Source: Liolophura sinensis
Taxonomy: Eukaryota; Mollusca; Polyplacophora; Chitonida; Chitonidae
Length of the DNA: 64,000 nt
Assembly: GCF_032854445.1 (NCBI RefSeq)
Contig: NC_088305.1
Span: 11,225,606-11,289,605 of the forward strand
Reading direction: 5' to 3'
Both the position numbers and the translations under genes were made by a program. The notes beneath the pieces are model-generated. The model was not told the DNA's origin and did not search any database. It was given only the letters and a program-made list of their open reading frames with translations. Within the stretch, counting starts at the first letter, position 1, and each line of letters opens with the position of its first letter. Positions 1 to 64,000 of the stretch are shown here, in pieces.

Positions 1-34
1 TCTCAGTTATCATGCACAGATGTAGCATACTCAC

Positions 35-155
35 GTCAGATTGTTGATGTTTGTAGGGTTAACATTATCTCCACCCAGCACAGTCTGTATTTCTGTGGCC
101 AGCTTTTCCTGAGCATCTTGGTCACAGGCCAGGAAGTACAGAGCCCAAGTCAGCA
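35..155 (-). CDS. CYP20-like copy 1, exon h (I-helix end to J helix)
   Basis: Acceptor AAAG before 155, donor GTGAGT after 35; 121 nt, entering in phase 1 and leaving in phase 2. It reads LTWALYFLACDQDAQEKL and continues to NNLT. The same 121-nt exon occurs in CYP20-B (24668-24788). Confidence 0.85.
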
Positions 156-430
156 CTTTGAGAGAGAACAGGGTTAAACATGCATTACAGTTTTATACTG
201 CAATTCTACAAAACTTTTCGGCAAGTTAATGCTTACTTTGACGAAAGAAAATTTTAATTACATGGGTGATTTGCACTCAATTTTGCGAAATCAAGTAAAA
301 GGTTAGATCGAATTTAATCCAAAAAGGGTAACCCCCAGCAAGTCTTTATACAGTACACGCAATGTAAGTATCATTAAAACTGGCCCAGTAATAGCTAGAG
401 ACAACAACAGGGAAATAAAAGTGGAACATC

Positions 431-515
431 CCAATGAAGGGAGATAATTCAAATAAGGGGGGATAACTCAAATAAAGGGGGATAACTCAAATAAAGGGGG
501 ATAACTCAAATAAAC
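431..515. repeat. 20-bp minisatellite, GGGGATAACTCAAATAAA type
   Basis: About four tandem units between exons g and h. Copy 2 is at 38273-38356. The GGGGATAACTC core recurs inverted in a CYP20-B intron near 22382-22442. Similar GGGAGATAACTC motifs are common in molluscan DNA as I recall. Confidence 0.8.
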
Positions 516-876
516 ACTGTCTGCATATTCTCACACAATCTCAATCTCCTAAGAGGATAGTACAGAAGTTCTGAAACATCACAGGACACGTGGAATTTGA
601 ATTTTCACACTTTTTATTTCTCTCACAAAACAAGCCAGTAACAAAATTATCCACATGTAACATCTGATTGGCTGAGAGTTCATACAGGTTGACTTGCCCA
701 TAAAACACAGAATAAAATTAATGCTGCCTTACTTCAATAATAATAATTAAGATCTGGGATTTAAATTTCACACTTTTTCCCACCAAACAAGCCAGTAACC
801 CTGTTACACACCTGTAGCATATTAGTGCATACCTACAATGCAGGTAATTTCTGACTGAATGAGAGACTCTACTTAC

Positions 877-1059
877 TGTTTCCTGTGGTGTGGAACCCAC
901 CAATCATATAGCTGAGGCCGTCGGCAAAGACACGATCCAGGTTGATGGGCGAGTCCAGGGACATGAGGTAGTCTATGAACAGAACCTTGTCATCCCTTGC
1001 CCTCTCCAACTGCTTATGCTGAATTACCTCCTCAACAATTCTGTATATTGTAGATTTCC
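877..1059 (-). CDS. CYP20-like copy 1, exon g (H helix to I helix)
   Basis: 183 nt. The acceptor GTTGACAG precedes GGAAATCT and the donor is GTAAGT. In the ancestral frame it reads GKSTIYRIVEEVIQHKQL, then DDKVLFIDYLMSLDS and the I-helix GGFHTTGN. In this copy the upstream frameshift makes it open as GNLQYTELLRR followed by a stop. Its first bases and acceptor are the seed of the adjoining minisatellite. Confidence 0.85.
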
Positions 1060-1930
1060 CTGTCAACAATTGTCTACATTGTATATCCCTGTCAACAAAT
1101 CTGTACATTGTTGATTTCTTTATCAACAATACAGTACCATATAGATTTCCCTGTCAACAATTCAGGACACTGAAGATTTCCCTGTAAACAATTCTGTATA
1201 TTGAAGATTTCTCTGTTAACAATTCAGTACATTTTAGTTCCCTGTCAACAATTCTACACATTGTATATTTCTCTTTTAACAAGTTCTCACATTGTAGATT
1301 TCCCTGTCAACAATTCTACACATTGTATATTTCCCTGTCTACAATTCTGTACATTGAAGATTTCTCTGTCAACAATTCAGTACATTTTAGATCCCTGTCA
1401 ACAATTCTGTACACTGAAGATTTCTCTGTCAACAATTCAGTACATTTTAGATCCCTGTCAACAATTCTGTACACTGAAGATTTCTCTGTCAACAATTCAG
1501 TAAATTTTAGATCCCTGTCAACAATTCTATATTTCCCTGTTAACAAATCTGTACATTGTGAATTTCCCTGTCAACAATTCCGCACATCGTATATTTCCCT
1601 GTCAACAATTCTGTACAGTGAAGATTTTTCTGTCAACAATTCAGTACACTGTAGATCCTAGTCAACAATTCCACACTTTGTATATTTCCCTGTCAACAAA
1701 TCTGTACATTATTGATTTCCCTGTCAACAATTCTATGCATTGTAGATTTCCTTGTCAATAATTCTGTACACTGTAGATTTCCCTGTCAACAATTCTGTGC
1801 ATTGTACATTTCTCTTCTTTACATTGTAAGTTAACCTGTCAAGTATTCTGCACACTCTAAATTTCTCTTTCAAAATACCTCTATACTGTAGATTTCCCTG
1901 TCAGCAACTGTGTTGACCTTATATTTCCTT
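1060..1930. repeat. Exon-g-junction minisatellite (about 29-31 bp units)
   Basis: Units of the type GATTTCCCTGTCAACAATTC (plus strand) run directly from the 3' splice site of exon g into the intron. On the minus strand the units read TTGACAGGGAAATC or TTGACAGAGAAATC, copying the acceptor and first codons of exon g. Translated, the array gives EKSSVYRIVDR, echoing the exon start GKSTIYRIVEE. Parts form a two-unit higher-order repeat (1380-1520). Copy 2 is at 38902-39770. CYP20-B has no such array at its exon g. Confidence 0.9.
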
Positions 1931-2412
1931 GTCTACAATCATGTAGAATAATTATAGCGTAGAATTTTCAATAGAAATAATAAAGACTGAAGAAGTTTTT
2001 ACTGCAGGAAATAAAATACTATACAAGTTTCATTATAGAAAAAAATTTCTTTTTTTCACATTCCCACATGGCAAGGAAAGAAACTGTCAAGAAAAATGGG
2101 TCAGAGGTTCAATAAAAATTCTACAAATACATTAGAAAATATTCATACCTGTATATACTGGAAATAACCTAAACTTCCACCAAAGAGTACATTTTTAGAA
2201 CCATTATATTTCAGTAAATATTAATTTTTTCCAGCAAAATAGCATCCTGCATTCCAAACAAACCTTATAACACCTTTAATAAAGATCAGCAGAACTCTCA
2301 AAATCCGGCAAGACGTGCAACCTGGATAAGAATAGACGTCCATGTTAATCCCAGGTGCAACTTAGTTGTGGGAGAAATTTTAGGGAATTTACCATATCTT
2401 TGAAATGCTTAC

Positions 2413-2490
2413 CTGTCTGAAACCTTTTGTACCTGTCAGTTCCTGGCTCAGGGAAACCACTGTAAGAGACTCCTCTATCACCTCCCAAAC
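2413..2490 (-). CDS. CYP20-like copy 1, exon f, 1-bp deletion
   Basis: Acceptor CTAACAG, donor GTAAGC, 78 nt against 79 in copy 2 (40255-40333) and 82 in CYP20-B. The homologous reading is VWEVxExSLTVGFPEPG...; here the missing base turns the second half into VSLSQELTGTKGFRQ. Phase at the 3' end no longer fits exon g. Confidence 0.8.
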
Positions 2491-2494
2491 CTGT

Positions 2495-3140
2495 TAGGTA
2501 ATACGGTGAAAGGATTGTGAACCAAGGAATGGGATTGTGGACAGAGACATGGGATTGTGGGTCATAAAACAGAAATGTGGACAAAGGAACAGGGGTGTGG
2601 ACAATGAAACAGCACTGTAAACAAAGGAACAGAAATCTGGACAAACGAACAGGAATATGAACAATGCAACAGCAACCGTGAACTAAAGAACAGCAATGTG
2701 AACAAATGAACAACAATGGGGAAAAGGGACAGCATTATATTTAATAAGAAGTATAGGAAATGAGCAGCAGTGTGAACAAAGGATCATGAGGGGAAAAAAC
2801 ATCAATGTAAACCAAGGAAGAGGAATATGAACAATAGAACAGCAACTGTGGGCAATAGAACAGACATGTAAATAATGGGACAGCAATGTGAACAACGTAA
2901 CAGCAAAAGAGAAGAAAGGAACATCAAATGTGACAAAAGTAACAGTAATCTGAACAAATAAATACAGCTGAGAACACCTAGGAATAGGATAGTGCACAAA
3001 TGGAATAGATGCGTAATGTTTATAATGAAAATAAACACAACTGTGAACAAAGGAATACAATTACATAGAAAGGAACAGAAATGTTTCTCCAAAGAACAGA
3101 AACTGAACAACGGAGCACAAATAGGAACAAAGGTAAATTT
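2495..3140. repeat. Degenerate ~26-bp minisatellite, GAACAAAGGAACAGCAATGT type
   Basis: This is a purine-rich (plus) array between exons e and f. On the minus, coding strand it is pyrimidine-rich, ending just upstream of the exon f acceptor. Copy 2 is at about 40335-40980. Long minus-strand open frames over it are by-products of the composition. Confidence 0.8.
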
Positions 3141-3478
3141 TCACAGGCTGCCGCTACAAAATAAATAGTGATGCTTTGATATACACGTACTAGCCTAATG
3201 AACAACCAGCAAGTACATGGTCTTTAAATGAAGACAAATAGCTGTTTGCTTAACAAACATGTATCGTGTTTTTTTTTAATCCCATGCAAACTGTGCAAAC
3301 CTGACTTGACCATCATCGCAGAAAACAGAACAAAAGTTCAAATTATATCAAGGCAGTTGTAATTTCGATCAAAGAAAAAGAAAGAAAAAAAAAGATCAAA
3401 CAAACAGCTTGAAGTGCCGACTTTATCGCTATAGACCTATCTTTATTAACATATGAACCAAGTTTCATTTTCATTTTC

Positions 3479-3570
3479 AATTGATTGGTGCTTTACGCCG
3501 TACTCAAGAATATTTGACTTACACAATGGCGGCCATAAAAATGCTGGGAGAAAACCTAATATAGAGGCCA
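3479..3570 (-). mobile_element. SINE tail fragment (family 1)
   Basis: TGATTGGTGCTTTACGCCG, then ACTCAAGAATATTTGAC: the conserved 3' tail of the tRNA-derived SINE, head missing. It lies 25 bp from the exon e donor. Copy 2 is at 41421-41512. Confidence 0.8.
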
Positions 3571-3595
3571 TGATTAAAGTTGTGACAGTACATAC

Positions 3596-3766
3596 CAGGT
3601 CATAGCTATTCTGTAGACGGTTAATGTTTTCACTGTCTTCAAAGCATTCTCCAAAAGCCGTCAGGGCAATGGCTTTGATTGCCAGGTCTATCATGTGCTT
3701 CTGAAGTGGAATTTGGTCATCAGTGTTACTGGACGCAGCCCACTTCAAGGATACCTCCTCAGCCAC
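3596..3766 (-). CDS. CYP20-like copy 1, exon e
   Basis: 171 nt, phase 0 in and out. The acceptor AACCAG precedes GTGGCTGAGGAG and the donor is GTATGT. It reads VAEEVSLKWAASSNTDDQIP, then QKHMIDLAIKAIALTAFGE and ends SYDL, covering the helix C-E region of CYP20. Confidence 0.85.
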
Positions 3767-3900
3767 CTGGTTGGAGAATCAAGAAACAACGGAAAAAGGG
3801 TAAAATCCACAAACAAGGGAACTCATAGCCACAAATCTTTATAGCAAACAAATAGTTTTTTGAATTGTTTTTAATCATCAATCATTCATTTAATAATATT

Positions 3901-4047
3901 TTTGATTGGAATTTTATGCCGTACTCAAGAATATTTCACTTATACAATGGCAACCAGCATTATGGAGGGAGGAAACCAGACAAAGCCTGGGGTAAACCAT
4001 GACCACAGGCAAGTTGCTGGAAGACCTTCCTGCGAATGACCATTAAT
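3901..4047 (-). mobile_element. SINE fragment (family 1), 5'-truncated
   Basis: The tail and body of the SINE in reverse orientation (TTATGCCGTACTCAAGAATA, ...CAGCATTATGGAGGGAGGAAA). The tRNA-like head is absent. Copy 2 is at 41845-41990. Confidence 0.85.
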
Positions 4048-4536
4048 ACATGTAGCAGTGATCCGTCCAGTTTTTATGTTGAATATCTTCTTGCTTAAAC
4101 GAAGGAAGTTTTTTTGGAATATTGTTTAATCAAAACTTTTACTTAAATGTTTGGTTGTTTCTCAAGTTCCTTTTAGGATGTGTCCTAATTAAGTGGTAAG
4201 CCGTCAAAAGTGATTGCTGTCAGCACAACTCTGGGGTGGGGGAGAGAGTGCATTCCAGGCAGGAGAGGGAAGTGGGAGGTTAAGCTGGTCACGAGTTCAG
4301 AGTAAGTTCATCGATGATGTCACTTTCAAAGATGCAACTGTAAGCAAGAAATCACAACAATATGCATGAAATAAAAGGGTTATTATGATACAAACATGCC
4401 TTAAATTTTTTTTTTCATTTTTTTGGCGTAACTTTCTTCATATCCATTAAAACCACAATCTTCGTTTTTAAAGTTCCATTTCATGTATGCTTAACCAGAT
4501 GGTGTACAATGAAAGTTGCCCATGCACCTATATTAC

Positions 4537-4682
4537 CTTCTGGAATGAGCTGTAATACTGGCTAATGGCTGCGTGACTGAATGCCTTATCGTGGACACGA
4601 CGTCGTCTTCTCCCCTCTTCGTAGTTAGCGAACTGGATACTGTCTGCCGTGATCAGTGGTTCAAGCAACTTAAACAGCTCCG
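4537..4682 (-). CDS. CYP20-like copy 1, exon d
   Basis: 146 nt, acceptor CTGCAG, donor GTAATA. It reads PELFKLLEPLITADSIQFAN, then RRRRRVHDKAFSHAAISQYY to FQK. Matches exon d of CYP20-B (21202-21347) in length and phase. Confidence 0.85.
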
Positions 4683-5221
4683 CTGCAGATGACCAACATA
4701 TAGGGCAACAATTTACATTATAATAATTTGGGCAAACATTTTTTTAATAGGGGTCTTAATTTAGGCATGCATTAATCTTTAAGGCACACTTTTACTCATT
4801 TGGAGGTCAATTAATAGGTTGACCATGTCATTAGGCCTAACTTGTAAGTTAGGTAGAAGACAGGAATATCTTTGGTTCCTACAATTGATTGAAATGAAAA
4901 ATATCAGGCTTTTCAAACAGTTAATTTGGGCGCTTCATATTTTGGGCACACCCTCTACCATCATGGAAAGGCGTAATCCAAAGCCCTGACATAGATGAAA
5001 CATCATTTGGTCGATCACCACATTAGGGCTTAGGCTGAACAATTGCCAATTTAGCCATGGTTTCATGCAGGCATAATCGTTCATTTTTATTCATTTGATC
5101 AATCATATAGTACAACACCAATGGGTTATAAAGGGAAACCAGCCACATGTTACACTAGTTTCCTGTTTCATTTCTTTCTTCAATTATTTTTTGCTTTTCT
5201 TATGGTGAAAAAATACATTTG

Positions 5222-5415
5222 CGGTCTGTCAAAACTGTTACACCCTAAACACTTATGTTATGTGGTTTGTCAAAACTGTTACACCCTAAACACTTATGTT
5301 ATGTGGTTTGTCAAAACTGTTACACCCTAAACACTTATGTTATGTGGTTTGTCAAAACTGTTACACTCTAAATAATTATGCGGTCTGTCAAAACTGTTAC
5401 ACAAAAAATACTTAC
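5222..5415. repeat. Exon-c-junction minisatellite (41-bp units)
   Basis: About 4.5 tandem units (GGTTTGTCAAAACTGTTACA core) abut the donor of exon c. Each resembles the exon-intron junction itself: ACTTACGTGGTCTGCCAAAG at the junction against AATTATGCGGTCTGTCAAAA in the nearest unit. On the minus strand the units translate to NSFDRPHN, echoing the exon end VFGRPRK. The GT of the donor is lost in the units. Copy 2 is at 43169-43362. Confidence 0.85.
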
Positions 5416-5585
5416 GTGGTCTGCCAAAGACTTGGACCAGATTCTTGAAGATGGTGGGTGATGCTACACTGACGACGTGCTGCTTGCCCCACCAGAATCC
5501 AGCGATTGGTCCATATTGTTTGTGTAACACCATCAGAAACTGGTGCAAACTGCCCGCAGTGGCAACGTCCACCAAATTGCCCTGA
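5416..5585 (-). CDS. CYP20-like copy 1, exon c
   Basis: 170 nt, acceptor TTTGCAG, donor GTAAGT. It reads QGNLVDVATAGSLHQFLMVL, then YGPIAGFWWGKQHVVSVASP to VFGRP. This region aligns with the GSLHEFL...YGP...FW segment characteristic of CYP20A1. It enters in phase 2, so one more exon must lie between a and c. Confidence 0.88.
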
Positions 5586-5941
5586 CTGCAAATATAGATG
5601 TGTATATAACGATGCAGGCTATGTGTTTAGATTGCCAGTATTAAGTTGCACTCTTGTAGGCACCAATAAATGTAGTAAATATGGCAACGTTGTTGCTCCA
5701 AAAAATTAAAAGTAAAATTTATGAAACTGTAATTTTTTATATCAAGTTTTCATGACTGAAGTCTTGGCGATGATAAACAGAAACAGCCCTCTGACGAGCA
5801 ACACATATAAATGGTATTTTGAACGCAAATCATCGCAAGAAATACAGCTATTACATGCGCCTTGATCAAGCAAGTCAAATCTGACCACCAAATTAAAAGA
5901 AAAGACAACAAATAGTCATTAGGAAGAGCGGTGGGAAGACC

Positions 5942-5961
5942 AAAATGGCCGCGGCCATTTT
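5942..5961. promoter_or_regulatory. 20-bp perfect palindrome with YY1-like cores
   Basis: AAAATGGCCGCGGCCATTTT is its own reverse complement and holds two opposed ATGGCCGC motifs; a TGACGT half-CRE follows at 5969. The copy 2 counterpart (around 43890) carries one mismatch. A regulatory role is inference only. Confidence 0.35.
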
Positions 5962-6295
5962 TCTTCTGACGTAGCTTGGTAGATGTAAACCTATAAATCA
6001 GCTTTTACATAGGAAAGTTTATACGATTCCACAGAATGTGCCAATATAGAACAACCAGAAATATGGCGTTGCGTCACACATGTACAAATGGTTGAAAAGC
6101 AAAAACATTGTTCAGGTGAGGTATGCAGAAATAGACATGCTCTTGGGTTGTTACAGATCAAATAACTCACGCCTGACTTGATAAAACTCATAACACGATG
6201 ATACTTTTTATTGCCTGAATGGGTGCAATTTTGATTACTTATTTTGAACAGCTATATCTCAGTTGTGCAACATCAAAAAAATAAAAAGTTGTTCT

Positions 6296-9200
6296 TTTTA
6301 ACCTTCCTGTGGAATACCTTTTCTATTCATGTATACATTTGGTTAAGTGTTTACTTTGAAACTTTCTTTATCTCTGCTTTACACATTTGGTCAGAAGATC
6401 TCTTTTCAAACTTCCTGTGGGATACTTTGTCTATGCATATATACAGTGTTGACTTTTAAACTTTCTGTGGGATACTTTGTCTCTGCATTATTATATACAG
6501 TTGGTCAAGTGTTGACTTTTAAACTTCCTGTGGGATACTTTATCGCTGCATTATTATATACAGTTGGTGAAGTGTTGACTTTTAAACTTATTGAGCAATA
6601 CTTCATCTCTGTATTATTATATACTTTTGGTCAAGTGTTGACTTTTAAACTTCCTGAGGGATACTTTATCTCTGCATTATTATAAACAGTTGGTCAAGTG
6701 TTGACTTTTAAACTTATTGAGGGATGCTTTATCTCTGCATTATTATAAACAGTTGGTGAAGTGTTGACTTTTAAACTTCCTGTGGGATACTTTGTCTATG
6801 CATAATTATATACAGTTGGTGAAGCGTTGATTTTTAAACTTCCTGCGCGATACTTTTCTCTGCATTATTATATACATTTGGCAAAGTGCTGACTTTTAAA
6901 CTTCCTGTGGGATACTTTGTCTATGCATTATTATATACATTTGGCGAAGTGTTGACTTTTAAACTTCCTGTGGGATACTTTATCGCTGCATTATTATATA
7001 CAGTTGTTGAAGTGTTGACTTTTAAACTTATTGAGCAATACTTCATCTCTGTATTATTATATACTTTTGGTCAAGTGTTGACTTTTAAACTTCCTGAGGG
7101 ATACTTTATCTATGCCATATATACATTTGGTTAAGTGTTGACTTTTAAACTCATTGAGGGATACTTTATCTGCATTATTATATACAGTTGGTCAAGTGTT
7201 GACTTTTAAACTTATTGAGGGATGCTTTATCTCTGCATTATTATAAACAGTTGGTCAAGTGTTGACTTTTAAACTTACTGAGGGATGCTTTATCTCTGCA
7301 TTATTATAAACAGTTCGTGAAGTGTTGACTTTTAAACTTCCTGTGGGATACTTTGTCTATGCATAATTATATACAGTTGGTAAAGCGTTGACTTTTAAAC
7401 TTCCTGTGGGATACTTCATCTCTGTATTATTATATACAGTTGGTGAAGTGTTGACTTTTAAACTTATTGAGGGATGCTTTATCTCTGCATTATTATATAC
7501 AGTTGGTGAAGTGTTGACTTTTAAACTTCCTGCGCGATACTTTGTCTCTGCACTATTATATACAGTTGTTGAAGTGTTGACTTTTAAACTTCCTGTGGGA
7601 TACTTTGTCTATGCATAAATTTATGCAGTTGGTGAAGTGTTGACTTTTAAACTTCCTGTGGGATACTTTATCTCTGTATTATTATATACAGTTGGTCAAG
7701 TGTTGACTTTTAAACTTCCTGTGGGATACTTTGTCTATGCATAATTGTATACAGTTGGTGAAGCGTTGACTTTTAAACTTCCTGTGGGATACTTTATCTC
7801 TGTATTATTATATACAGTTGGTCAAGTGTTGACTTTTAAACTTATTGAGGGATGCTTTATCTCTGCATTATTATATACAGTTGGTGAAGTGTTGACTTTT
7901 AAACCTCCTGTGGGATACTTTTTCTATGCATAATTATATACAGTTGGTGAAGCGTTGACTTTTAAACTTCCTGTGGGATACTTTATCTCTGTATTATTAT
8001 ATACAGTTGGCGAAGTGTTGACTTTTAAACTTATTGAGGGATGCTTTATCTCTGCATTATTATATACAGATGAAGTGTTGACTATTAAACTTACTGTGGG
8101 ATACTTTATCTCTGCATTATTATATACATTTGGCGAAGTGTTGACTTTTAAACTTCCTGTGGGATACGCTATCTCTGTATTATTATATGCAGTTGGTCAA
8201 GTGTTGACTTTTAAACTTCCTGTGGGATACTCTATCTCTGTATTACTAGATACAGTTGGTAAAGTGTTGACTTTTAAACTTCCTGTGGGATACTTTGTCT
8301 CTGCATTATTTTATACATTTGGCGAAGTGTTGACTTTTAAACTTCCTGTGGGATACTCTATCTCGGTATTATTATATACAGTTGGTCAAGTGTTGACTTT
8401 TAAACTTCCTGTGGGATACTTTATCTCTGCATTATTATATACATTTGATGAAGTGTTGACTTTTTTAACTTCCTGTGGGATACTTTGTTTATGCATATAC
8501 GCATTTGGTCAAACTTTTCTTTTAAGAATTCCAGGAATTCACCAGTAAAATGGGTACAGGTATGCCAAACAATTCTTACATGTATATTACAGATTCACTT
8601 ACCATTCAGCTCGTTTTTAAACTTCCTGAGGGATACTTTATCTCTGTATTATTATATACAGTTGGTCAAGTGTTGATTTTTATACTTATTGACGGATACT
8701 TTATCTCTGCATTATTATATACAACTGGTCAAGTGTTGACTTTTAAACTTCCTGTGGGATACTTTGTCTATGTATTATTATATACATTTGGCAAAGTGTT
8801 GACTTTTAAACTTCCTGCGCGATTCTTTTTCTCTGCATTATTATATACATTTGGTCAAGTGTTGACTTTTTTAACTTCCTGAGAGTTACTTTGTCTATGC
8901 ATATACGCATTTGGTCAAACTTTTCTTTCAAGAATTCCAGGAATTCACCAGTAAAATGGGTACAGGTATGCCAAACAATTCTTACATGTAATTACAGATT
9001 CACTTACCATTCAGCTCATTTTTAAACTTCCTGAGGGATACTTTGTCTATGCATATACCCATTTGGTCAAACTTTTCTTTTAAGAATTCCAGGATTTCAC
9101 CGGTAAAATGGGTACAGGTATGCCAAACAATTCTTACATGTATATTACAGATTCACTTACCATTCAGCTCATTTTTAAACTTCCTGAGGGATACTTTATC

Positions 9201-12200
9201 TCTGTATTATTATATACAGTTGGTGAACCGTTGACTTTTAAACTTCCTGTGGGATACTTTGTCTCTGCATTATTATATACAGTTGGTCAAGTGTTGACTT
9301 TTAAACTTTCTGTGCTATACTTTTTCTCTGCATTATTATATACATTTGGCGAAGTGTTGACTTTTAAACTTCCTGTGAGATACTTTATCTATGCATTATT
9401 ATATACAGTTGGTCAAGTGTTGACTTTTAAACTTCCTGTGGGATACTTTGTCTCTGCATTATTATACACAGTTGGTCAAGTGTTTACTTTTAAACTTCCT
9501 GTGGGATACTTTGTCTCTGCATTATTATACACAGTTGGTCAAGTGTTTACTTTAAAACTTCCTGCACGATACTTTTTCTCTGCATTATTATATACAGTTG
9601 GTCAAGTGTTGACTTTTAAACTTCCTGTATGATACTTTTTCTCTGCATTACTATATACATTTGGCGAAGTGTTGACTTTTAAACTTCCTGTGGGATACTT
9701 TATCTCTGTATTATTATATACAGTTGGTCAAGTGTTGACTTTTAAACTTCCTGTGGGATACTTTGTCTCTGCATTATTATATACAGTTGGTCAAGTGTTG
9801 ACTTTTAAACTTCCTGTGGGATACTTTGTCTCTGCATTATTATACACAGTTGGTCAAGTGTTTACTTTTGAACTTCCTGCACGATACTTTTTCTCTGCAT
9901 TATTATATACAGTTGGTCAAGTGTTTACTTTTAATCTTCCTGTGCGATACTTTGTCTCTGCATTATTATATACAGTTGGTGAAGTGTTGACTTTTAAACT
10001 TCCTGTGGGATACTTTGTCTCTGCATTATTATACACAGTTGGTCAAGTGTTTACTTTTAAACTTCCTGCACGATACTTTTTCTCTGCATTTTTATATACA
10101 GTTGGTCAAGTGTTTACTTTTAAACTTCCTGTGCTATACTTTTTCTCTGCATTATTATATACATTTGGCGAAGTGTTGACTTTTAAACTTCCTGTGGGAA
10201 AGTTTGTCTCTGCATTATTATACACAGTTTGTCAAGTGTTTACTTTTAAACTTCCTGTGGGATACTTTGTCTCTGCATTATTATACACAGTTGGTCAAGT
10301 GTTTACTTTTAAACTTCCTGCACGATACTTTTTCTCTGCATTATTATATACATTTGGCGAAGTGTTGACTTATAAACTTCCTGTGGGATACTTTATCTCT
10401 GTATTATTATATACAGTTGGTCAAGTGTTGACTTTTAAACTTCCTGTGGGATACTTTGTCTCTGCATTATTATATACAGTTGGTCAAGTGTTGACTTTTA
10501 AACTTCCTGTGCGATACTTTGTCTCTGCATTATTATACACAGTTGGTCAAGTGTTTACTTTTAAACTTCCTGCACGATTCTTTTTCTCTGCATTATTATA
10601 TACATTTGGTCAAGTGTTGACTTTTTTAACTTCCTGAGAGATACTTTGTCTATGCATATACGCATTTGGTCAAACTTTTCTTTCAAGAATTCCAGGAATT
10701 CACCAGTAAAATGGGTACAGGTATGCCAAACAATTCTTACATGTATATTACAGATTCACTTACCATTCAGCTCATTTTTAAACTTCCTGAGGGATACTTT
10801 GTCTATGCATTATTATATACAGTTGGCGAAGTGTTGACTTTTAAACTTCCTGTGGGATACTCTATCTCTGTATTATTATATACAGTTGGTCAAGTGTTGA
10901 CTTTTAAACTTCCTGTGGGATACTTTATCTCTGCATTATTATATACAGTTGGTCAAGTGTTGACTTTTTTATCTTCCTGAGGGATACTTTGTCTATGCAT
11001 ATACGCATTTGGTCAAACTTTTCTTTTAAGTTTCCAGGAATTCACCAGTAAAATGGGTACAGGTATGCCAAACAATTCTTACATGTATATTACAGATTCA
11101 CTTACCATTCAGCTCATTTTTAAACTTCCTTAGGGATACTTTATCTCTGTATTATTATATACAGTTCGTGATGCGTTGACTTTTAAACTTCCTGCGCGAT
11201 ACTTTGTCTCTGCATTATTATATACAGTTGGTCAAGTGTTGACTTTCAAACTTCATGTGGGATACTTTATCGCTGTATTATTATGTACGGTTGGTCAAGT
11301 GTTGACTTTTAAACTTCCTGAGAGATACTTTGTCTCTGCATTATTATATACAGTTGTTGAAGCGTTGACTCTTAAACTTCCTGTGGGATACTTTATCTCT
11401 GCATAATTATATACAGTTGGTCAAGTATTGACTTTTTTCAACTTCCTGAGGGATACTTTGTCTATGTATATACGCATTTGGTCAAACTTTTGTTTTAAGA
11501 ATTCCAGGAATTCACCAGTAAAATGGGTAGAGGTATGCCAAACAATTCTTACATGTATATTACAGATTCACTTACCATTCAGCTCATTTTTAAACTTCCT
11601 GTGGGATACTTTATCTCTGCATTATTATATACAGTTGGTCAAGTGTTGACTTTTAAACTTCCTGTGGGATACTTTATCTCTGCATTATTATATACAGTTG
11701 TTGAAGTGTTGACTTTTAAACTTCCTGTGGGATACTTTATCTCTGCATTATTATATACATGTGGTCAAGTGTTGATTTTTATACTTATTGATAGATGCTT
11801 TATCTCTGCATTATTATATACAGTTGATGAAGTATTGACTTTTAAACTTCCTGTGGGATACTTTGTCTCTGCATTATTATATACAGTTGGTCAAGTGTTG
11901 ACTTTTAAACTTCCTGCGCGATTCTTTTTCTCTGCATTATTATATACATTTGGCGAAGTGTTGACTTTTAAACTTCCTGAGAGATACTTTGTCTATGTAT
12001 TATTATATACATTTGGCAAAGTGTTGACTTTTAAACTTCCTATGGGATATCTATGCATAATTATATACAGTTGGTCAAGTATTGACTTTTTTTAACTTCC
12101 TGAGGGATACTTTGTCTATGCATATACGCATTTGGTCAAACTTTTCTTTTCAGAATTCCAGGAATTCACCAGTAAAATTGGTACAGGTATGCCAAACAAT

Positions 12201-12590
12201 TCTTACATGTATATTACAGATTCACTTACCATTCAGCTCATTTTTAAACTTCCTGAGGGATACTTTGTCTATGCATTATTATATACAGTTGGTGAAGTGT
12301 TGACTTTTAAACTTCATGAGAGATACTTTGTCTATGTATTATTATATACACTTGGCAAAGTGTTGACTTTTAAACTTCCTGTGGGATACTTTATCTATGC
12401 ATTATTATACAGTTGGTCAAGTGTTGACTTTTTTAACTTCCTGAGGGATACTTTGTCTATGCATATATGCATTTGGTCAAACTTTTCTTTCAAGAACTCC
12501 AGGAATTCACCAGTAAAATGGGTACAGGTATGCCAAACAATTCTTACATGTATATTACAGATTCACTTACCATTCAGCTCATGGTAAGTG
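6296..12590. repeat. 63-bp tandem array with interspersed ~85-bp cassette
   Basis: Units of 63 bp (TTGACTTTTAAACTTCCTGT core) fill the intron between exons a and c; variants include an ATTGAGGGATGC type and a 60-bp type. Because 63 is a multiple of three, the plus strand keeps long open frames repeating LTFKLPVGYFVSALLYT (longest 322 codons at 9669-10637), but many units have in-frame stops. About eight copies of a conserved cassette (AATTCCAGGAATTCACCAG, then TGGGTACAGGTATGCCAAAC) interrupt the array near 8.53, 8.93, 9.09, 10.69, 11.03, 11.50, 12.16 and 12.50 kb. I treat the array as non-coding. Confidence 0.92.
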
Positions 12591-12843
12591 AGCTTAAATA
12601 AGATGTTTAAACTTCTGTATTTGCCCTAAACATTCACCCAAAAAGGTGCATTTTTACTGGCAAGTAAATGTTGTAAAATATTGCTTTTGGAGCTGAAACT
12701 TCCATTCTACCTTTCAAATAAATTCTAAGATAAACAGCACTCTCAGAATAAAAAAAATAAGTATCTTAATGATGACATTTTAGGTACAAATTAATACAGT
12801 AATTTTAATCATCAAACTGTGTTGATTTATTTGTTTATTTGTT

Positions 12844-13095
12844 AGATGTGTGTTTTACGCCGTACTCAAGAATATTTCTCTGATAAGAAGGCGGCCAGCA
12901 TTATGGTGGGAGGAAACCAGGCAGAGCCCGGGGAAACCCATGGCCATCCGTGGGTTAATGAGAGACCTTTCTATGTACAGCCGGAGACGAAACCAGCATG
13001 AGCTGGACTTGAACTCACTCGACCGCATTGGTGAGAGGCTGCTGGGTCATTAGGCTGTGCTAGTGCACTAAACAACTGAGCCACAAACTCTCCAG
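12844..13095 (-). mobile_element. SINE family 1, near full length
   Basis: Reverse orientation: tail GTTTTACGCCGTACTCAAGA at the left, and a tRNA-like head at the right ending CAACTGAGCCACAAACTCTC. B-box-like TGGACTTGAACTCACT lies near 13003. Present in both further copies at 51281-51530 and 54221-54470. Confidence 0.88.
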
Positions 13096-13439
13096 GCTAA
13101 TGTGTTGATCCTTTGTACAAATGAAGGGAAGGTTCTCTGGGGGTTGAGGGAGGTAAACTACTTGAAAAGGATGTGAGGTTTGCGCCTGTTTCAGCACAGG
13201 ACAGTAAAAAAACGTACTCGCCATTCCCTTTAGCTGGATGAAGTCCAGGTACTTGGACTGAAGTCACATTTGATGGAGTTCTCTACAAAGACAATTTTGC
13301 AGAGTTTAACTTCTATGCAGTCACGTGTGGTTGGCTTTAACTGAAGAGTTTCCTGCCTCCATTGTTAACCAATGAAAATAACGCAATATTGTATAATATT
13401 TATTTATTTACTTAACTGTTGGTTAACATCATCCACGAA

Positions 13440-15200
13440 ATACATGCGACACAGATGGTTACTGAAGCATACAGGAGTTATGTATATGGTTACTGAAGCA
13501 TACATATGTGATGTAGATGGTTACTGAAGCATACAGATGTGATGTAAATGGTTACTGAAGCATACGGATGTGATATAGATGGTTACTGAAGCATACATAT
13601 GTGATGCAGATGGTTACTGAAGCATACACATGTGATGTACATAGTTACTGAAGCATACAGATGTGATGTAAATGGTTACTGAAGCATAAACATGTGATGT
13701 ACATAGTTACTGAAGCATACAGATGTAATGTAGATGGTCACTGAAGCATAAACATGTGATGTACATAGTTACTGAAGCATACAGATGTAATGTAGATGGT
13801 CACTGAAGCATACAGACGTGATACATATGGTTACTAAAGCAAACAGATGTGATGTAGATGCTTAATGCAGCATACAGCTGTGATATACACTGTAGTATAC
13901 ACTGTAGTATACATATATGATGTGAATGGTTACTGAAGCATACACGTGATGTAGATGGCTAATGAAGCATACATATGTGATGTACATGGTTACTGTAGCA
14001 TTCAGATGTGATGTAAATGGTAACTGAAGCATACAGATGTGATGTACTTGGTTATTGAAACATTCAGATGTGTTGTAGATGCATACTGAAGTATACACAT
14101 GTGATGCAGATGGTTACTGAAGCATACATGTGGGATGTAGATGGTTACTGAAGCATACAGATGTGATGTAAATGGTTACTGAAGCATAGATGTGATGTAG
14201 ATGGTTACTGAAGCATACAGATGTCATGTAGATGGTTAGTGAAGCATACAGATGTGATGCAGATGTTTACTGAAGCATACAGATGTCATGTAGATGGTAA
14301 TGAAGCCTACATATGTGATGTAGATGGTTACTGAAACATACAGATGTGATGTAGATGGTTACTGAAGCATAGAGATGTGATGTAGATGGTTATGGAAGTA
14401 TACAGATGTAATGCAGATGGTTCCTGAAGCATACAGATGTGATGTAAATGATAACTAAAGCAAACAGATGTGATTTAGATGGTTACTGAAGTATACAGAT
14501 GTCTTGTAGATGGCTACTGAAGCATACATGTGGGATGTAGATGGTTACTGAAGCATACATATGTGAGGTAAATGGTCACTGAAGCATACATATGTGATGT
14601 AAATGGTCACTGAAGCATACAGATGTGATGCAGATGGTTAATGAAGCATACAGGTGTCATGTAGATGGTTAATGAAGTATATACAGATGTCTTGTAGATG
14701 GCTACTGAAGCATACATGTGGGATGTAGATGGTTACTGAAGCATACACATGTGATGTAAATGGTTACTGAAGCATACAGATGTGATGTAAATGGTCACTG
14801 AAGCATACAGATGTGATGCAGATGGTTACTGAAGCATACAGATGTGTTGTAGATGGTTATTGAAGCATACAGATGTGATGTAGATGGCTACTGAATCCTA
14901 CATATGTGATGTAGATGGTTACTGAAGCATACAGATGTCTTGTAGATGGTTACTGAAGCATACATGTGTCATGTAGATGGTTATGGAAGCATACAGATGT
15001 GATGTAAATGAAAATGGAAGTATACAGATGTAATACAGATGGTTCCTGAAGCATACACATGTAGATGGTTAATGAAGCATACAGATTTCATGTAGATGGT
15101 TGATGAAGCATACAGATGAGATGATGACTGATGGTTACTGAATTTTACAGATATGAAACAGATACCCATAGTCACTTCAGCATACATATGGGAATTGGCA
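13440..15200. repeat. 31-bp minisatellite, GATGGTTACTGAAGCATACA type
   Basis: Roughly 55 degenerate tandem units in the intron between exons a and c. In copy 2 the array is split in two (51885-52797 and 54830-55280) by an internal tandem duplication. Confidence 0.92.
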
Positions 15201-15583
15201 TAGATGATTTACACATAATATAAAAAGTAGGCAAAAATGAAAGGATCAGGTACATATGTTGTCTGAGGAGAAAGTACAGAGTGTGATAGTAATGCAAATC
15301 ATAGGCCTATGTTGTGCACAGATATATGTGGTATGGATATTACTGGTACAAGAGCATAGGCCTAGAGGAGGACTGCACATGCAGAACTGCTTGCTGGCAT
15401 CAATAAATTAGTTACCGTAATGAACTGTAATTATAACTTAATTATAATGAACTTAATTACACAAACAGATGATATATGATCAGCATAAATTCCACATTTG
15501 GTACAGATTATCTGAGGAAAATACAAAAATAGAAAAATAAATGTGACAAACAGGAAGTATGCAGTGCAGATTGCTCAAATTTA

Positions 15584-15745
15584 ATGAGGTGCAATAGGGA
15601 GAAAAAAAACGAGTTACATTGGGGTGGGAGAGAAAAAAAAACGAGGTACATTGGGGTGGGAGAGAAAAAAAAACGAGGTGCATATTGGGGGTGGGAACGT
15701 GGAAAAAAACGAGGTACATTGGGGTGGGAGAGAAAAAAAAACCCT
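15584..15745. repeat. Short array of ~35-bp A-rich units
   Basis: GGTGGGAGAGAAAAAAAAAC units: four here, three in copy 2 (55692-55815). A copy-number difference between the duplicates. Confidence 0.85.
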
Positions 15746-15970
15746 CCAAGTTTATTTCCTGATAATTTGTTTGCACATAGGTATGTGACATCATACACCT
15801 TCTATACACATTATATCCACACGTTATGATGTTATTAATTATTATATTAAATACGGTACCGGTACGACGAGTGGTAATTAAAGTTTAAATTGAAAATAAA
15901 ACTTGGGAAAAAGAAGAAAAACATGGACGTAGGCGTCTTTCAACATTCGTCAACTTCATTGACATCTTAC

Positions 15971-16051
15971 ATTAGATCTGCTTTTCACCAAAGAAATCAC
16001 CACTGCCATTGCGACCACAAAGCAGATGGCAAGGAGAAGAAGTGGCTCCAT
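15971..16051 (-). CDS. CYP20-like copy 1, exon a (membrane anchor)
   Basis: ATG at 16051, 27 codons, donor GTAAGA. MEPLLLLAICFVVAMAVV followed by ISLVKSRSN: a hydrophobic N-terminal anchor of about 19 residues plus basic stop-transfer, as in microsomal P450s. Identical in copy 2. Assignment rests on position, orientation and phase 0 end. Confidence 0.65.
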
Positions 16052-16535
16052 GGTTTTGACCACTGCATGTGTCTCCGTCCGCTGTGTCTATTAGTAGATG
16101 GTAAACAGTTGACACGCCTCGCTGCACGGGCATGTGATCTAGCTGACCTCTGAACCAGCATCACATGACATATCTATACTCCGTGAAGCGGTTCTGTCAA
16201 CACCAACGAACGGCTTGATCATAAATTGCTTAACAAACGTGATTTTGATTCGTCAGGAATTTACAAAACGTGTGTGTGCAGCATCGTATTCCCATAAATG
16301 TCTTCCATGAAATAGTCTCTTCAAGGAACGCAGTATAATTTGGAACTTTTTCTTGTGACCGCCGTAATCACAAAGCCGTCGCTGTCATTCGGTGGATGAG
16401 ACGGAAGACGAAAGAGTGCGCAAGCGGAAAGAGAGTGCTGTTCATTTGTGATTGCCGTAGCGTTTTTCTTGTGTTTTGTGATTAGGGCCTCACTGTGTTC
16501 AGTTTTAGTGGAAAGATATCTGAAATCCGTAGGCC
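16052..16535. promoter_or_regulatory. Divergent promoter region, copy 1
   Basis: About 480 bp between the CYP20-A start codon (minus) and the PTTG1IP start codon (plus). It is richer in CpG (e.g. GACCGCCGTAATC, AGACGGAAGACGAAAG) than its surroundings. Copy 1 carries an 8-base GGGCCTCA insertion near 16485 relative to copy 2. Promoter function is inferred from the head-to-head arrangement. Confidence 0.5.
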
Positions 16536-16689
16536 ATGATGCTTGGAGTAGTAGTGGGGTGTTTCTTGTTGCTGATAACAGCCGAAAGTGGTTTAGGTCA
16601 AAATGATACAACTACAACAACTTCAACAACTCCCCCAACGTCAGGTGGTAGTAGTTCCGTTCCAACAACGACGTTGAGTCCGCAGGAAG
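16536..16689 (+). pseudogene. PTTG1IP-like exon 1, orphan duplicate
   Basis: Same exon as 56600-56753: signal peptide MMLGVVVGCFLLLITAESGL, then a Thr/Ser/Pro-rich stretch, donor GTAAAC, phase 1. The duplication ends 836 bp downstream, before PTTG1IP exon 2, so no PSI domain or membrane segment follows. A transcript from here would need a new downstream exon. Direct splicing to CYP20-B exon c would be out of phase. Confidence 0.85.
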
Positions 16690-16914
16690 GTAAACTTTGT
16701 CATACCTACGATTGTGGTTTTATACACAAAAACAATATTTTGTGAAAATGTGACTTACGTATTATATGCAGTTGATTTTATTGTAGGATTCCGACGCTGT
16801 GTAATGCTTAATAACTTCAAGTCAGTAACTGGCGGTGTGTTGACCACACTACAGTACAGAACGTGCTGACTTAAAATCTCATCTATTTTTATCCTTTTGT
16901 CAACTGTCTTGTAG

Positions 16915-17028
16915 ATGTTCATGCCAGCCACTAAGAAAGCTGGGTACAAGGCTCTTTGCTATGATTGTGAAAATTATCCCCTCACTGTACATGGAGTCCA
17001 TCTGGATGAACTCAGCGTGACACATTAA
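16915..17028 (+). other. Conserved 37-codon ORF behind a splice-acceptor-like tract
   Basis: TTTTGTCAACTGTCTTGTAG followed by ATG; the ORF begins MFMPATKKAGYKALCYDC and ends in TAA. It is unchanged in copy 2 (56978-57091). If spliced from PTTG1IP exon 1 the frame would instead give DVHASH and stop, a possible alternative terminal exon. No homology recognised. Confidence 0.2.
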
Positions 17029-17094
17029 AATTTTGACTGACTTGAGTCCATCCTTATGTCCTAAAAAACATTGCACAGAATTCAAACTCCCACT

Positions 17095-17260
17095 TCCATT
17101 ATGCTGGTATGTGGGAAGGTCTGCCATAGACCTGCGGAGTTTTAGTCTCTGCCCGGTTTCCTCCCACCACAGGGCTGGTCCCCGTCGTATAAGTGAAGTA
17201 TTCTTGAGTACGGAATAAAATACCAATCAAATAAGTAAATCAATCCTTGCCGCTCACGAA
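17095..17260 (+). mobile_element. SINE family 1, 5'-truncated
   Basis: Body and tail (GTATAAGTGAAGTATTCTTG, ...ATACCAATCAAATAAGTAAA). Copy 2 is at 57139-57300. Confidence 0.85.
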
Positions 17261-17525
17261 TCTTGAATACTTTGATGTTAATTCACTACCTTAGCGTATG
17301 AAATTATTAACTCACTATCTTGTGGTTTTACATTAATCAGGAAACAGTGTGTTAGCCAGAATTTGGCAACCTCGCTCAATGTACCCCCCCTTCCCCTTCC
17401 AGTACATCTTGGTTCAATATATAGGTGGATAATGGATAGTAGGTGAATGCACACATTACCTTTTCAAACGCTGAGTTACATTTACAGATAAACATTTCTT
17501 AAATATGTGTATGAATATCAAGACA

Positions 17526-18949
17526 TAAGCTATAAGTCTCCTGACCCAATTAGTTTTCCGTCCTATGTATAATTAACCCGACTCAGCACATCAGCAGTCT
17601 CACAAGTTCAGGCAGGTTTAGACGAAATATTAAATGTTGAGATTGCTGCAAGCTAACGCTGCTAAAAGACCACACTTTACAGTAGCAGCTAGCAGCGCCA
17701 TTGAGCCGCCAGGCCCTACTATGCATGTTGTATATTCAACAAATACTGTAAACCCACACCGTTTAAGGGAGTCTCACACGAATCAAGTTTCAGCTAGTAA
17801 GTACTACCTGCGGTCACAGATGTTTTGGCCCTACCCAAAACTTTTCGTCCGCTGGAGATTGGAGACAACTGGCAGCTATGGACTTAAACCAACTGTGAGC
17901 ATTCTCACACCAAATGAATATATACATCACAATATACTCACAAATGACTTGCTCTGGCTCACTAGCCGAAACTTGCTTCGTGTGAGACCCTCTTTATTTG
18001 CATTATGTTTTGCGAGAGCCCCCAACCTGTCACGTCCAAACCTGTGTAAACTTGTGAGGCTAATTTAGCTTATTAATGTTCAAATGGGGACAACAGTAAA
18101 GCAACGTGATTTACAATGATAGTTACCAAAAAATTGAGTTATGTTTTAAGGAGGTGCCATCAAAAATTCCAGATGGTTATGTAAAAACCAGGCGGGGGCT
18201 GTATCCTATGCACTTTATATTCCGTAGGCTCACAAATTATTATCATTCATTTGTGCTTTATCTTCCAGACATCAAGAAAAACTACCACAGTACCTGGATT
18301 AGAGGCCTCTAATCAAGAGTGAGTATGTGAGACTGAATGTCCTGATGACATACTTTACCGGTGCAACAAGCTTTTGCCCTGTGCCACCAGATTGAAATCA
18401 AGTACAGGGCGAAACAGTACCGTTTTGAAATCAATTGATATTTCAATCCCCACAGAGTGATGAAATTGACAAACCATGAGATGATTCAGTATGATTTAAT
18501 GCTGTGAAATATATTAAATTCCATTTATAGACATTATGAAATAACATAATAGTGGATAAATTCAGGAAACAATGGTTTACATGGATAAAAACATGAATAT
18601 TTCATGATATGCTGGCTGCCATAGGTGAAATATTTTTGAGTACGACGTATCACTCCAATTGAATAAATAAATTGAAAATAAAAATAAAAAGGAGTGAATG
18701 TCCAAACATTTTGACCCCTGTAGCACAATATGGTGAAGACTGTGTACTTACATGACCTCAGTTTGTTTAATCTAAGTTCTGAAGTGAAGGAATATATAAA
18801 GAAACTTTTTGGAATGATGTCAGTATTTTTTTGCAAATGTATCAGAAATGTGAATGTTAGGATTAAACTGCTATCAATAGTAAGGAAAGAAGCCATTTTG
18901 CAGAATTATGAAGGATGAAAAAATTAGGTTTTGGTTTTATTGCTTGCTT
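17526..18949. other. Unassigned stretch between duplication breakpoint and CYP20-B
   Basis: There is no recognisable gene. It holds a 144-codon plus ORF (17634-18068) and a 68-codon one (18106-18312) with no similarity I recognise and no clear splice or composition support, plus a SINE tail at 18605-18680. The expected anchor and linker exons of CYP20-B were looked for here and not found. Confidence 0.5.
18605..18680 (+). mobile_element. SINE family 1 tail fragment
   Basis: GGCTGCCATAGGTGAAATAT, then TTTTGAGTACGACGTATCAC and an AATAAATAAA end. Confidence 0.7.
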
Positions 18950-19168
18950 GGGTGAAACACTGTTTGAATTGACATGACACCCCAGTTAGTCCTGTTATAC
19001 TGACACCAGGCCAACTAGTCCTGTTTCCTTTCTCTAACCACTCAGTGCTGAGCGCCAAGCAAGGCAGCAACAAGTACCATATGTAGTCTTTTTCATATAA
19101 CCCGACCCAGGTTTCATCCTGGGTGTCCTGACTATGAGGCAGACGCTCTAACCATTTGGTTCTGTTAT
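18950..19168 (-). mobile_element. tRNA-derived repeat, third family
   Basis: Reverse orientation. The reverse complement starts with a tRNA-like head (AATGGTTAGAGCGTCTGCCT) and a B-box-like ATGAAACCTGGGTCG. The body contains GCCAAGCAAGGCAGCAACAA. Family name not known to me. Confidence 0.5.
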
Positions 19169-19169
19169 G

Positions 19170-19432
19170 CCATGAGGCCTCTGCAGCTGAGGGGATTAGC
19201 ACAGCCCAATGGCCCAGGAGCCTCCCACCAATGCAATTGCTGCGAGTTCAAGTCCAGCTCATGCTGGCTTCGTCTACGGCCGTGACTGGGAAGGTCTGGC
19301 AGTAACTTGCTGATGGTCGTGGGTTTCCCTCGGACTCTCCCCTTTTTCCTCCCGCCATAATACTGGCTGCCATAGTATAAGTGAAATATTCTTGAGTACA
19401 GCATAAAACACCAATCAAATGAATAAATCTAT
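19170..19432 (+). mobile_element. SINE family 1 abutting a CYP20-B exon
   Basis: Near-complete: a worn tRNA-like head, TTCAAGTCCAGCTCATGCTG, and the tail TTCTTGAGTACAGCATAAAA with CACCAATCAAATGAATAAAT. Only about 15 bp separate its end from the exon c acceptor at 19447, so branch point and polypyrimidine tract are probably SINE-derived. Confidence 0.88.
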
Positions 19433-19447
19433 TCTGACATGTTTTAG

Positions 19448-19617
19448 AACGGGAAATGTTCCGCATATCGAGCGAGCGGGCAGTTTGCAGGAGTTCCTTG
19501 TTGACCTCCACGGTCAGTATGGCTCCATCGCTTCCTTCTGGATAGGACAGAAGCTGGTGGTCAGTGTAGCCAGCCCCAAACTCTTCAAGGAACAGCAGGC
19601 CGTCTTCGACAGACCAG
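19448..19617 (+). CDS. CYP20-B exon c
   Basis: Acceptor TTTTAG, donor GTGAGA, 170 nt. TGNVPHIERAGSLQEFLVDL, then HGQYGSIASFWIGQKLVVSV to VFDRP. Enters in phase 2, so an upstream coding exon is required. Confidence 0.88.
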
Positions 19618-20894
19618 GTGAGACATAAATGTAAAACACCATAACATAGAGAGTAAAACCAGAGCAGTAACGACAATGCCACAGGCGAAATACAACCGGG
19701 GACCCCTTTCACAAAACATGGAAAATCAGATTTCTTGGAACCTTTTTTCGTAAAGGGGAGGAAACTCTGCAAAAATTTGGTGAAAGTGGGCGCTGTTTTC
19801 AATATCCAACAGAGTTTTATTCTAAACTGTTTGTCTAAATGCTTAAATAGTAGCAAATTGGACGGATCCTGACATGGTGGATTAAGAAGAGTTCGCTAAA
19901 TGAAGTATGCAGCGATGTTAACTGCAATGTATTAGATGTCACTTGTTTAGAATCATTCAAGCTTCAATATTGTCATCACATTTCATATACAAACACATCA
20001 AAACAACAGATCTACTGCAGCGCATTTCCTGGTTTTCAAGTTTTCCCTAACTGACAATTCCTCTACAAAATGACGTTGCCACTTTACAGTATGGTAGGGC
20101 TACTTGCCTATCTTTTAACTTGGCACTATTTGGGGATAGTCATAATTAGCAGCAAACTGTCATCATTTTTAGCTCACCTTGCAAAATAAGGAGAGGTATA
20201 GTGAGAGGGGGATCAGGCCGTCAGTGGTGGCGGTGTCCAGTTTGGTTAAAGTTGTTGGCCAATCATAGGGTTGCAGTGGCCACCCATAGTACACAATCAT
20301 CGGTAGCGATTTGCACTTGAAAAACCAGGGAAATCTTTCACCTCATAGCTAAAAATTTTGCTTAGCTATTCGCAGGGTTGCAGATGCTTTCCATAGTACA
20401 TGGATTTCCAAAAGTACTTCAAGATTTGCATATCAAAGACCTCTGTGCTTAAATTGTGCACTAACTCCCCAAAGCGTTTTTTACCATCACAATGTGAACA
20501 AAGTACGAGGCTAAACGAAACACAGATAGATCGATGGAAATTGGGTGAAAGCGTTTTTGTGGCTTCTCCATTTATTTCTGTACAAGTTCATGTCGAAACA
20601 AGTAGATGAGGAGTGTAAGAAAGGACAAGAACAAGACAGGCCATCAAGGTGAATCGAAGAGATTCTCATTAAGATGGTGTTTCACAATGATTTACAACCC
20701 CATAACATATGCAATCACTGCTGCAATCCTTACACATGTGATAAACAGTCATAGCTGTGACAGTGTAATAATTTTGGCTTTTCTTGCTGATTTAATGTTC
20801 AGATTTTATCACTATATAATTAGAGAATAATGTGTATGGCAGTGTCAATCATTCTATGTTTGTTGGTTTGGAGGTCAATATTTGCCTACTTTAC

Positions 20895-20986
20895 ACGTAC
20901 ATGCACCCTAAGGATTCCTCCGTCGTCATATGACTGAAAAATTGTTGAGTACGACGTTAAACCCCAAGCACTCACTCACTCTAATT
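20895..20986 (+). mobile_element. SINE family 2 tail fragment
   Basis: ATGCACCCTAAGGATTCCTC, then GAAAAATTGTTGAGTACGAC and AAACCCCAAGCACTCACTCA. Same tail as 35590-35700. Confidence 0.75.
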
Positions 20987-21201
20987 AGTTTTCTGTAGTT
21001 TGAAAAGTTACATATATGTATATTCACATCGAATAGCAGTAGGTTTTATTTACATAATCAACATTTTAAATATAAAAAATATTGTTAGTCTAAAATCTAT
21101 TTTGTCTTTGGCAATTTCCGTAAAATCAGTGTACAAAATTACGAGATGTTACTGCTTTTCATGTAATGGAGCTAATAAGACTGTTAGTTATTGTTTTTCA
21201 G

Positions 21202-21347
21202 TGGAGCTAATGAGATTGTTTCGGCCCCTGTTTGGATCAAGTAGTATCCCCTTCACAAACAAGGCAGATGGCCAAACACGACGGACCAAGTACGACAAAG
21301 TCTTTACAAGAAGCGCCTTCAAGAACAGCTATGCCATTTTCCACAAG
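21202..21347 (+). CDS. CYP20-B exon d
   Basis: Acceptor TTTTTCAG, donor GTATTG, 146 nt. VELMRLFRPLFGSSSIPFTN, then RRTKYDKVFTRSAFKNSYAI to FHK. Confidence 0.87.
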
Positions 21348-22112
21348 GTATTGGGCATTTTTTTATGTCTACTGGCAATGTTTTAACGTAAAAAGTTTAT
21401 CTTTCAGTTTTTTGGGGTTTTTTTTTTGTGGTCTGCGAGATGCGACCTCAATCCTGTCCTGTTTACAGTCCCATATGTAGCGCATGTCAGACACGGAAAT
21501 GTTCTTGTCAGTAACTTGTCAAAGGTCGATGGTTTAAACCTGGTCTTCCAGGTTGCTTCACATGTAAAACTGACTACCTATGTGTGTATGAAGTAAATTC
21601 TTGAACAATTAAGTGAATAAGGAAATATGTGTTGAGGAGATAAGACATTGATTCTAGGATGTCTGTAAAGCTATTCATACGCAGTATTAAAATCTTTTGC
21701 TATTTGTGTGTGTGTTTTCTTTCCTTTTTTTTTTTTTAAACATTTTATTAGTATTTGTTACGGGTACTTTCTAAAATTTGAATTTATTTTTTCCTGGGCA
21801 GTATGTGAAAAAATTTGTCCTTTAAAACAAAGACAAAATTTGTGCTAGACCTGCTGGTGGTTTTATTTATTGAAAAAAAAAAAAAATCATTAATTTATGA
21901 CTGTTTAATGTCCATTCAGTTTTTATATGCTTATATATGTTCCACGATTTTGAGTAATTTTTCTTTTGGTTTTGAGGGTTAAAACGTGATCAGGTCTGAA
22001 TATATGTTGGGATGTTTGTCATTATCCCCCATAACTGCCGAATTGGGAGGGTGTATTTGCTTTAGTAAACGCTTCAAGGAGCATCTAGGTATTATGTTTG
22101 CATTATGTTTAG

Positions 22113-22280
22113 GTTTCCGCAGACTTGTCCACCAAATGGTCGACAATGTCAGATGAGCAGCACATCCCGCTGACTCGGCACATGTTGGCACTCTCCTTCA
22201 AGATCCTCATGTGGACGCTGGTCGGAGACTACTTCAAAGACGACAAGAAACTTCTGGAATTCAGGAAGAATTTTGATGTG
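22113..22280 (+). CDS. CYP20-B exon e
   Basis: Acceptor TGTTTAG, donor GTATGT, 168 nt (one codon fewer than CYP20-A). VSADLSTKWSTMSDEQHIPL, then RHMLALSFKILMWTLVGDYF to NFDV. Confidence 0.88.
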
Positions 22281-22733
22281 GTATGTAACATATCAAACAG
22301 TTTGAAACTTTTGATTTTGCTTTCAATTCTGCATTATTCCCAGCTTTACTCTCATCCATGTTGATTTTGTTTGACTTTTGAGTTATCCCCCCTTATTCTG
22401 CTTCATTTTGATCTGGTTTGACTTCTGAGTTATCCCCCCTTATACCCTCTCTGTAGATCAACGCACTTAACAGACACGTCTCTTCCTGTTGCTTTTGTGT
22501 ATATTAACATTGTGGTGTACATGTTTATTTTCCAGTAAAGGTGAAATATGAATGTACATTTCAAAGTAAACTAAAATATGATTGGTTACCAGAAATTGTG
22601 AGAGATATTTAAATTGGACTGAACAGAGTTCCCACTTATTCTCCATTTGTAAAACAGAGCACTTTTCCCTCAATCACCGTGTGTAGACCCAAATGCTTTA
22701 TGTGAACTTGTTCTCTGTTAATTTCTGTTTCAG

Positions 22734-22815
22734 TGCTGGTCCATCACAGAGGAGTCTTTGCTTGCTGAGAGCTTCCCAGAAGAGGGCAGTCAACAGTTCA
22801 AGAGGTTCAGTCAAG
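22734..22815 (+). CDS. CYP20-B exon f
   Basis: Acceptor TGTTTCAG, donor GTAAAA, 82 nt, leaving in phase 1. CWSITEESLLAESFPEEGSQ to FKRFSQ. The in-frame match to copy 2 of CYP20-A exposes the deletion in copy 1. Confidence 0.85.
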
Positions 22816-23299
22816 GTAAAATTAGCAAATAACCCCGTCGTATTTTCTGATTTTCTGTCATTTGTTGGTAATTTTGCTTTGAATTCCGAGTTGCTATTAC
22901 GCTCACAATTAGAGTGACAATACTTCACCCTGCATCAGTTCATTCTAGCGACGGATAAACATAGGCACATTTTCCGTTAAAACAGCTCGGTTACCCAGTT
23001 GTCAGAGAAGCAATGAAAGGGTCAAAATGCCGTGGAGACAAGGAAAAACGATAGATGAAATATTATTGGATGGTGTATGTCTTGTGATCCAATGCAACAA
23101 CATTCTTGACTCCACATGTGAGCTGGATAATCGAACTGTGAAGGAGATTAAAATGAAATTCGAACAGTAGTAAACTGAAAGCTTTTCAGATAGCAGATCT
23201 GGCCAATACGGCGTGAGAGAAGATAGGCTTGAGTGTTTACCCACTGGCAGGGGAAAGTCACTCTGCTCCATTGCTCTCACTGACATGGAAATGACCTAT

Positions 23300-23402
23300 T
23301 TTATGGTGGTTTCCCCCGGTTTCCTCCCACCATAATGCTGGCCACTGTCGTATAAGTGAAATGTTCTTGAGTACGGCTTAAACCACCAATCAAATAAATA
23401 AA
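23300..23402 (+). mobile_element. SINE family 1 tail fragment
   Basis: GGTTTCCTCCCACCATAATG, then GTATAAGTGAAATGTTCTTG and CACCAATCAAATAAATAAAA, in the intron between exons f and g. Confidence 0.82.
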
Positions 23403-23618
23403 AAATATTTTATGAAGATTAACACAACTCGCCAAACTTTGACCTGTAGACGGAAACAAGGTGAGAGCGAGTTTTCAATCGTCATACACAGCCAGGTCTG
23501 CTTTCAGAATTCTTCCACTCACAAACACAGAAGTGATAAAATATTTTGCATCATGTGAAACAAAATTATTTTATTATAAATGTAAATAAATCAGACTGTA
23601 ATTATTGAAACTTTTCAG

Positions 23619-23792
23619 CAAAATCTGCCCTCCATGACACTCTCAAGGATGTCCTTCAGAAACAGAGGTCACGTCCCCGTGGCAACGACCTGATGTTTGT
23701 TGACATGGTAACGCTGGCGGGGATCTCAGAGGACACACAAGTAGAAGATCTGCTGACATTTATAGTTTGGGGAGTTCACAAGATGGCCTTCA
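23619..23792 (+). CDS. CYP20-B exon g
   Basis: Acceptor CTTTTCAG, donor GTATGT, 174 nt. AKSALHDTLKDVLQKQRSRP, then NDLMFVDMVTLAGISEDTQV, ending in the I helix WGVHKMAF. No minisatellite at its acceptor. Confidence 0.88.
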
Positions 23793-24004
23793 GTATGTAT
23801 AATATCTGGTGGTACGAATATACCTATGTTTTCAGTGAAAGTGAAGGATGTTAGTTTCAGTTTGTCATTCTCTCTTGGCCAGTCTTTAACACTAGTATCT
23901 GTGCAACAACTAGAAACTTAAAATCTCAAGAGAAGTAAATGTCACTTGCACAGAGGGATTGTAACTACAGTCATTTGTAAACCTTACAATTGAGTTTACA
24001 ATCA

Positions 24005-24600
24005 GTTGTTAATGCTGTCCATAGGTGTAAAACCCAAATAATGATAAAACTGTTCATACTGAAACACCTAAGTGTAAAACCCTAATAATGATAATGCTGT
24101 TTATACTGAAGCCCTAAGTGTAAAACCCAAATAATGACAATGCTGTTTATACTGAAACCCATAAGTGTAAAACCCAAATAATGATAAAACTTTTCATACT
24201 GAAACACCTAAGTGTAAAACCCTAATAATGATAATGCTGTTTATACTGAAGCCCTAAGTGTAAAACCCAAATAATGACAATGCTGTTTATACTGAAACCC
24301 ATAAGTGTAAAACCCAAATAATGATAAAACTGTTCATACTGAAACACCTAAGTGTAAAACCCTAATAATTATGATGCTGTTTATACTGAAGCCCTAAGTG
24401 TAAAACCCAAATAATGATAAAACTGTTTATACTGAAACCCATAAGTGTAAAACCCAAATAATGATAAAACTGTTTATACTGAAACACCTAAGTGTAAAAC
24501 CCTAATAATGATAATGCTGTTTATACTGAAGCCCAAAGTGTAAAACCCAAATAATGATAACACTTTTTATACTGAAAACCACCAAGTGTAAGACCAACAT
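24005..24600. repeat. ~46-bp minisatellite in a CYP20-B intron
   Basis: About 12 units of AAGTGTAAAACCCAAATAAT with an alternating pattern (ACACCTAAGTG and AGCCCTAAGTG variants), giving a higher-order period of about three units. Lies between exons g and h. Confidence 0.9.
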
Positions 24601-24667
24601 AATGATAAAAATTTTCTGACATCAACCAAATTTGCTCTCTGGCACAAAATTCTGTTTTGCTCTCTAG

Positions 24668-24788
24668 TGCTCAGTTGGGCGCTCTACTTCCTGGCCACGC
24701 ACCCAGACGTTCAGCAGAAGCTTGTGAAGGAAATATCGACAGCTTTGGGAGAGTCAGAAGTGAATGAAAACAATGTAGACAAGCTCAG
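24668..24788 (+). CDS. CYP20-B exon h
   Basis: Acceptor CTCTAG, donor GTGAGA, 121 nt. LSWALYFLATHPDVQQKLVK to VDKLR. Confidence 0.88.
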
Positions 24789-25136
24789 GTGAGAAACGCT
24801 AGAGCGTGTAAGTTGAGTGGACACATCGGGGCAGGCATTGGCACAAAGGTTAAATTTGGTTTGCTTTTTCAATCAGGTTTCGAAGTAGTAGGCCATCAAG
24901 CAAATCAGTCACAATTTAGGCCACACCAATTGTATTTGTTGTTTTACAGGTAGAATAAATTTTTTTTCAGCATTTGAAGAGAGTATAGAAATAACATTTG
25001 AAAATCATTTGTGGATTGTAGACTCAACAATTTTTGGGCCAATCAGCTGTAGGGAGAGTGAGACTTTAGCCAAATGATCAGTTGCTCCTTTAATCTGGTT
25101 ACGAGTTTCTTTTGGATATTTTGTTTGATGTTTTAG

Positions 25137-25248
25137 ATACCTGCGGCAGGTGTTGGATGAGACGCTCAGGTGCTCTGCACTTTCCCCTTGGTCAGCCAGG
25201 GTGCAGGATTTTGATACAGAGCTGGAAGGGCATAAGATTCCTAAAAAT
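25137..25248 (+). CDS. CYP20-B exon i (K helix)
   Basis: Acceptor TTTTAG, donor GTAAGT, 112 nt. YLRQVLDETLRCSALSPWSA: the ETLR motif is the P450 K-helix ExxR. Confidence 0.9.
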
Positions 25249-25795
25249 GTAAGTACACCTCAGTGTCATTATTATGCTATAATCGGAAAATGCCTGGTTT
25301 TATCTCCAGCTTAGGGCTGGATGGGTGATCTCCCATGTTCTAGGGAAAGCAGTTAACACTTGGGCGTGGTATGAGTTTGCGGGGCTGGGGAAAGAAAGGT
25401 CGTTGCGCGTGAAGAGCAGTTGCACGAGAAAGGCGAGGTCTGAGGGGTAATGTAGGCTGCTGGATGCGAGGAGTGTGGGGAATTGGGGGAATTTTCAAGA
25501 CATTCAGTCCAGACCCACTCACTTTTGCCAGTAGGGGTTCTAGCCATGATGCACAGGAGTGTGTAACGGCGAGCCTGTCCCTGGTTACTGTTCATTGTAT
25601 GTAATCACCATTTGCTACTGCTGCATCGGCCGGGAATTAGAACAGCCACTCTTGTTTACACTTCTAAGCAAACCTGAAAAGAACTGTCAGAATCATGTAA
25701 AAAATGAGTAACTTTTTCACGGACATAATTTAGGCCATTTACTATGTTTCAGTAAATTTTAAGCCAACACTTGATTTTCCTTCTCTCTTCCCAAG

Positions 25796-25860
25796 ACCCC
25801 AGTGATCCATGCCCTAGGGGTGGTGCTCCAGGGAGACACATGGTGGGCAGAGCCTAACAA
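25796..25860 (+). CDS. CYP20-B exon j
   Basis: Acceptor CCCAAG, donor GTAAGT, 65 nt. TPVIHALGVVLQGDTWWAEP. Confidence 0.88.
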
Positions 25861-26244
25861 GTAAGTAGTGTCCCTGCCTGGGTCAAGTACGCTTTTATTA
25901 GCTGTAAATGGCAAAGCTGATTTTTTAATGGTCGTTGGGTTTCTGCCTTCAAGATTTCACATCTGGAATGTAAATTAAGCCAACATGGTGGTACCTGGCC
26001 ATTCAGTGAGCAAGGTTTGGTTATGTGGGTGTTGACTGAGCTAATTCCAGCTCTTTTCAGCATGCTGAGTGTTGTTTTCTTTACAGAGAGTGACCTACTT
26101 CACTGTGAAAGGCGAAAATGTAAACTTGTGTATTGCCTTTTAAAGACACCAACTCTTGCTAGTGTGATTTTGACATGGTATTATTTCAGTGAATTGCACA
26201 GTATTGTTTTTTTTTTCCCTCAATTTCATTGTTGTTTTATGTTT

Positions 26245-26495
26245 ATCTGTTTATTTATTTGATTGGTGTTTTATGCCGTACTTAAGAATATTTCACTTAT
26301 ACAATGGTGATCAGCATTATGGTGGGAGTAAACCGGGCGGAGCGTGGAGGAAACCCATGACCATCCGCAGGTTGCTGGAATACGTTCCAACTTGTTGTTA
26401 GAGAAGAAGCTTGAACTCAAAGCGACCGCATTGGTGTGAGCCTCCTGAGCTATTACGCTGCGCTAGCACGCTAACCAACTGAGCCACGGAGGCTT
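26245..26495 (-). mobile_element. SINE family 1, near full length
   Basis: Reverse orientation: TTGATTGGTGTTTTATGCCG at left, and the tRNA-like head at right ending CTAACCAACTGAGCCACGGA. Lies in the last intron of CYP20-B. Confidence 0.9.
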
Positions 26496-26783
26496 CTTGT
26501 TGTTTTATGTTGTACATGTATTAATTATGCGGGTTAATTTTACGGGTGGAGAAAACTGACCTTGGATTTAACAATTGTTATTGAACAAGCTTCACACGTG
26601 GTTTTTCAGATTAACATGTAGCCTTGGCAAGAACAATGGAGGCTGAAGGTACATGTATTTTCTCAAACCTTTTCAAGCTGTAGCTAATAATTTTTGCCAA
26701 AGTCGACTGTGAAAAGCTCAAAGTAATGTTGCCATGTACAGTGGCAGTAAGACTTTGTTTTTTTTAACTTATTGTATCTATAG

Positions 26784-26982
26784 GTTTGACCCAGACCGCT
26801 TCAGTTCTGAGAACACTAAGTCCCGTACTCTGTTGGCATTTTCCCCATTCGGGTTTGCCGGAAAGCGTACGTGCCCCGGTGCTCAGTTGGCGTACTTGGA
26901 GGCAACGTCTGTACTGGTGACCTTGCTGCGTCAACACAAGGTCAAGATGGTGGAGGGGCTAGTCATCAATCCTGTGTACTGA
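26784..26982 (+). CDS. CYP20-B exon k (PERF and heme loop), truncated by TGA
   Basis: Acceptor TCTATAG. FDPDRFSSENTKSRTLLAFS, then the heme loop GFAGKRTCPGAQLAYLEATS. Stops at VEGLVINPVY because of TGA 26980-26982; homology continues in frame to 27036. Confidence 0.88.
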
Positions 26983-27287
26983 ATCGTCACTCACCCAGGG
27001 GACGAAATCTGGATCACGGTAGAGAAACGAAAGTGACTGTAAAGTATCCCTGTCATACTCAGCATGACACGTCTTTACTTACATTCTATGATGGATGAGT
27101 AAAATGGGGTTCAAGGTCAAAAAGGAAGGTTCAAGGTCAATTAAGGTTAGCATTGAAGAATTACCAATGAAAGCCTAGTTACAAACACATCAGTCAACAT
27201 CAAAAATGTTGAATGAAGATGGTGGTAAAATTGTTACAAGAAATTGTTAACCAGGTCAGATGTCAAAAGATGTGACATTGGTGAAGG

Positions 27288-27293
27288 AATAAA
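27288..27293 (+). terminator. Candidate poly(A) signal of CYP20-B
   Basis: AATAAA about 250 bp after the ancestral stop codon. Confidence 0.35.
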
Positions 27294-28074
27294 GGTAAAG
27301 GGTTGCTATCTCTGCTCGGCAAGTTGCTATTTTTCACTGTCCCAGCACTCAAGGACCATAGAACCGAAATATAAATCCTTTACAGACTAAAGCGTTTTTG
27401 AAGTCTAGACTTCTGGAACATCAGCAGAATGGTTTTGTTATCTGAGGATTTTTTATGTTTTTTTTGAGAGACTATGTTATGGCTGTATGTTTTAATTTTT
27501 AATATTCACTGATGGCTTTTGAACATACAGTTGTATAGATAGATGTTTTTAGTTTAATTAAAGTGGAGTTATGTTCTCTTTCGAAAGAAGAAAACAGTTG
27601 TTCTAAATGATCAAGGATGTTGATGGTTTATTAGCTCTGGGTGTTGGGGTGAAAGTGACAATCTTACAAAGTGTAGCAAATTCTTTTTTGTCTGTTATAA
27701 GATCTCATCTCTGTGACTGTATAAATACACATAGTCTGTCTTTATCTGGCTGTTCTATTGCAGGATCGTGAATAATTTTCGTTTGCTTTCACAGATGCAA
27801 AATGGTGCTTTTTTATGCTTGTTTTTATATTTAATGATAAAGAAATCTGTTAAATTTCACATGTACATTTAGATTACACAGATAGAGTGAATTTAAGTTT
27901 TGTTCAAAGTAAAAGATCATGTTTTGTTTTTTGTCTACACAGAATGGATACATGCAATATGACACAAAATTTGTTTCAAAGTAACACTAGGATACAGTTC
28001 ATGTTTTACAAAATCTTGCTTCTCTATGTGGACTTCATGATGATAGGAATGATATTTAAGGTGCACTCAAATCA

Positions 28075-28350
28075 GGGAAAACCTGAAATATCAGGGGAAT
28101 ACCTGGAGTATCAGCTAAATCCTGGAATATCAGAGAATACCTGGAATATCAGCTAAATCCTGGAATATCAGAGAATACCTGAAACATCAGCCAAATCCTG
28201 GAATATCCGCTAAATCCTGGAATATCAGAGAATACCTGGAATATCTGCCAAATCCTGGAATATCAGAAAATACCTGGAATATGAGGGAAAATCTAGAAGA
28301 CAGTGAATTTAAGATTTTAATGGTTTGATCCTGGAAGATCAGGGAAATTT
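28075..28350. repeat. Short ~18-bp repeat, AATACCTGGAATATCAG type
   Basis: Alternating AATACCTGGAATATCAG and TAAATCCTGGAATATCAG units, about 13 in tandem, degenerating at the right end. Confidence 0.8.
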
Positions 28351-29084
28351 GAAGGCTGCTGTAGTAGCTAGTAGTGATTCTTAAAAGTAAAAGGGCTCAA
28401 AATTTCTTGATCTATGCTGATATAGAATATAAAATTCAAATATACCCAGTACAAGAAATTTGTTGTGTGTTTTTAGTGAAGTTGTTTCAGAAATGCCAAT
28501 GTAGTTCTTGTGTAAAACGCACCAGCATACATTTGGAGAGAATTTCTGAAAGTAGCTGATCATGGCATTGAATTTAATCGAAAAACATTCTGGAATTTTA
28601 GTAATAATCGAATGGAAAGCCTTGGAATTTTCAAACCTTGTGGCTGTATGAGCCCTAGATATGTGGACAGAAGTGTATCTGATAACTTGCCAATCTCTCT
28701 CTAAGGCCTTTCGTGAATGTCATGCTGTGGTTAGACCCTGATTTTGCTCACATTTTGGGACCAATCCTATTTTATAAATTTCTGATGTTGTTGGTCGAAA
28801 CATATGTCTCTGGAAATTGTAAAACACGGTCTTTGTTTTACACACTCCTGAAATTGTAAAACATGATGTTTTTTTTTACACATTTATTTATGTTCTCTGC
28901 TTTTCTCAGACATGGACTATTGATGCTGTGTGCTTTTTGTTTGGAGTGGGGGGGGGGGAGGAAGGGATTAACAAATTGTTACATCACATTAAATATATCT
29001 GTTCATTTCAACAGGTCATTTTTGTCATTTTTTGCTGCATTCAGATTTAAGGCCTTTTTAACTGCTGCATGCTCTTGTTGGCGG

Positions 29085-29335
29085 GGGAGACTCAGTGGCT
29101 GAGTGGCTTTTAAAGTCGATAGCTTTTCAATCACAAGGACACATCAGGTGTGGGTTCAAACCTAGACATGGTCACTTCTGTTCTCACTGTTGTCGAGTTG
29201 TCGGTGACAGATTGGTGGTCATTTCACGAGGACGTGTATATCTGCCTGTCACATAAGGGAAAATTGCCAGTAATTTGCCAAAGGTTGGTGGTTTATCTCA
29301 GGCAGGTTTCCTCCACGTGAAACAAAAATGGATTG
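29085..29335 (+). mobile_element. tRNA-derived repeat, fourth family
   Basis: The head GACTCAGTGGCTGAGTGGCT with B-box-like GTGGGTTCAAACCTAG resembles a class II tRNA. The body ends in GGCAGGTTTCCTCCACGTGA. Related pieces lie near 21480-21580 and 33180-33310. Confidence 0.5.
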
Positions 29336-29339
29336 ACAT

Positions 29340-29608
29340 CATATATTTATTTATTTATTTGATTGGTGTTTTACGCCGTACTCAAGAATATTTCACTCAT
29401 ACGACGGCGGCCAGCATTATGTTGAGAGGAAACCGGGCGGAGCCTAGGTGTAACTCACAACCATCTGCAGGTTGCTGGCAAAGCTTCTCACTTAGGGTCG
29501 GAGAGAAAGCCAGCATGAGCTGGACTTGAACTCATAGCGACCGCATTGGTGAGAGACTCATTACACTGCACTAGTGCCCTAACCAACTGAGCCACGGAGG
29601 GCCCCTGA
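29340..29608 (-). mobile_element. SINE family 1, full length
   Basis: Reverse orientation: a TTTATTTATTTATTTGATTG tail, GTTTTACGCCGTACTCAAGA, and the tRNA-like head ending AACCAACTGAGCCACGGAGG. Confidence 0.92.
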
Positions 29609-29927
29609 CATCATGCAAGTGCTTATGGCGGTGAACAACAATTAACTACATGTCAGCAAGCAAAAAATCCTGAAGGCCATTTTCGGAATCGACGTGCTGT
29701 TCTTTTAAACACAAAACAAACCAACATATAACCAACTGTGTTGACTGTTATCATGTAATGTATGTATTTCTGATATGCCAAGCTGTTGTAGCAAAACCGT
29801 CCTGAGTCGCGTGAGAAACTACACATACATGTGTTTTATGTTTGAGCAATCAGTACAGTACTTCAAATATATGTTCATTATTTTGCATTATTCTTCTTCA
29901 ACAGCATCAGAAGATTCGCTCTATTTC

Positions 29928-30235
29928 TGAAGACCGGCCCTGATGGTAGAGCATTCGCTTTGGGGGCGGTAGATCCAGGGTCAATCCTGGGTAGGGTCAC
30001 ACCTAAGACCTTAAGACAGGAAATTGCAACGACTGGTTGACCAGTATGAGTATAATGGCTTGGGCGGGTGGCTTACTTGTGTTTGGTAAGTCGTCTCAGT
30101 GAAGCAGCATTAGGTACAAGAGCGGTGGAAATCTGTCCTGCAACAAGGAGGCACATCACATGTACATGCACTCTAGGGACTCTTACGTTGTCAGAAGTTC
30201 GTGTAGCTTTGTTGAGAGCTTCACAACATCTTGGT
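29928..30235 (+). mobile_element. SINE family 2
   Basis: tRNA-like head GGCCCTGATGGTAGAGCATT with B-box-like AGGGTCAATCCTGGGT. The body includes AAGAGCGGTGGAAATCTGTC and ACATGCACTCTAGGGACTCT, shared with 35331-35700. Confidence 0.8.
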
Positions 30236-32064
30236 TAATAAACTGCAAGCTTTGTATACTAACATTTTATTAATTGCATATGTTAAAACTTCGCTGTTAC
30301 ACATAACACATCTATATTCTGGAGTATACATCCACATGACCACAGGTTCACGTAATATTATTTTCTACTTAAAAACCATCTGCCCTACTTTTAAGTACAT
30401 CCACGTATATACTTAATAAAAAGTGTAATGATCGGTAATATTGTCGGGAATTATAATTAGCACTCGAAAATAAGTGAGGTAAACATAAACATTTATCTGG
30501 TACAAAAAAAAAGTAGCCCCATTTTTTACGAACTCACACAGTTTCACAAAATATGGTTTCACATGTGGAATTAGCACTTGATCAAATCTATACTGGAACG
30601 AAATTTTTCATTTTTGTGTGAAATCATTTTTTGGACTGTAAAGTAACATAAATACAGCATTTTTCTGTGGTACAAAAATAACTACGATGATGTCGTCAGA
30701 AACTGCCAAACATGAACGGAATTGGCACAATCTGTCATCAGGTATAATGTATATTATAATTATATTATCATAATGTTTATTATGGCACAAAATGTTACAA
30801 ACTGACACAGTTTGACAAAATTTTATTTTATGTCACGAATTATCCTCTGAAACTATTCTCAATTATATTGGCTCAAAATAAGGCATTTTTCTGTGGTGTT
30901 TAAAAAAAAGGAAGCACTATTTGTTACAAACTGACAGTTTCATAAATCATTTCATGTAAGGAATTAGCACTTCATAAAATGTGTAAAAGCAGAAAATATA
31001 TCACCATTTTATGGAAACAGAACTTTCTGTGTAAGAATGTACACAGTTTTTCAAAACATTATTTCACAAACAGAATTTAATTAGTTTTTATTTATCGTAA
31101 ACTTGTTTTTCATAAAAATTGACTTTACCAAGAATGAAACTCAGCTGTTCAAGACATTAACTCATTTGCGTTTGTTTTTCACCTGCATAGACTGCGCACA
31201 TGTACATAAGTGATTTGACTTTGAAAGAAAAGATTGCAAATAACCTAACCTGAAAGGTTAAGGGTAGAAACAAACCTAAGCGGCCAGAGAAATTTTTGTC
31301 TGACCTGCTTAGTAATTATAAATCAACTTATAATGATTGAACATTTACGAGGACGTGGAAACAGAAACCAAGGCATATTTGCGACAGCTGCTATATCTTG
31401 CACAAAGTTCATGTCAGTGTGCATGAAGGCCCTGTGTTAAATGAATGGACGATTTGAAGTTGACAATTATGATTCAAAAACATGTTAATACAAAGTGGAC
31501 AAATATTAACATTTAGAAAATAGTCTGTAAATCACGGCCTTTCCCCAAACCTCTAAGAAAATACTTGATTACTTTATTATATTTACACTTTTAAGCAACA
31601 TGTATAAAACAGTTAAGCTGTCTGACTTGCTGTATTGGCTGAATTGTCAAATTAAAACCAGAAGAAAACTATTATGATTTGTAAATATGAACAAATCATG
31701 GCCTGTGAATCCAGCTTTTAAAACACAGTTTGCTCTGTTTTCAGCTGGTTACCCAACAGGACAAACTTATGACTTAAAGGGTTCGTGAAACATAATTTTG
31801 CTTTATGCTTGTATAAAATAATGTTCTTCTAGTTAGAATTCGATAAACCAATACAAGAAATCAGATTGTGGAGACAGGTTTCAGCAGTGTATACATGTAT
31901 ATAATTGTAGACCTGTGATAGTCGCCTGATTTGCATCACTTATAAAAATAATTCTGACAGAAAATATGTATCAACAAGCATTCTAATTAATATTCCCCGT
32001 AAATAAGTAAACTTTTTCTTTTCTTTATTATTAGTTCACACACTCAACATTTACCATCACCATT
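30236..32064. other. Intergenic, no feature recognised
   Basis: AT-rich sequence between the tail-to-tail CYP20 genes with no supported gene. Several phrases such as TTTCTGTGGTACAAAAATAA and ACAAACTGACACAGTTT recur loosely (30500-31130), suggesting an old, decayed repeat. Confidence 0.45.
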
Positions 32065-32070
32065 TTTATT
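32065..32070 (-). terminator. Candidate poly(A) signal of CYP20-A
   Basis: AATAAA on the minus strand about 100 bp beyond the CYP20-A stop codon; a second lies at 32024-32029. Confidence 0.5.
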
Positions 32071-32167
32071 GTTTCATTTATCTTTTAAACAGAATATATA
32101 GTACTTTTTTCAAGTCAGATACATGGATATATACCTGTATCAAGTTCAGCTGTCAATCATTGCCACC

Positions 32168-32417
32168 TCATCGCTTAGCAACTTTAATCCACACCTCCTC
32201 ACTGACATGAGTCACAAGTCCAAAGACAGGCTTTATGTCCTGATCTTCAACCAGCTTGAAGCGGAACCTCCCAACTAGCGTTGCCAGGACAACGGCAGTC
32301 TCCACGTAAGCAAATCTGTAACCGGGGCAAATCCTCTTCCCCGCCAGACCAAACGGAGAAAACACATGACCTTGCCGCTTCTTCATGTTTTCTGCGCTGA
32401 ATCTCTCCGGATCAAAT
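32168..32417 (-). CDS. CYP20-A exon k (PERF, heme loop, C-terminus)
   Basis: Acceptor CTGTCAG, 250 nt to TGA at 32170-32168. FDPERFSAENMKKRQGHVFS, then GLAGKRICPGYRFAYVETAV, ending EEVWIKVAKR. Confidence 0.92.
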
Positions 32418-35400
32418 CTGACAGGAAAATTTAGCACCAGTATTCATTTCTTATGCCATACTAATTGTAACATTACGGCACTGGCCATAGTCAAATGGTC
32501 TGAGCTGTTAACTTTTCAAATGCTATGACAAACAACTTAAGGTGCAGGTTCAAACCCGGCTTTGGACAGGGAAGTTGTAGATTCTCTCGACCTTAGAGGC
32601 AAAGAAAACACTAAAATAAAGTACTTATCAGATGAAACATCATTAATCACTGTCCAAAAAAATAGTTTGAGTTATTTTTTTAGGATTTATCTAACCGACT
32701 ATTCTATTGTGGTTTGTTGGGACCCGGAGGGTATCAGTGACGTCACATCAATATTTTTGGCTTGAAATAGTTTGTTTCAAGGCCCATTTGTTAAATGCAT
32801 TCATAGCTCTAAATGAAGATGCATTCTGAATGATGAAATGCAGCAATTTTGGTGTGTCATGTGTCAAAAAGCTGAAATGACATCACTGGTCCCAATATGT
32901 CAGAAAAGTTTTAAAATGCATTTTACTTTTTACCGTCAAAAAATAATCTAAAAAAATAAATCCAACTAATTATTATAATAACAATATTTAATGATCTTTC
33001 ATCTGACGTACTTCATGCTAGTGTGCTCTTGGCCTTTAATATTTATGGGGGACCTGGGGGACAATAATCCATCAGCAATGCTCACAGGGCACTGTGAGCT
33101 GCCTAACATTTGTTGTAGACCATTTGTCTTCCAGCACTATGACGCACAAGTCTGTATGTCACATGCGTGGAAAGTTTGATCAAAAAGTTGTCAGATGTCG
33201 GTGGTTTACCCTGTGCGTCTCTATTTCTTTCACCCCAAAAACTTTTTTTTTTTTTCTTTCATGAGTGAAAAAGTCTCCATTATGGTCTTAAACAACAATT
33301 AAACCAATTAAGATAATTCTGCACCAGCAAAATGGAGGTACACATGTTACTTTGTATGTTGAAGAAACTGAACAGAACTCAAGAGATTTGAAGCAGTGGG
33401 AGCATGCTGCAAGGCACATAAATCAGGGTTCACGCTGCATGGCCTGTTAATCAGGCGTCATGCTGCAGGGCCAATAAATCAGGTGTCACGCTGCAAGGCT
33501 CCCTATTGAAATCTTGAATACAAGCGTCGCGCTGCAAGGCTCCCTATTGAAATCTTGAAAGCTGAAAGTAACAACAGTCTTCAAACCATGGCCGAGGTGG
33601 TTAGCGTGCAAGTGCGGCACAATGACCCATGAGCCTCTGACTAATGTAGTGGCTGTGAGTTCAAGTCCAGCTCATGTTGACTTCCTCTCCGGTCATACAT
33701 GGCAAGGTTTGACAGCAACCTGCGGATGGTTACGGGTTTCCTCCAGGCTCTGCTCAGTTTCCTCCAACCATAATGCCCGCCGCTGTCGTATAAGCGATGT
33801 ATTCTTGTATACAGCATGAAACAGCAATCAAACCAACAAATAAATCAAACCCTAGTCTTCTTTACCCTAGTCATCTTTACCTGAGATTCACACTGCATAT
33901 TGCTAAGATGCTACAGTACTGATACAGGCATTTTAACCTAAATCAAACCTCACCTTGTAGGGTCTGGCCAGTACTTCTCATCTTGTAACATGACTCCCAG
34001 GGCAGTTATTATTGGGGTCTGTAAACAGGCGATACAGAAATGAGTCAAAACTAGATGTTCATAAAACACATGTTCCCCCTCCCCCACCCCGCCCACCTCC
34101 TTTTTTCATTAAAACATTACGTGGAGTGTCAGGAAACACTCAGTTCAGCAGCTCAGACAAGACTGCTCAAAGCATAACACTTTAATAAACACAAAGAAAA
34201 TTGTAACAAATGTATAAATGCTGGTAAAAACGAAGAAAAAAAATATCGAACATTAAGGCAATGTTCTTAATAAATTGACGACATTATGACAATATCGCTA
34301 AGCGAGTGCATTTCTGAATCCTGCGTACAAAAAACATATTAATGCATACTGGTATTCTAATATACCTGACATGCACCTCGTGTTCTACAGACTGTGGATA
34401 AGGGCACAACAGCTGTAACTTTAGGCAAAAAAAAACCAAGGTAAGGCTAACATGTTTCATAATTCCTCAACCATTTTGCATGTGAAAGAACAACTTGTAA
34501 GTGCAGTTTATAATCATTTTTAATATGATTTTGGAGACAAAACTACATTGGATGCATTGGCCACGTTCAGGGCTTCTCGTAAAGTATAATTTTATCAGGC
34601 TACACAAAACGATGCCCTCAGAATATTCTTAAATAAACACCTTGCAAATATGCGGAAAGGTTGAAGAATTAAGGTATGCAAAAAAAAAAAAAGCTGAAAA
34701 TTGGTGAACCTGCTTGGATTTTGTTTAAACCACAGCCATTTCTTTTCCCTTGAGTAAGAGGCTGTCCATTATATTGGACTTTGTTTAATTCTGATGTTGT
34801 CCTATTCAAAGTTTCTGTCCAATCTAACTTGAGACAGAAATACACACATCAAAGATCCAATCACAACAGGTGCTCACCCTTTTCTGTATGAGGTATCCCC
34901 CCAGCTCCACGTCATCATCAAGGAACTTAGCAGCCCAGGGAGCCAGAACTGAGCACCTCAGTGTCTCCTCTTGAACTTGGCGAAGGTATCTGGAAAGGTA
35001 AATTGGGTGGTTAAATATCGCACAAGGTAAATTGTAACTAAATGCCTTGTTAAAGACATCAATGTTTAATTAATTGCTGGAATTAGGGTGCCCAGCTCTT
35101 TGTGCTAGGAACCCTATTGAAATTGCTCACATTATTCTTCCTAGACATCCACTTCTGTTTTATTTTCAATGTTCTCATTACCACATCGAATGCCATTTAC
35201 AGTCTCATGTTTTCAACTTGTTCTCACTGGAATACGCCATTAAATCCTAATCATTCTTCATTCTTCCTTGACATAAACGATTATAAAATGAATACCATTT
35301 GAGTTTCGATGAAACTTCATCAGCATACTACCAGCCCGGATAGCACAGTTGGTATAGCGTCCGCTTCGGGACCGGTAGATCCAGGATCAATCCTTGATCG

Positions 35401-38400
35401 AGTCACACCTAAGACTTTAAAAAGAGGAAGTTGGAACATCCTCGCTTGGCGTTCAGCATGAAGGGGATAGTGCAACGACTGGTTGACCCATATCAGTATA
35501 ATCCCTTGGACGGGGCGCCTTACTTACCTTCGGTAAGTCGTCTCAGTGAAGCAGCACTAAATAAAAGAGCGGTGGAAATCCGTCCTGCAACAAGGAGGCA
35601 CATTACACATACATGCACCCTAAGGATTCCTTCATCGTCATATGACTGAAAAATTGTTGAGTATGATGTTAAACCCCAAGCACAGGTTCACTCACTCATC
35701 AGCATACTGCCTAAGTTGGGAGCAAAAAATTTGAACGTTTTTAGTAGTGCAGGTCATGTGACTTAGCGATTATATTGGATTTTGTTCAAAATCTTTAAAA
35801 AACTTCCCCATGAGGAAGTCATATTCAGCGTACACAGACTGAGGAGGGCACACCCAGTGCACTAAGACTGAGAAAAACACACCCAGTGTACACACACTGA
35901 GGAAGGCACACCCAGTGCACTCACACTAAGGAAGACATGCAGTGCACTCAGACTGAGGAAGGCACACCCAGTGTACACAGATGAAAGCACACCCAGTGTA
36001 CATAGACAGAGAAAGGCACACCCAGTGCACTAAGACTGAGGAAGGCACATCCAGTGCACTCAGACTGAGGAAGGCACACCCAGTGTACACAGACTGAGGA
36101 AGACACATCCAGTGCACTAAGACTAAGGAAGGCACATCCAGTGCTCTCAGACTGAGGAAGGTACACCCAGTGTACACGAACTGAGGAAGACACATCCAGT
36201 GTACTCAGAATGAAGAAGGCACACCCAGTGCACACAGACTGAGGAAGACACATCCAGCGCACTCCGACTGAGGAAGGCACACCCAGTGTACACAGACTGA
36301 GGAAGTCACACCCAGTGTACACAGACTGAGGAAGACAAACCCAGTGTACAAAGACTAAAGAAGACACACCCAGTGTACACAGACTGATGAAGACACACCC
36401 AGTGTACACAGACTGATGAAAGCACACCCAGTGTACACACACTGAGGAAAACACACCCAGTGTACACACACTGAGGAAGGCACACCCAGCGCACTCAGAC
36501 TAAGGCACACCCAGTGCACTCAGACTGAGGAAGGCAAACCCAGTGTACACAGACTGAGGAAGGCAAAGCCAGTGTACACACACTGAGGAAGGCAAACCCA
36601 GAGTACACAGACTGAGGAAGGCAAACCCAGAGTACACAGACTGAGGAAGGCAAACCCAGAGTACACAGACTGAGGAAGGCACACCCAGCGCACTCAGACT
36701 GAGTAAGGCACACCCAGTGCACACACACTAAGGAAGACATGCAGTGTACACAGACTGAGGAAGGCACATCCAGTGTACACAGACTGAGGAAGGCAAACCC
36801 AGAGTACACAGACTGAGGAAGGCAAACCCAGTGTACACAGACTGAGAAAGGCACACCCAGTGCACTAAGACTGAGGAAGGCAAACCCAGTGTACACAGAC
36901 TGAGGAAGGCAAATCCAGTGTACACAGACTGAGGAAGACACATCCAGTGCACTCCAACTGAGGAAGACACACCCAGTGTACACAGACTGAGGAAGGCACA
37001 TCCAGTGTACACAGACTGAGTAAGGCACATCCAGTGTACACAGACTGAGGAAGACGCATCCAGCGCACTCCAACTGAGGAAGACACACCCAGTGTACACA
37101 GACTGAGGAAGGCACATTCAGTGTACACAGACTGAGCAGGGTACACCCAGTGTACACAGACTGAGGAAGAAACACCCTGTCAGTTATCACGCCCTCTCAG
37201 TTATCATACCCTCTCAGTGATCATTCCCTCTCAGTTATCATGCCTTCTCAGTTATCATGTGCTCTCAGTTACAATGCGCTCGGTTATCATACCCTCTCAG
37301 CTCTCGTGCCCTCTCAGTTATCATGTAGTCTTAGTTACCATACAATCTCAATTATCATGCGCTCTCAGTTATCATGCACTCCAAGTTATCATGCATGATC
37401 AGTTATCATGCACTCTCAGTAATCGTGCCCTCTCAGTTATCATGCTCTCTCAGTAATCGTCTCCATTACCACACCCTCTCGGTTATCACACCCTCTCAGT
37501 TACGATGCATTCTCAGTTTTCATGCACTCTAAGTCATCATGCTCTCTTAGTTATCGGGACCTCCGTGGCTCAGTCGGTTAGTGCGCTAGCGCAGCATAAT
37601 GACCCAGGAGCCTCTCACCAATGCAGTCGCTGTGAGTTCAAGTCCAGCTCATGCTGGCTTGCTCTCTGGCCGGAAGTGGGAAGGTCTGCCAGCAACCTGC
37701 GGATGGTCGTGGGTTTCCCCCGTGCTCTACCCGGTTTCCTGGCCGCCGTCGTATAAGTGAAATATTCTTGAGTACGGCGTAAAAACACCAATCAGATAAA
37801 TAAATCAATCTTAGTTATCATGCACTCCCAGTAATCATGCCCTCTCAGTTATCATGCACAGATGTGGCATACTCACGTCAGATTGTTGATGTTTGTAGGG
37901 TTAACATTATCTCCACCCAGCACAGTCTGTATTTCTGTGGCCAGCTTTTCCTGAGCATCTTGGTCACAGGCCAGGAAGTACAGAGCCCAAGTCAGCACTT
38001 TGAGAGAGAACAGGGTTAAACATGCATTACAGTTTTATACTGCAATTCTACAAAACTTTTCGGCAAGTTAATGCTTACTTTGACGAAAGAAAATTTTAAT
38101 TACATGGGTGATTTGCACTCAATTTTGCGAAATCAAGTAAAAGGTTAGATCGAATTTAATCCAAGAAGGGTAACCCCCAGCAAGTCTTTATACAGTACTC
38201 TCAATGTGAGTATCATTAAAACTGGCCCAGTAATAGCTGGAGACAACAACAGGGAAATAAAAGTGGAACATCCCAATGAAGGGAGATAATTCAAATAAGG
38301 GGGGATAACTCAAATAAAGGGGGATAACTCAAATAAAGGGGGATAACTCAAATAAACACTGTCTGCATATTCTCACACAATCTCAATCTCCTAAGAAGAT

Positions 38401-41400
38401 AGTACAGAAGTTCTGAAACATCACAGGACACGTGGAATTTGAATTTTCACACTTTTTATTTCTCTCACAAAACAAGCCAGTAACAAAATTATGCACATAT
38501 AACATCTGATTGGCTGAGAGTTCATACAGGTTGACTTGCCCATAAAACACAGAATACAATTAATGCCGCCTTACTTCAATAATAATAATTAAGATCTGGG
38601 ATTTAAATTTCACACTTTTTCCCACCAAACAAGCCAGTAACCCTGTTACACACCTGTAGCATATTAGTGCATACCTACAATGCAGGTAATTTCTGACTGA
38701 ATGAGAGACTGTACTTACTGTTTCCTGTGGTGTGGAACCCACCAATCATATAGCTGAGGCCGTCGGCAAAGACACGATCCAGGTTGATGGGCGAGTCCAG
38801 GGACATGAGGTAGTCTATGAACAGAACCTTGTCATCCCTTGCCCTCTCCAACTGCTTATGCTGAATTACCTCCTCAACAATTCTGTATATTGTAGATTTC
38901 CCTGTCAACAATTGTCTACATTGTATATCCCTGTCAACAAATCTGTACATTGTTGATTTCTTTATCAACAATACAGTACCATATAGATTTCCCTGTCAAC
39001 AATTCAGGACACTGAAGATTTCCCTGTAAACAATTCTGTATATTGAAGATTTCTCTGTCAACAATTCAGTATATTTTAGATCCCTGTCAACAATTCTAAA
39101 CATTGTATATTTCTCTTTTAACAAGTTCTCACATTGTAGATTTCCCTGTCAACAATTCTACACATTGTATATTTCCCTGTCTACAATTCTGTACATTGAA
39201 GATTTCTCTGTCAACAATTCAGTACATTTTAGATCCCTGTCAACAATTCTGTACACTGAAGATTTCTCTGTCAACAATTCAGTACATTTTAGATCCCTGT
39301 CAACAATTCTGTACACTGAAGATTTCTCTGTCAACAATTCAGTAAATTTTAGATCCCTGTCAACAATTCTATATTTCCCTGTTAACAAATCTGTACATTG
39401 TGAATTTCCCTGTCAACAATTCCGCACATTGTATATTTCCCTGTCAAAAATTCTGTACAGTGAAGATTTTTCTGTCAACAATTCAGTACACTGTAGATCC
39501 TAGTCAACAATTCCACACTTTGTATATTTCCCTGTCAACAAATCTGTACATTATTGATTTCCCTGTCAACAATTCTATGCATTGTAGATTTCCTTGTCAA
39601 TAATTCTGTACACTGTAGATTTCCCTGTCAACAATTCTGTGCATTGTACATTTCTCTTCTTTACATTGTAAGTTAACCTGTCAAGTATTCTGCACACTCT
39701 AAATTTCTCTTTCAAAATACCTCTATACTGTAGATTTCCCTGTCAGCAACTGTGTTGACCTTATATTTCCTTGTCTACAATCATGTAGAATAATTATAGC
39801 GTAGAATTTTCAATAGAAATAATAAAGACTGAAGAAGTTTTACTGCAGGAAATAAAATACTATACAAGTTTCATTATAGAAAAAAATTTCTTTTTTCACA
39901 TTCCCACATGGCAAGGAAAGAAACTGTCAAGAAAAATGGGTCAGAGGTTCAATAAAAATTCTACAAATACATTAGAAAATATTCATACCTGTATATACTG
40001 GAAATAACCTAAACTTCCACCAAAGAGTACATTTTTAGGAACCATTATATTTCAGTAAATATTCATTTTTTCCAGCAAAATAGCATCCTGCATTCCAAAC
40101 AAACCTTATAACACCTTTAATAAAGATCAGCAGAACTCTCAAAATCCGGCAAGACGTGCAACCTGGGATAAGAATAGACGTCCATGTTAATCCCAGGTGC
40201 AACTTAGTTGTGGGAGAAATTTTAGGGAATTTACCATATCTTTGAAATGCTTACCTGTCTGAAACCTTTTGTACCTGTCAGTTCCTGGCTCAGGGAAACC
40301 CACTGTAAGAGACACCTCCATCACCTCCCAAACCTGTTAGGTAATACGGTGAAAGGATTGTGAACCAAGGAATGGGATTGTGGACAGAGACATGGGATTG
40401 TTGGTCATAAAACAGAAATGTGGACAAAGGAACAGGGGTGTGGACAATGAAACAGCACTGTAAACAAAGGAACAGAAATCTGGACAAACGAACAGGAATA
40501 TGAACAATGCAACAGCAACCGTGAACTAAAGAACAGCAATGTGAACAAGTGAACAACAATGGGGAAAAGGGACAGCATTATATTTAATAAGAAGTATAGG
40601 AAATGAACAGCAGTGTGAACAAAGAATCATGAGGGGGAAAAACATCAATGTAAACCAAGGAAGAGGAATATGAACAATAGAACAGCAACTGTGGGCAATA
40701 GAACAGACATGTAAACAATGGGACAGCAATGTGAACAACGTAACAGCAAAAGAGAAGAAAGGAACATCAAATGTGACAAAAGTAACAGTAATTTGAACAA
40801 ATAAATACAGCTGTGAACAAAGGAATAGGATAGTGCACAAATGGGAATAGATGCGTAATGTTTATAATGAAAATAAACACAACTGTGAACAAAGGAATAC
40901 AATTACATAGAAAGGAACAGAAATGTTTCTCCAAAGAACAGAAACTGAACAACGGAGCACAAATAGGAACAAAGGTATACTGAGAGGGAAATATACAAAG
41001 AAATCACAGATGTGAAGAACAGATGGTTCAGGCAGCACCAGTAGCTCACCATATTAGGCACACAGTTTAAACTTGCGACTAAATTTTCACAGGCTGCCGC
41101 TACAAAATAAATAGTGATGCTTTGATATACACGTACTAGCCTAATGAACAACCAGCAAGTACATGATCTTTAAATGAAGACAAATAGCTGTTTGCTTAAC
41201 AAACATGTATCGTGTTTTTTTTAATCCCATGCAAACTGTGCAAACCTGACTTCACCATCATCGCAGAAAACAGAACAAAAGTTCAAATTATATCAAGGCA
41301 GTTGTAATTTCGATCAAAAAAAAAAGAAAGAAAAAAAAGATCAACCAAACAGCTTGAAGTGCCGACTTTATCGCTATAGACCTATCTTTATTAACATATG

Positions 41401-44400
41401 AACCAAGTTTCATTTTCATTTTCAATTGATTGGTGCTTTACGCCGTACTCAAGAATATTTGACTTACCCAATGGCGGCCATAAAAATGCTGGGAGAAAAC
41501 CTAATATAGAGGCCATGATTAAAGTTGTGACAGTACATACCAGGTCATAGCTATTCTGTAGACGGTTAATGTTTTCACTGTCTTTAAAGCATTCTCCAAA
41601 AGCCGTCAGGGCAATGGCTTTGATTGCCAGGTCTATCATGTGCTTCTGAAGTGGAATTTGGTCATCAGTGTTACTGGACGCATCCCACTTCAAGGATACC
41701 TCCTCAGCCACCTGGTTGGAGAATCAAGAAACAACGGAAAAAGGGTAAAATCCACAAACAAGGGAACTCATAGCCACAAATCTTTATAGCAAACAAATAG
41801 TTTTTGAATTGTTTTTAATCATCAATCATTCATTTAATAATATTTTTGATTGGAATTTTATGCCGTACTCAAGAATATTTCACTTATACAATGGCAGCCA
41901 GCATTATGGAGGGAGGAAACCAGACAAAGCCTGGGGTAAACCCATGACCACAGACAAGTTGCTGGAAGACCTTCCTGCGAATGACCATTAATACATGTAG
42001 CAGTGATCCGTCCAGATTTTTGTTGAATATCTTCTTGCTTAAACGAAGGAACTTTTTTGGAATATTGTTTAATCAAAACTTTTACTTAAATGTTTGGTTG
42101 TTTCTCAAGTTCCTTTTAGGATGTGTCCTAATTAAGTGGTCAGCCGTCAAAAGTGATTGCTGTCAACACAACTCTGGGGTGGGGGAGAGAGTGCATTCCA
42201 GGCAGGAGAGGGAAGTGGGAGGTTAAGCTGGTCACGAGTTCAGAGTAAGTTCATCGATGATGTCACTTTCAAAGATGCAACTGTAAGCAAGAAATCACAA
42301 CAATATGCATGAAATAAAAGGGTTATTATGATACAAACATGCCTTAAAAATTTTTTTTTCATTTTTTGGCATAACTTTTTTCATATCCATTAAAACCACA
42401 ATCTTCGTTTTTAAAGTTCCATTTCATGTATGCTTAACCAGATGGTGTCCAATGAAAGTTGCCCATGCACCTATATTACCTTCTGGAATGAGCTGTAATA
42501 CTGGCTAATGGCTGCGTGACTGAATGCCTTATCGTAGACACGACGTCGTCTTCTCCCCTCTTCGTAGTTAGCGAACTGGATACTGTCTGCCGTGATCAGT
42601 GGTTCAAACAACTTAAACAGCTCCGCTGCAGATGACCAACATATAGGGCAACAATTTACATTATAATAATTTGGGCAAACATTTTTTTAATGTTTAAATT
42701 AAGGGGTCTTAATTTAGGCATGCATTAATCTTTAAGGCACATTTTTACTCATTTGGAGGTCAATTAATAGGTTGACCGTGTCATTAACTTGTAAGTTTGG
42801 TAGAAGACAGGAATATCTTTGGTTCCTACAATTGATTGAAATGAAAAATATCAGGCTTTTCAAACAGTTAATTTGGGCGCTTCATATTTTGGGCACACCC
42901 TCTACCATCATGGAAAGGCGTAATCCAAAGCCCTGACATAGATGAAACATCATTTGGTCGATCACCACATTAGGGTTTAGGCTGAACAATTGCCAATTTA
43001 GCCATGGTTTCATGCAGGCATAATCGTTCATTTTTATTCATTTGATCAATCATATAGTACAACACCAATGGGTTATAAAGGGAAACCAGCCACATGTTAC
43101 ACTAGTTTCCTGTTTCATTTCTTTCTTCAATTATGTTTTGCTTTTCTTATGGTGAAAAAATACATTTGCGGTCTGTCAAAACTGTTACACCCTAAACACT
43201 TATGTTATGTGGTTTGTCAAAACTGTTACACCCTAAACACTTATGTTATGTGGTTTGTCAAAACTGTTACACCCTAAACACTTATGTTATGTGGTTTGTC
43301 AAAACTGTTACACTCTAAATAATTATGCGGTCTGTCAAAACTGTTACACAAAATATACTTACGTGGTCTGCCAAAGACTTGGACCAGATTCTTGAAGATG
43401 GTGGGTGATGCTACACTGACGACGTGCTGCTTGCCCCACCAGAATCCAGCGATTGGTCCATATTGTTTGTGTAACACCATCAGAAACTGGTGCAAACTGC
43501 CCGCAGTGGCAACGTCCACCAAATTGCCCTGACTGCAAATATAGATGTGTATATAACGATGCAGGCTATGTGTTTAGATTGCCAGTATTAAGTTGCACTC
43601 TTGTAGGCACCAATAAATGTAGTAAATATGGCAACGTTGTTGCTCCAAAAAATTAAAAGTAAAATTTATGAAACTGTAATTTTTTATATCAAGTTTTCAT
43701 GACTGAAGTCTTGGCGATGATAAACAGAAACAGCCCTCTGACGAGCAACACATATAAATGGTGTTTTGAACGCAATTCATCGCAAGAAATACAGCTATTA
43801 CATGCGCCTTGATCAAGCAAGTCAAATCTGACCACCAAATTAAAAGAAAAGACAACAAATAGTCATTAGGAAGAGCGGTGGGAAGACCAAAATGGCCGCA
43901 GCCATTTTTCTTCTGACGTAGCTTGGTAGATGTAAACCTATAAATCAGCTTTTACATAGGAAAGTTTATACGATTCCACAGAATGTGCCAATATAGAACA
44001 ACCAGAAATATGGCGTTGCGTCACACATGTACAAATGGTTGAAAAGCAAAAACATTGTTCAGGTGAGGTATGCAGAAATAGACATGCTCTTGGGTTGTTA
44101 CAGATCAAATAACTCACGCCTGACTTGATAAAACTCATAACACGATGATACTTTTTATTGCCTGAATGGGTGCAATTTTGATTACTTATTTTGAACAGCT
44201 ATATCTCAGTTGTGCAACATCAAAAAAATAAAAAGTTGTTCTTTTTAACCTTCCTGTGGAATACCTTTTCTATTCATGTATACATTTGGTTAAGTGTTTA
44301 CTTTGAAACTTTCTTTATCACTGCTTTACACATTTGGTCAGAAGATCTCTTTTCAAACTTCCTGTGGGATACTTTGTCTATGCATATATACAGTGTTGAC

Positions 44401-47400
44401 TTTTAAACTTTCTGTGGGATACTTTGTCTCTGCATTATTATATACAGTTGGTCAAGTGTTGACTTTTAAACTTCCTGTGGGATACTTTATCGCTGCATTA
44501 TTATATACAGTTGGTGAAGTGTTGACTTTTAAACTTATTGAGCAATACTTCATCTCTGTATTATTATATACTTTTGGTCAAGTGTTGACTTTTAAACTTC
44601 CTGACGGATACTTTATCCCTGCATTATTATAAACAGTTGGTCAAGTGTTGACTTTTAAACTTATTGAGGGATGCTTTATCTCTGCATTATTATAAACAGT
44701 TGGTGAAGTGTTGACTTTTAAACTTCCTGTGGGATACGTTGTCTATGCATAATTATATACAGTTGGTAAAGCGTTGATTTTTAAACTTCCTGCGCGATAC
44801 TTTTCTCTGCATTATTATATACATTTGGCGAAGTGTTGACTTTTAAACTTCCTGTGGGATACTTTGTCTATGCATTATTATATACAGTTGGCGAAGTGTT
44901 GACTTTTAAACTTCCTGTGGGATACTTTATCGCTGCATTATTATATACAGTTGGTGAAGTGTTGACTTTTAAAATTATTGAGCAATACTTCATCTCTGTA
45001 TTGTTATATACTTTTGGTCAAGTGTTGACTTTTAAACTTCCTGAGGGATACGTTATCTATGCATATATACATTTGTTTAAGTGTTGACTTTTAAACTCAT
45101 TGAGGGATACTTTATCTGCATTATTATATACAGTTGGTCAAGTGTTGACTTTTAAACTTATTGAGGGATGCTTTATCTCTGCATTATTATAAACAGTTGG
45201 TGAAGTGTTGACTTTTAAACTTATTGAGGGATGCTTTATCTCTGCATTATTATATACAGTTGGTGAAGTGTTGACTTTTAAACTTCCTGCGCGATACTTT
45301 GTCTCTGCATTATTATATACAGTTGTTGAAGTGTTGACTTTTAAACTTCCTGTGGGATACTTTGTCTATGCATAATTTTATGCAGTTGGTGAAGTGTTGA
45401 CTTTTAAACTTCCTGTGGGATACTTTATCTCTGTATTATTATATACAGTTGGTCAAGTGTTGACTTTTAAACTTCCTGTGGGATACTTTGTCTATGTATA
45501 ATTATATACAGTTGGTGAAGCGTTGACTTTTAAACTTCCTGTGGGATACTTTATCTCTGTATTATTATATACAGTTGGTCAAGTGTTGACTTTTAAACTT
45601 ATGGAGGGATGCTTTATCTCTGCATTATTATATACAGTTGGTGAAGTGTTGACTTTTAAACCTCCTGTGGGATACTTTTTCTATGCATAATTATATACAG
45701 TTGGTGAAGCGTTGACTTTTAAAATTCCTGTGGGATACTTTGTCTATGCATTATTATATACAGTTGGCGAAGTGTTGACTTTTAAACTTCCTGTGGGATA
45801 CTTTATCGCTGCATTATTATATACAGTTGGTGAAGTGTTGACTTTTAAACTTATTTAGCAATACTTCATCTCTGTATTATTATATACTTTTGGTCAAGTG
45901 TTGACTTTTAAACTTCCTGAGGGATACTTTATCTATGCATATATACATTTGGTTAAGTGTTGACTTTTAAACTCATTGAGGGATACTTTATCTGCATTAT
46001 TATATACAGTTGGTCAAGTGTTGACTTTTAAACTTATTGAGGGATGCTTTATCTCTGCATTATTATATACAGTTGGTCAAGTGTTGACTTTTAAACTTAT
46101 TGAGGGATGCTTTATCTCTGCATTATTATATACATTTGGTGAAGTGTTGACTTTTAAACTTCCTGTGGGATACTTTGTCTATGCATAATTATATACAGTT
46201 GGTGAAGTGTTGACTTTTAAACCTCCTGTGGGATTCTTTTTCTATGCATAATTATATACAGTTGGTGAAGCGTTGACTTTTAAACTTTCTGTGGGATACT
46301 TTATCTCTGTATTATTATATACAGTTGGTCAAGTGTTGACTTTTAAACTTATTGAGGGATGCTTTATCTCTGCATTATTATATACAGTTAAAGTGTTGAC
46401 TATTAAACTTACTGTGGGATACTTTATCTCTGCATTATTATATACATTTGGTGAAGTGTTGACTTTTTTAACTTCCTCTGGGATACTTTGTTTATGCATA
46501 TACGCATTTGGTCAAACTTTTCTTTTAAGAATTCCAGGAATTCACCAGTAAAATGGGTACAGGTATGCCAAACAATTCTTACATGTATATTACAGATTCA
46601 CTTACCATTCAGCTCATTTTTAAACTTCCTGAGGGATACTTTGTCCATGCATTATTATATACAGTTGGCGAAGTGTTGACTTTTAAACTTCCTGTGGGTT
46701 ACTCTATCTCTGTATTATTATATACAGTTGGTAAAGTGTTGACTTTTAAACTTCTTGTGGGATACTCTATCTCGGTATTATTATATACAGTTGGTCAAGT
46801 GTTGACTTTTAAACTTCCTGTGGGATACTTTATCTCTGCATTTTTATATACAGTTGGTCAAGTGTTGACTTTTTTAACTTCCTGAGGGATACTTTGTTTA
46901 TGCATATACGCATTTGGTCAAACTTTTCTTTTAAGAATTCCAGGAATTCACCAGTAAAATGGGTACAGGTATGCCAAACAATTCTTACATGTATATTACA
47001 GATTCACTTACCATTCAGCTCGTTTTTAAACTTCCTGAGGGATACTTTGTTTATGCATATACGCATTTGGTCAAACTTTTCGTTTAAGAATTCCAGGAAT
47101 TCACCAGTAAAATGGGTACAGGTATGCCAAACAATTCTTACATGTATATTACAGATTCACTTACCATTCAGCTCATTTTTAAACTTCCTGAGGGATACTT
47201 CGTCTATGCATTATTATATACAGTTGGCGAAGTGTTGACTTTTAAACTTCCTGTGGGATACTCTATCTCTGTATTATTATATACAGTTGGTAAAGTGTTG
47301 ACTTTTAAACTTCCTGCACGATACTTTTTCTCTGCATTATTATATACAGTTGGTCAAGTGTTGACTTTTAAACTTCCTGTGGGATACTTTATCTCTGCAT

Positions 47401-50400
47401 TATTATATACATTTGGTGAAGTGTTGACTTTTTTAACTTCCTGAGGGATACTTTGTTTATGCATATACGCATTTGGTCAAACTTTTCTTTCAAGAATTCC
47501 AGGAATTCACCAGTAAAATGGGTACAGGTATGCCAAACAATTCTTACATGTATATTACAGATTCACTTACCATTCAGCTCGTTTTTAAACTTCCTGTGGG
47601 ATACTTTATCTCTGCATTATTATATACAGTTGTTGAAGTGTTGACTTTTAAACTTCCTGTGGGATACTCTATCTCTGTATTATTATATACAGTTGGTAAA
47701 GTGTTGACTTTTAAACTTCCTGCACGATACTTTATCTCTGCATTATTATATACATGTGGTCAAGTGTTGATTTTTATACTTATTGAGGGATGCTTTATCT
47801 CTGCATTATTATATACAGTTGGTCAAGTGTTGACTTTTTTAACTTCCTGAGGGATACTTTATCTCTGCATTATTATATACAGTTGGTCAAGTGTTTACTT
47901 TTAAACTTCCTGCACGATACTTTTTCTCTGCATTATTATATACAGTTGGTCAAGTGTTTACTTTTAATCTACCTGTGGGATACTTTGTCTCTGCATTATT
48001 ATATACAGTTGGTGAAGTGTTGACTTTTAAACTTCCTGTGGGATACTTTGTCTCTGCATTATTATACACAGTTGGTCAAGTGTTTACTTTTAAACTTCCT
48101 GCACGATACTTTTTCTCTGCATTATTATATACAGTTGGTCAAGTGTTTACTTTTAAACTTCCTGTGCTATACTTTTTCTCTGCATTATTATATACATTTG
48201 GTGAAGTGTTGACTTTTAAACTTCCTGTGGGAAAGTTTGTCTCTGCATTATTATACACAGTTGGTCAAGTGTTTATTTTTAAACTTCCTGTGGGATACTT
48301 TGTCTCTGCATTATTATACACAGTTGGTCAAGTGTTGACTTTTAAACTTCCTGTGGGATACTTTATCTCTGTATTATTATATACAGTTGGTCAAGTGTTG
48401 ACTTTTAAACTTCCTGTGGGATACTTTGTCTCTGTATTATTATATACAGTTGGTCAAGTGTTGACTTTTAAACTTCCTGTGGGATACTTTGTCTCTGCAT
48501 TATTATACACAGTTGGTCAAGTGTTTACTTTTAAACTTCCTGCACGATTATTTTTTTCTGCATTATTATATACATTTGGTGAAGTGTTGACTTTTTTAAC
48601 TTTCTGAGATATACTTTGTCTATGCATATACGCATTTGGTCAAACTTTTCTTTCAAGAATTCCAGGAATTCACCAGTAAAATGGGTACAGGTATGCCAAA
48701 CAATTCTTACACGTATATTACAGATTCACTTACCATTCAGCTCATTTTTAAACTTCCTGAGGGATACTTTGTCTATGCATTATTATATACAGTTGGCGAA
48801 GTGTTGACTTTTAAACTTCCTGTGGGATACTCTATCTCTGTATTATTATATACAGTTGGTCAAGTGTTGACTTTTAAACTTCCTGTGGGATACTTTATCT
48901 CTGCATTATTATATACAGCTGGTCAAGTGTTGACTTTTTTAACTTCCTGAGGGATACTTTGTCTATGCATATACGCATTTGGTCAAACTTTTCTTTTAAG
49001 TTTCCAGGAATTCACCAGTAAAATGGGTACAGGTATGCCAAACAATTCTTACATGTATATTACAGATTCACTTACCATTCAGCTCATTTTTAAACTTCCT
49101 GAGGGATACTTTATCTCTGTATTATTATATACAGTTGGTGATGCGTTGACTTTTAAACTTCCTGCGCGATACTTTGTCTCTGCATTATTATATACAGTTG
49201 GTCAAGTGTTGACTTTTAAACTTCCTATGGGATACTTTATCGCTGTATTATTATGTACGGTTGGTCAAGTGTTGACTTTTAAACTTCCTGAGAGATACTT
49301 TGTCTCTGCATTATTATATACAGTTGTTGAAGCGTTGACTTTTAAACTTCCTGTGGGATACTTTATCTCTGCATTATTATATACAGTTGGTCAAGTATTG
49401 ACTTTTTTCAACTTCCTGAGGGATACTTTGTCTATGCATATACGCATTTGGTCAAACTTTTCTTTTAAGAATCCTAGGAATTCACCAGTAAAATGGGTAC
49501 AGGTATGCCAAATAATTCTTACATGTATATTACAGATTCACTTACCATTCAGCTCATTTTTAAACTTCCTGTGGGATACTTTTTCTCTGCATTATTATAT
49601 ACAGTTGGTCAAGTGTTGACTTTTAAACTTCCTGCGCGATTCTTTTTCTCTGCATTATTATATACATTTGGCGAAGTGTTGACTTTTAAACTTCCTGAGA
49701 GATACTTTGTCTATGTATTATTATATACATTTGGCAAAGTGTTGACTTTTAAACTTCCTGTGGGATACTTTATCTATGCATTATTATACAGTTGGTCAAG
49801 TGTTGACTTTTTTAACTTCCTGAGGGATACTTTGTCTATGCATATATGGATTTGGTCAAACTTTTCTTTCAAGAATTCCAGGAATTCACCAGTAAAATGG
49901 GTACAGGTATGCCAAACAATTCTTAGATGTATATTACAGATTTACTTGCCATTCAGCTCATTTTTAAACTTCCTGAGGGATACTTTGTCTATGCATTATT
50001 ATATACAGTTGGCGAAGTGTTGACTTTTAAACTTCATGAGAGATACTTTGTCTATGTATTATTATATACACTTGGCAAAGTGTTGACTTTTAAACTTCCT
50101 GAGGGATACTTTATCTATGCATTATTATACAGTTGGTCAAGTTTTGACTTTTTTAACTTCCTGAGGGATACTTTGTCTATGCATATATGCATTTGGTCAA
50201 ACTTTTCTTTCAAGAATTCCAGGAATTCACCAGTAAAATGGGTACAGGTATGCCAAACAATTCTTACATGTATATTACAGATTCACTTACCATTTAGCTC
50301 ATTTTTAAACTTCCTGAGGGATACTTTGTCTATGCATTATTATATACAGTTGTTGAAGTGTTGACTTTTAACCTTCCTATGGGATATCTATGCATAATTA

Positions 50401-53400
50401 TATACAGTTGGTCAAGTATTGACTTTTTTTAACTTCCTGAGGGATACTTTGTCTATGCATATACGCATTTGGTCAAACTTTTCTTTTAAGTTTCCAGGAA
50501 TTCACCAGTAAAATGGGTACAGGTATGCCAAACAATTCTTACATGTATATTACAGATTCACTTACCATTCAGCTCATTTTTAAACTTCCTGAGGGATACT
50601 TTATCTCTGTATTATTATATACAGTTGGTGATGCGTTGACTTTTAAACTTCCTGCGCGATACTTTGTCTCTGCATTATTATATACAGTTGGTCAAGTGTT
50701 GACTTTTAAACTTCCTGTGGGATACTTTATCTCTGTATTATTATGTACGGTTGGTCAAGTGTTGACTTTTAAACTTCCTGAGAGATACTTTGTCTCTGCA
50801 TTATTATATACAGTTGTTGAAGTGTTGACTTTTAAACTTCCTATGGGATATCTATGCATAATTATATACAGTTGGTCAAGTATTGACTTTTTTTAACTTC
50901 CTGAGGGATACTTTGTCTATGCATATACGCATTTGGTCAAACTTTTCTTTTAAGAATTCCAGGAATTCACCAGTAAAATTGGTACAGGTATGCCAAACAA
51001 TTCTTACATGTATATTACAGATTCACTTACCATTCAGCTCATATTTAAACTTCTGTATTTGCTCTAAACATTCACCCAAAAAGGTGCATTTTTACTGGCA
51101 AGTAAATGTTGTAAAATATTGCTTTTGGAGCTGAAACTTCCATTCTACCTTTCAAATAAATTCTAAGATAAACAGCACTCTCAGAATAAAAAAATAAGTA
51201 TCTTAATGATGACATTTTAGGTACAAATTAATACAGTAATTTTAATCATCAAACTGTGTTGATTTATTTGTTTATTTATTAGATGTGTGTTTTACGCCGT
51301 ACTCAAGAATATTTCTCTGATAAGAAGGCGGCCAGCATTATGGTGGGAGGAAACCACGCAGAGCCCGGGGAAACCCATGACCATCCGTGGGTTAATGAGA
51401 GACCTTTCTATGTACAGCCGGAGACGAAACCAGCATGAGCTGGACTTGAACTCACTCGACCGCATTGGTGAGAGGCTGCTGGGTCATTAGGCTGTGCTAG
51501 TGCACTAAACAACTGAGCCACAAACTCTCCAGGCTAATGTGTTGATCCTTTGTACAAATGAAGGGAAGGTTCTCTGGGGGTTGAGGGAGGTAAACTACTT
51601 GAAAAGGATGTGAGGTTTGCGCCTGTTTCAGCACAGGACAGTAAAAAAACGTACTCGCCATTCCCTTTAGCTGGATGAAGTCCAGGTACTTGGACTGAAG
51701 TCACATTTGATGGAGTTCTCTACAAAGACAATTATGCAGAGTTTAACTTCTATGCAGTCACGTGTGGTTGGCTTTAACTGAAGAGTTTCCTGCCTCCATT
51801 GTTAACCAATGAAAATAACGCAATATTGTATAATATTTATTTATTTACTTAACTGTTGGTTAACATCATCCACGAAATACATGTGACACAGATGGTTACT
51901 GAAGCATACAGGAGTTATGTATATGGTTACTGAAGCATACATATGTGATGTAGATGGTTACTGAAGCATACAGATGTGATGTAAATGGTTACTGAAGCAT
52001 ACGGATGTGATATAGATGGTTACTGAAGCATACATATGTGATGCAGATGGTTACTGAAGCATACACATGTGATGTACATAGTTACTGAAGCATACAGATG
52101 TGATGTAAATGGTTACTGAAGCATAAACATGTGATGTACATAGTTACTGAAGCATACAGATGTAATGTAGATGGTCACTGAAGCATAAACATGTGATGTA
52201 CATAGTTACTGAAGCATACAGATGTAATGTAGATGGTCACTGAAGCATACAGACGTGATACATATGGTTACTAAAGCAAACAGATCTGATGTAGATGCTT
52301 AATGCAGCATACAGCTGTGATATACACTGTAGTATACACTGTAGTATACATATATGATGTGAATGGTTACTGAAGCATACACGTGATGTAGATGGCTAAT
52401 GAAGCATACATATGTGATGTACATGGTTACTGAAGCATACAGATGTGATGTAAATGGTAACTGAAGCATACAGATGTGATGTACTTGGTTATTGAAACAT
52501 ACAGATGTGATGTAGATGCATACTGAAGTATACACATGTGATGCAGATGGTTACTGAAGCATACATGTGGGATGTAGATGGTTACTGAACCATACAGATG
52601 TGATGTAAATGGTTACTGAAGCATAGATGTGATGTAGATGGTTACTGAAGCATACAGATGTCATGTAGATGGTTAGTGAAGCATACACATGTGATGTACA
52701 TGGTTACTGAAGCATACAGATGTCATGTAGATGGTAATGAAGCCTACATATGTGATGTAGATGGTTACTGAAACATACAGATGTGATGTAGATGGTTATC
52801 TCTGCATTATTATATACAGTTGATGAAATATTGACTTTTAAACTTCCTGTGGGATACTTTGTCTCTGCATTATTATATACAGTTGGTCAAGTGTTGACTT
52901 TTAAACTTCCTGCGCGATTCTTTTTCTCTGCATTATTATATACATTTGGCGAAGTGTTGACTTTTAAACTTCCTGAGAGATACTTTGTCTATGTATTATT
53001 ATATACATTTGGCAAAGTGTTGACTTTTAAACTTCCTGTGGGATACTTTATCTATGCATTATTATACAGTTGGTCAAGTGTTGACTTTTTTAACTTCCTG
53101 AGGGATACTTTGTCTATGCATATATGGATTTGGTCAAACTTTTCTTTCAAGAATTCCAGGAATTCACCAGTAAAATGGGTACAGGTATGCCAAACAATTC
53201 TTAGATGTATATTACAGATTTACTTGCCATTCAGCTCATTTTTAAACTTCCTGAGGGATACTTTGTCTATGCATTATTATATACAGTTGGCGAAGTGTTG
53301 ACTTTTAAACTTCATGAGAGATACTTTGTCTATGTATTATTATATACACTTGGCAAAGTGTTGACTTTTAAACGTCCTGTGGGATACTTTATCTATGCAT

Positions 53401-56122
53401 TATTATACAGTTGGTCAAGTTTTGACTTTTTTAACTTCCCGAGGGATACTTTGTCTATGCATATATGCATTTGGTCAAACTTTTCTTTCAAGAATTCCAG
53501 GAATTCACCAGTAAAATGGGTACAGGTATGCCAAACAATTCTTACATGTATATTACAGAGTCACTTACCATTTAGCTCATTTTTAAACTTCCTGAGGGAT
53601 ACTTTGTCTATGCATTATTATATACAGTTGGTCAAGTGTTGACTTTTAAACTTCCTGTGGGATACTTTATCTCTGTATTATTATGTACGGTTGGTCAAGT
53701 GTTGACTTTTAAACTTCCTGAGAGATACTTTGTCTCTGCATTATTATATACAGTTGTTGAAGTGTTGACTTTTAAACTTCCTATGGGATATCTATGCATA
53801 ATTATATACAGTTGGTCAAGTATTGACTTTTTTTAACTTCCTGAGGGATACTTTGTCTATGCATATACGCATTTGGTCAAACTTTTCTTTTAAGAATTCC
53901 AGGAATTCACCAGTTAAATTGGTACAGGTATGCCAAACAATTCTTACATGTATATTACAGATTCACTTACCATTCAGCTCATATTTAAACTTCTGTATTT
54001 GCCCTAAACATTCACCCAAAAAGGTGCATTTTTACTGGCAAGTAAATGTTGTAAAATATTGCTTTTGGAGCTGAAACTTCCATTCTACCTTTCAAATAAA
54101 TTCTAAGATAAACAGCACTCTCAGAATAAAAAAATAAGTATCTTAATGATGACATTTTAGGTACAAATTAATACAGTAATTTTAATCATCAAACTGTGTT
54201 GATTTATTTGTTTATTTATTAGATGTGTGTTTTACGCCGTACTCAAGAATATTTCTCTGATAAGAAGGCGGCCAGCATTATGGTGGGAGGAAACCACGCA
54301 GAGCCCGGGGAAACCCATGACCATCCGTGGGTTAATGAGAGACCTTTCTATGTACAGCCGGAGACGAAACCAGCATGAGCTGGACTTGAACTCACTCGAC
54401 CGCATTGGTGAGAGGCTGCTGGGTCATTAGGCTGTGCTAGTGCACTAAACAACTGAGCCACAAACTCTCCAGGCTAATGTGTTGATCCTTTGTACAAATG
54501 AAGGGAAGGTTCTCTGGGGGTTGAGGGAGGTAAACTACTTGAAAAGGATGTGAGGTTTGCGCCTGTTTCAGCACAGGACAGTAAAAAAACGTACTCGCCA
54601 TTCCCTTTAGCTGGATGAAGTCCAGGTACTTGGACTGAAGTCACATTTGATGGAGTTCTCTACAAAGACAATTTTGCAGAGTTTAACTTCTATGCAGTCA
54701 CGTGTGGTTGGCTTTAACTGAAGAGTTTCCTGCCTCCATTGTTAACCAATGAAAATAACGCAATATTGTATAATATTTATTTATTTACTTAACTGTTGGT
54801 TAACATCATCCACGAAATACATGTGACACAGATGGTTGCTGAAGCATACAGGAGTTATGTATATGGTTACTGAAGCATACATATGTGATGTAAATGGTCA
54901 CTGAAGCATACAGATGTGATGCAGATGGTTACTGAAGCATACAGATGTGTTGTAGATGGTTATTGAAGCATACAGATGTGATGTAGATGGCTACTGAATC
55001 CTACATATGTGATGTAGATGGTTACTGAAGCATACAGATGTCTTGTAGATGGTTACTGAAGCATACATGTGTCATGTAGATGGTTATGGAAGCATACAGA
55101 TGTGATGTAAATGAAAATGGAAGTATACAGATGTAATACAGATGGTTCCTGAAGCATACACATGTAGATGGTTAATGAAGCATACAGATTTCATGTAGAT
55201 GGTTGATGAAGCATACAGATGAGATGATGACTGATGGTTACTGAATTTTACAGATATGAAACAGATACCCATAGTCACTTCAGCATACATATGGGAATTG
55301 GCATAGATGATTTACACATAATATAAAAAGTAGGCAAAAATGAAAGGATCAGGTACATATGTTGTCTGAGGAGAAAGTACAGAGTGTGATAGTAATGCAA
55401 ATCATAGGCCTATGTTGTGCACAGATATATGTGGTATGGATATTACTGGTACAAGAGCATAGGCCTAGAGGAGGACTGCACATGCAGAACTGCTTGCTGG
55501 CATCAATAAATTAGTTACCGTAATGAACTGTAATTATAACTTAATTATAATGAACTTAATTACACAAACAGATGATATATGATCAGCATAAATTCCACAT
55601 TTGGTACAGATTATCTGAGGAAAATACAAAAATAGAAAAATAAATGTGACAAACAGGAAGTATGCAGTGCAGATTGCTCAAATTTAATGAGGTGCAATAG
55701 GGAGAAAAAAAACGAGTTACATAGGGGTGGGAGAGAAAAAAAAACGAGGTGCATATTGGGGGTGGGAACGGGGAAAAAAACGAGGTACATTGGGGTGGGA
55801 GAGAAAAAAAAACCCTCCAAGTTTATTTCCTGATAATTTGTTTGCACATAGGTATGTGACATCATACACCTTCTATACACATTATATCCACACGTTATGA
55901 TGTTATTAATTATTATATTAAATACGGTACCGGTACGACGAGTGGTAATTAAAGTTTAAATTGAAAATAAAACTTGGGAAAAAGAAGAAAAACATGGACG
56001 TAGGCGTCTTTCAACATTCGTCAACTTCATTGACATCTTACATTAGATCTGCTTTTCACCAAAGAAATCACCACTGCCATTGCGACCACAAAGCAGATGG
56101 CAAGGAGAAGAAGTGGCTCCAT
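32168..56122 (-). CDS. CYP20 family cytochrome P450 (CYP20-A)
   Basis: Minus-strand exons: a 56042-56122, c 43363-43532, d 42480-42625, e 41541-41711, f 40255-40333, g 38719-38901, h 37877-37997, i 34878-34989, j 33954-34018, k 32168-32417 (stop TGA). They encode about 459 residues; one small exon between a (ends phase 0) and c (enters phase 2) is not identified and should carry the proline-rich linker. This fits the ~460-residue CYP20A1. Seen: N-terminal anchor, I-helix GGFHTTGN, K-helix ETLR, FDPERF, heme loop FGLAGKRICPG, C-terminus IKVAKR. Known: CYP20 members are endoplasmic-reticulum heme-thiolate proteins without a settled substrate; vertebrate CYP20A1 has an unusual heme loop and I helix, whereas this copy keeps both in near-canonical form. 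Inferred: catalytically competent. The gene shares its promoter region with PTTG1IP. Introns carry five private minisatellites. Confidence 0.9.
33420..33560. repeat. Short local repeat CACGCTGCAAGGCTCCCTAT
   Basis: Four to five degenerate units of ~35-50 bp, the last two almost identical (GGCTCCCTATTGAAATCTTG), in the intron between exons j and k. Confidence 0.7.
33585..33850 (+). mobile_element. SINE family 1, full length, diverged
   Basis: Worn head (GGCCGAGGTGGTTAGCGTGC), TTCAAGTCCAGCTCATGTTG, and tail GTATAAGCGATGTATTCTTG with AACAAATAAATCAAA. Confidence 0.85.
33954..34018 (-). CDS. CYP20-A exon j
   Basis: Acceptor GTTTACAG, donor GTGAGG, 65 nt. TPIITALGVMLQDEKYWPDP. Confidence 0.9.
34450..34685. 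repeat. Dispersed ~230-bp repeat of unknown family, copy 1
   Basis: Aligns colinearly with 60770-60990: shared TGATTTTGGAGACAAAA, AAAGTATAATTTTATCAG and AAAGGTTGAAGAATTA at matching spacing. No tRNA head or terminal repeat recognised. Confidence 0.7.
34878..34989 (-). CDS. CYP20-A exon i (K helix)
   Basis: Acceptor TTTCCAG, donor GTGAGC, 112 nt. YLRQVQEETLRCSVLAPWAA: ExxR as ETLR. Confidence 0.92.
35331..35700 (+). mobile_element. SINE family 2, full length
   Basis: tRNA-like head GCCCGGATAGCACAGTTGGT with B-box-like AGGATCAATCCTTGATCG. The tail is GAAAAATTGTTGAGTATGAT, then TTAAACCCCAAGCACAGG. Confidence 0.85.
35840..37175. repeat. 29-bp minisatellite, CAGTGTACACAGACTGAGGA type
   Basis: About 45 tandem units in the intron between exons h and i, mixing GTGTACACAG and GTGCACTCAG variants. 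Since 29 is not a multiple of three and units lack minus-strand stops, each minus-strand frame cycles through all three translations and stays open for up to 231 codons. Non-coding in my view. Confidence 0.93.
37176..37860. repeat. ~17-bp minisatellite, TCTCAGTTATCATGCCC type
   Basis: Tandem TCTCAGTTATCATG units from 37176 to 37555 and 37820 to 37860, split by a SINE. It continues up to the donor of exon h. Its last units are also the first 20 bases of the window (copy 1). Confidence 0.88.
37556..37808 (+). mobile_element. SINE family 1, full length, with 11-bp target-site duplication
   Basis: Head GGGACCTCCGTGGCTCAGTC (A box TGGCTCAGTCGGTTAG), B box GAGTTCAAGTCCAG, and tail TTCTTGAGTACGGCGTAAAA ending AATAAATCAA. 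TCTTAGTTATC flanks both sides (37545-37555 and 37809-37819). This is the best-preserved copy here for defining the family. Confidence 0.95.
37877..37997 (-). CDS. CYP20-A exon h
   Basis: 121 nt, donor GTGAGT; same coding sequence as copy 1 exon h (LTWALYFLACDQDAQEKL). Confidence 0.9.
38719..38901 (-). CDS. CYP20-A exon g
   Basis: 183 nt, acceptor TTGACAG, donor GTAAGT, in frame with exon f here. GKSTIYRIVEEVIQHKQL through the I helix GGFHTTGN. Confidence 0.9.
38902..39770. repeat. Exon-g-junction minisatellite, copy 2
   Basis: Same array as 1060-1930, with a few unit-level substitutions. The majority of units retain TTGACAG followed by GGAAATC or AGAAATC on the minus strand. Confidence 0.9.
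40255..40333 (-). CDS. CYP20-A exon f, intact
   Basis: 79 nt, leaving in phase 1. VWEVMEVSLTVGFPEPGTDR then YKRFQT, matching CYP20-B exon f along its length. Confidence 0.88.
40335..40980. repeat. Degenerate ~26-bp minisatellite, copy 2
   Basis: Counterpart of 2495-3140. Confidence 0.8.
41421..41512 (-). mobile_element. SINE tail fragment (family 1), copy 2
   Basis: Counterpart of 3479-3570, predating the duplication. Confidence 0.8.
41541..41711 (-). CDS. CYP20-A exon e
   Basis: 171 nt. VAEEVSLKWDASSNTDDQIP, ending SYDL; differs from copy 1 at KWD (KWA) and FKD (FED). Confidence 0.9.
41845..41990 (-). mobile_element. SINE fragment (family 1), copy 2
   Basis: Counterpart of 3901-4047. Confidence 0.85.
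42480..42625 (-). CDS. CYP20-A exon d
   Basis: 146 nt. PELFKLFEPLITADSIQFAN, ending SSFQK. Confidence 0.9.
43169..43362. repeat. Exon-c-junction minisatellite, copy 2
   Basis: Counterpart of 5222-5415, same unit number. Confidence 0.85.
43363..43532 (-). CDS. CYP20-A exon c
   Basis: 170 nt, acceptor TTTGCAG, donor GTAAGT. QGNLVDVATAGSLHQFLMVL through VFGRP. Confidence 0.92.
44245..51045. repeat. 63-bp tandem array with cassette, copy 2 main block
   Basis: Counterpart of 6296-12590, rearranged: unit order and number differ. Cassettes lie near 46.53, 46.94, 47.09, 47.50, 48.66, 49.01, 49.48, 49.88, 50.22, 50.50 and 50.96 kb. Longest open plus frame is 238 codons (47891-48607). Confidence 0.92.
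51281..51530 (-). mobile_element. SINE family 1, copy 2a
   Basis: Counterpart of 12844-13095, duplicated again at 54221-54470. Confidence 0.88.
51885..52797. repeat. 31-bp minisatellite, copy 2 first block
   Basis: Same array as 13440-15200, cut off at GATGGTTA (52797), where the sequence switches in mid-unit into the 63-bp array. Confidence 0.92.
52798..53990. repeat. 63-bp tandem array, second block of copy 2
   Basis: Begins abruptly inside a 63-bp unit. It repeats the 49.6-51.05 kb block at an offset of 3278, then 2940 after a 338-bp loss, with cassettes near 53.15, 53.50 and 53.90 kb. Confidence 0.92.
54221..54470 (-). mobile_element. SINE family 1, copy 2b
   Basis: Exact offset of 2940 from copy 2a; arose by tandem duplication, not by new insertion. 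Confidence 0.9.
54830..55290. repeat. 31-bp minisatellite, copy 2 second block
   Basis: Shortened continuation of the array; its right part matches the end of the copy 1 array (14600-15200). Confidence 0.9.
55692..55815. repeat. Short array of A-rich units, copy 2
   Basis: Three units of GGTGGGAGAGAAAAAAAAAC type, against four at 15584-15745. Confidence 0.85.
56042..56122 (-). CDS. CYP20-A exon a (start codon, membrane anchor)
   Basis: ATG at 56122-56120, 27 codons, donor GTAAGA. MEPLLLLAICFVVAMAVV plus ISLVKSRSN. The start is chosen because it gives the anchor expected of a microsomal P450 and sits next to the divergent promoter. Confidence 0.7.
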
Positions 56123-56599
56123 GGTTTTGACCACTGCATGTGTCTCCGTCCGCTGTGTCTGTTAGTAGATGGTAAACAGTTGACACGCCTCGCTGCACGG
56201 GCATGTGATCTAGCTGACCTCTGAACCAGCATCACATGACATATCTATACGCCGTGAAGCGGTTCTGTCAACACCAACGAACGGCTTGATCATAAATTGC
56301 TTAACAAACGTGATTTTGATTCGTCAGGAATTTACAAAACGTGTGTGTGCAGCATCGTATTCCCATAAATGTCTTACATGAAATAGTCTCTTCAAGGAAC
56401 GCAGTATAATTTGGAACTTTTTCTTGTGACCGCCGTAATCACAAAGCCGTCGCTGTCATTCGGTGGATGAGACGGAAGACGAAAGAGTGCGCAAGCGGAA
56501 AGAGAGTGCTGTTCATTTGTGATTGCCGTAGCGTTTTTCTTGTGTTTTGTGATTAACTGTGTTCAGTTTTAGTGGAAAGATATCTGAAATCCGTAGGCC
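56123..56599. promoter_or_regulatory. Divergent CYP20-A / PTTG1IP promoter region
   Basis: 477 bp separate the two start codons. CpG-containing and without minisatellite or SINE, unlike flanking introns. No TATA box is obvious near either start. Bidirectional promoter is inferred from the layout. Confidence 0.55.
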
Positions 56600-56753
56600 A
56601 TGATGCTTGGAGTAGTAGTGGGGTGTTTCTTGTTGCTGATAACAGCCGAAAGTGGTTTAGGTCAAAATGATACAACTACAACAACTTCAACAACTCCCCC
56701 AACGTCAGGTGGTAGTAGTTCCGTTCCAACAACGACGTTGAGTCCGCAGGAAG
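56600..56753 (+). CDS. PTTG1IP: PTTG1IP-like exon 1
   Basis: MMLGVVVGCFLLLITAESGL signal peptide then QNDTTTTTSTTPPTSGG, ending SPQE in phase 1; donor GTAAAC. Confidence 0.88.
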
Positions 56754-59700
56754 GTAAACTTTGTCATACCTACGATTGTGGTTTTATACACAAAGACAAT
56801 ATTTTGTGAAAATGTGACTTACGTATTATATGTAGTTGATTTTATTGTAGGATTCCGACGCTGTGTAATGCTTAATAACTTCAAGTCAGTAACTGGCGGT
56901 GTGTTGACCACACTACAGTACAGAACGTGCTGACTTAAAATCTCACCTTTTTTATCCTTTTGTCAACTGTCTTGTAGATGTTCATGCCAGCCACTAAGAA
57001 AGCTGGGTACAAGGCTCTTTGCTATGATTGTGAAAATTATCCCCTCACTGTACATGGAGTCCATCTGGATGAACTCAGCGTGACACATTAAAATTTTGAC
57101 TGACTTGAGTCCATCCTTATGTCCTAAAAAACATTGCCAGAACTCCCACTTCTATTATGCTGGTATGTGGGAAGGTCTGCCATAGACCTGCAGAGTTTTA
57201 GTCTCTGCCCGGTTTCCTCCCACCACAGGGCTGGTCCCCATCGTATAAGTAAAGTATTCTTGAGTACGGAATAAAATACCAATCAAATAAGTAAATCAAT
57301 CCTTGCCGCTCATGAATCTTGAATGCTTTGATGTTAATTCACTACCTTCACGTATGAAATTATTAACTCACTGTCTTGTGGTTTTAAATTAATCAGGAAA
57401 CAGTGTGTTAGCCAGAATTTGGCATCCTCGCTCAATGTACCCCCCCGCCCCTCCCAGTACATCTTGGTTCAATATATAGGTGGATAATGGATAGTAGGTG
57501 AATGTGCACACATTACCTTTTGAAACGCTGAGTTACATTTACCTTACAGATAAACATTTCTTAAATATGTGTATGAATATCAAGACAAATTTATTTTTGG
57601 AGTGTTTTTTTTTAGTTCGATTGGATTAAATTAATGGATTCCAATGATCATTTTGTGTTAACATTTGCAGATCCTGTAAACAGTAACCAAGTTCCTGTCC
57701 AAACGATTGTTTTGAATAGGAGTGAAGTGGAACCTCATGGGCAGTTTCTCATCAAATCAACAATTTTCAATCCTAGTAGAATAAAATCTATGTTCACAAA
57801 TCTGACTTTTTCAAGTGGCATTAAATGTTTCTCAGAAACCTCCCTGTTCATGGAAGTTTCACGTGGTGAAACAGACATCACAAAAAGGTGAATAGCATAA
57901 CAGGTCACAACCATGGCATGCATGGGAATTGGCCAGATAGGAGGGGGTTTTGGCAACAGACACAGATCAGAAGTTGAAATGACAGAAAAAGTGGCCGCAT
58001 ACCATTCAGTGAAATGCTTATGTTTAATAAGTCACACCTTTCAGTGATTTTTGAGCAGACAAGTTGTGTGATATCCAGAAGTGGAATGACAGACTGATTG
58101 AGTGTTGTCCAGAGTTTTCTTTCCCAGCTAAAGTCTGTACAACTTTATCACTTACTACATGTTAGTGTATTTTTTCTGCTTGTCCACAGAATGTATGCAG
58201 AATAACAAGTCTTGTGCAGATTGTTTGAAGTTTGCGCATGTAAGTATCATTATAGTGTCCCGCTAGTTGAACAGTTATTGCCCCCATCAGTTATAGTGCA
58301 TTTGACATGTTTGTGTGTATTTTTTAAAAAATTTTTAGCTGATGTACACAGCTATGTATTATTGACTTCTGTTTATGTACTCTATTTATTTGTTCATGTG
58401 TTTTACAGAAAGTCTGTGAGAAGAGCAATTGTACTTTTTGACTGGGTTTCCCTCTTTAAATGAAAGTTCCAGTCATTCATCTTCGCTGTGTGTATGCATG
58501 AGGTTTATTTCGATATTGAGATTAACTTAAGATGGCCATGATGCGGTCGCAGTATTTTCAAGTTCAGCTCATGCTGCCTTCTTCTCCGGCCGTGTATGGG
58601 GAGGTCTGTCAGCAGCCTGCAGATGGTCTTGGGTTTCCTCCCACCATAATGTTGGACAACATCGTATAAGTGAAATATTCTTGAGTACGGTGTAAAACAC
58701 CAATCATATAAATAAATAAATAAAATGGCCATGATAGCCAGTGTCTTGCACTTGACGGGTTCTAGGGTATTTACTTCTTAATTTTGCTGGTTGCAAGGAA
58801 AGATAATTCCAGTTTCTAACACTTTGTGTAAGCATGAGGGGAAGTTGAGGAAATGTTCCACCAGATGACACACTTTGTGACACCTGACTTTTTTTTCCTC
58901 GACAGTGCCTCTGGTGCTTCCAGGACAACTCGTGTAAGCAGTACCCTGTAGGTCACATTCTACCCCGAGAATCGGACTGCCCACTGGACCAAGCCCGCTG
59001 GGGTATCTGCTCAGGTACATGTACTTGTAAACTCTGTTCAAATATGGTGCAGTTAGGTCGGGGAAAGATACTGTGTTAAAATTGAATCCATGATGAAGCT
59101 ACTAGTGTCACTTTATCTGACTCAGAGAACTATATTGATGTTACAAAAATTTGAATGGCACATGCAGGATTAATTAGTGCTGGAAAAGTGTAAATTTCAG
59201 CATCAAAAAGTAGCCAGTTATGAGCTTTGTTTTCTGCAAAAGTGAACTTTTTGGAGCAAATTTTTAGGTCAGATACCGTAATCATAGACACATGTGACAG
59301 TTATTCAAATCGCCAAGATTTGAAGTTTTCTAGAAAACCAGCAAATAGGACTGTACAAAAGGTTTATGGTGATATTCTGTCACAAGCTGCGAGCTGCATG
59401 CTCATTTCAGAAATTTGCTACTCTGACTAGAAGACACCATCCCTATCAGACAGAACAGCAAGAACAACAATAATGCCTCCCATAGATCTGCTTCTGTGTT
59501 AGAAGCCTATGTGGCCTTGTGTCTATACAATACCCAGGAGCCTGTCATCACTGCGGTTGCTGTCACTTCTCATGCAGCTCATGGTGGCGTCCTCTCTGGT
59601 GGCACATGGGAAGGTCAGCCACCAATCTGCAGACTGTCTCGGGTTTCATATTCTTGATTACGGCGCAAGACACCATTCAAATAGGTAAAGACTGTTGTGT

Positions 59701-61647
59701 TACTTTATGATGTCAGTGTTTCTCTGTGTTGTTTTCAGTGAACTTCAAGATCCTGATCATTGCAATGTCGTGTGTTGGAGGAGTCATCATCCTGCTGATC
59801 ACATCCTGCTGTATCTACTGCTGCTGCTGCCGGAGCGGAAAGGGCAAGAAAAGGTCAGGCGCAAAGTGAAAGAGAGCTTACAAACAATGTAGTATAAAAC
59901 ACTATAGCATAGCAAGTAAAGCCAGACAAGTGACGACAGGTAGATAGACGTACAGCATAGCGAGTTAAACCAGACTTGTGACGACAGGTAGATAGACGTA
60001 CAGCGTAGCAAGTAAAGCCAGACCAGCGACGACAGGTAGATAGACATACAGCATAGCAAGTAAAGCCAGACCAGTGACGACAGGTAGATAGACGTACAGC
60101 ATAGCAAGTAAAGCCAGGCCAGTGACGACAGGTAGATAGACGTACAGGATAGCAAGTAAAGCCAGACCAGTGACGACAGGTAGATAAACGTACAGCGTAG
60201 CAAGTAAAACCAGACCAGTGATGACAGGTAGATAAACGTACAGCGTAGCAAATAAAGCCAGACCAGTGATGACAGGTAGCTAGACGTACAGCATAGAGAG
60301 TAAAGCCAGACCAGTGACGACAGGTAGATAGACGTACAGCATAGAGAGTAAAACCACAGCAGCGACGTCAGGTAGATAGATGTACAGCATGGCAAGTAAA
60401 GCCAGACCAGTGACGACAGGTAGACAGACGTACAGCATAGCAAGTAAAGCCAGACCAGTCACAACAGGTAGATAGACGTACAGCATAGCAAGTAAAGCCA
60501 GACCAGTGACGACAGGTAGACAGACGTACAGCATAGCAAGTAAAGCCAGACCAGTGACGACAGATAGACGTATAGCATAGAGAGTAAAACCAGACCAGTG
60601 ATGACAGGTAGATAGACATTCAGCATAGAGAGTAAAACCCCAGCAGCGACGTCCGTGTGATAGAAGTACAGCATAGAGAGTTAAACCAGAGCAGCAACGT
60701 CAGAGTGATAGACATACAGCATAGAGAGTAAAACCAGTAATGGGTGAAAATCCAGCCCCCTGTCAGTATATCCTAATTCCTCAACTTTTGTTCATATGAA
60801 AGAGCAACTGTCAGTGCAATTTATGCACATTTTCGATTTGATTTTGGAGACAAAATGACATTAGTCGGATTGGCCAGTTTCAGGGTTTCACAAAAAGTAT
60901 AATTTTATCAGTTAATACAGAATAATGTCTTCAGATTATGCTTGAATATACAGCTTGCAGACATGCGAAAAGGTTGAAGAATTACAAGTACTTCAGTTAG
61001 GGTTTTATTCTAACTGTTCATGCGAATGCTTAAATAGCTGCAATTTACACACCCCCTTAGTAACATGGCACATGCAGAATTAGGTGAAAAATTGAAGTGA
61101 TATTAATGTCTCTTACTACCTGAGAGAGTAAGTAAATTTCCAAAGTTTTTAGTGACCTAAAATTTCACCCATGACTAAGTTGCACATTTCACTTGATTCT
61201 GGGAGATCTGTTGATCTTAAAAACGTGTTTTGAGATTTGTGAACAGGGCTTGTGTACATGGAAAACTGTAATTTTCATCACCAATAGTAAAAGGGCAAAA
61301 TTTTAAGGCATAACACTACTATAGTAGTAACTAGAATGACGGTACACAGATTTATTCTGTATAGTTAATCAATCAGGTCAGATTATACATGTAGAGTCTT
61401 TGATTTCTTACAACTTTTTTTTTTTTTTTGACTATTAAGAGGTCTTCTACAGATTTCAGTAACCTGGCCAATCATTGATACCGGTTTGCAGCTAATGTAA
61501 TAGTGATCTCTTTAGATCTTACCAGTGTAATGTGAGTGGATGCAAACTGTCACACCTGTAATCACGATATGTTGTCTGCAGGTTTATGGCTGATGAGGCT
61601 AAGTATGAGAGACAGAAGGAAGAGAGGAAGCGCAAGTCTGAGGAAAG
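56600..61647 (+). CDS. PTTG1IP: PTTG1IP/PBF-like PSI-domain membrane protein, 3' end beyond window
   Basis: Exons: 1 56600-56753, 2 58190-58239, 3 58906-59014, 4 59739-59853, 5 61582-61647, all GT-AG and phase-consistent. Order: signal peptide (residues 1-21), Thr/Ser/Pro-rich stretch (about 22-51), PSI-type cysteine region (CMQNNKSCADCLKFAH, CLWCFQDNSCKQYPV, ARWGICS), a membrane segment (FKILIIAMSCVGGVIILLIT) followed by a CCIYCCCC cluster, then a Lys/Arg/Glu-rich tail (DEAKYERQKEERKRKSEER). This matches vertebrate PTTG1IP in exon order, cysteine pattern and the ARWG(V/I)C then VNF junction. In vertebrates the protein binds securin (PTTG1) and helps it reach the nucleus; whether that holds here is unknown. 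The final exon(s), expected to hold the tail's end, lie past base 64000 behind the 109-bp satellite. Confidence 0.9.
56978..57091 (+). other. 37-codon ORF, copy 2
   Basis: Same ORF and acceptor-like tract as 16915-17028, within PTTG1IP intron 1. Possible alternative terminal exon; no similarity recognised. Confidence 0.2.
57139..57300 (+). mobile_element. SINE family 1, 5'-truncated, copy 2
   Basis: Counterpart of 17095-17260. Confidence 0.85.
57671..57865 (+). CDS. Candidate cassette exon in PTTG1IP intron 1
   Basis: It follows AACATTTGCAG and can end before GTGAAA. It is 195 nt long and open in exactly the frame left by PTTG1IP exon 1 (phase 1 in, phase 1 out), so it could be included without breaking the gene. 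It would add 65 ectodomain residues (DPVNSNQVPVQTIVLNRSEV..., with NRS and NLT glycosylation sequons). It starts 85 bp after the duplication breakpoint. No counterpart known to me in vertebrate PTTG1IP; it may be chance. Confidence 0.25.
58190..58239 (+). CDS. PTTG1IP: PTTG1IP-like exon 2 (PSI, first cysteines)
   Basis: Acceptor TGTCCACAG, donor GTAAGT, 50 nt. CMQNNKSCADCLKFAH. Confidence 0.88.
58535..58728 (+). mobile_element. SINE family 1, 5'-truncated
   Basis: TTCAAGTTCAGCTCATGCTG, then GTATAAGTGAAATATTCTTG and AATAAATAAATAAA; in PTTG1IP intron 2. Confidence 0.88.
58906..59014 (+). CDS. PTTG1IP: PTTG1IP-like exon 3 (PSI core)
   Basis: Acceptor TCGACAG, donor GTACAT, 109 nt. CLWCFQDNSCKQYPVGHILP, then ESDCPLDQARWGICS. 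Confidence 0.92.
59515..59690 (+). mobile_element. SINE family 1, degenerate
   Basis: CCCAGGAGCCTGTCATCACT, then ATATTCTTGATTACGGCGCA; in PTTG1IP intron 3. Confidence 0.65.
59739..59853 (+). CDS. PTTG1IP: PTTG1IP-like exon 4 (membrane segment)
   Basis: Acceptor GTTTTCAG, donor GTCAGG, 115 nt. VNFKILIIAMSCVGGVIILL, then ITSCCIYCCCCRSGKGKK. Confidence 0.92.
59885..60740. repeat. 48-bp minisatellite, AGCAAGTAAAGCCAGACCAG type
   Basis: About 17 units in PTTG1IP intron 4. The 48-bp period (16 codons) keeps the minus strand open for 214 codons repeating YLSSLVWLYLLCCTSI. A single related stretch lies at 19630-19672 after CYP20-B exon c. Confidence 0.92.
60770..60990. repeat. Dispersed ~230-bp repeat of unknown family, copy 2
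   Basis: Partner of 34450-34685, same orientation. Confidence 0.7.
61582..61647 (+). CDS. PTTG1IP: PTTG1IP-like exon 5 (cytoplasmic tail)
   Basis: Acceptor GTCTGCAG, donor GTAGGA, 66 nt. FMADEAKYERQKEERKRKSE, a charged coiled-coil-like helix as in vertebrate PTTG1IP. Confidence 0.88.
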
Positions 61648-61935
61648 GTAGGATAAGACACAGAATTTGTTGTAAAACTTTGTGCTTCACATTTGATTTC
61701 TTGTTTCCTGTCATCTCCTGCATGTTATTTTACTGTGTGTAACAGAATTCATTACTTCATTTTTTTGGGCCAGAAATTGTAACAAAAAATGAGGCTACAC
61801 AAAATATTCCCAAAATAATGAAAATTCTCCTGCTGCCTGCACCAATCTTCTTAAATGTTATTCTTGGAAACAAGAAATCAAGTGAAAAACAGCAGTAAAG
61901 CAAGAAGTTACTTGCGTTAAAGTTTAATGTAATAC

Positions 61936-64000
61936 ACTAGTAGTGTAACGCCGAAAAAATGATGGCTAAATAAAATGCCAAAATATTGAGTCACAATGGA
62001 GTTTTGGAGTTACACTACTCGAGTAAACGGCGTTTTATTTAGCCATGATCAGGAGAGTTCTGATGGTGGCTAAATAAAATGCCAAAGTATTGAGTCACAA
62101 TGAAGTCTTTTTTCAGAGTTACACTACTCGTGTAAACAGCATTTTATTTAGCCATGATTATGAGAGTTCTGATGGTGGCTAAATAAAATGCCAAAGTATT
62201 GAGTCACAATGAAGTCTTTTTTCGGAGTTACACTACTTATGTAAACGGCGTTTTATTTAGCCATGATCTGGAGAGTTCTGATGGTGGCTAAATAAAATGC
62301 CAAAGTATTGAGTCACAATGAAGTCTTTTTTCGGAGTTACACTACTCGTGTAAACGGCGTTTTATTTAGCCATGATCAGGAGAGTTCTGATGGTGGCTAA
62401 ATAAAATGCCAAAGTATTGATTCACAATGAAGTCTTTGTTCAGAGTTACACTACTCCTGTAAACAGCATTTTATTTAGCCATGATCTGGAGAGTTCTGAT
62501 GGTGGCTAAATAAAATGCCAAAGTATTGATTCACAATGAAGTCTTTTTTCAGAGTTACACTACTCGTGTAAACAGCATTTTATTTAGCCATGATCAGGAG
62601 AGTTCTGATGGTGGCTAAATAAAATGCCAAAGTATTGAGTCACAATGAAGTCTTTTTTCAGAGTTACACTACTCGTGTAAACAGCGTTTTATTTAGCCAT
62701 GATCAGGAGAGTTCTGATGGTGGCTAAATAAAATGCCAAAGTATTGAGTCACAATGAAGTCTTTTTTCAGAGTTACACTACTCGTGTAAACAGCATTTTA
62801 TTTAGCCATGATTATGAGAGTTCTGATGGTGGCTAAATAAAATGCCAAAGTATTGAGTCACGATGAAGTCTTTTTTCGGAGTTACACTACTCGTGTAAAC
62901 AGCATTTTATTTAGCCATGATCTGGAGAGTTCTGATGGTGGCTAAATAAAATGCCAAAGTATTGATTCACAATGAAGTCTTTTTTCGGAGTTACACTACT
63001 CATGTAAACAGCATTTTTTTTAGCCATGATCAGGAGAGTTCTGATGATGGCTAAATAAAATGCCAAAGTATTGAGTCACAATGAAGTCTTTTTTCAGAGT
63101 TACACTACTCGTGTAAACAGCATTTTATTTAGCCATGATCTGGAGAGTTCTGATGGTGGCTAAATAAAATGCCAAAGTATTGAGTCACAATGAAGTCTTT
63201 TTTCGGAGTTACACTACTCTTGTAAACGGTGTTTTATTTAGCCATGATCTGGAGAGTTCTGATGGTGGCTAAATAAAATGCCAAAGTATTGAGTCATAAT
63301 GAAGTCTTTTTTCAGAGTTACACTACTCGTGTAAACGGCATTTTATTTAGCCATGATCTGGAGAGTTCTGATGGTGGCTAAATAAAATGCCAAAGTATTG
63401 AGTCACAATGAAGTCTTTGTTCAGAGTTACACTACTCGTGTAAACAGCATTTTATTTAGCCATGACCTGGAGAGTTCTGATGGTGGCTAAATAAAATGCC
63501 AAAGTATTGAGTCACAATGAAGTCTTTTTTCGGAGTTACACTACTCGTGTAAACAGCATTTTATTTAGCCATGACCTGGAGAGTTCTGATGGTGGCCAAA
63601 TAAAATGCCAAAGTATTGATTCACAATGAAGTCTTTTTCGGAGTTACACTACTCGTGTAAACGGTGTTTTATTTAGCCATGATCTGGAGAGTTCTGATGG
63701 TGGCTAAATAAAATGCCAAAGTATTGAGTCACAATGAAGTCTTTTTTCGGAGTTACACTACTTATGTAAACGGCGTTTTATTTAGCCATGATCTGGAGAG
63801 TTCTGATGGTGGCTAAATAAAATGCCAAAGTATTGATTCACAATGAAGTCTTTTTTCAGAGTTACACTACTCGTGTAAACAGCATTTTATTTAGCCATGA
63901 TCTGGAGAGTTCTGATGGTGGCTAAATAAAATGCCAAAGTATTGAGTCACAATGAAGTCTTTTTTCGGAGTTACACTACTCGTGTAAACAGCATTTTATT
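61936..64000. repeat. 109-bp satellite with built-in hairpin, runs off window
   Basis: About 19 near-identical units in PTTG1IP intron 5. Each unit has a perfect 16-bp inverted repeat (GCATTTTATTTAGCCA and TGGCTAAATAAAATGC) around a ~21-base spacer, and a shorter imperfect one around GTTACACTACTCGTGTAAAC. The first partial unit (61936-62040) is the most diverged and contains GTAGTGTAACGCCG, an inverted form of the unit's junction. Confidence 0.93.

What the first reader, a model, noticed from the sequence alone, without database searches (positions are those of the whole stretch)
1060..1930. Minisatellite made of a gene's own 3' splice site (exon g acceptor)
The array starts exactly at the exon g acceptor, and most units repeat TTGACAG followed by GGAAATC or AGAAATC, i.e. 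the acceptor plus first codons. The peptide echo (GKSTIYRIV in the exon, EKSSVYRIV in the units) shows the direction of derivation. The intron thus holds about 25 tandem near-copies of a functional AG acceptor. Choosing among them could extend exon g by multiples of ~29-31 nt, shifting or restoring frame. CYP20-B lacks it.
Basis: partly seen in the sequence, partly recalled or inferred. Interest (0 to 1): 0.85.

Follow-up and report, generated by a model that had tools for sequence, protein, structure and literature searches.

The report
Splice-site minisatellite in chiton CYP20 gene
In a chiton (a mollusc), a short piece spanning the start of one exon of a cytochrome P450 gene has been copied about 24 times in a row into the neighbouring intron; it is a real, probably harmless oddity of a kind described before in amphioxus ("mirages"), and similar cases turned up in other P450 genes of the same genome.

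Summary
A 31-nt unit (TTGACAG|GGAAATCTACAATRTACAGAATTG) that straddles the 3' splice site of exon g of a CYP20-like gene (minus strand, first exonic base 1059) is repeated 24 times upstream (1067-1789), with a degenerate tail to about 1935. A genome search found it only at this gene's three tandem copies; the paralogue CYP20-B has the homologous exon and phase but no array, so the exon boundary is the likely source. The "splice choice" reading is weak: of 70 alternative AGs, 22 keep frame and none of these leaves exon g open; the AG columns are not specially conserved; unit number is the same in all three copies. The genome is, by inference, the chiton Liolophura sinensis. The structure is what amphioxus workers call a "mirage" (PMC3087553). 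A survey of 40 P450-bearing stretches found three more at splice sites: the donor of exon b of the same gene, an 88-unit acceptor array and a 2.6-kb donor array. Their number is near what random seeding of minisatellites would give. No RNA evidence was available.

The parts
877..1059 (-). Exon g of CYP20-A copy A1 (phase 1 to phase 1, 183 nt); first 28 nt (1032-1059) belong to the array
   Evidence: splice sites read from the sequence: TTGACAG|GG and AAACA|GTAAGT
1060..1061 (-). AG of the exon-proximal (presumably used) acceptor
   Evidence: the only AG of 71 that gives an open in-frame exon g
1036..1066 (-). Unit u0, straddling the acceptor; equals the array consensus at 30 of 31
1067..1789 (-). 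24 upstream units u1-u24 (17 of 31 nt, 6 of 29 nt, one of 22 nt), with a 60-nt (29+31) higher-order repeat in u10-u15
1790..1935 (-). Degenerate distal units at the intron side of the array
   Evidence: read by eye; boundary approximate
2413..2490 (-). Exon f of A1 (ends phase 1, ..CAG ACA G|GTAAGC); one G fewer than A0 and A2 at 2459 (frameshift or assembly error)
38719..38901 (-). Exon g of copy A2; 181 nt compared, identical to A1
   Evidence: end by analogy with A1
38874..39777 (-). The same array at copy A2: 6 substitutions, no indel against A1 over 880 bp
   Evidence: distal end by analogy with A1
5223..5428 (-). Second mirage of the same gene: 41-nt units (about 5) straddling the donor of exon b (last exonic base 5416)
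   Evidence: boundary 34-mer matches the adjoining unit with score 20 against a maximum of 14 in 500 shuffles
23619..23792 (+). CYP20-B (B2) exon g, homologous boundary, ACTTTTCAG|CAAAATCT, no array

Best explanation
It is a 'mirage': a minisatellite seeded by a tandem duplication of about 31 nt across the exon g 3' splice site (probably between the two TTGA words that flank the unit) and expanded by slippage or unequal exchange, later partly as a 60-nt higher-order unit. It sits inside the intron and is removed with it. The exon-proximal acceptor stays the one that makes functional mRNA. Because the array pushed whatever lay upstream of the old acceptor 0.7-0.9 kb away, the branch point used now probably lies in the array itself: 22 of 24 units begin with a YTNAY word (TTGAC in 18), whose A lies about one unit plus 3 nt ahead of the next unit's AG. 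Shown: origin from the boundary, uniqueness in the genome search, same unit number in three copies, the frame result. Inferred: the seeding step, branch point use, harmlessness.
For: Consensus of the units equals the exon unit at 30 of 31. CYP20-B has the homologous codons and phase without array; A/B first 11 residues score BLOSUM 14, reached by 164 of 68,612 stop-free 11-residue windows in six frames, A's own copies and units included. Genome-wide the array matches at the three A copies only. Central units are homogenised (lag-2 identity 0.97-1.00 in u10-u15), edges less so (0.68-0.71 at u2-u5; 0.71-0.84 from u17 to u24), like the globin mirages of PMC3087553 (abstract and passages). Three further splice-boundary arrays in the same genome. 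PMC3087553 and PMC3902484 (one passage) say amphioxus mirages do not disturb regular splicing.
Against: No RNA data: use of the exon-proximal acceptor is not shown. That acceptor is weak on a rough recalled matrix (score -2.0, rank 30 of 86 AGs in the last 1,300 nt), though the CYP20-B acceptor also scores -2.0 (rank 11 of 46). Unlike the amphioxus cases, no length change is seen among the three copies. The founder duplication is no longer visible, so the TTGA step is a guess.
Confidence: 0.8

Rival explanations
1. The array is a bank of alternative acceptors: choosing among them extends exon g and alters or switches off the protein (for example as poison sites leading to decay of the mRNA).
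For: 21 of 24 units keep AG in register; 29 of the 85 other AGs in the last 1,300 nt outrank the exon-proximal one on a rough matrix, one array AG at -91 with +2.2. Switching off needs no open frame.
Against: 0 of 22 frame-preserving alternatives are open and the other 48 shift the frame, so no alternative protein; AG columns (1.00 and 0.88) are no more conserved than the AAAT columns (all 1.00) of the exon-derived part.
Confidence: 0.08
2. The array is an older intron satellite that grew into exon g and replaced its first codons, so the exon copied the array and not the reverse.
For: The exon is the last unit of the array and departs from the unit consensus at only one position.
Against: CYP20-B keeps homologous codons and phase at the same place without an array; no related satellite matched elsewhere (that search skips very common words).
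Confidence: 0.08
3. CYP20-A is decaying, and the arrays at its splice sites are a symptom or a cause of loss of function. (This can hold together with the best explanation.)
For: A1 exon f has a 1-nt deletion. Between A1 and A2 I count 10 substitutions over 8 exon blocks read (about 1,140 nt), 9 of them changing the amino acid: no sign of purifying selection.
Against: A0 and A2 keep exon f open; exon blocks g, h, b and j show no change; A1's deletion is in a G run and A1 has similar one-base gaps nearby (2326, 2199), so it may be an assembly error.
Confidence: 0.25
4. Assembly artefact.
For: HiFi coverage is 14X and heterozygosity 1.24% (PMC11068029, passages); the three B-A pairs are close enough that part of the triplication could be uncollapsed haplotypes.
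Against: The array (0.9 kb) is far shorter than the mean read (8,347 bp), the window has no N, and the array stands at three places of the assembly with the same unit number.
Confidence: 0.03

Closest known systems
Amphioxus 'mirages' (Adh3, globins BflGb6 and BflGb9; also reported for TnC and PGBD5)
   Same: Minisatellite-like tandem copies of an exon-intron boundary, acceptor or donor side, many but not all units with AG/GT signals, homogenised inside with boundaries left out (PMC3087553, abstract and passages; PMC3902484, passage)
   Different: Mollusc instead of cephalochordate; 24 units here and about 88 in L016 against 6 and 3 in the two BflGb6 haplotypes; no length variation among the three copies; splicing not tested
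Intron gain by tandem duplication (Rogers 1989; Zhuo 2007; Gao and Lynch 2009)
   Same: Tandem duplication or arrays carrying splice signals (citations seen in PMC3087553; the works themselves not read)
   Different: No new intron here: the position is shared by CYP20-A and CYP20-B, the array only lengthens an old intron
NAGNAG and other tandem acceptors (recalled, no call)
   Same: Neighbouring competing AGs
   Different: Spacing about 30 nt, many copies, no productive alternative frame

Membership tests
Mirage (exon-boundary minisatellite) | Tandem repeat unit spans an exon-intron boundary of its own gene | tested here: met
Mirage (exon-boundary minisatellite) | Many but not all units keep the splice signal | tested here: met
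   21 of 24 AG in register
Mirage (exon-boundary minisatellite) | Concerted evolution inside, boundaries excluded | tested here: met
   lag-2 identity 0.97-1.00 in u10-u15, 0.68-0.71 at u2-u5, 0.71-0.84 in u17-u24
Mirage (exon-boundary minisatellite) | Length instability between haplotypes | tested here: inconclusive
   no change of unit number among three copies; no population data
Mirage (exon-boundary minisatellite) | Regular splicing preserved | not testable with these tools
   no RNA data
Regulated array of alternative 3' splice sites | At least one alternative acceptor gives a productive reading frame | tested here: not met
   0 of 70 other AGs
CYP20 (cytochrome P450) | P450 domain | tested here: met
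   Pfam PF00067 on A2's heme exon (62.2 bits) and exon b (26.3 bits); exon g alone gives no family hit
CYP20 (cytochrome P450) | Best similarity to CYP20A1 along the gene | tested here: inconclusive

The most novel reading that the evidence does not exclude
Mirages are not a cephalochordate curiosity but a regular by-product of minisatellite birth in repeat-rich animal genomes: in this chiton they hit donors and acceptors, reach about 88 units, and supply the branch point and acceptor for their own intron, so that the spliceosome must pick the last of dozens of equal or better acceptors, a natural test of exon definition against first-AG scanning.
Probability: 0.4. Interest if true: 0.65.

Novelty: new member of a known kind. 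Interest (0 to 1): 0.48.

Why it matters
It carries a phenomenon known from amphioxus to a mollusc, shows by a small survey that several genes of one genome have it, and offers, in the 88-unit case above all, a natural experiment on how the spliceosome chooses one 3' splice site among many near-copies. It also bears on intron gain by tandem duplication, for which such arrays have been proposed as raw material (PMC3087553).

Tried and rejected
A functional acceptor bank was tested by frame, by a rough 3' splice-site matrix from recall (it ranks the presumed true acceptors poorly, so I give it little weight) and by column conservation. A dispersed satellite was sought and not found.

An excess of mirages over random seeding was tested: 40 stretches, 120 exon blocks, 74 arrays, 311,681 bp; expected 1.28 arrays whose unit spans an exon end by 6 nt or more on each side (1.60 at 3 nt, 1.08 at 8 nt). 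Seen: four at splice sites, P of 4 or more 0.041; without the case I was given three, P 0.138, plus one array over a stop codon (L038). The observed cases were settled by eye; L016 was flagged but missed by the exon blocks, because tblastn blocks often stop short of the true exon ends, so the expectation is rough too. Dropped or changed before that count: the window past 37,842 (second copy of the repeat); L001 and L021; false blocks inside the L011 array; the L018 block was cut to its donor by eye; 16 window exons were entered by hand. L018 had looked like a case and was rejected (array over 100 nt past the donor).

Not done: an RNA fold of the array, a CYP tree, a B0 check. The original Adh3 paper (PMC117041) is not held and was not read.

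Papers: 10 of 10 searches used. Judged by titles and starts of abstracts, 'mirages' in this sense stood in two held papers only, and the searches on minisatellites or tandem repeats at splice sites (two searches listed only 20 of 56 and 12 of 27) showed no mollusc case; a gastropod haemocyanin intron paper (PMC7931591) was searched by word and holds neither 'minisatellite' nor 'mirage', and a chiton genome paper holds no 'tandem repeat' or 'minisatellite' (PMC12005716). Most subscription journals are not in that library, so I do not claim that no such case is in print.

Full report
Where it is. The window lies at C11:11225606-11289605 of a 609,464,459-base genome in 632 contigs. Eight mollusc haemocyanin beta-sandwich domains in a row on C8, the 632 scaffolds and 609,495,693 bases of a published assembly (31,234 more than held here), and contig lengths equal to published ones (C9 37,343,639; C8 58,388,612; C1 96,433,062; C5 19,479,325; C6 differs slightly) point to the chiton assembly published as Liolophura japonica and later corrected to L. 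sinensis (PMC11068029, passages; PMC12441733, whole text). This naming is my inference.

The genes. Two P450 genes of CYP20 type face each other: B on the plus strand (about 18.2-27.0 kb) and A on the minus strand. tblastn with a recalled human CYP20A1 finds several of their exons, not f and g; Pfam p450 hits A's exon b and heme exon. The B-A pair occurs three times in tandem on C11; exon g of A and of B matched 3 places each and no other; the heme exon gives the same six genes plus six weaker hits to other P450s. A1 and A2 are 98.8% identical over 1-3135. The assembly has 1.24% heterozygosity, so part of the triplication may be haplotypes; I could not tell.

The array. Exon f ends in phase 1 (CAG ACA G|GTAAGC) and exon g starts at 1059 (TTGACAG|GG AAA TCT ...), giving ..FQTGKSTIYRIVEEVIQHKQ. 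TRF gives 31 bp x 25.9 at 1032-1812. Cut at TTGA there are 24 upstream units and the exon unit; 23 of 24 are 77-90% identical to the exon unit and the 22-nt u16 68%; 1,500 random 31-mers average 48% with a maximum of 66%. Past 1789 four or five degenerate units follow to about 1935 (by eye). The consensus of the 17 full-length units equals the exon unit at 30 of 31 positions; the exception is G in the units where the exon has A (ATG against ATA). Units of 31 and 29 nt alternate in u10-u15 as a 60-nt repeat with lag-2 identities 0.97-1.00, while u2-u5 have 0.68-0.71 and u17-u24 0.71-0.84.

Direction. CYP20-B's exon g begins at the same phase with homologous codons, ACTTTTCAG|CA AAA TCT GCC CTC (A KSALHDTLKDVLQKQ), and has no array there in B2 or in the 351 bases read of B1. 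The first 11 residues of A and B score BLOSUM 14, reached by 164 of 68,612 window 11-mers, A's own copies included. So the exon boundary is most simply older than the array. The search with the 879-base array returned the three A copies only.

Stability. A0 and A1 do not differ in the array; A1 and A2 differ by 6 substitutions and no indel in 880 bp, against 18 substitutions and 108 indel columns in 1,099 bp upstream of exon f, 11 and 0 in 698 bp of intron g-h, and 1 and 4 in 470 bp of the rest of intron f-g. Unit number has not changed, unlike the 6 and 3 units of two BflGb6 haplotypes in amphioxus.

Splice choice. Of the 71 AGs from 1990 to 1059, 23 keep the frame of exon g, and of these only the exon-proximal one is free of stops (read 150 nt into exon g); A2 gives the same counts. 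The cause is simple: a 31-nt unit turns through the three frames, and one of them meets the TGA in TTGACAG. So use of another AG would give a truncated or shifted product. AG columns are at 1.00 and 0.88, the AAAT columns all at 1.00: no sign of selection on the acceptors. On a rough recalled matrix the exon-proximal acceptor scores -2.0 (rank 30 of 86), the B acceptor also -2.0 (rank 11 of 46), so the matrix does not decide. 22 of 24 units begin with a YTNAY word, its A one unit plus about 3 nt ahead of the next AG (32 nt for u1), a usual branch point distance (recalled); I infer that the array may supply the branch point.

Survey. I examined 39 further P450-bearing stretches (19 of the 20 cut, L021 being used as query only, and the 20 cut) and the first 37,842 bases of the window. 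Four arrays cross a splice site: this one; exon b of the same gene, donor side, 41 bp..TTTGGCAGACCAC|GTAAGTATT (score 20 against a shuffle maximum of 14); L016, acceptor side, 52 bp x 87.8..AACTATTCCAG|GTCTGACCTGCCC against units AACTGTCCCCAG|GTCTGAACTGCCC; L011, donor side, 57 bp over 2.6 kb, CTCCATGCTG|GTAAGTTAC, with a partial second copy of the exon inside the array. Boundary 28-mers have 18, 1, 10 and 40 copies at 75% identity or more (g, b, L016, L011), and 0 in 60 shuffles each. The exons of L016 and L011 are P450 by Pfam (64.1 and 68.5 bits). In L016, 64 AG|GTCT sites besides the real one stand in the last 4,600 nt, 19 keep frame and 0 are open; 88 of 105 other AGs rank above the real one by the rough matrix. 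L038 has about three 31-bp units over the stop codon. Random seeding predicts 1.28 such arrays among 74: the excess is small (P 0.041 for four, 0.138 for three) and includes the case I was given.

Comparison. [quoted passage not shown] By structure this is a mirage. New are the phylum and the unit numbers, as far as ten searches of an open library show.

State of the gene. A1's exon f lacks one G that A0 and A2 have; A1 and A2 differ by 10 substitutions in 8 exon blocks read, 9 of them changing the residue, so constraint on A may be relaxed. This leaves open whether a failing gene merely tolerates the arrays.

Noticed in passing
L016:2919-7485 (C10:7876418-7880984): 52-bp x 88 array straddling the acceptor of a P450 exon (first exonic base 7473); 88 of 105 other AGs in the last 4,600 nt rank above the real one on a rough matrix.
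   Followed up: partly
L011:5481-8125 (minus): 57-bp array straddling the donor of exon 1 of another P450 gene (last exonic base 8076); reading on past the donor stays open for 49 codons; the array is interrupted by a second copy of about the last 240 nt of the exon.
   Followed up: partly
window:5223-5428: Second mirage in the same CYP20-A gene, at the donor of exon b; GTAAGT is changed in the adjoining unit (ATAATT).
   Followed up: yes
L038:3203-3303: About three 31-bp units over the end of a P450 coding sequence, each carrying the letters TCATAA of its stop.
   Followed up: partly
window:2459: One-base deletion in exon f of A1 against A0 and A2 (G run), frameshift or assembly error; similar one-base gaps at 2326 and 2199.
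   Followed up: partly
window:26779-27030: In-frame TGA in the heme exon of B2; B0 and B1 have none.
   Followed up: no
G000 C11:11174260-11264507: Three tandem convergent CYP20-B/CYP20-A pairs about 37.5 kb apart, A0 and A1 almost identical: recent duplication or uncollapsed haplotypes.
   Followed up: no
window:13453-15156 and 51890-52798, 54830-55259: A 31-bp satellite unrelated to the exon g array that differs in size between the two copies (54.9 against 29.3 and 13.9 units), while the exon g array does not.
   Followed up: no
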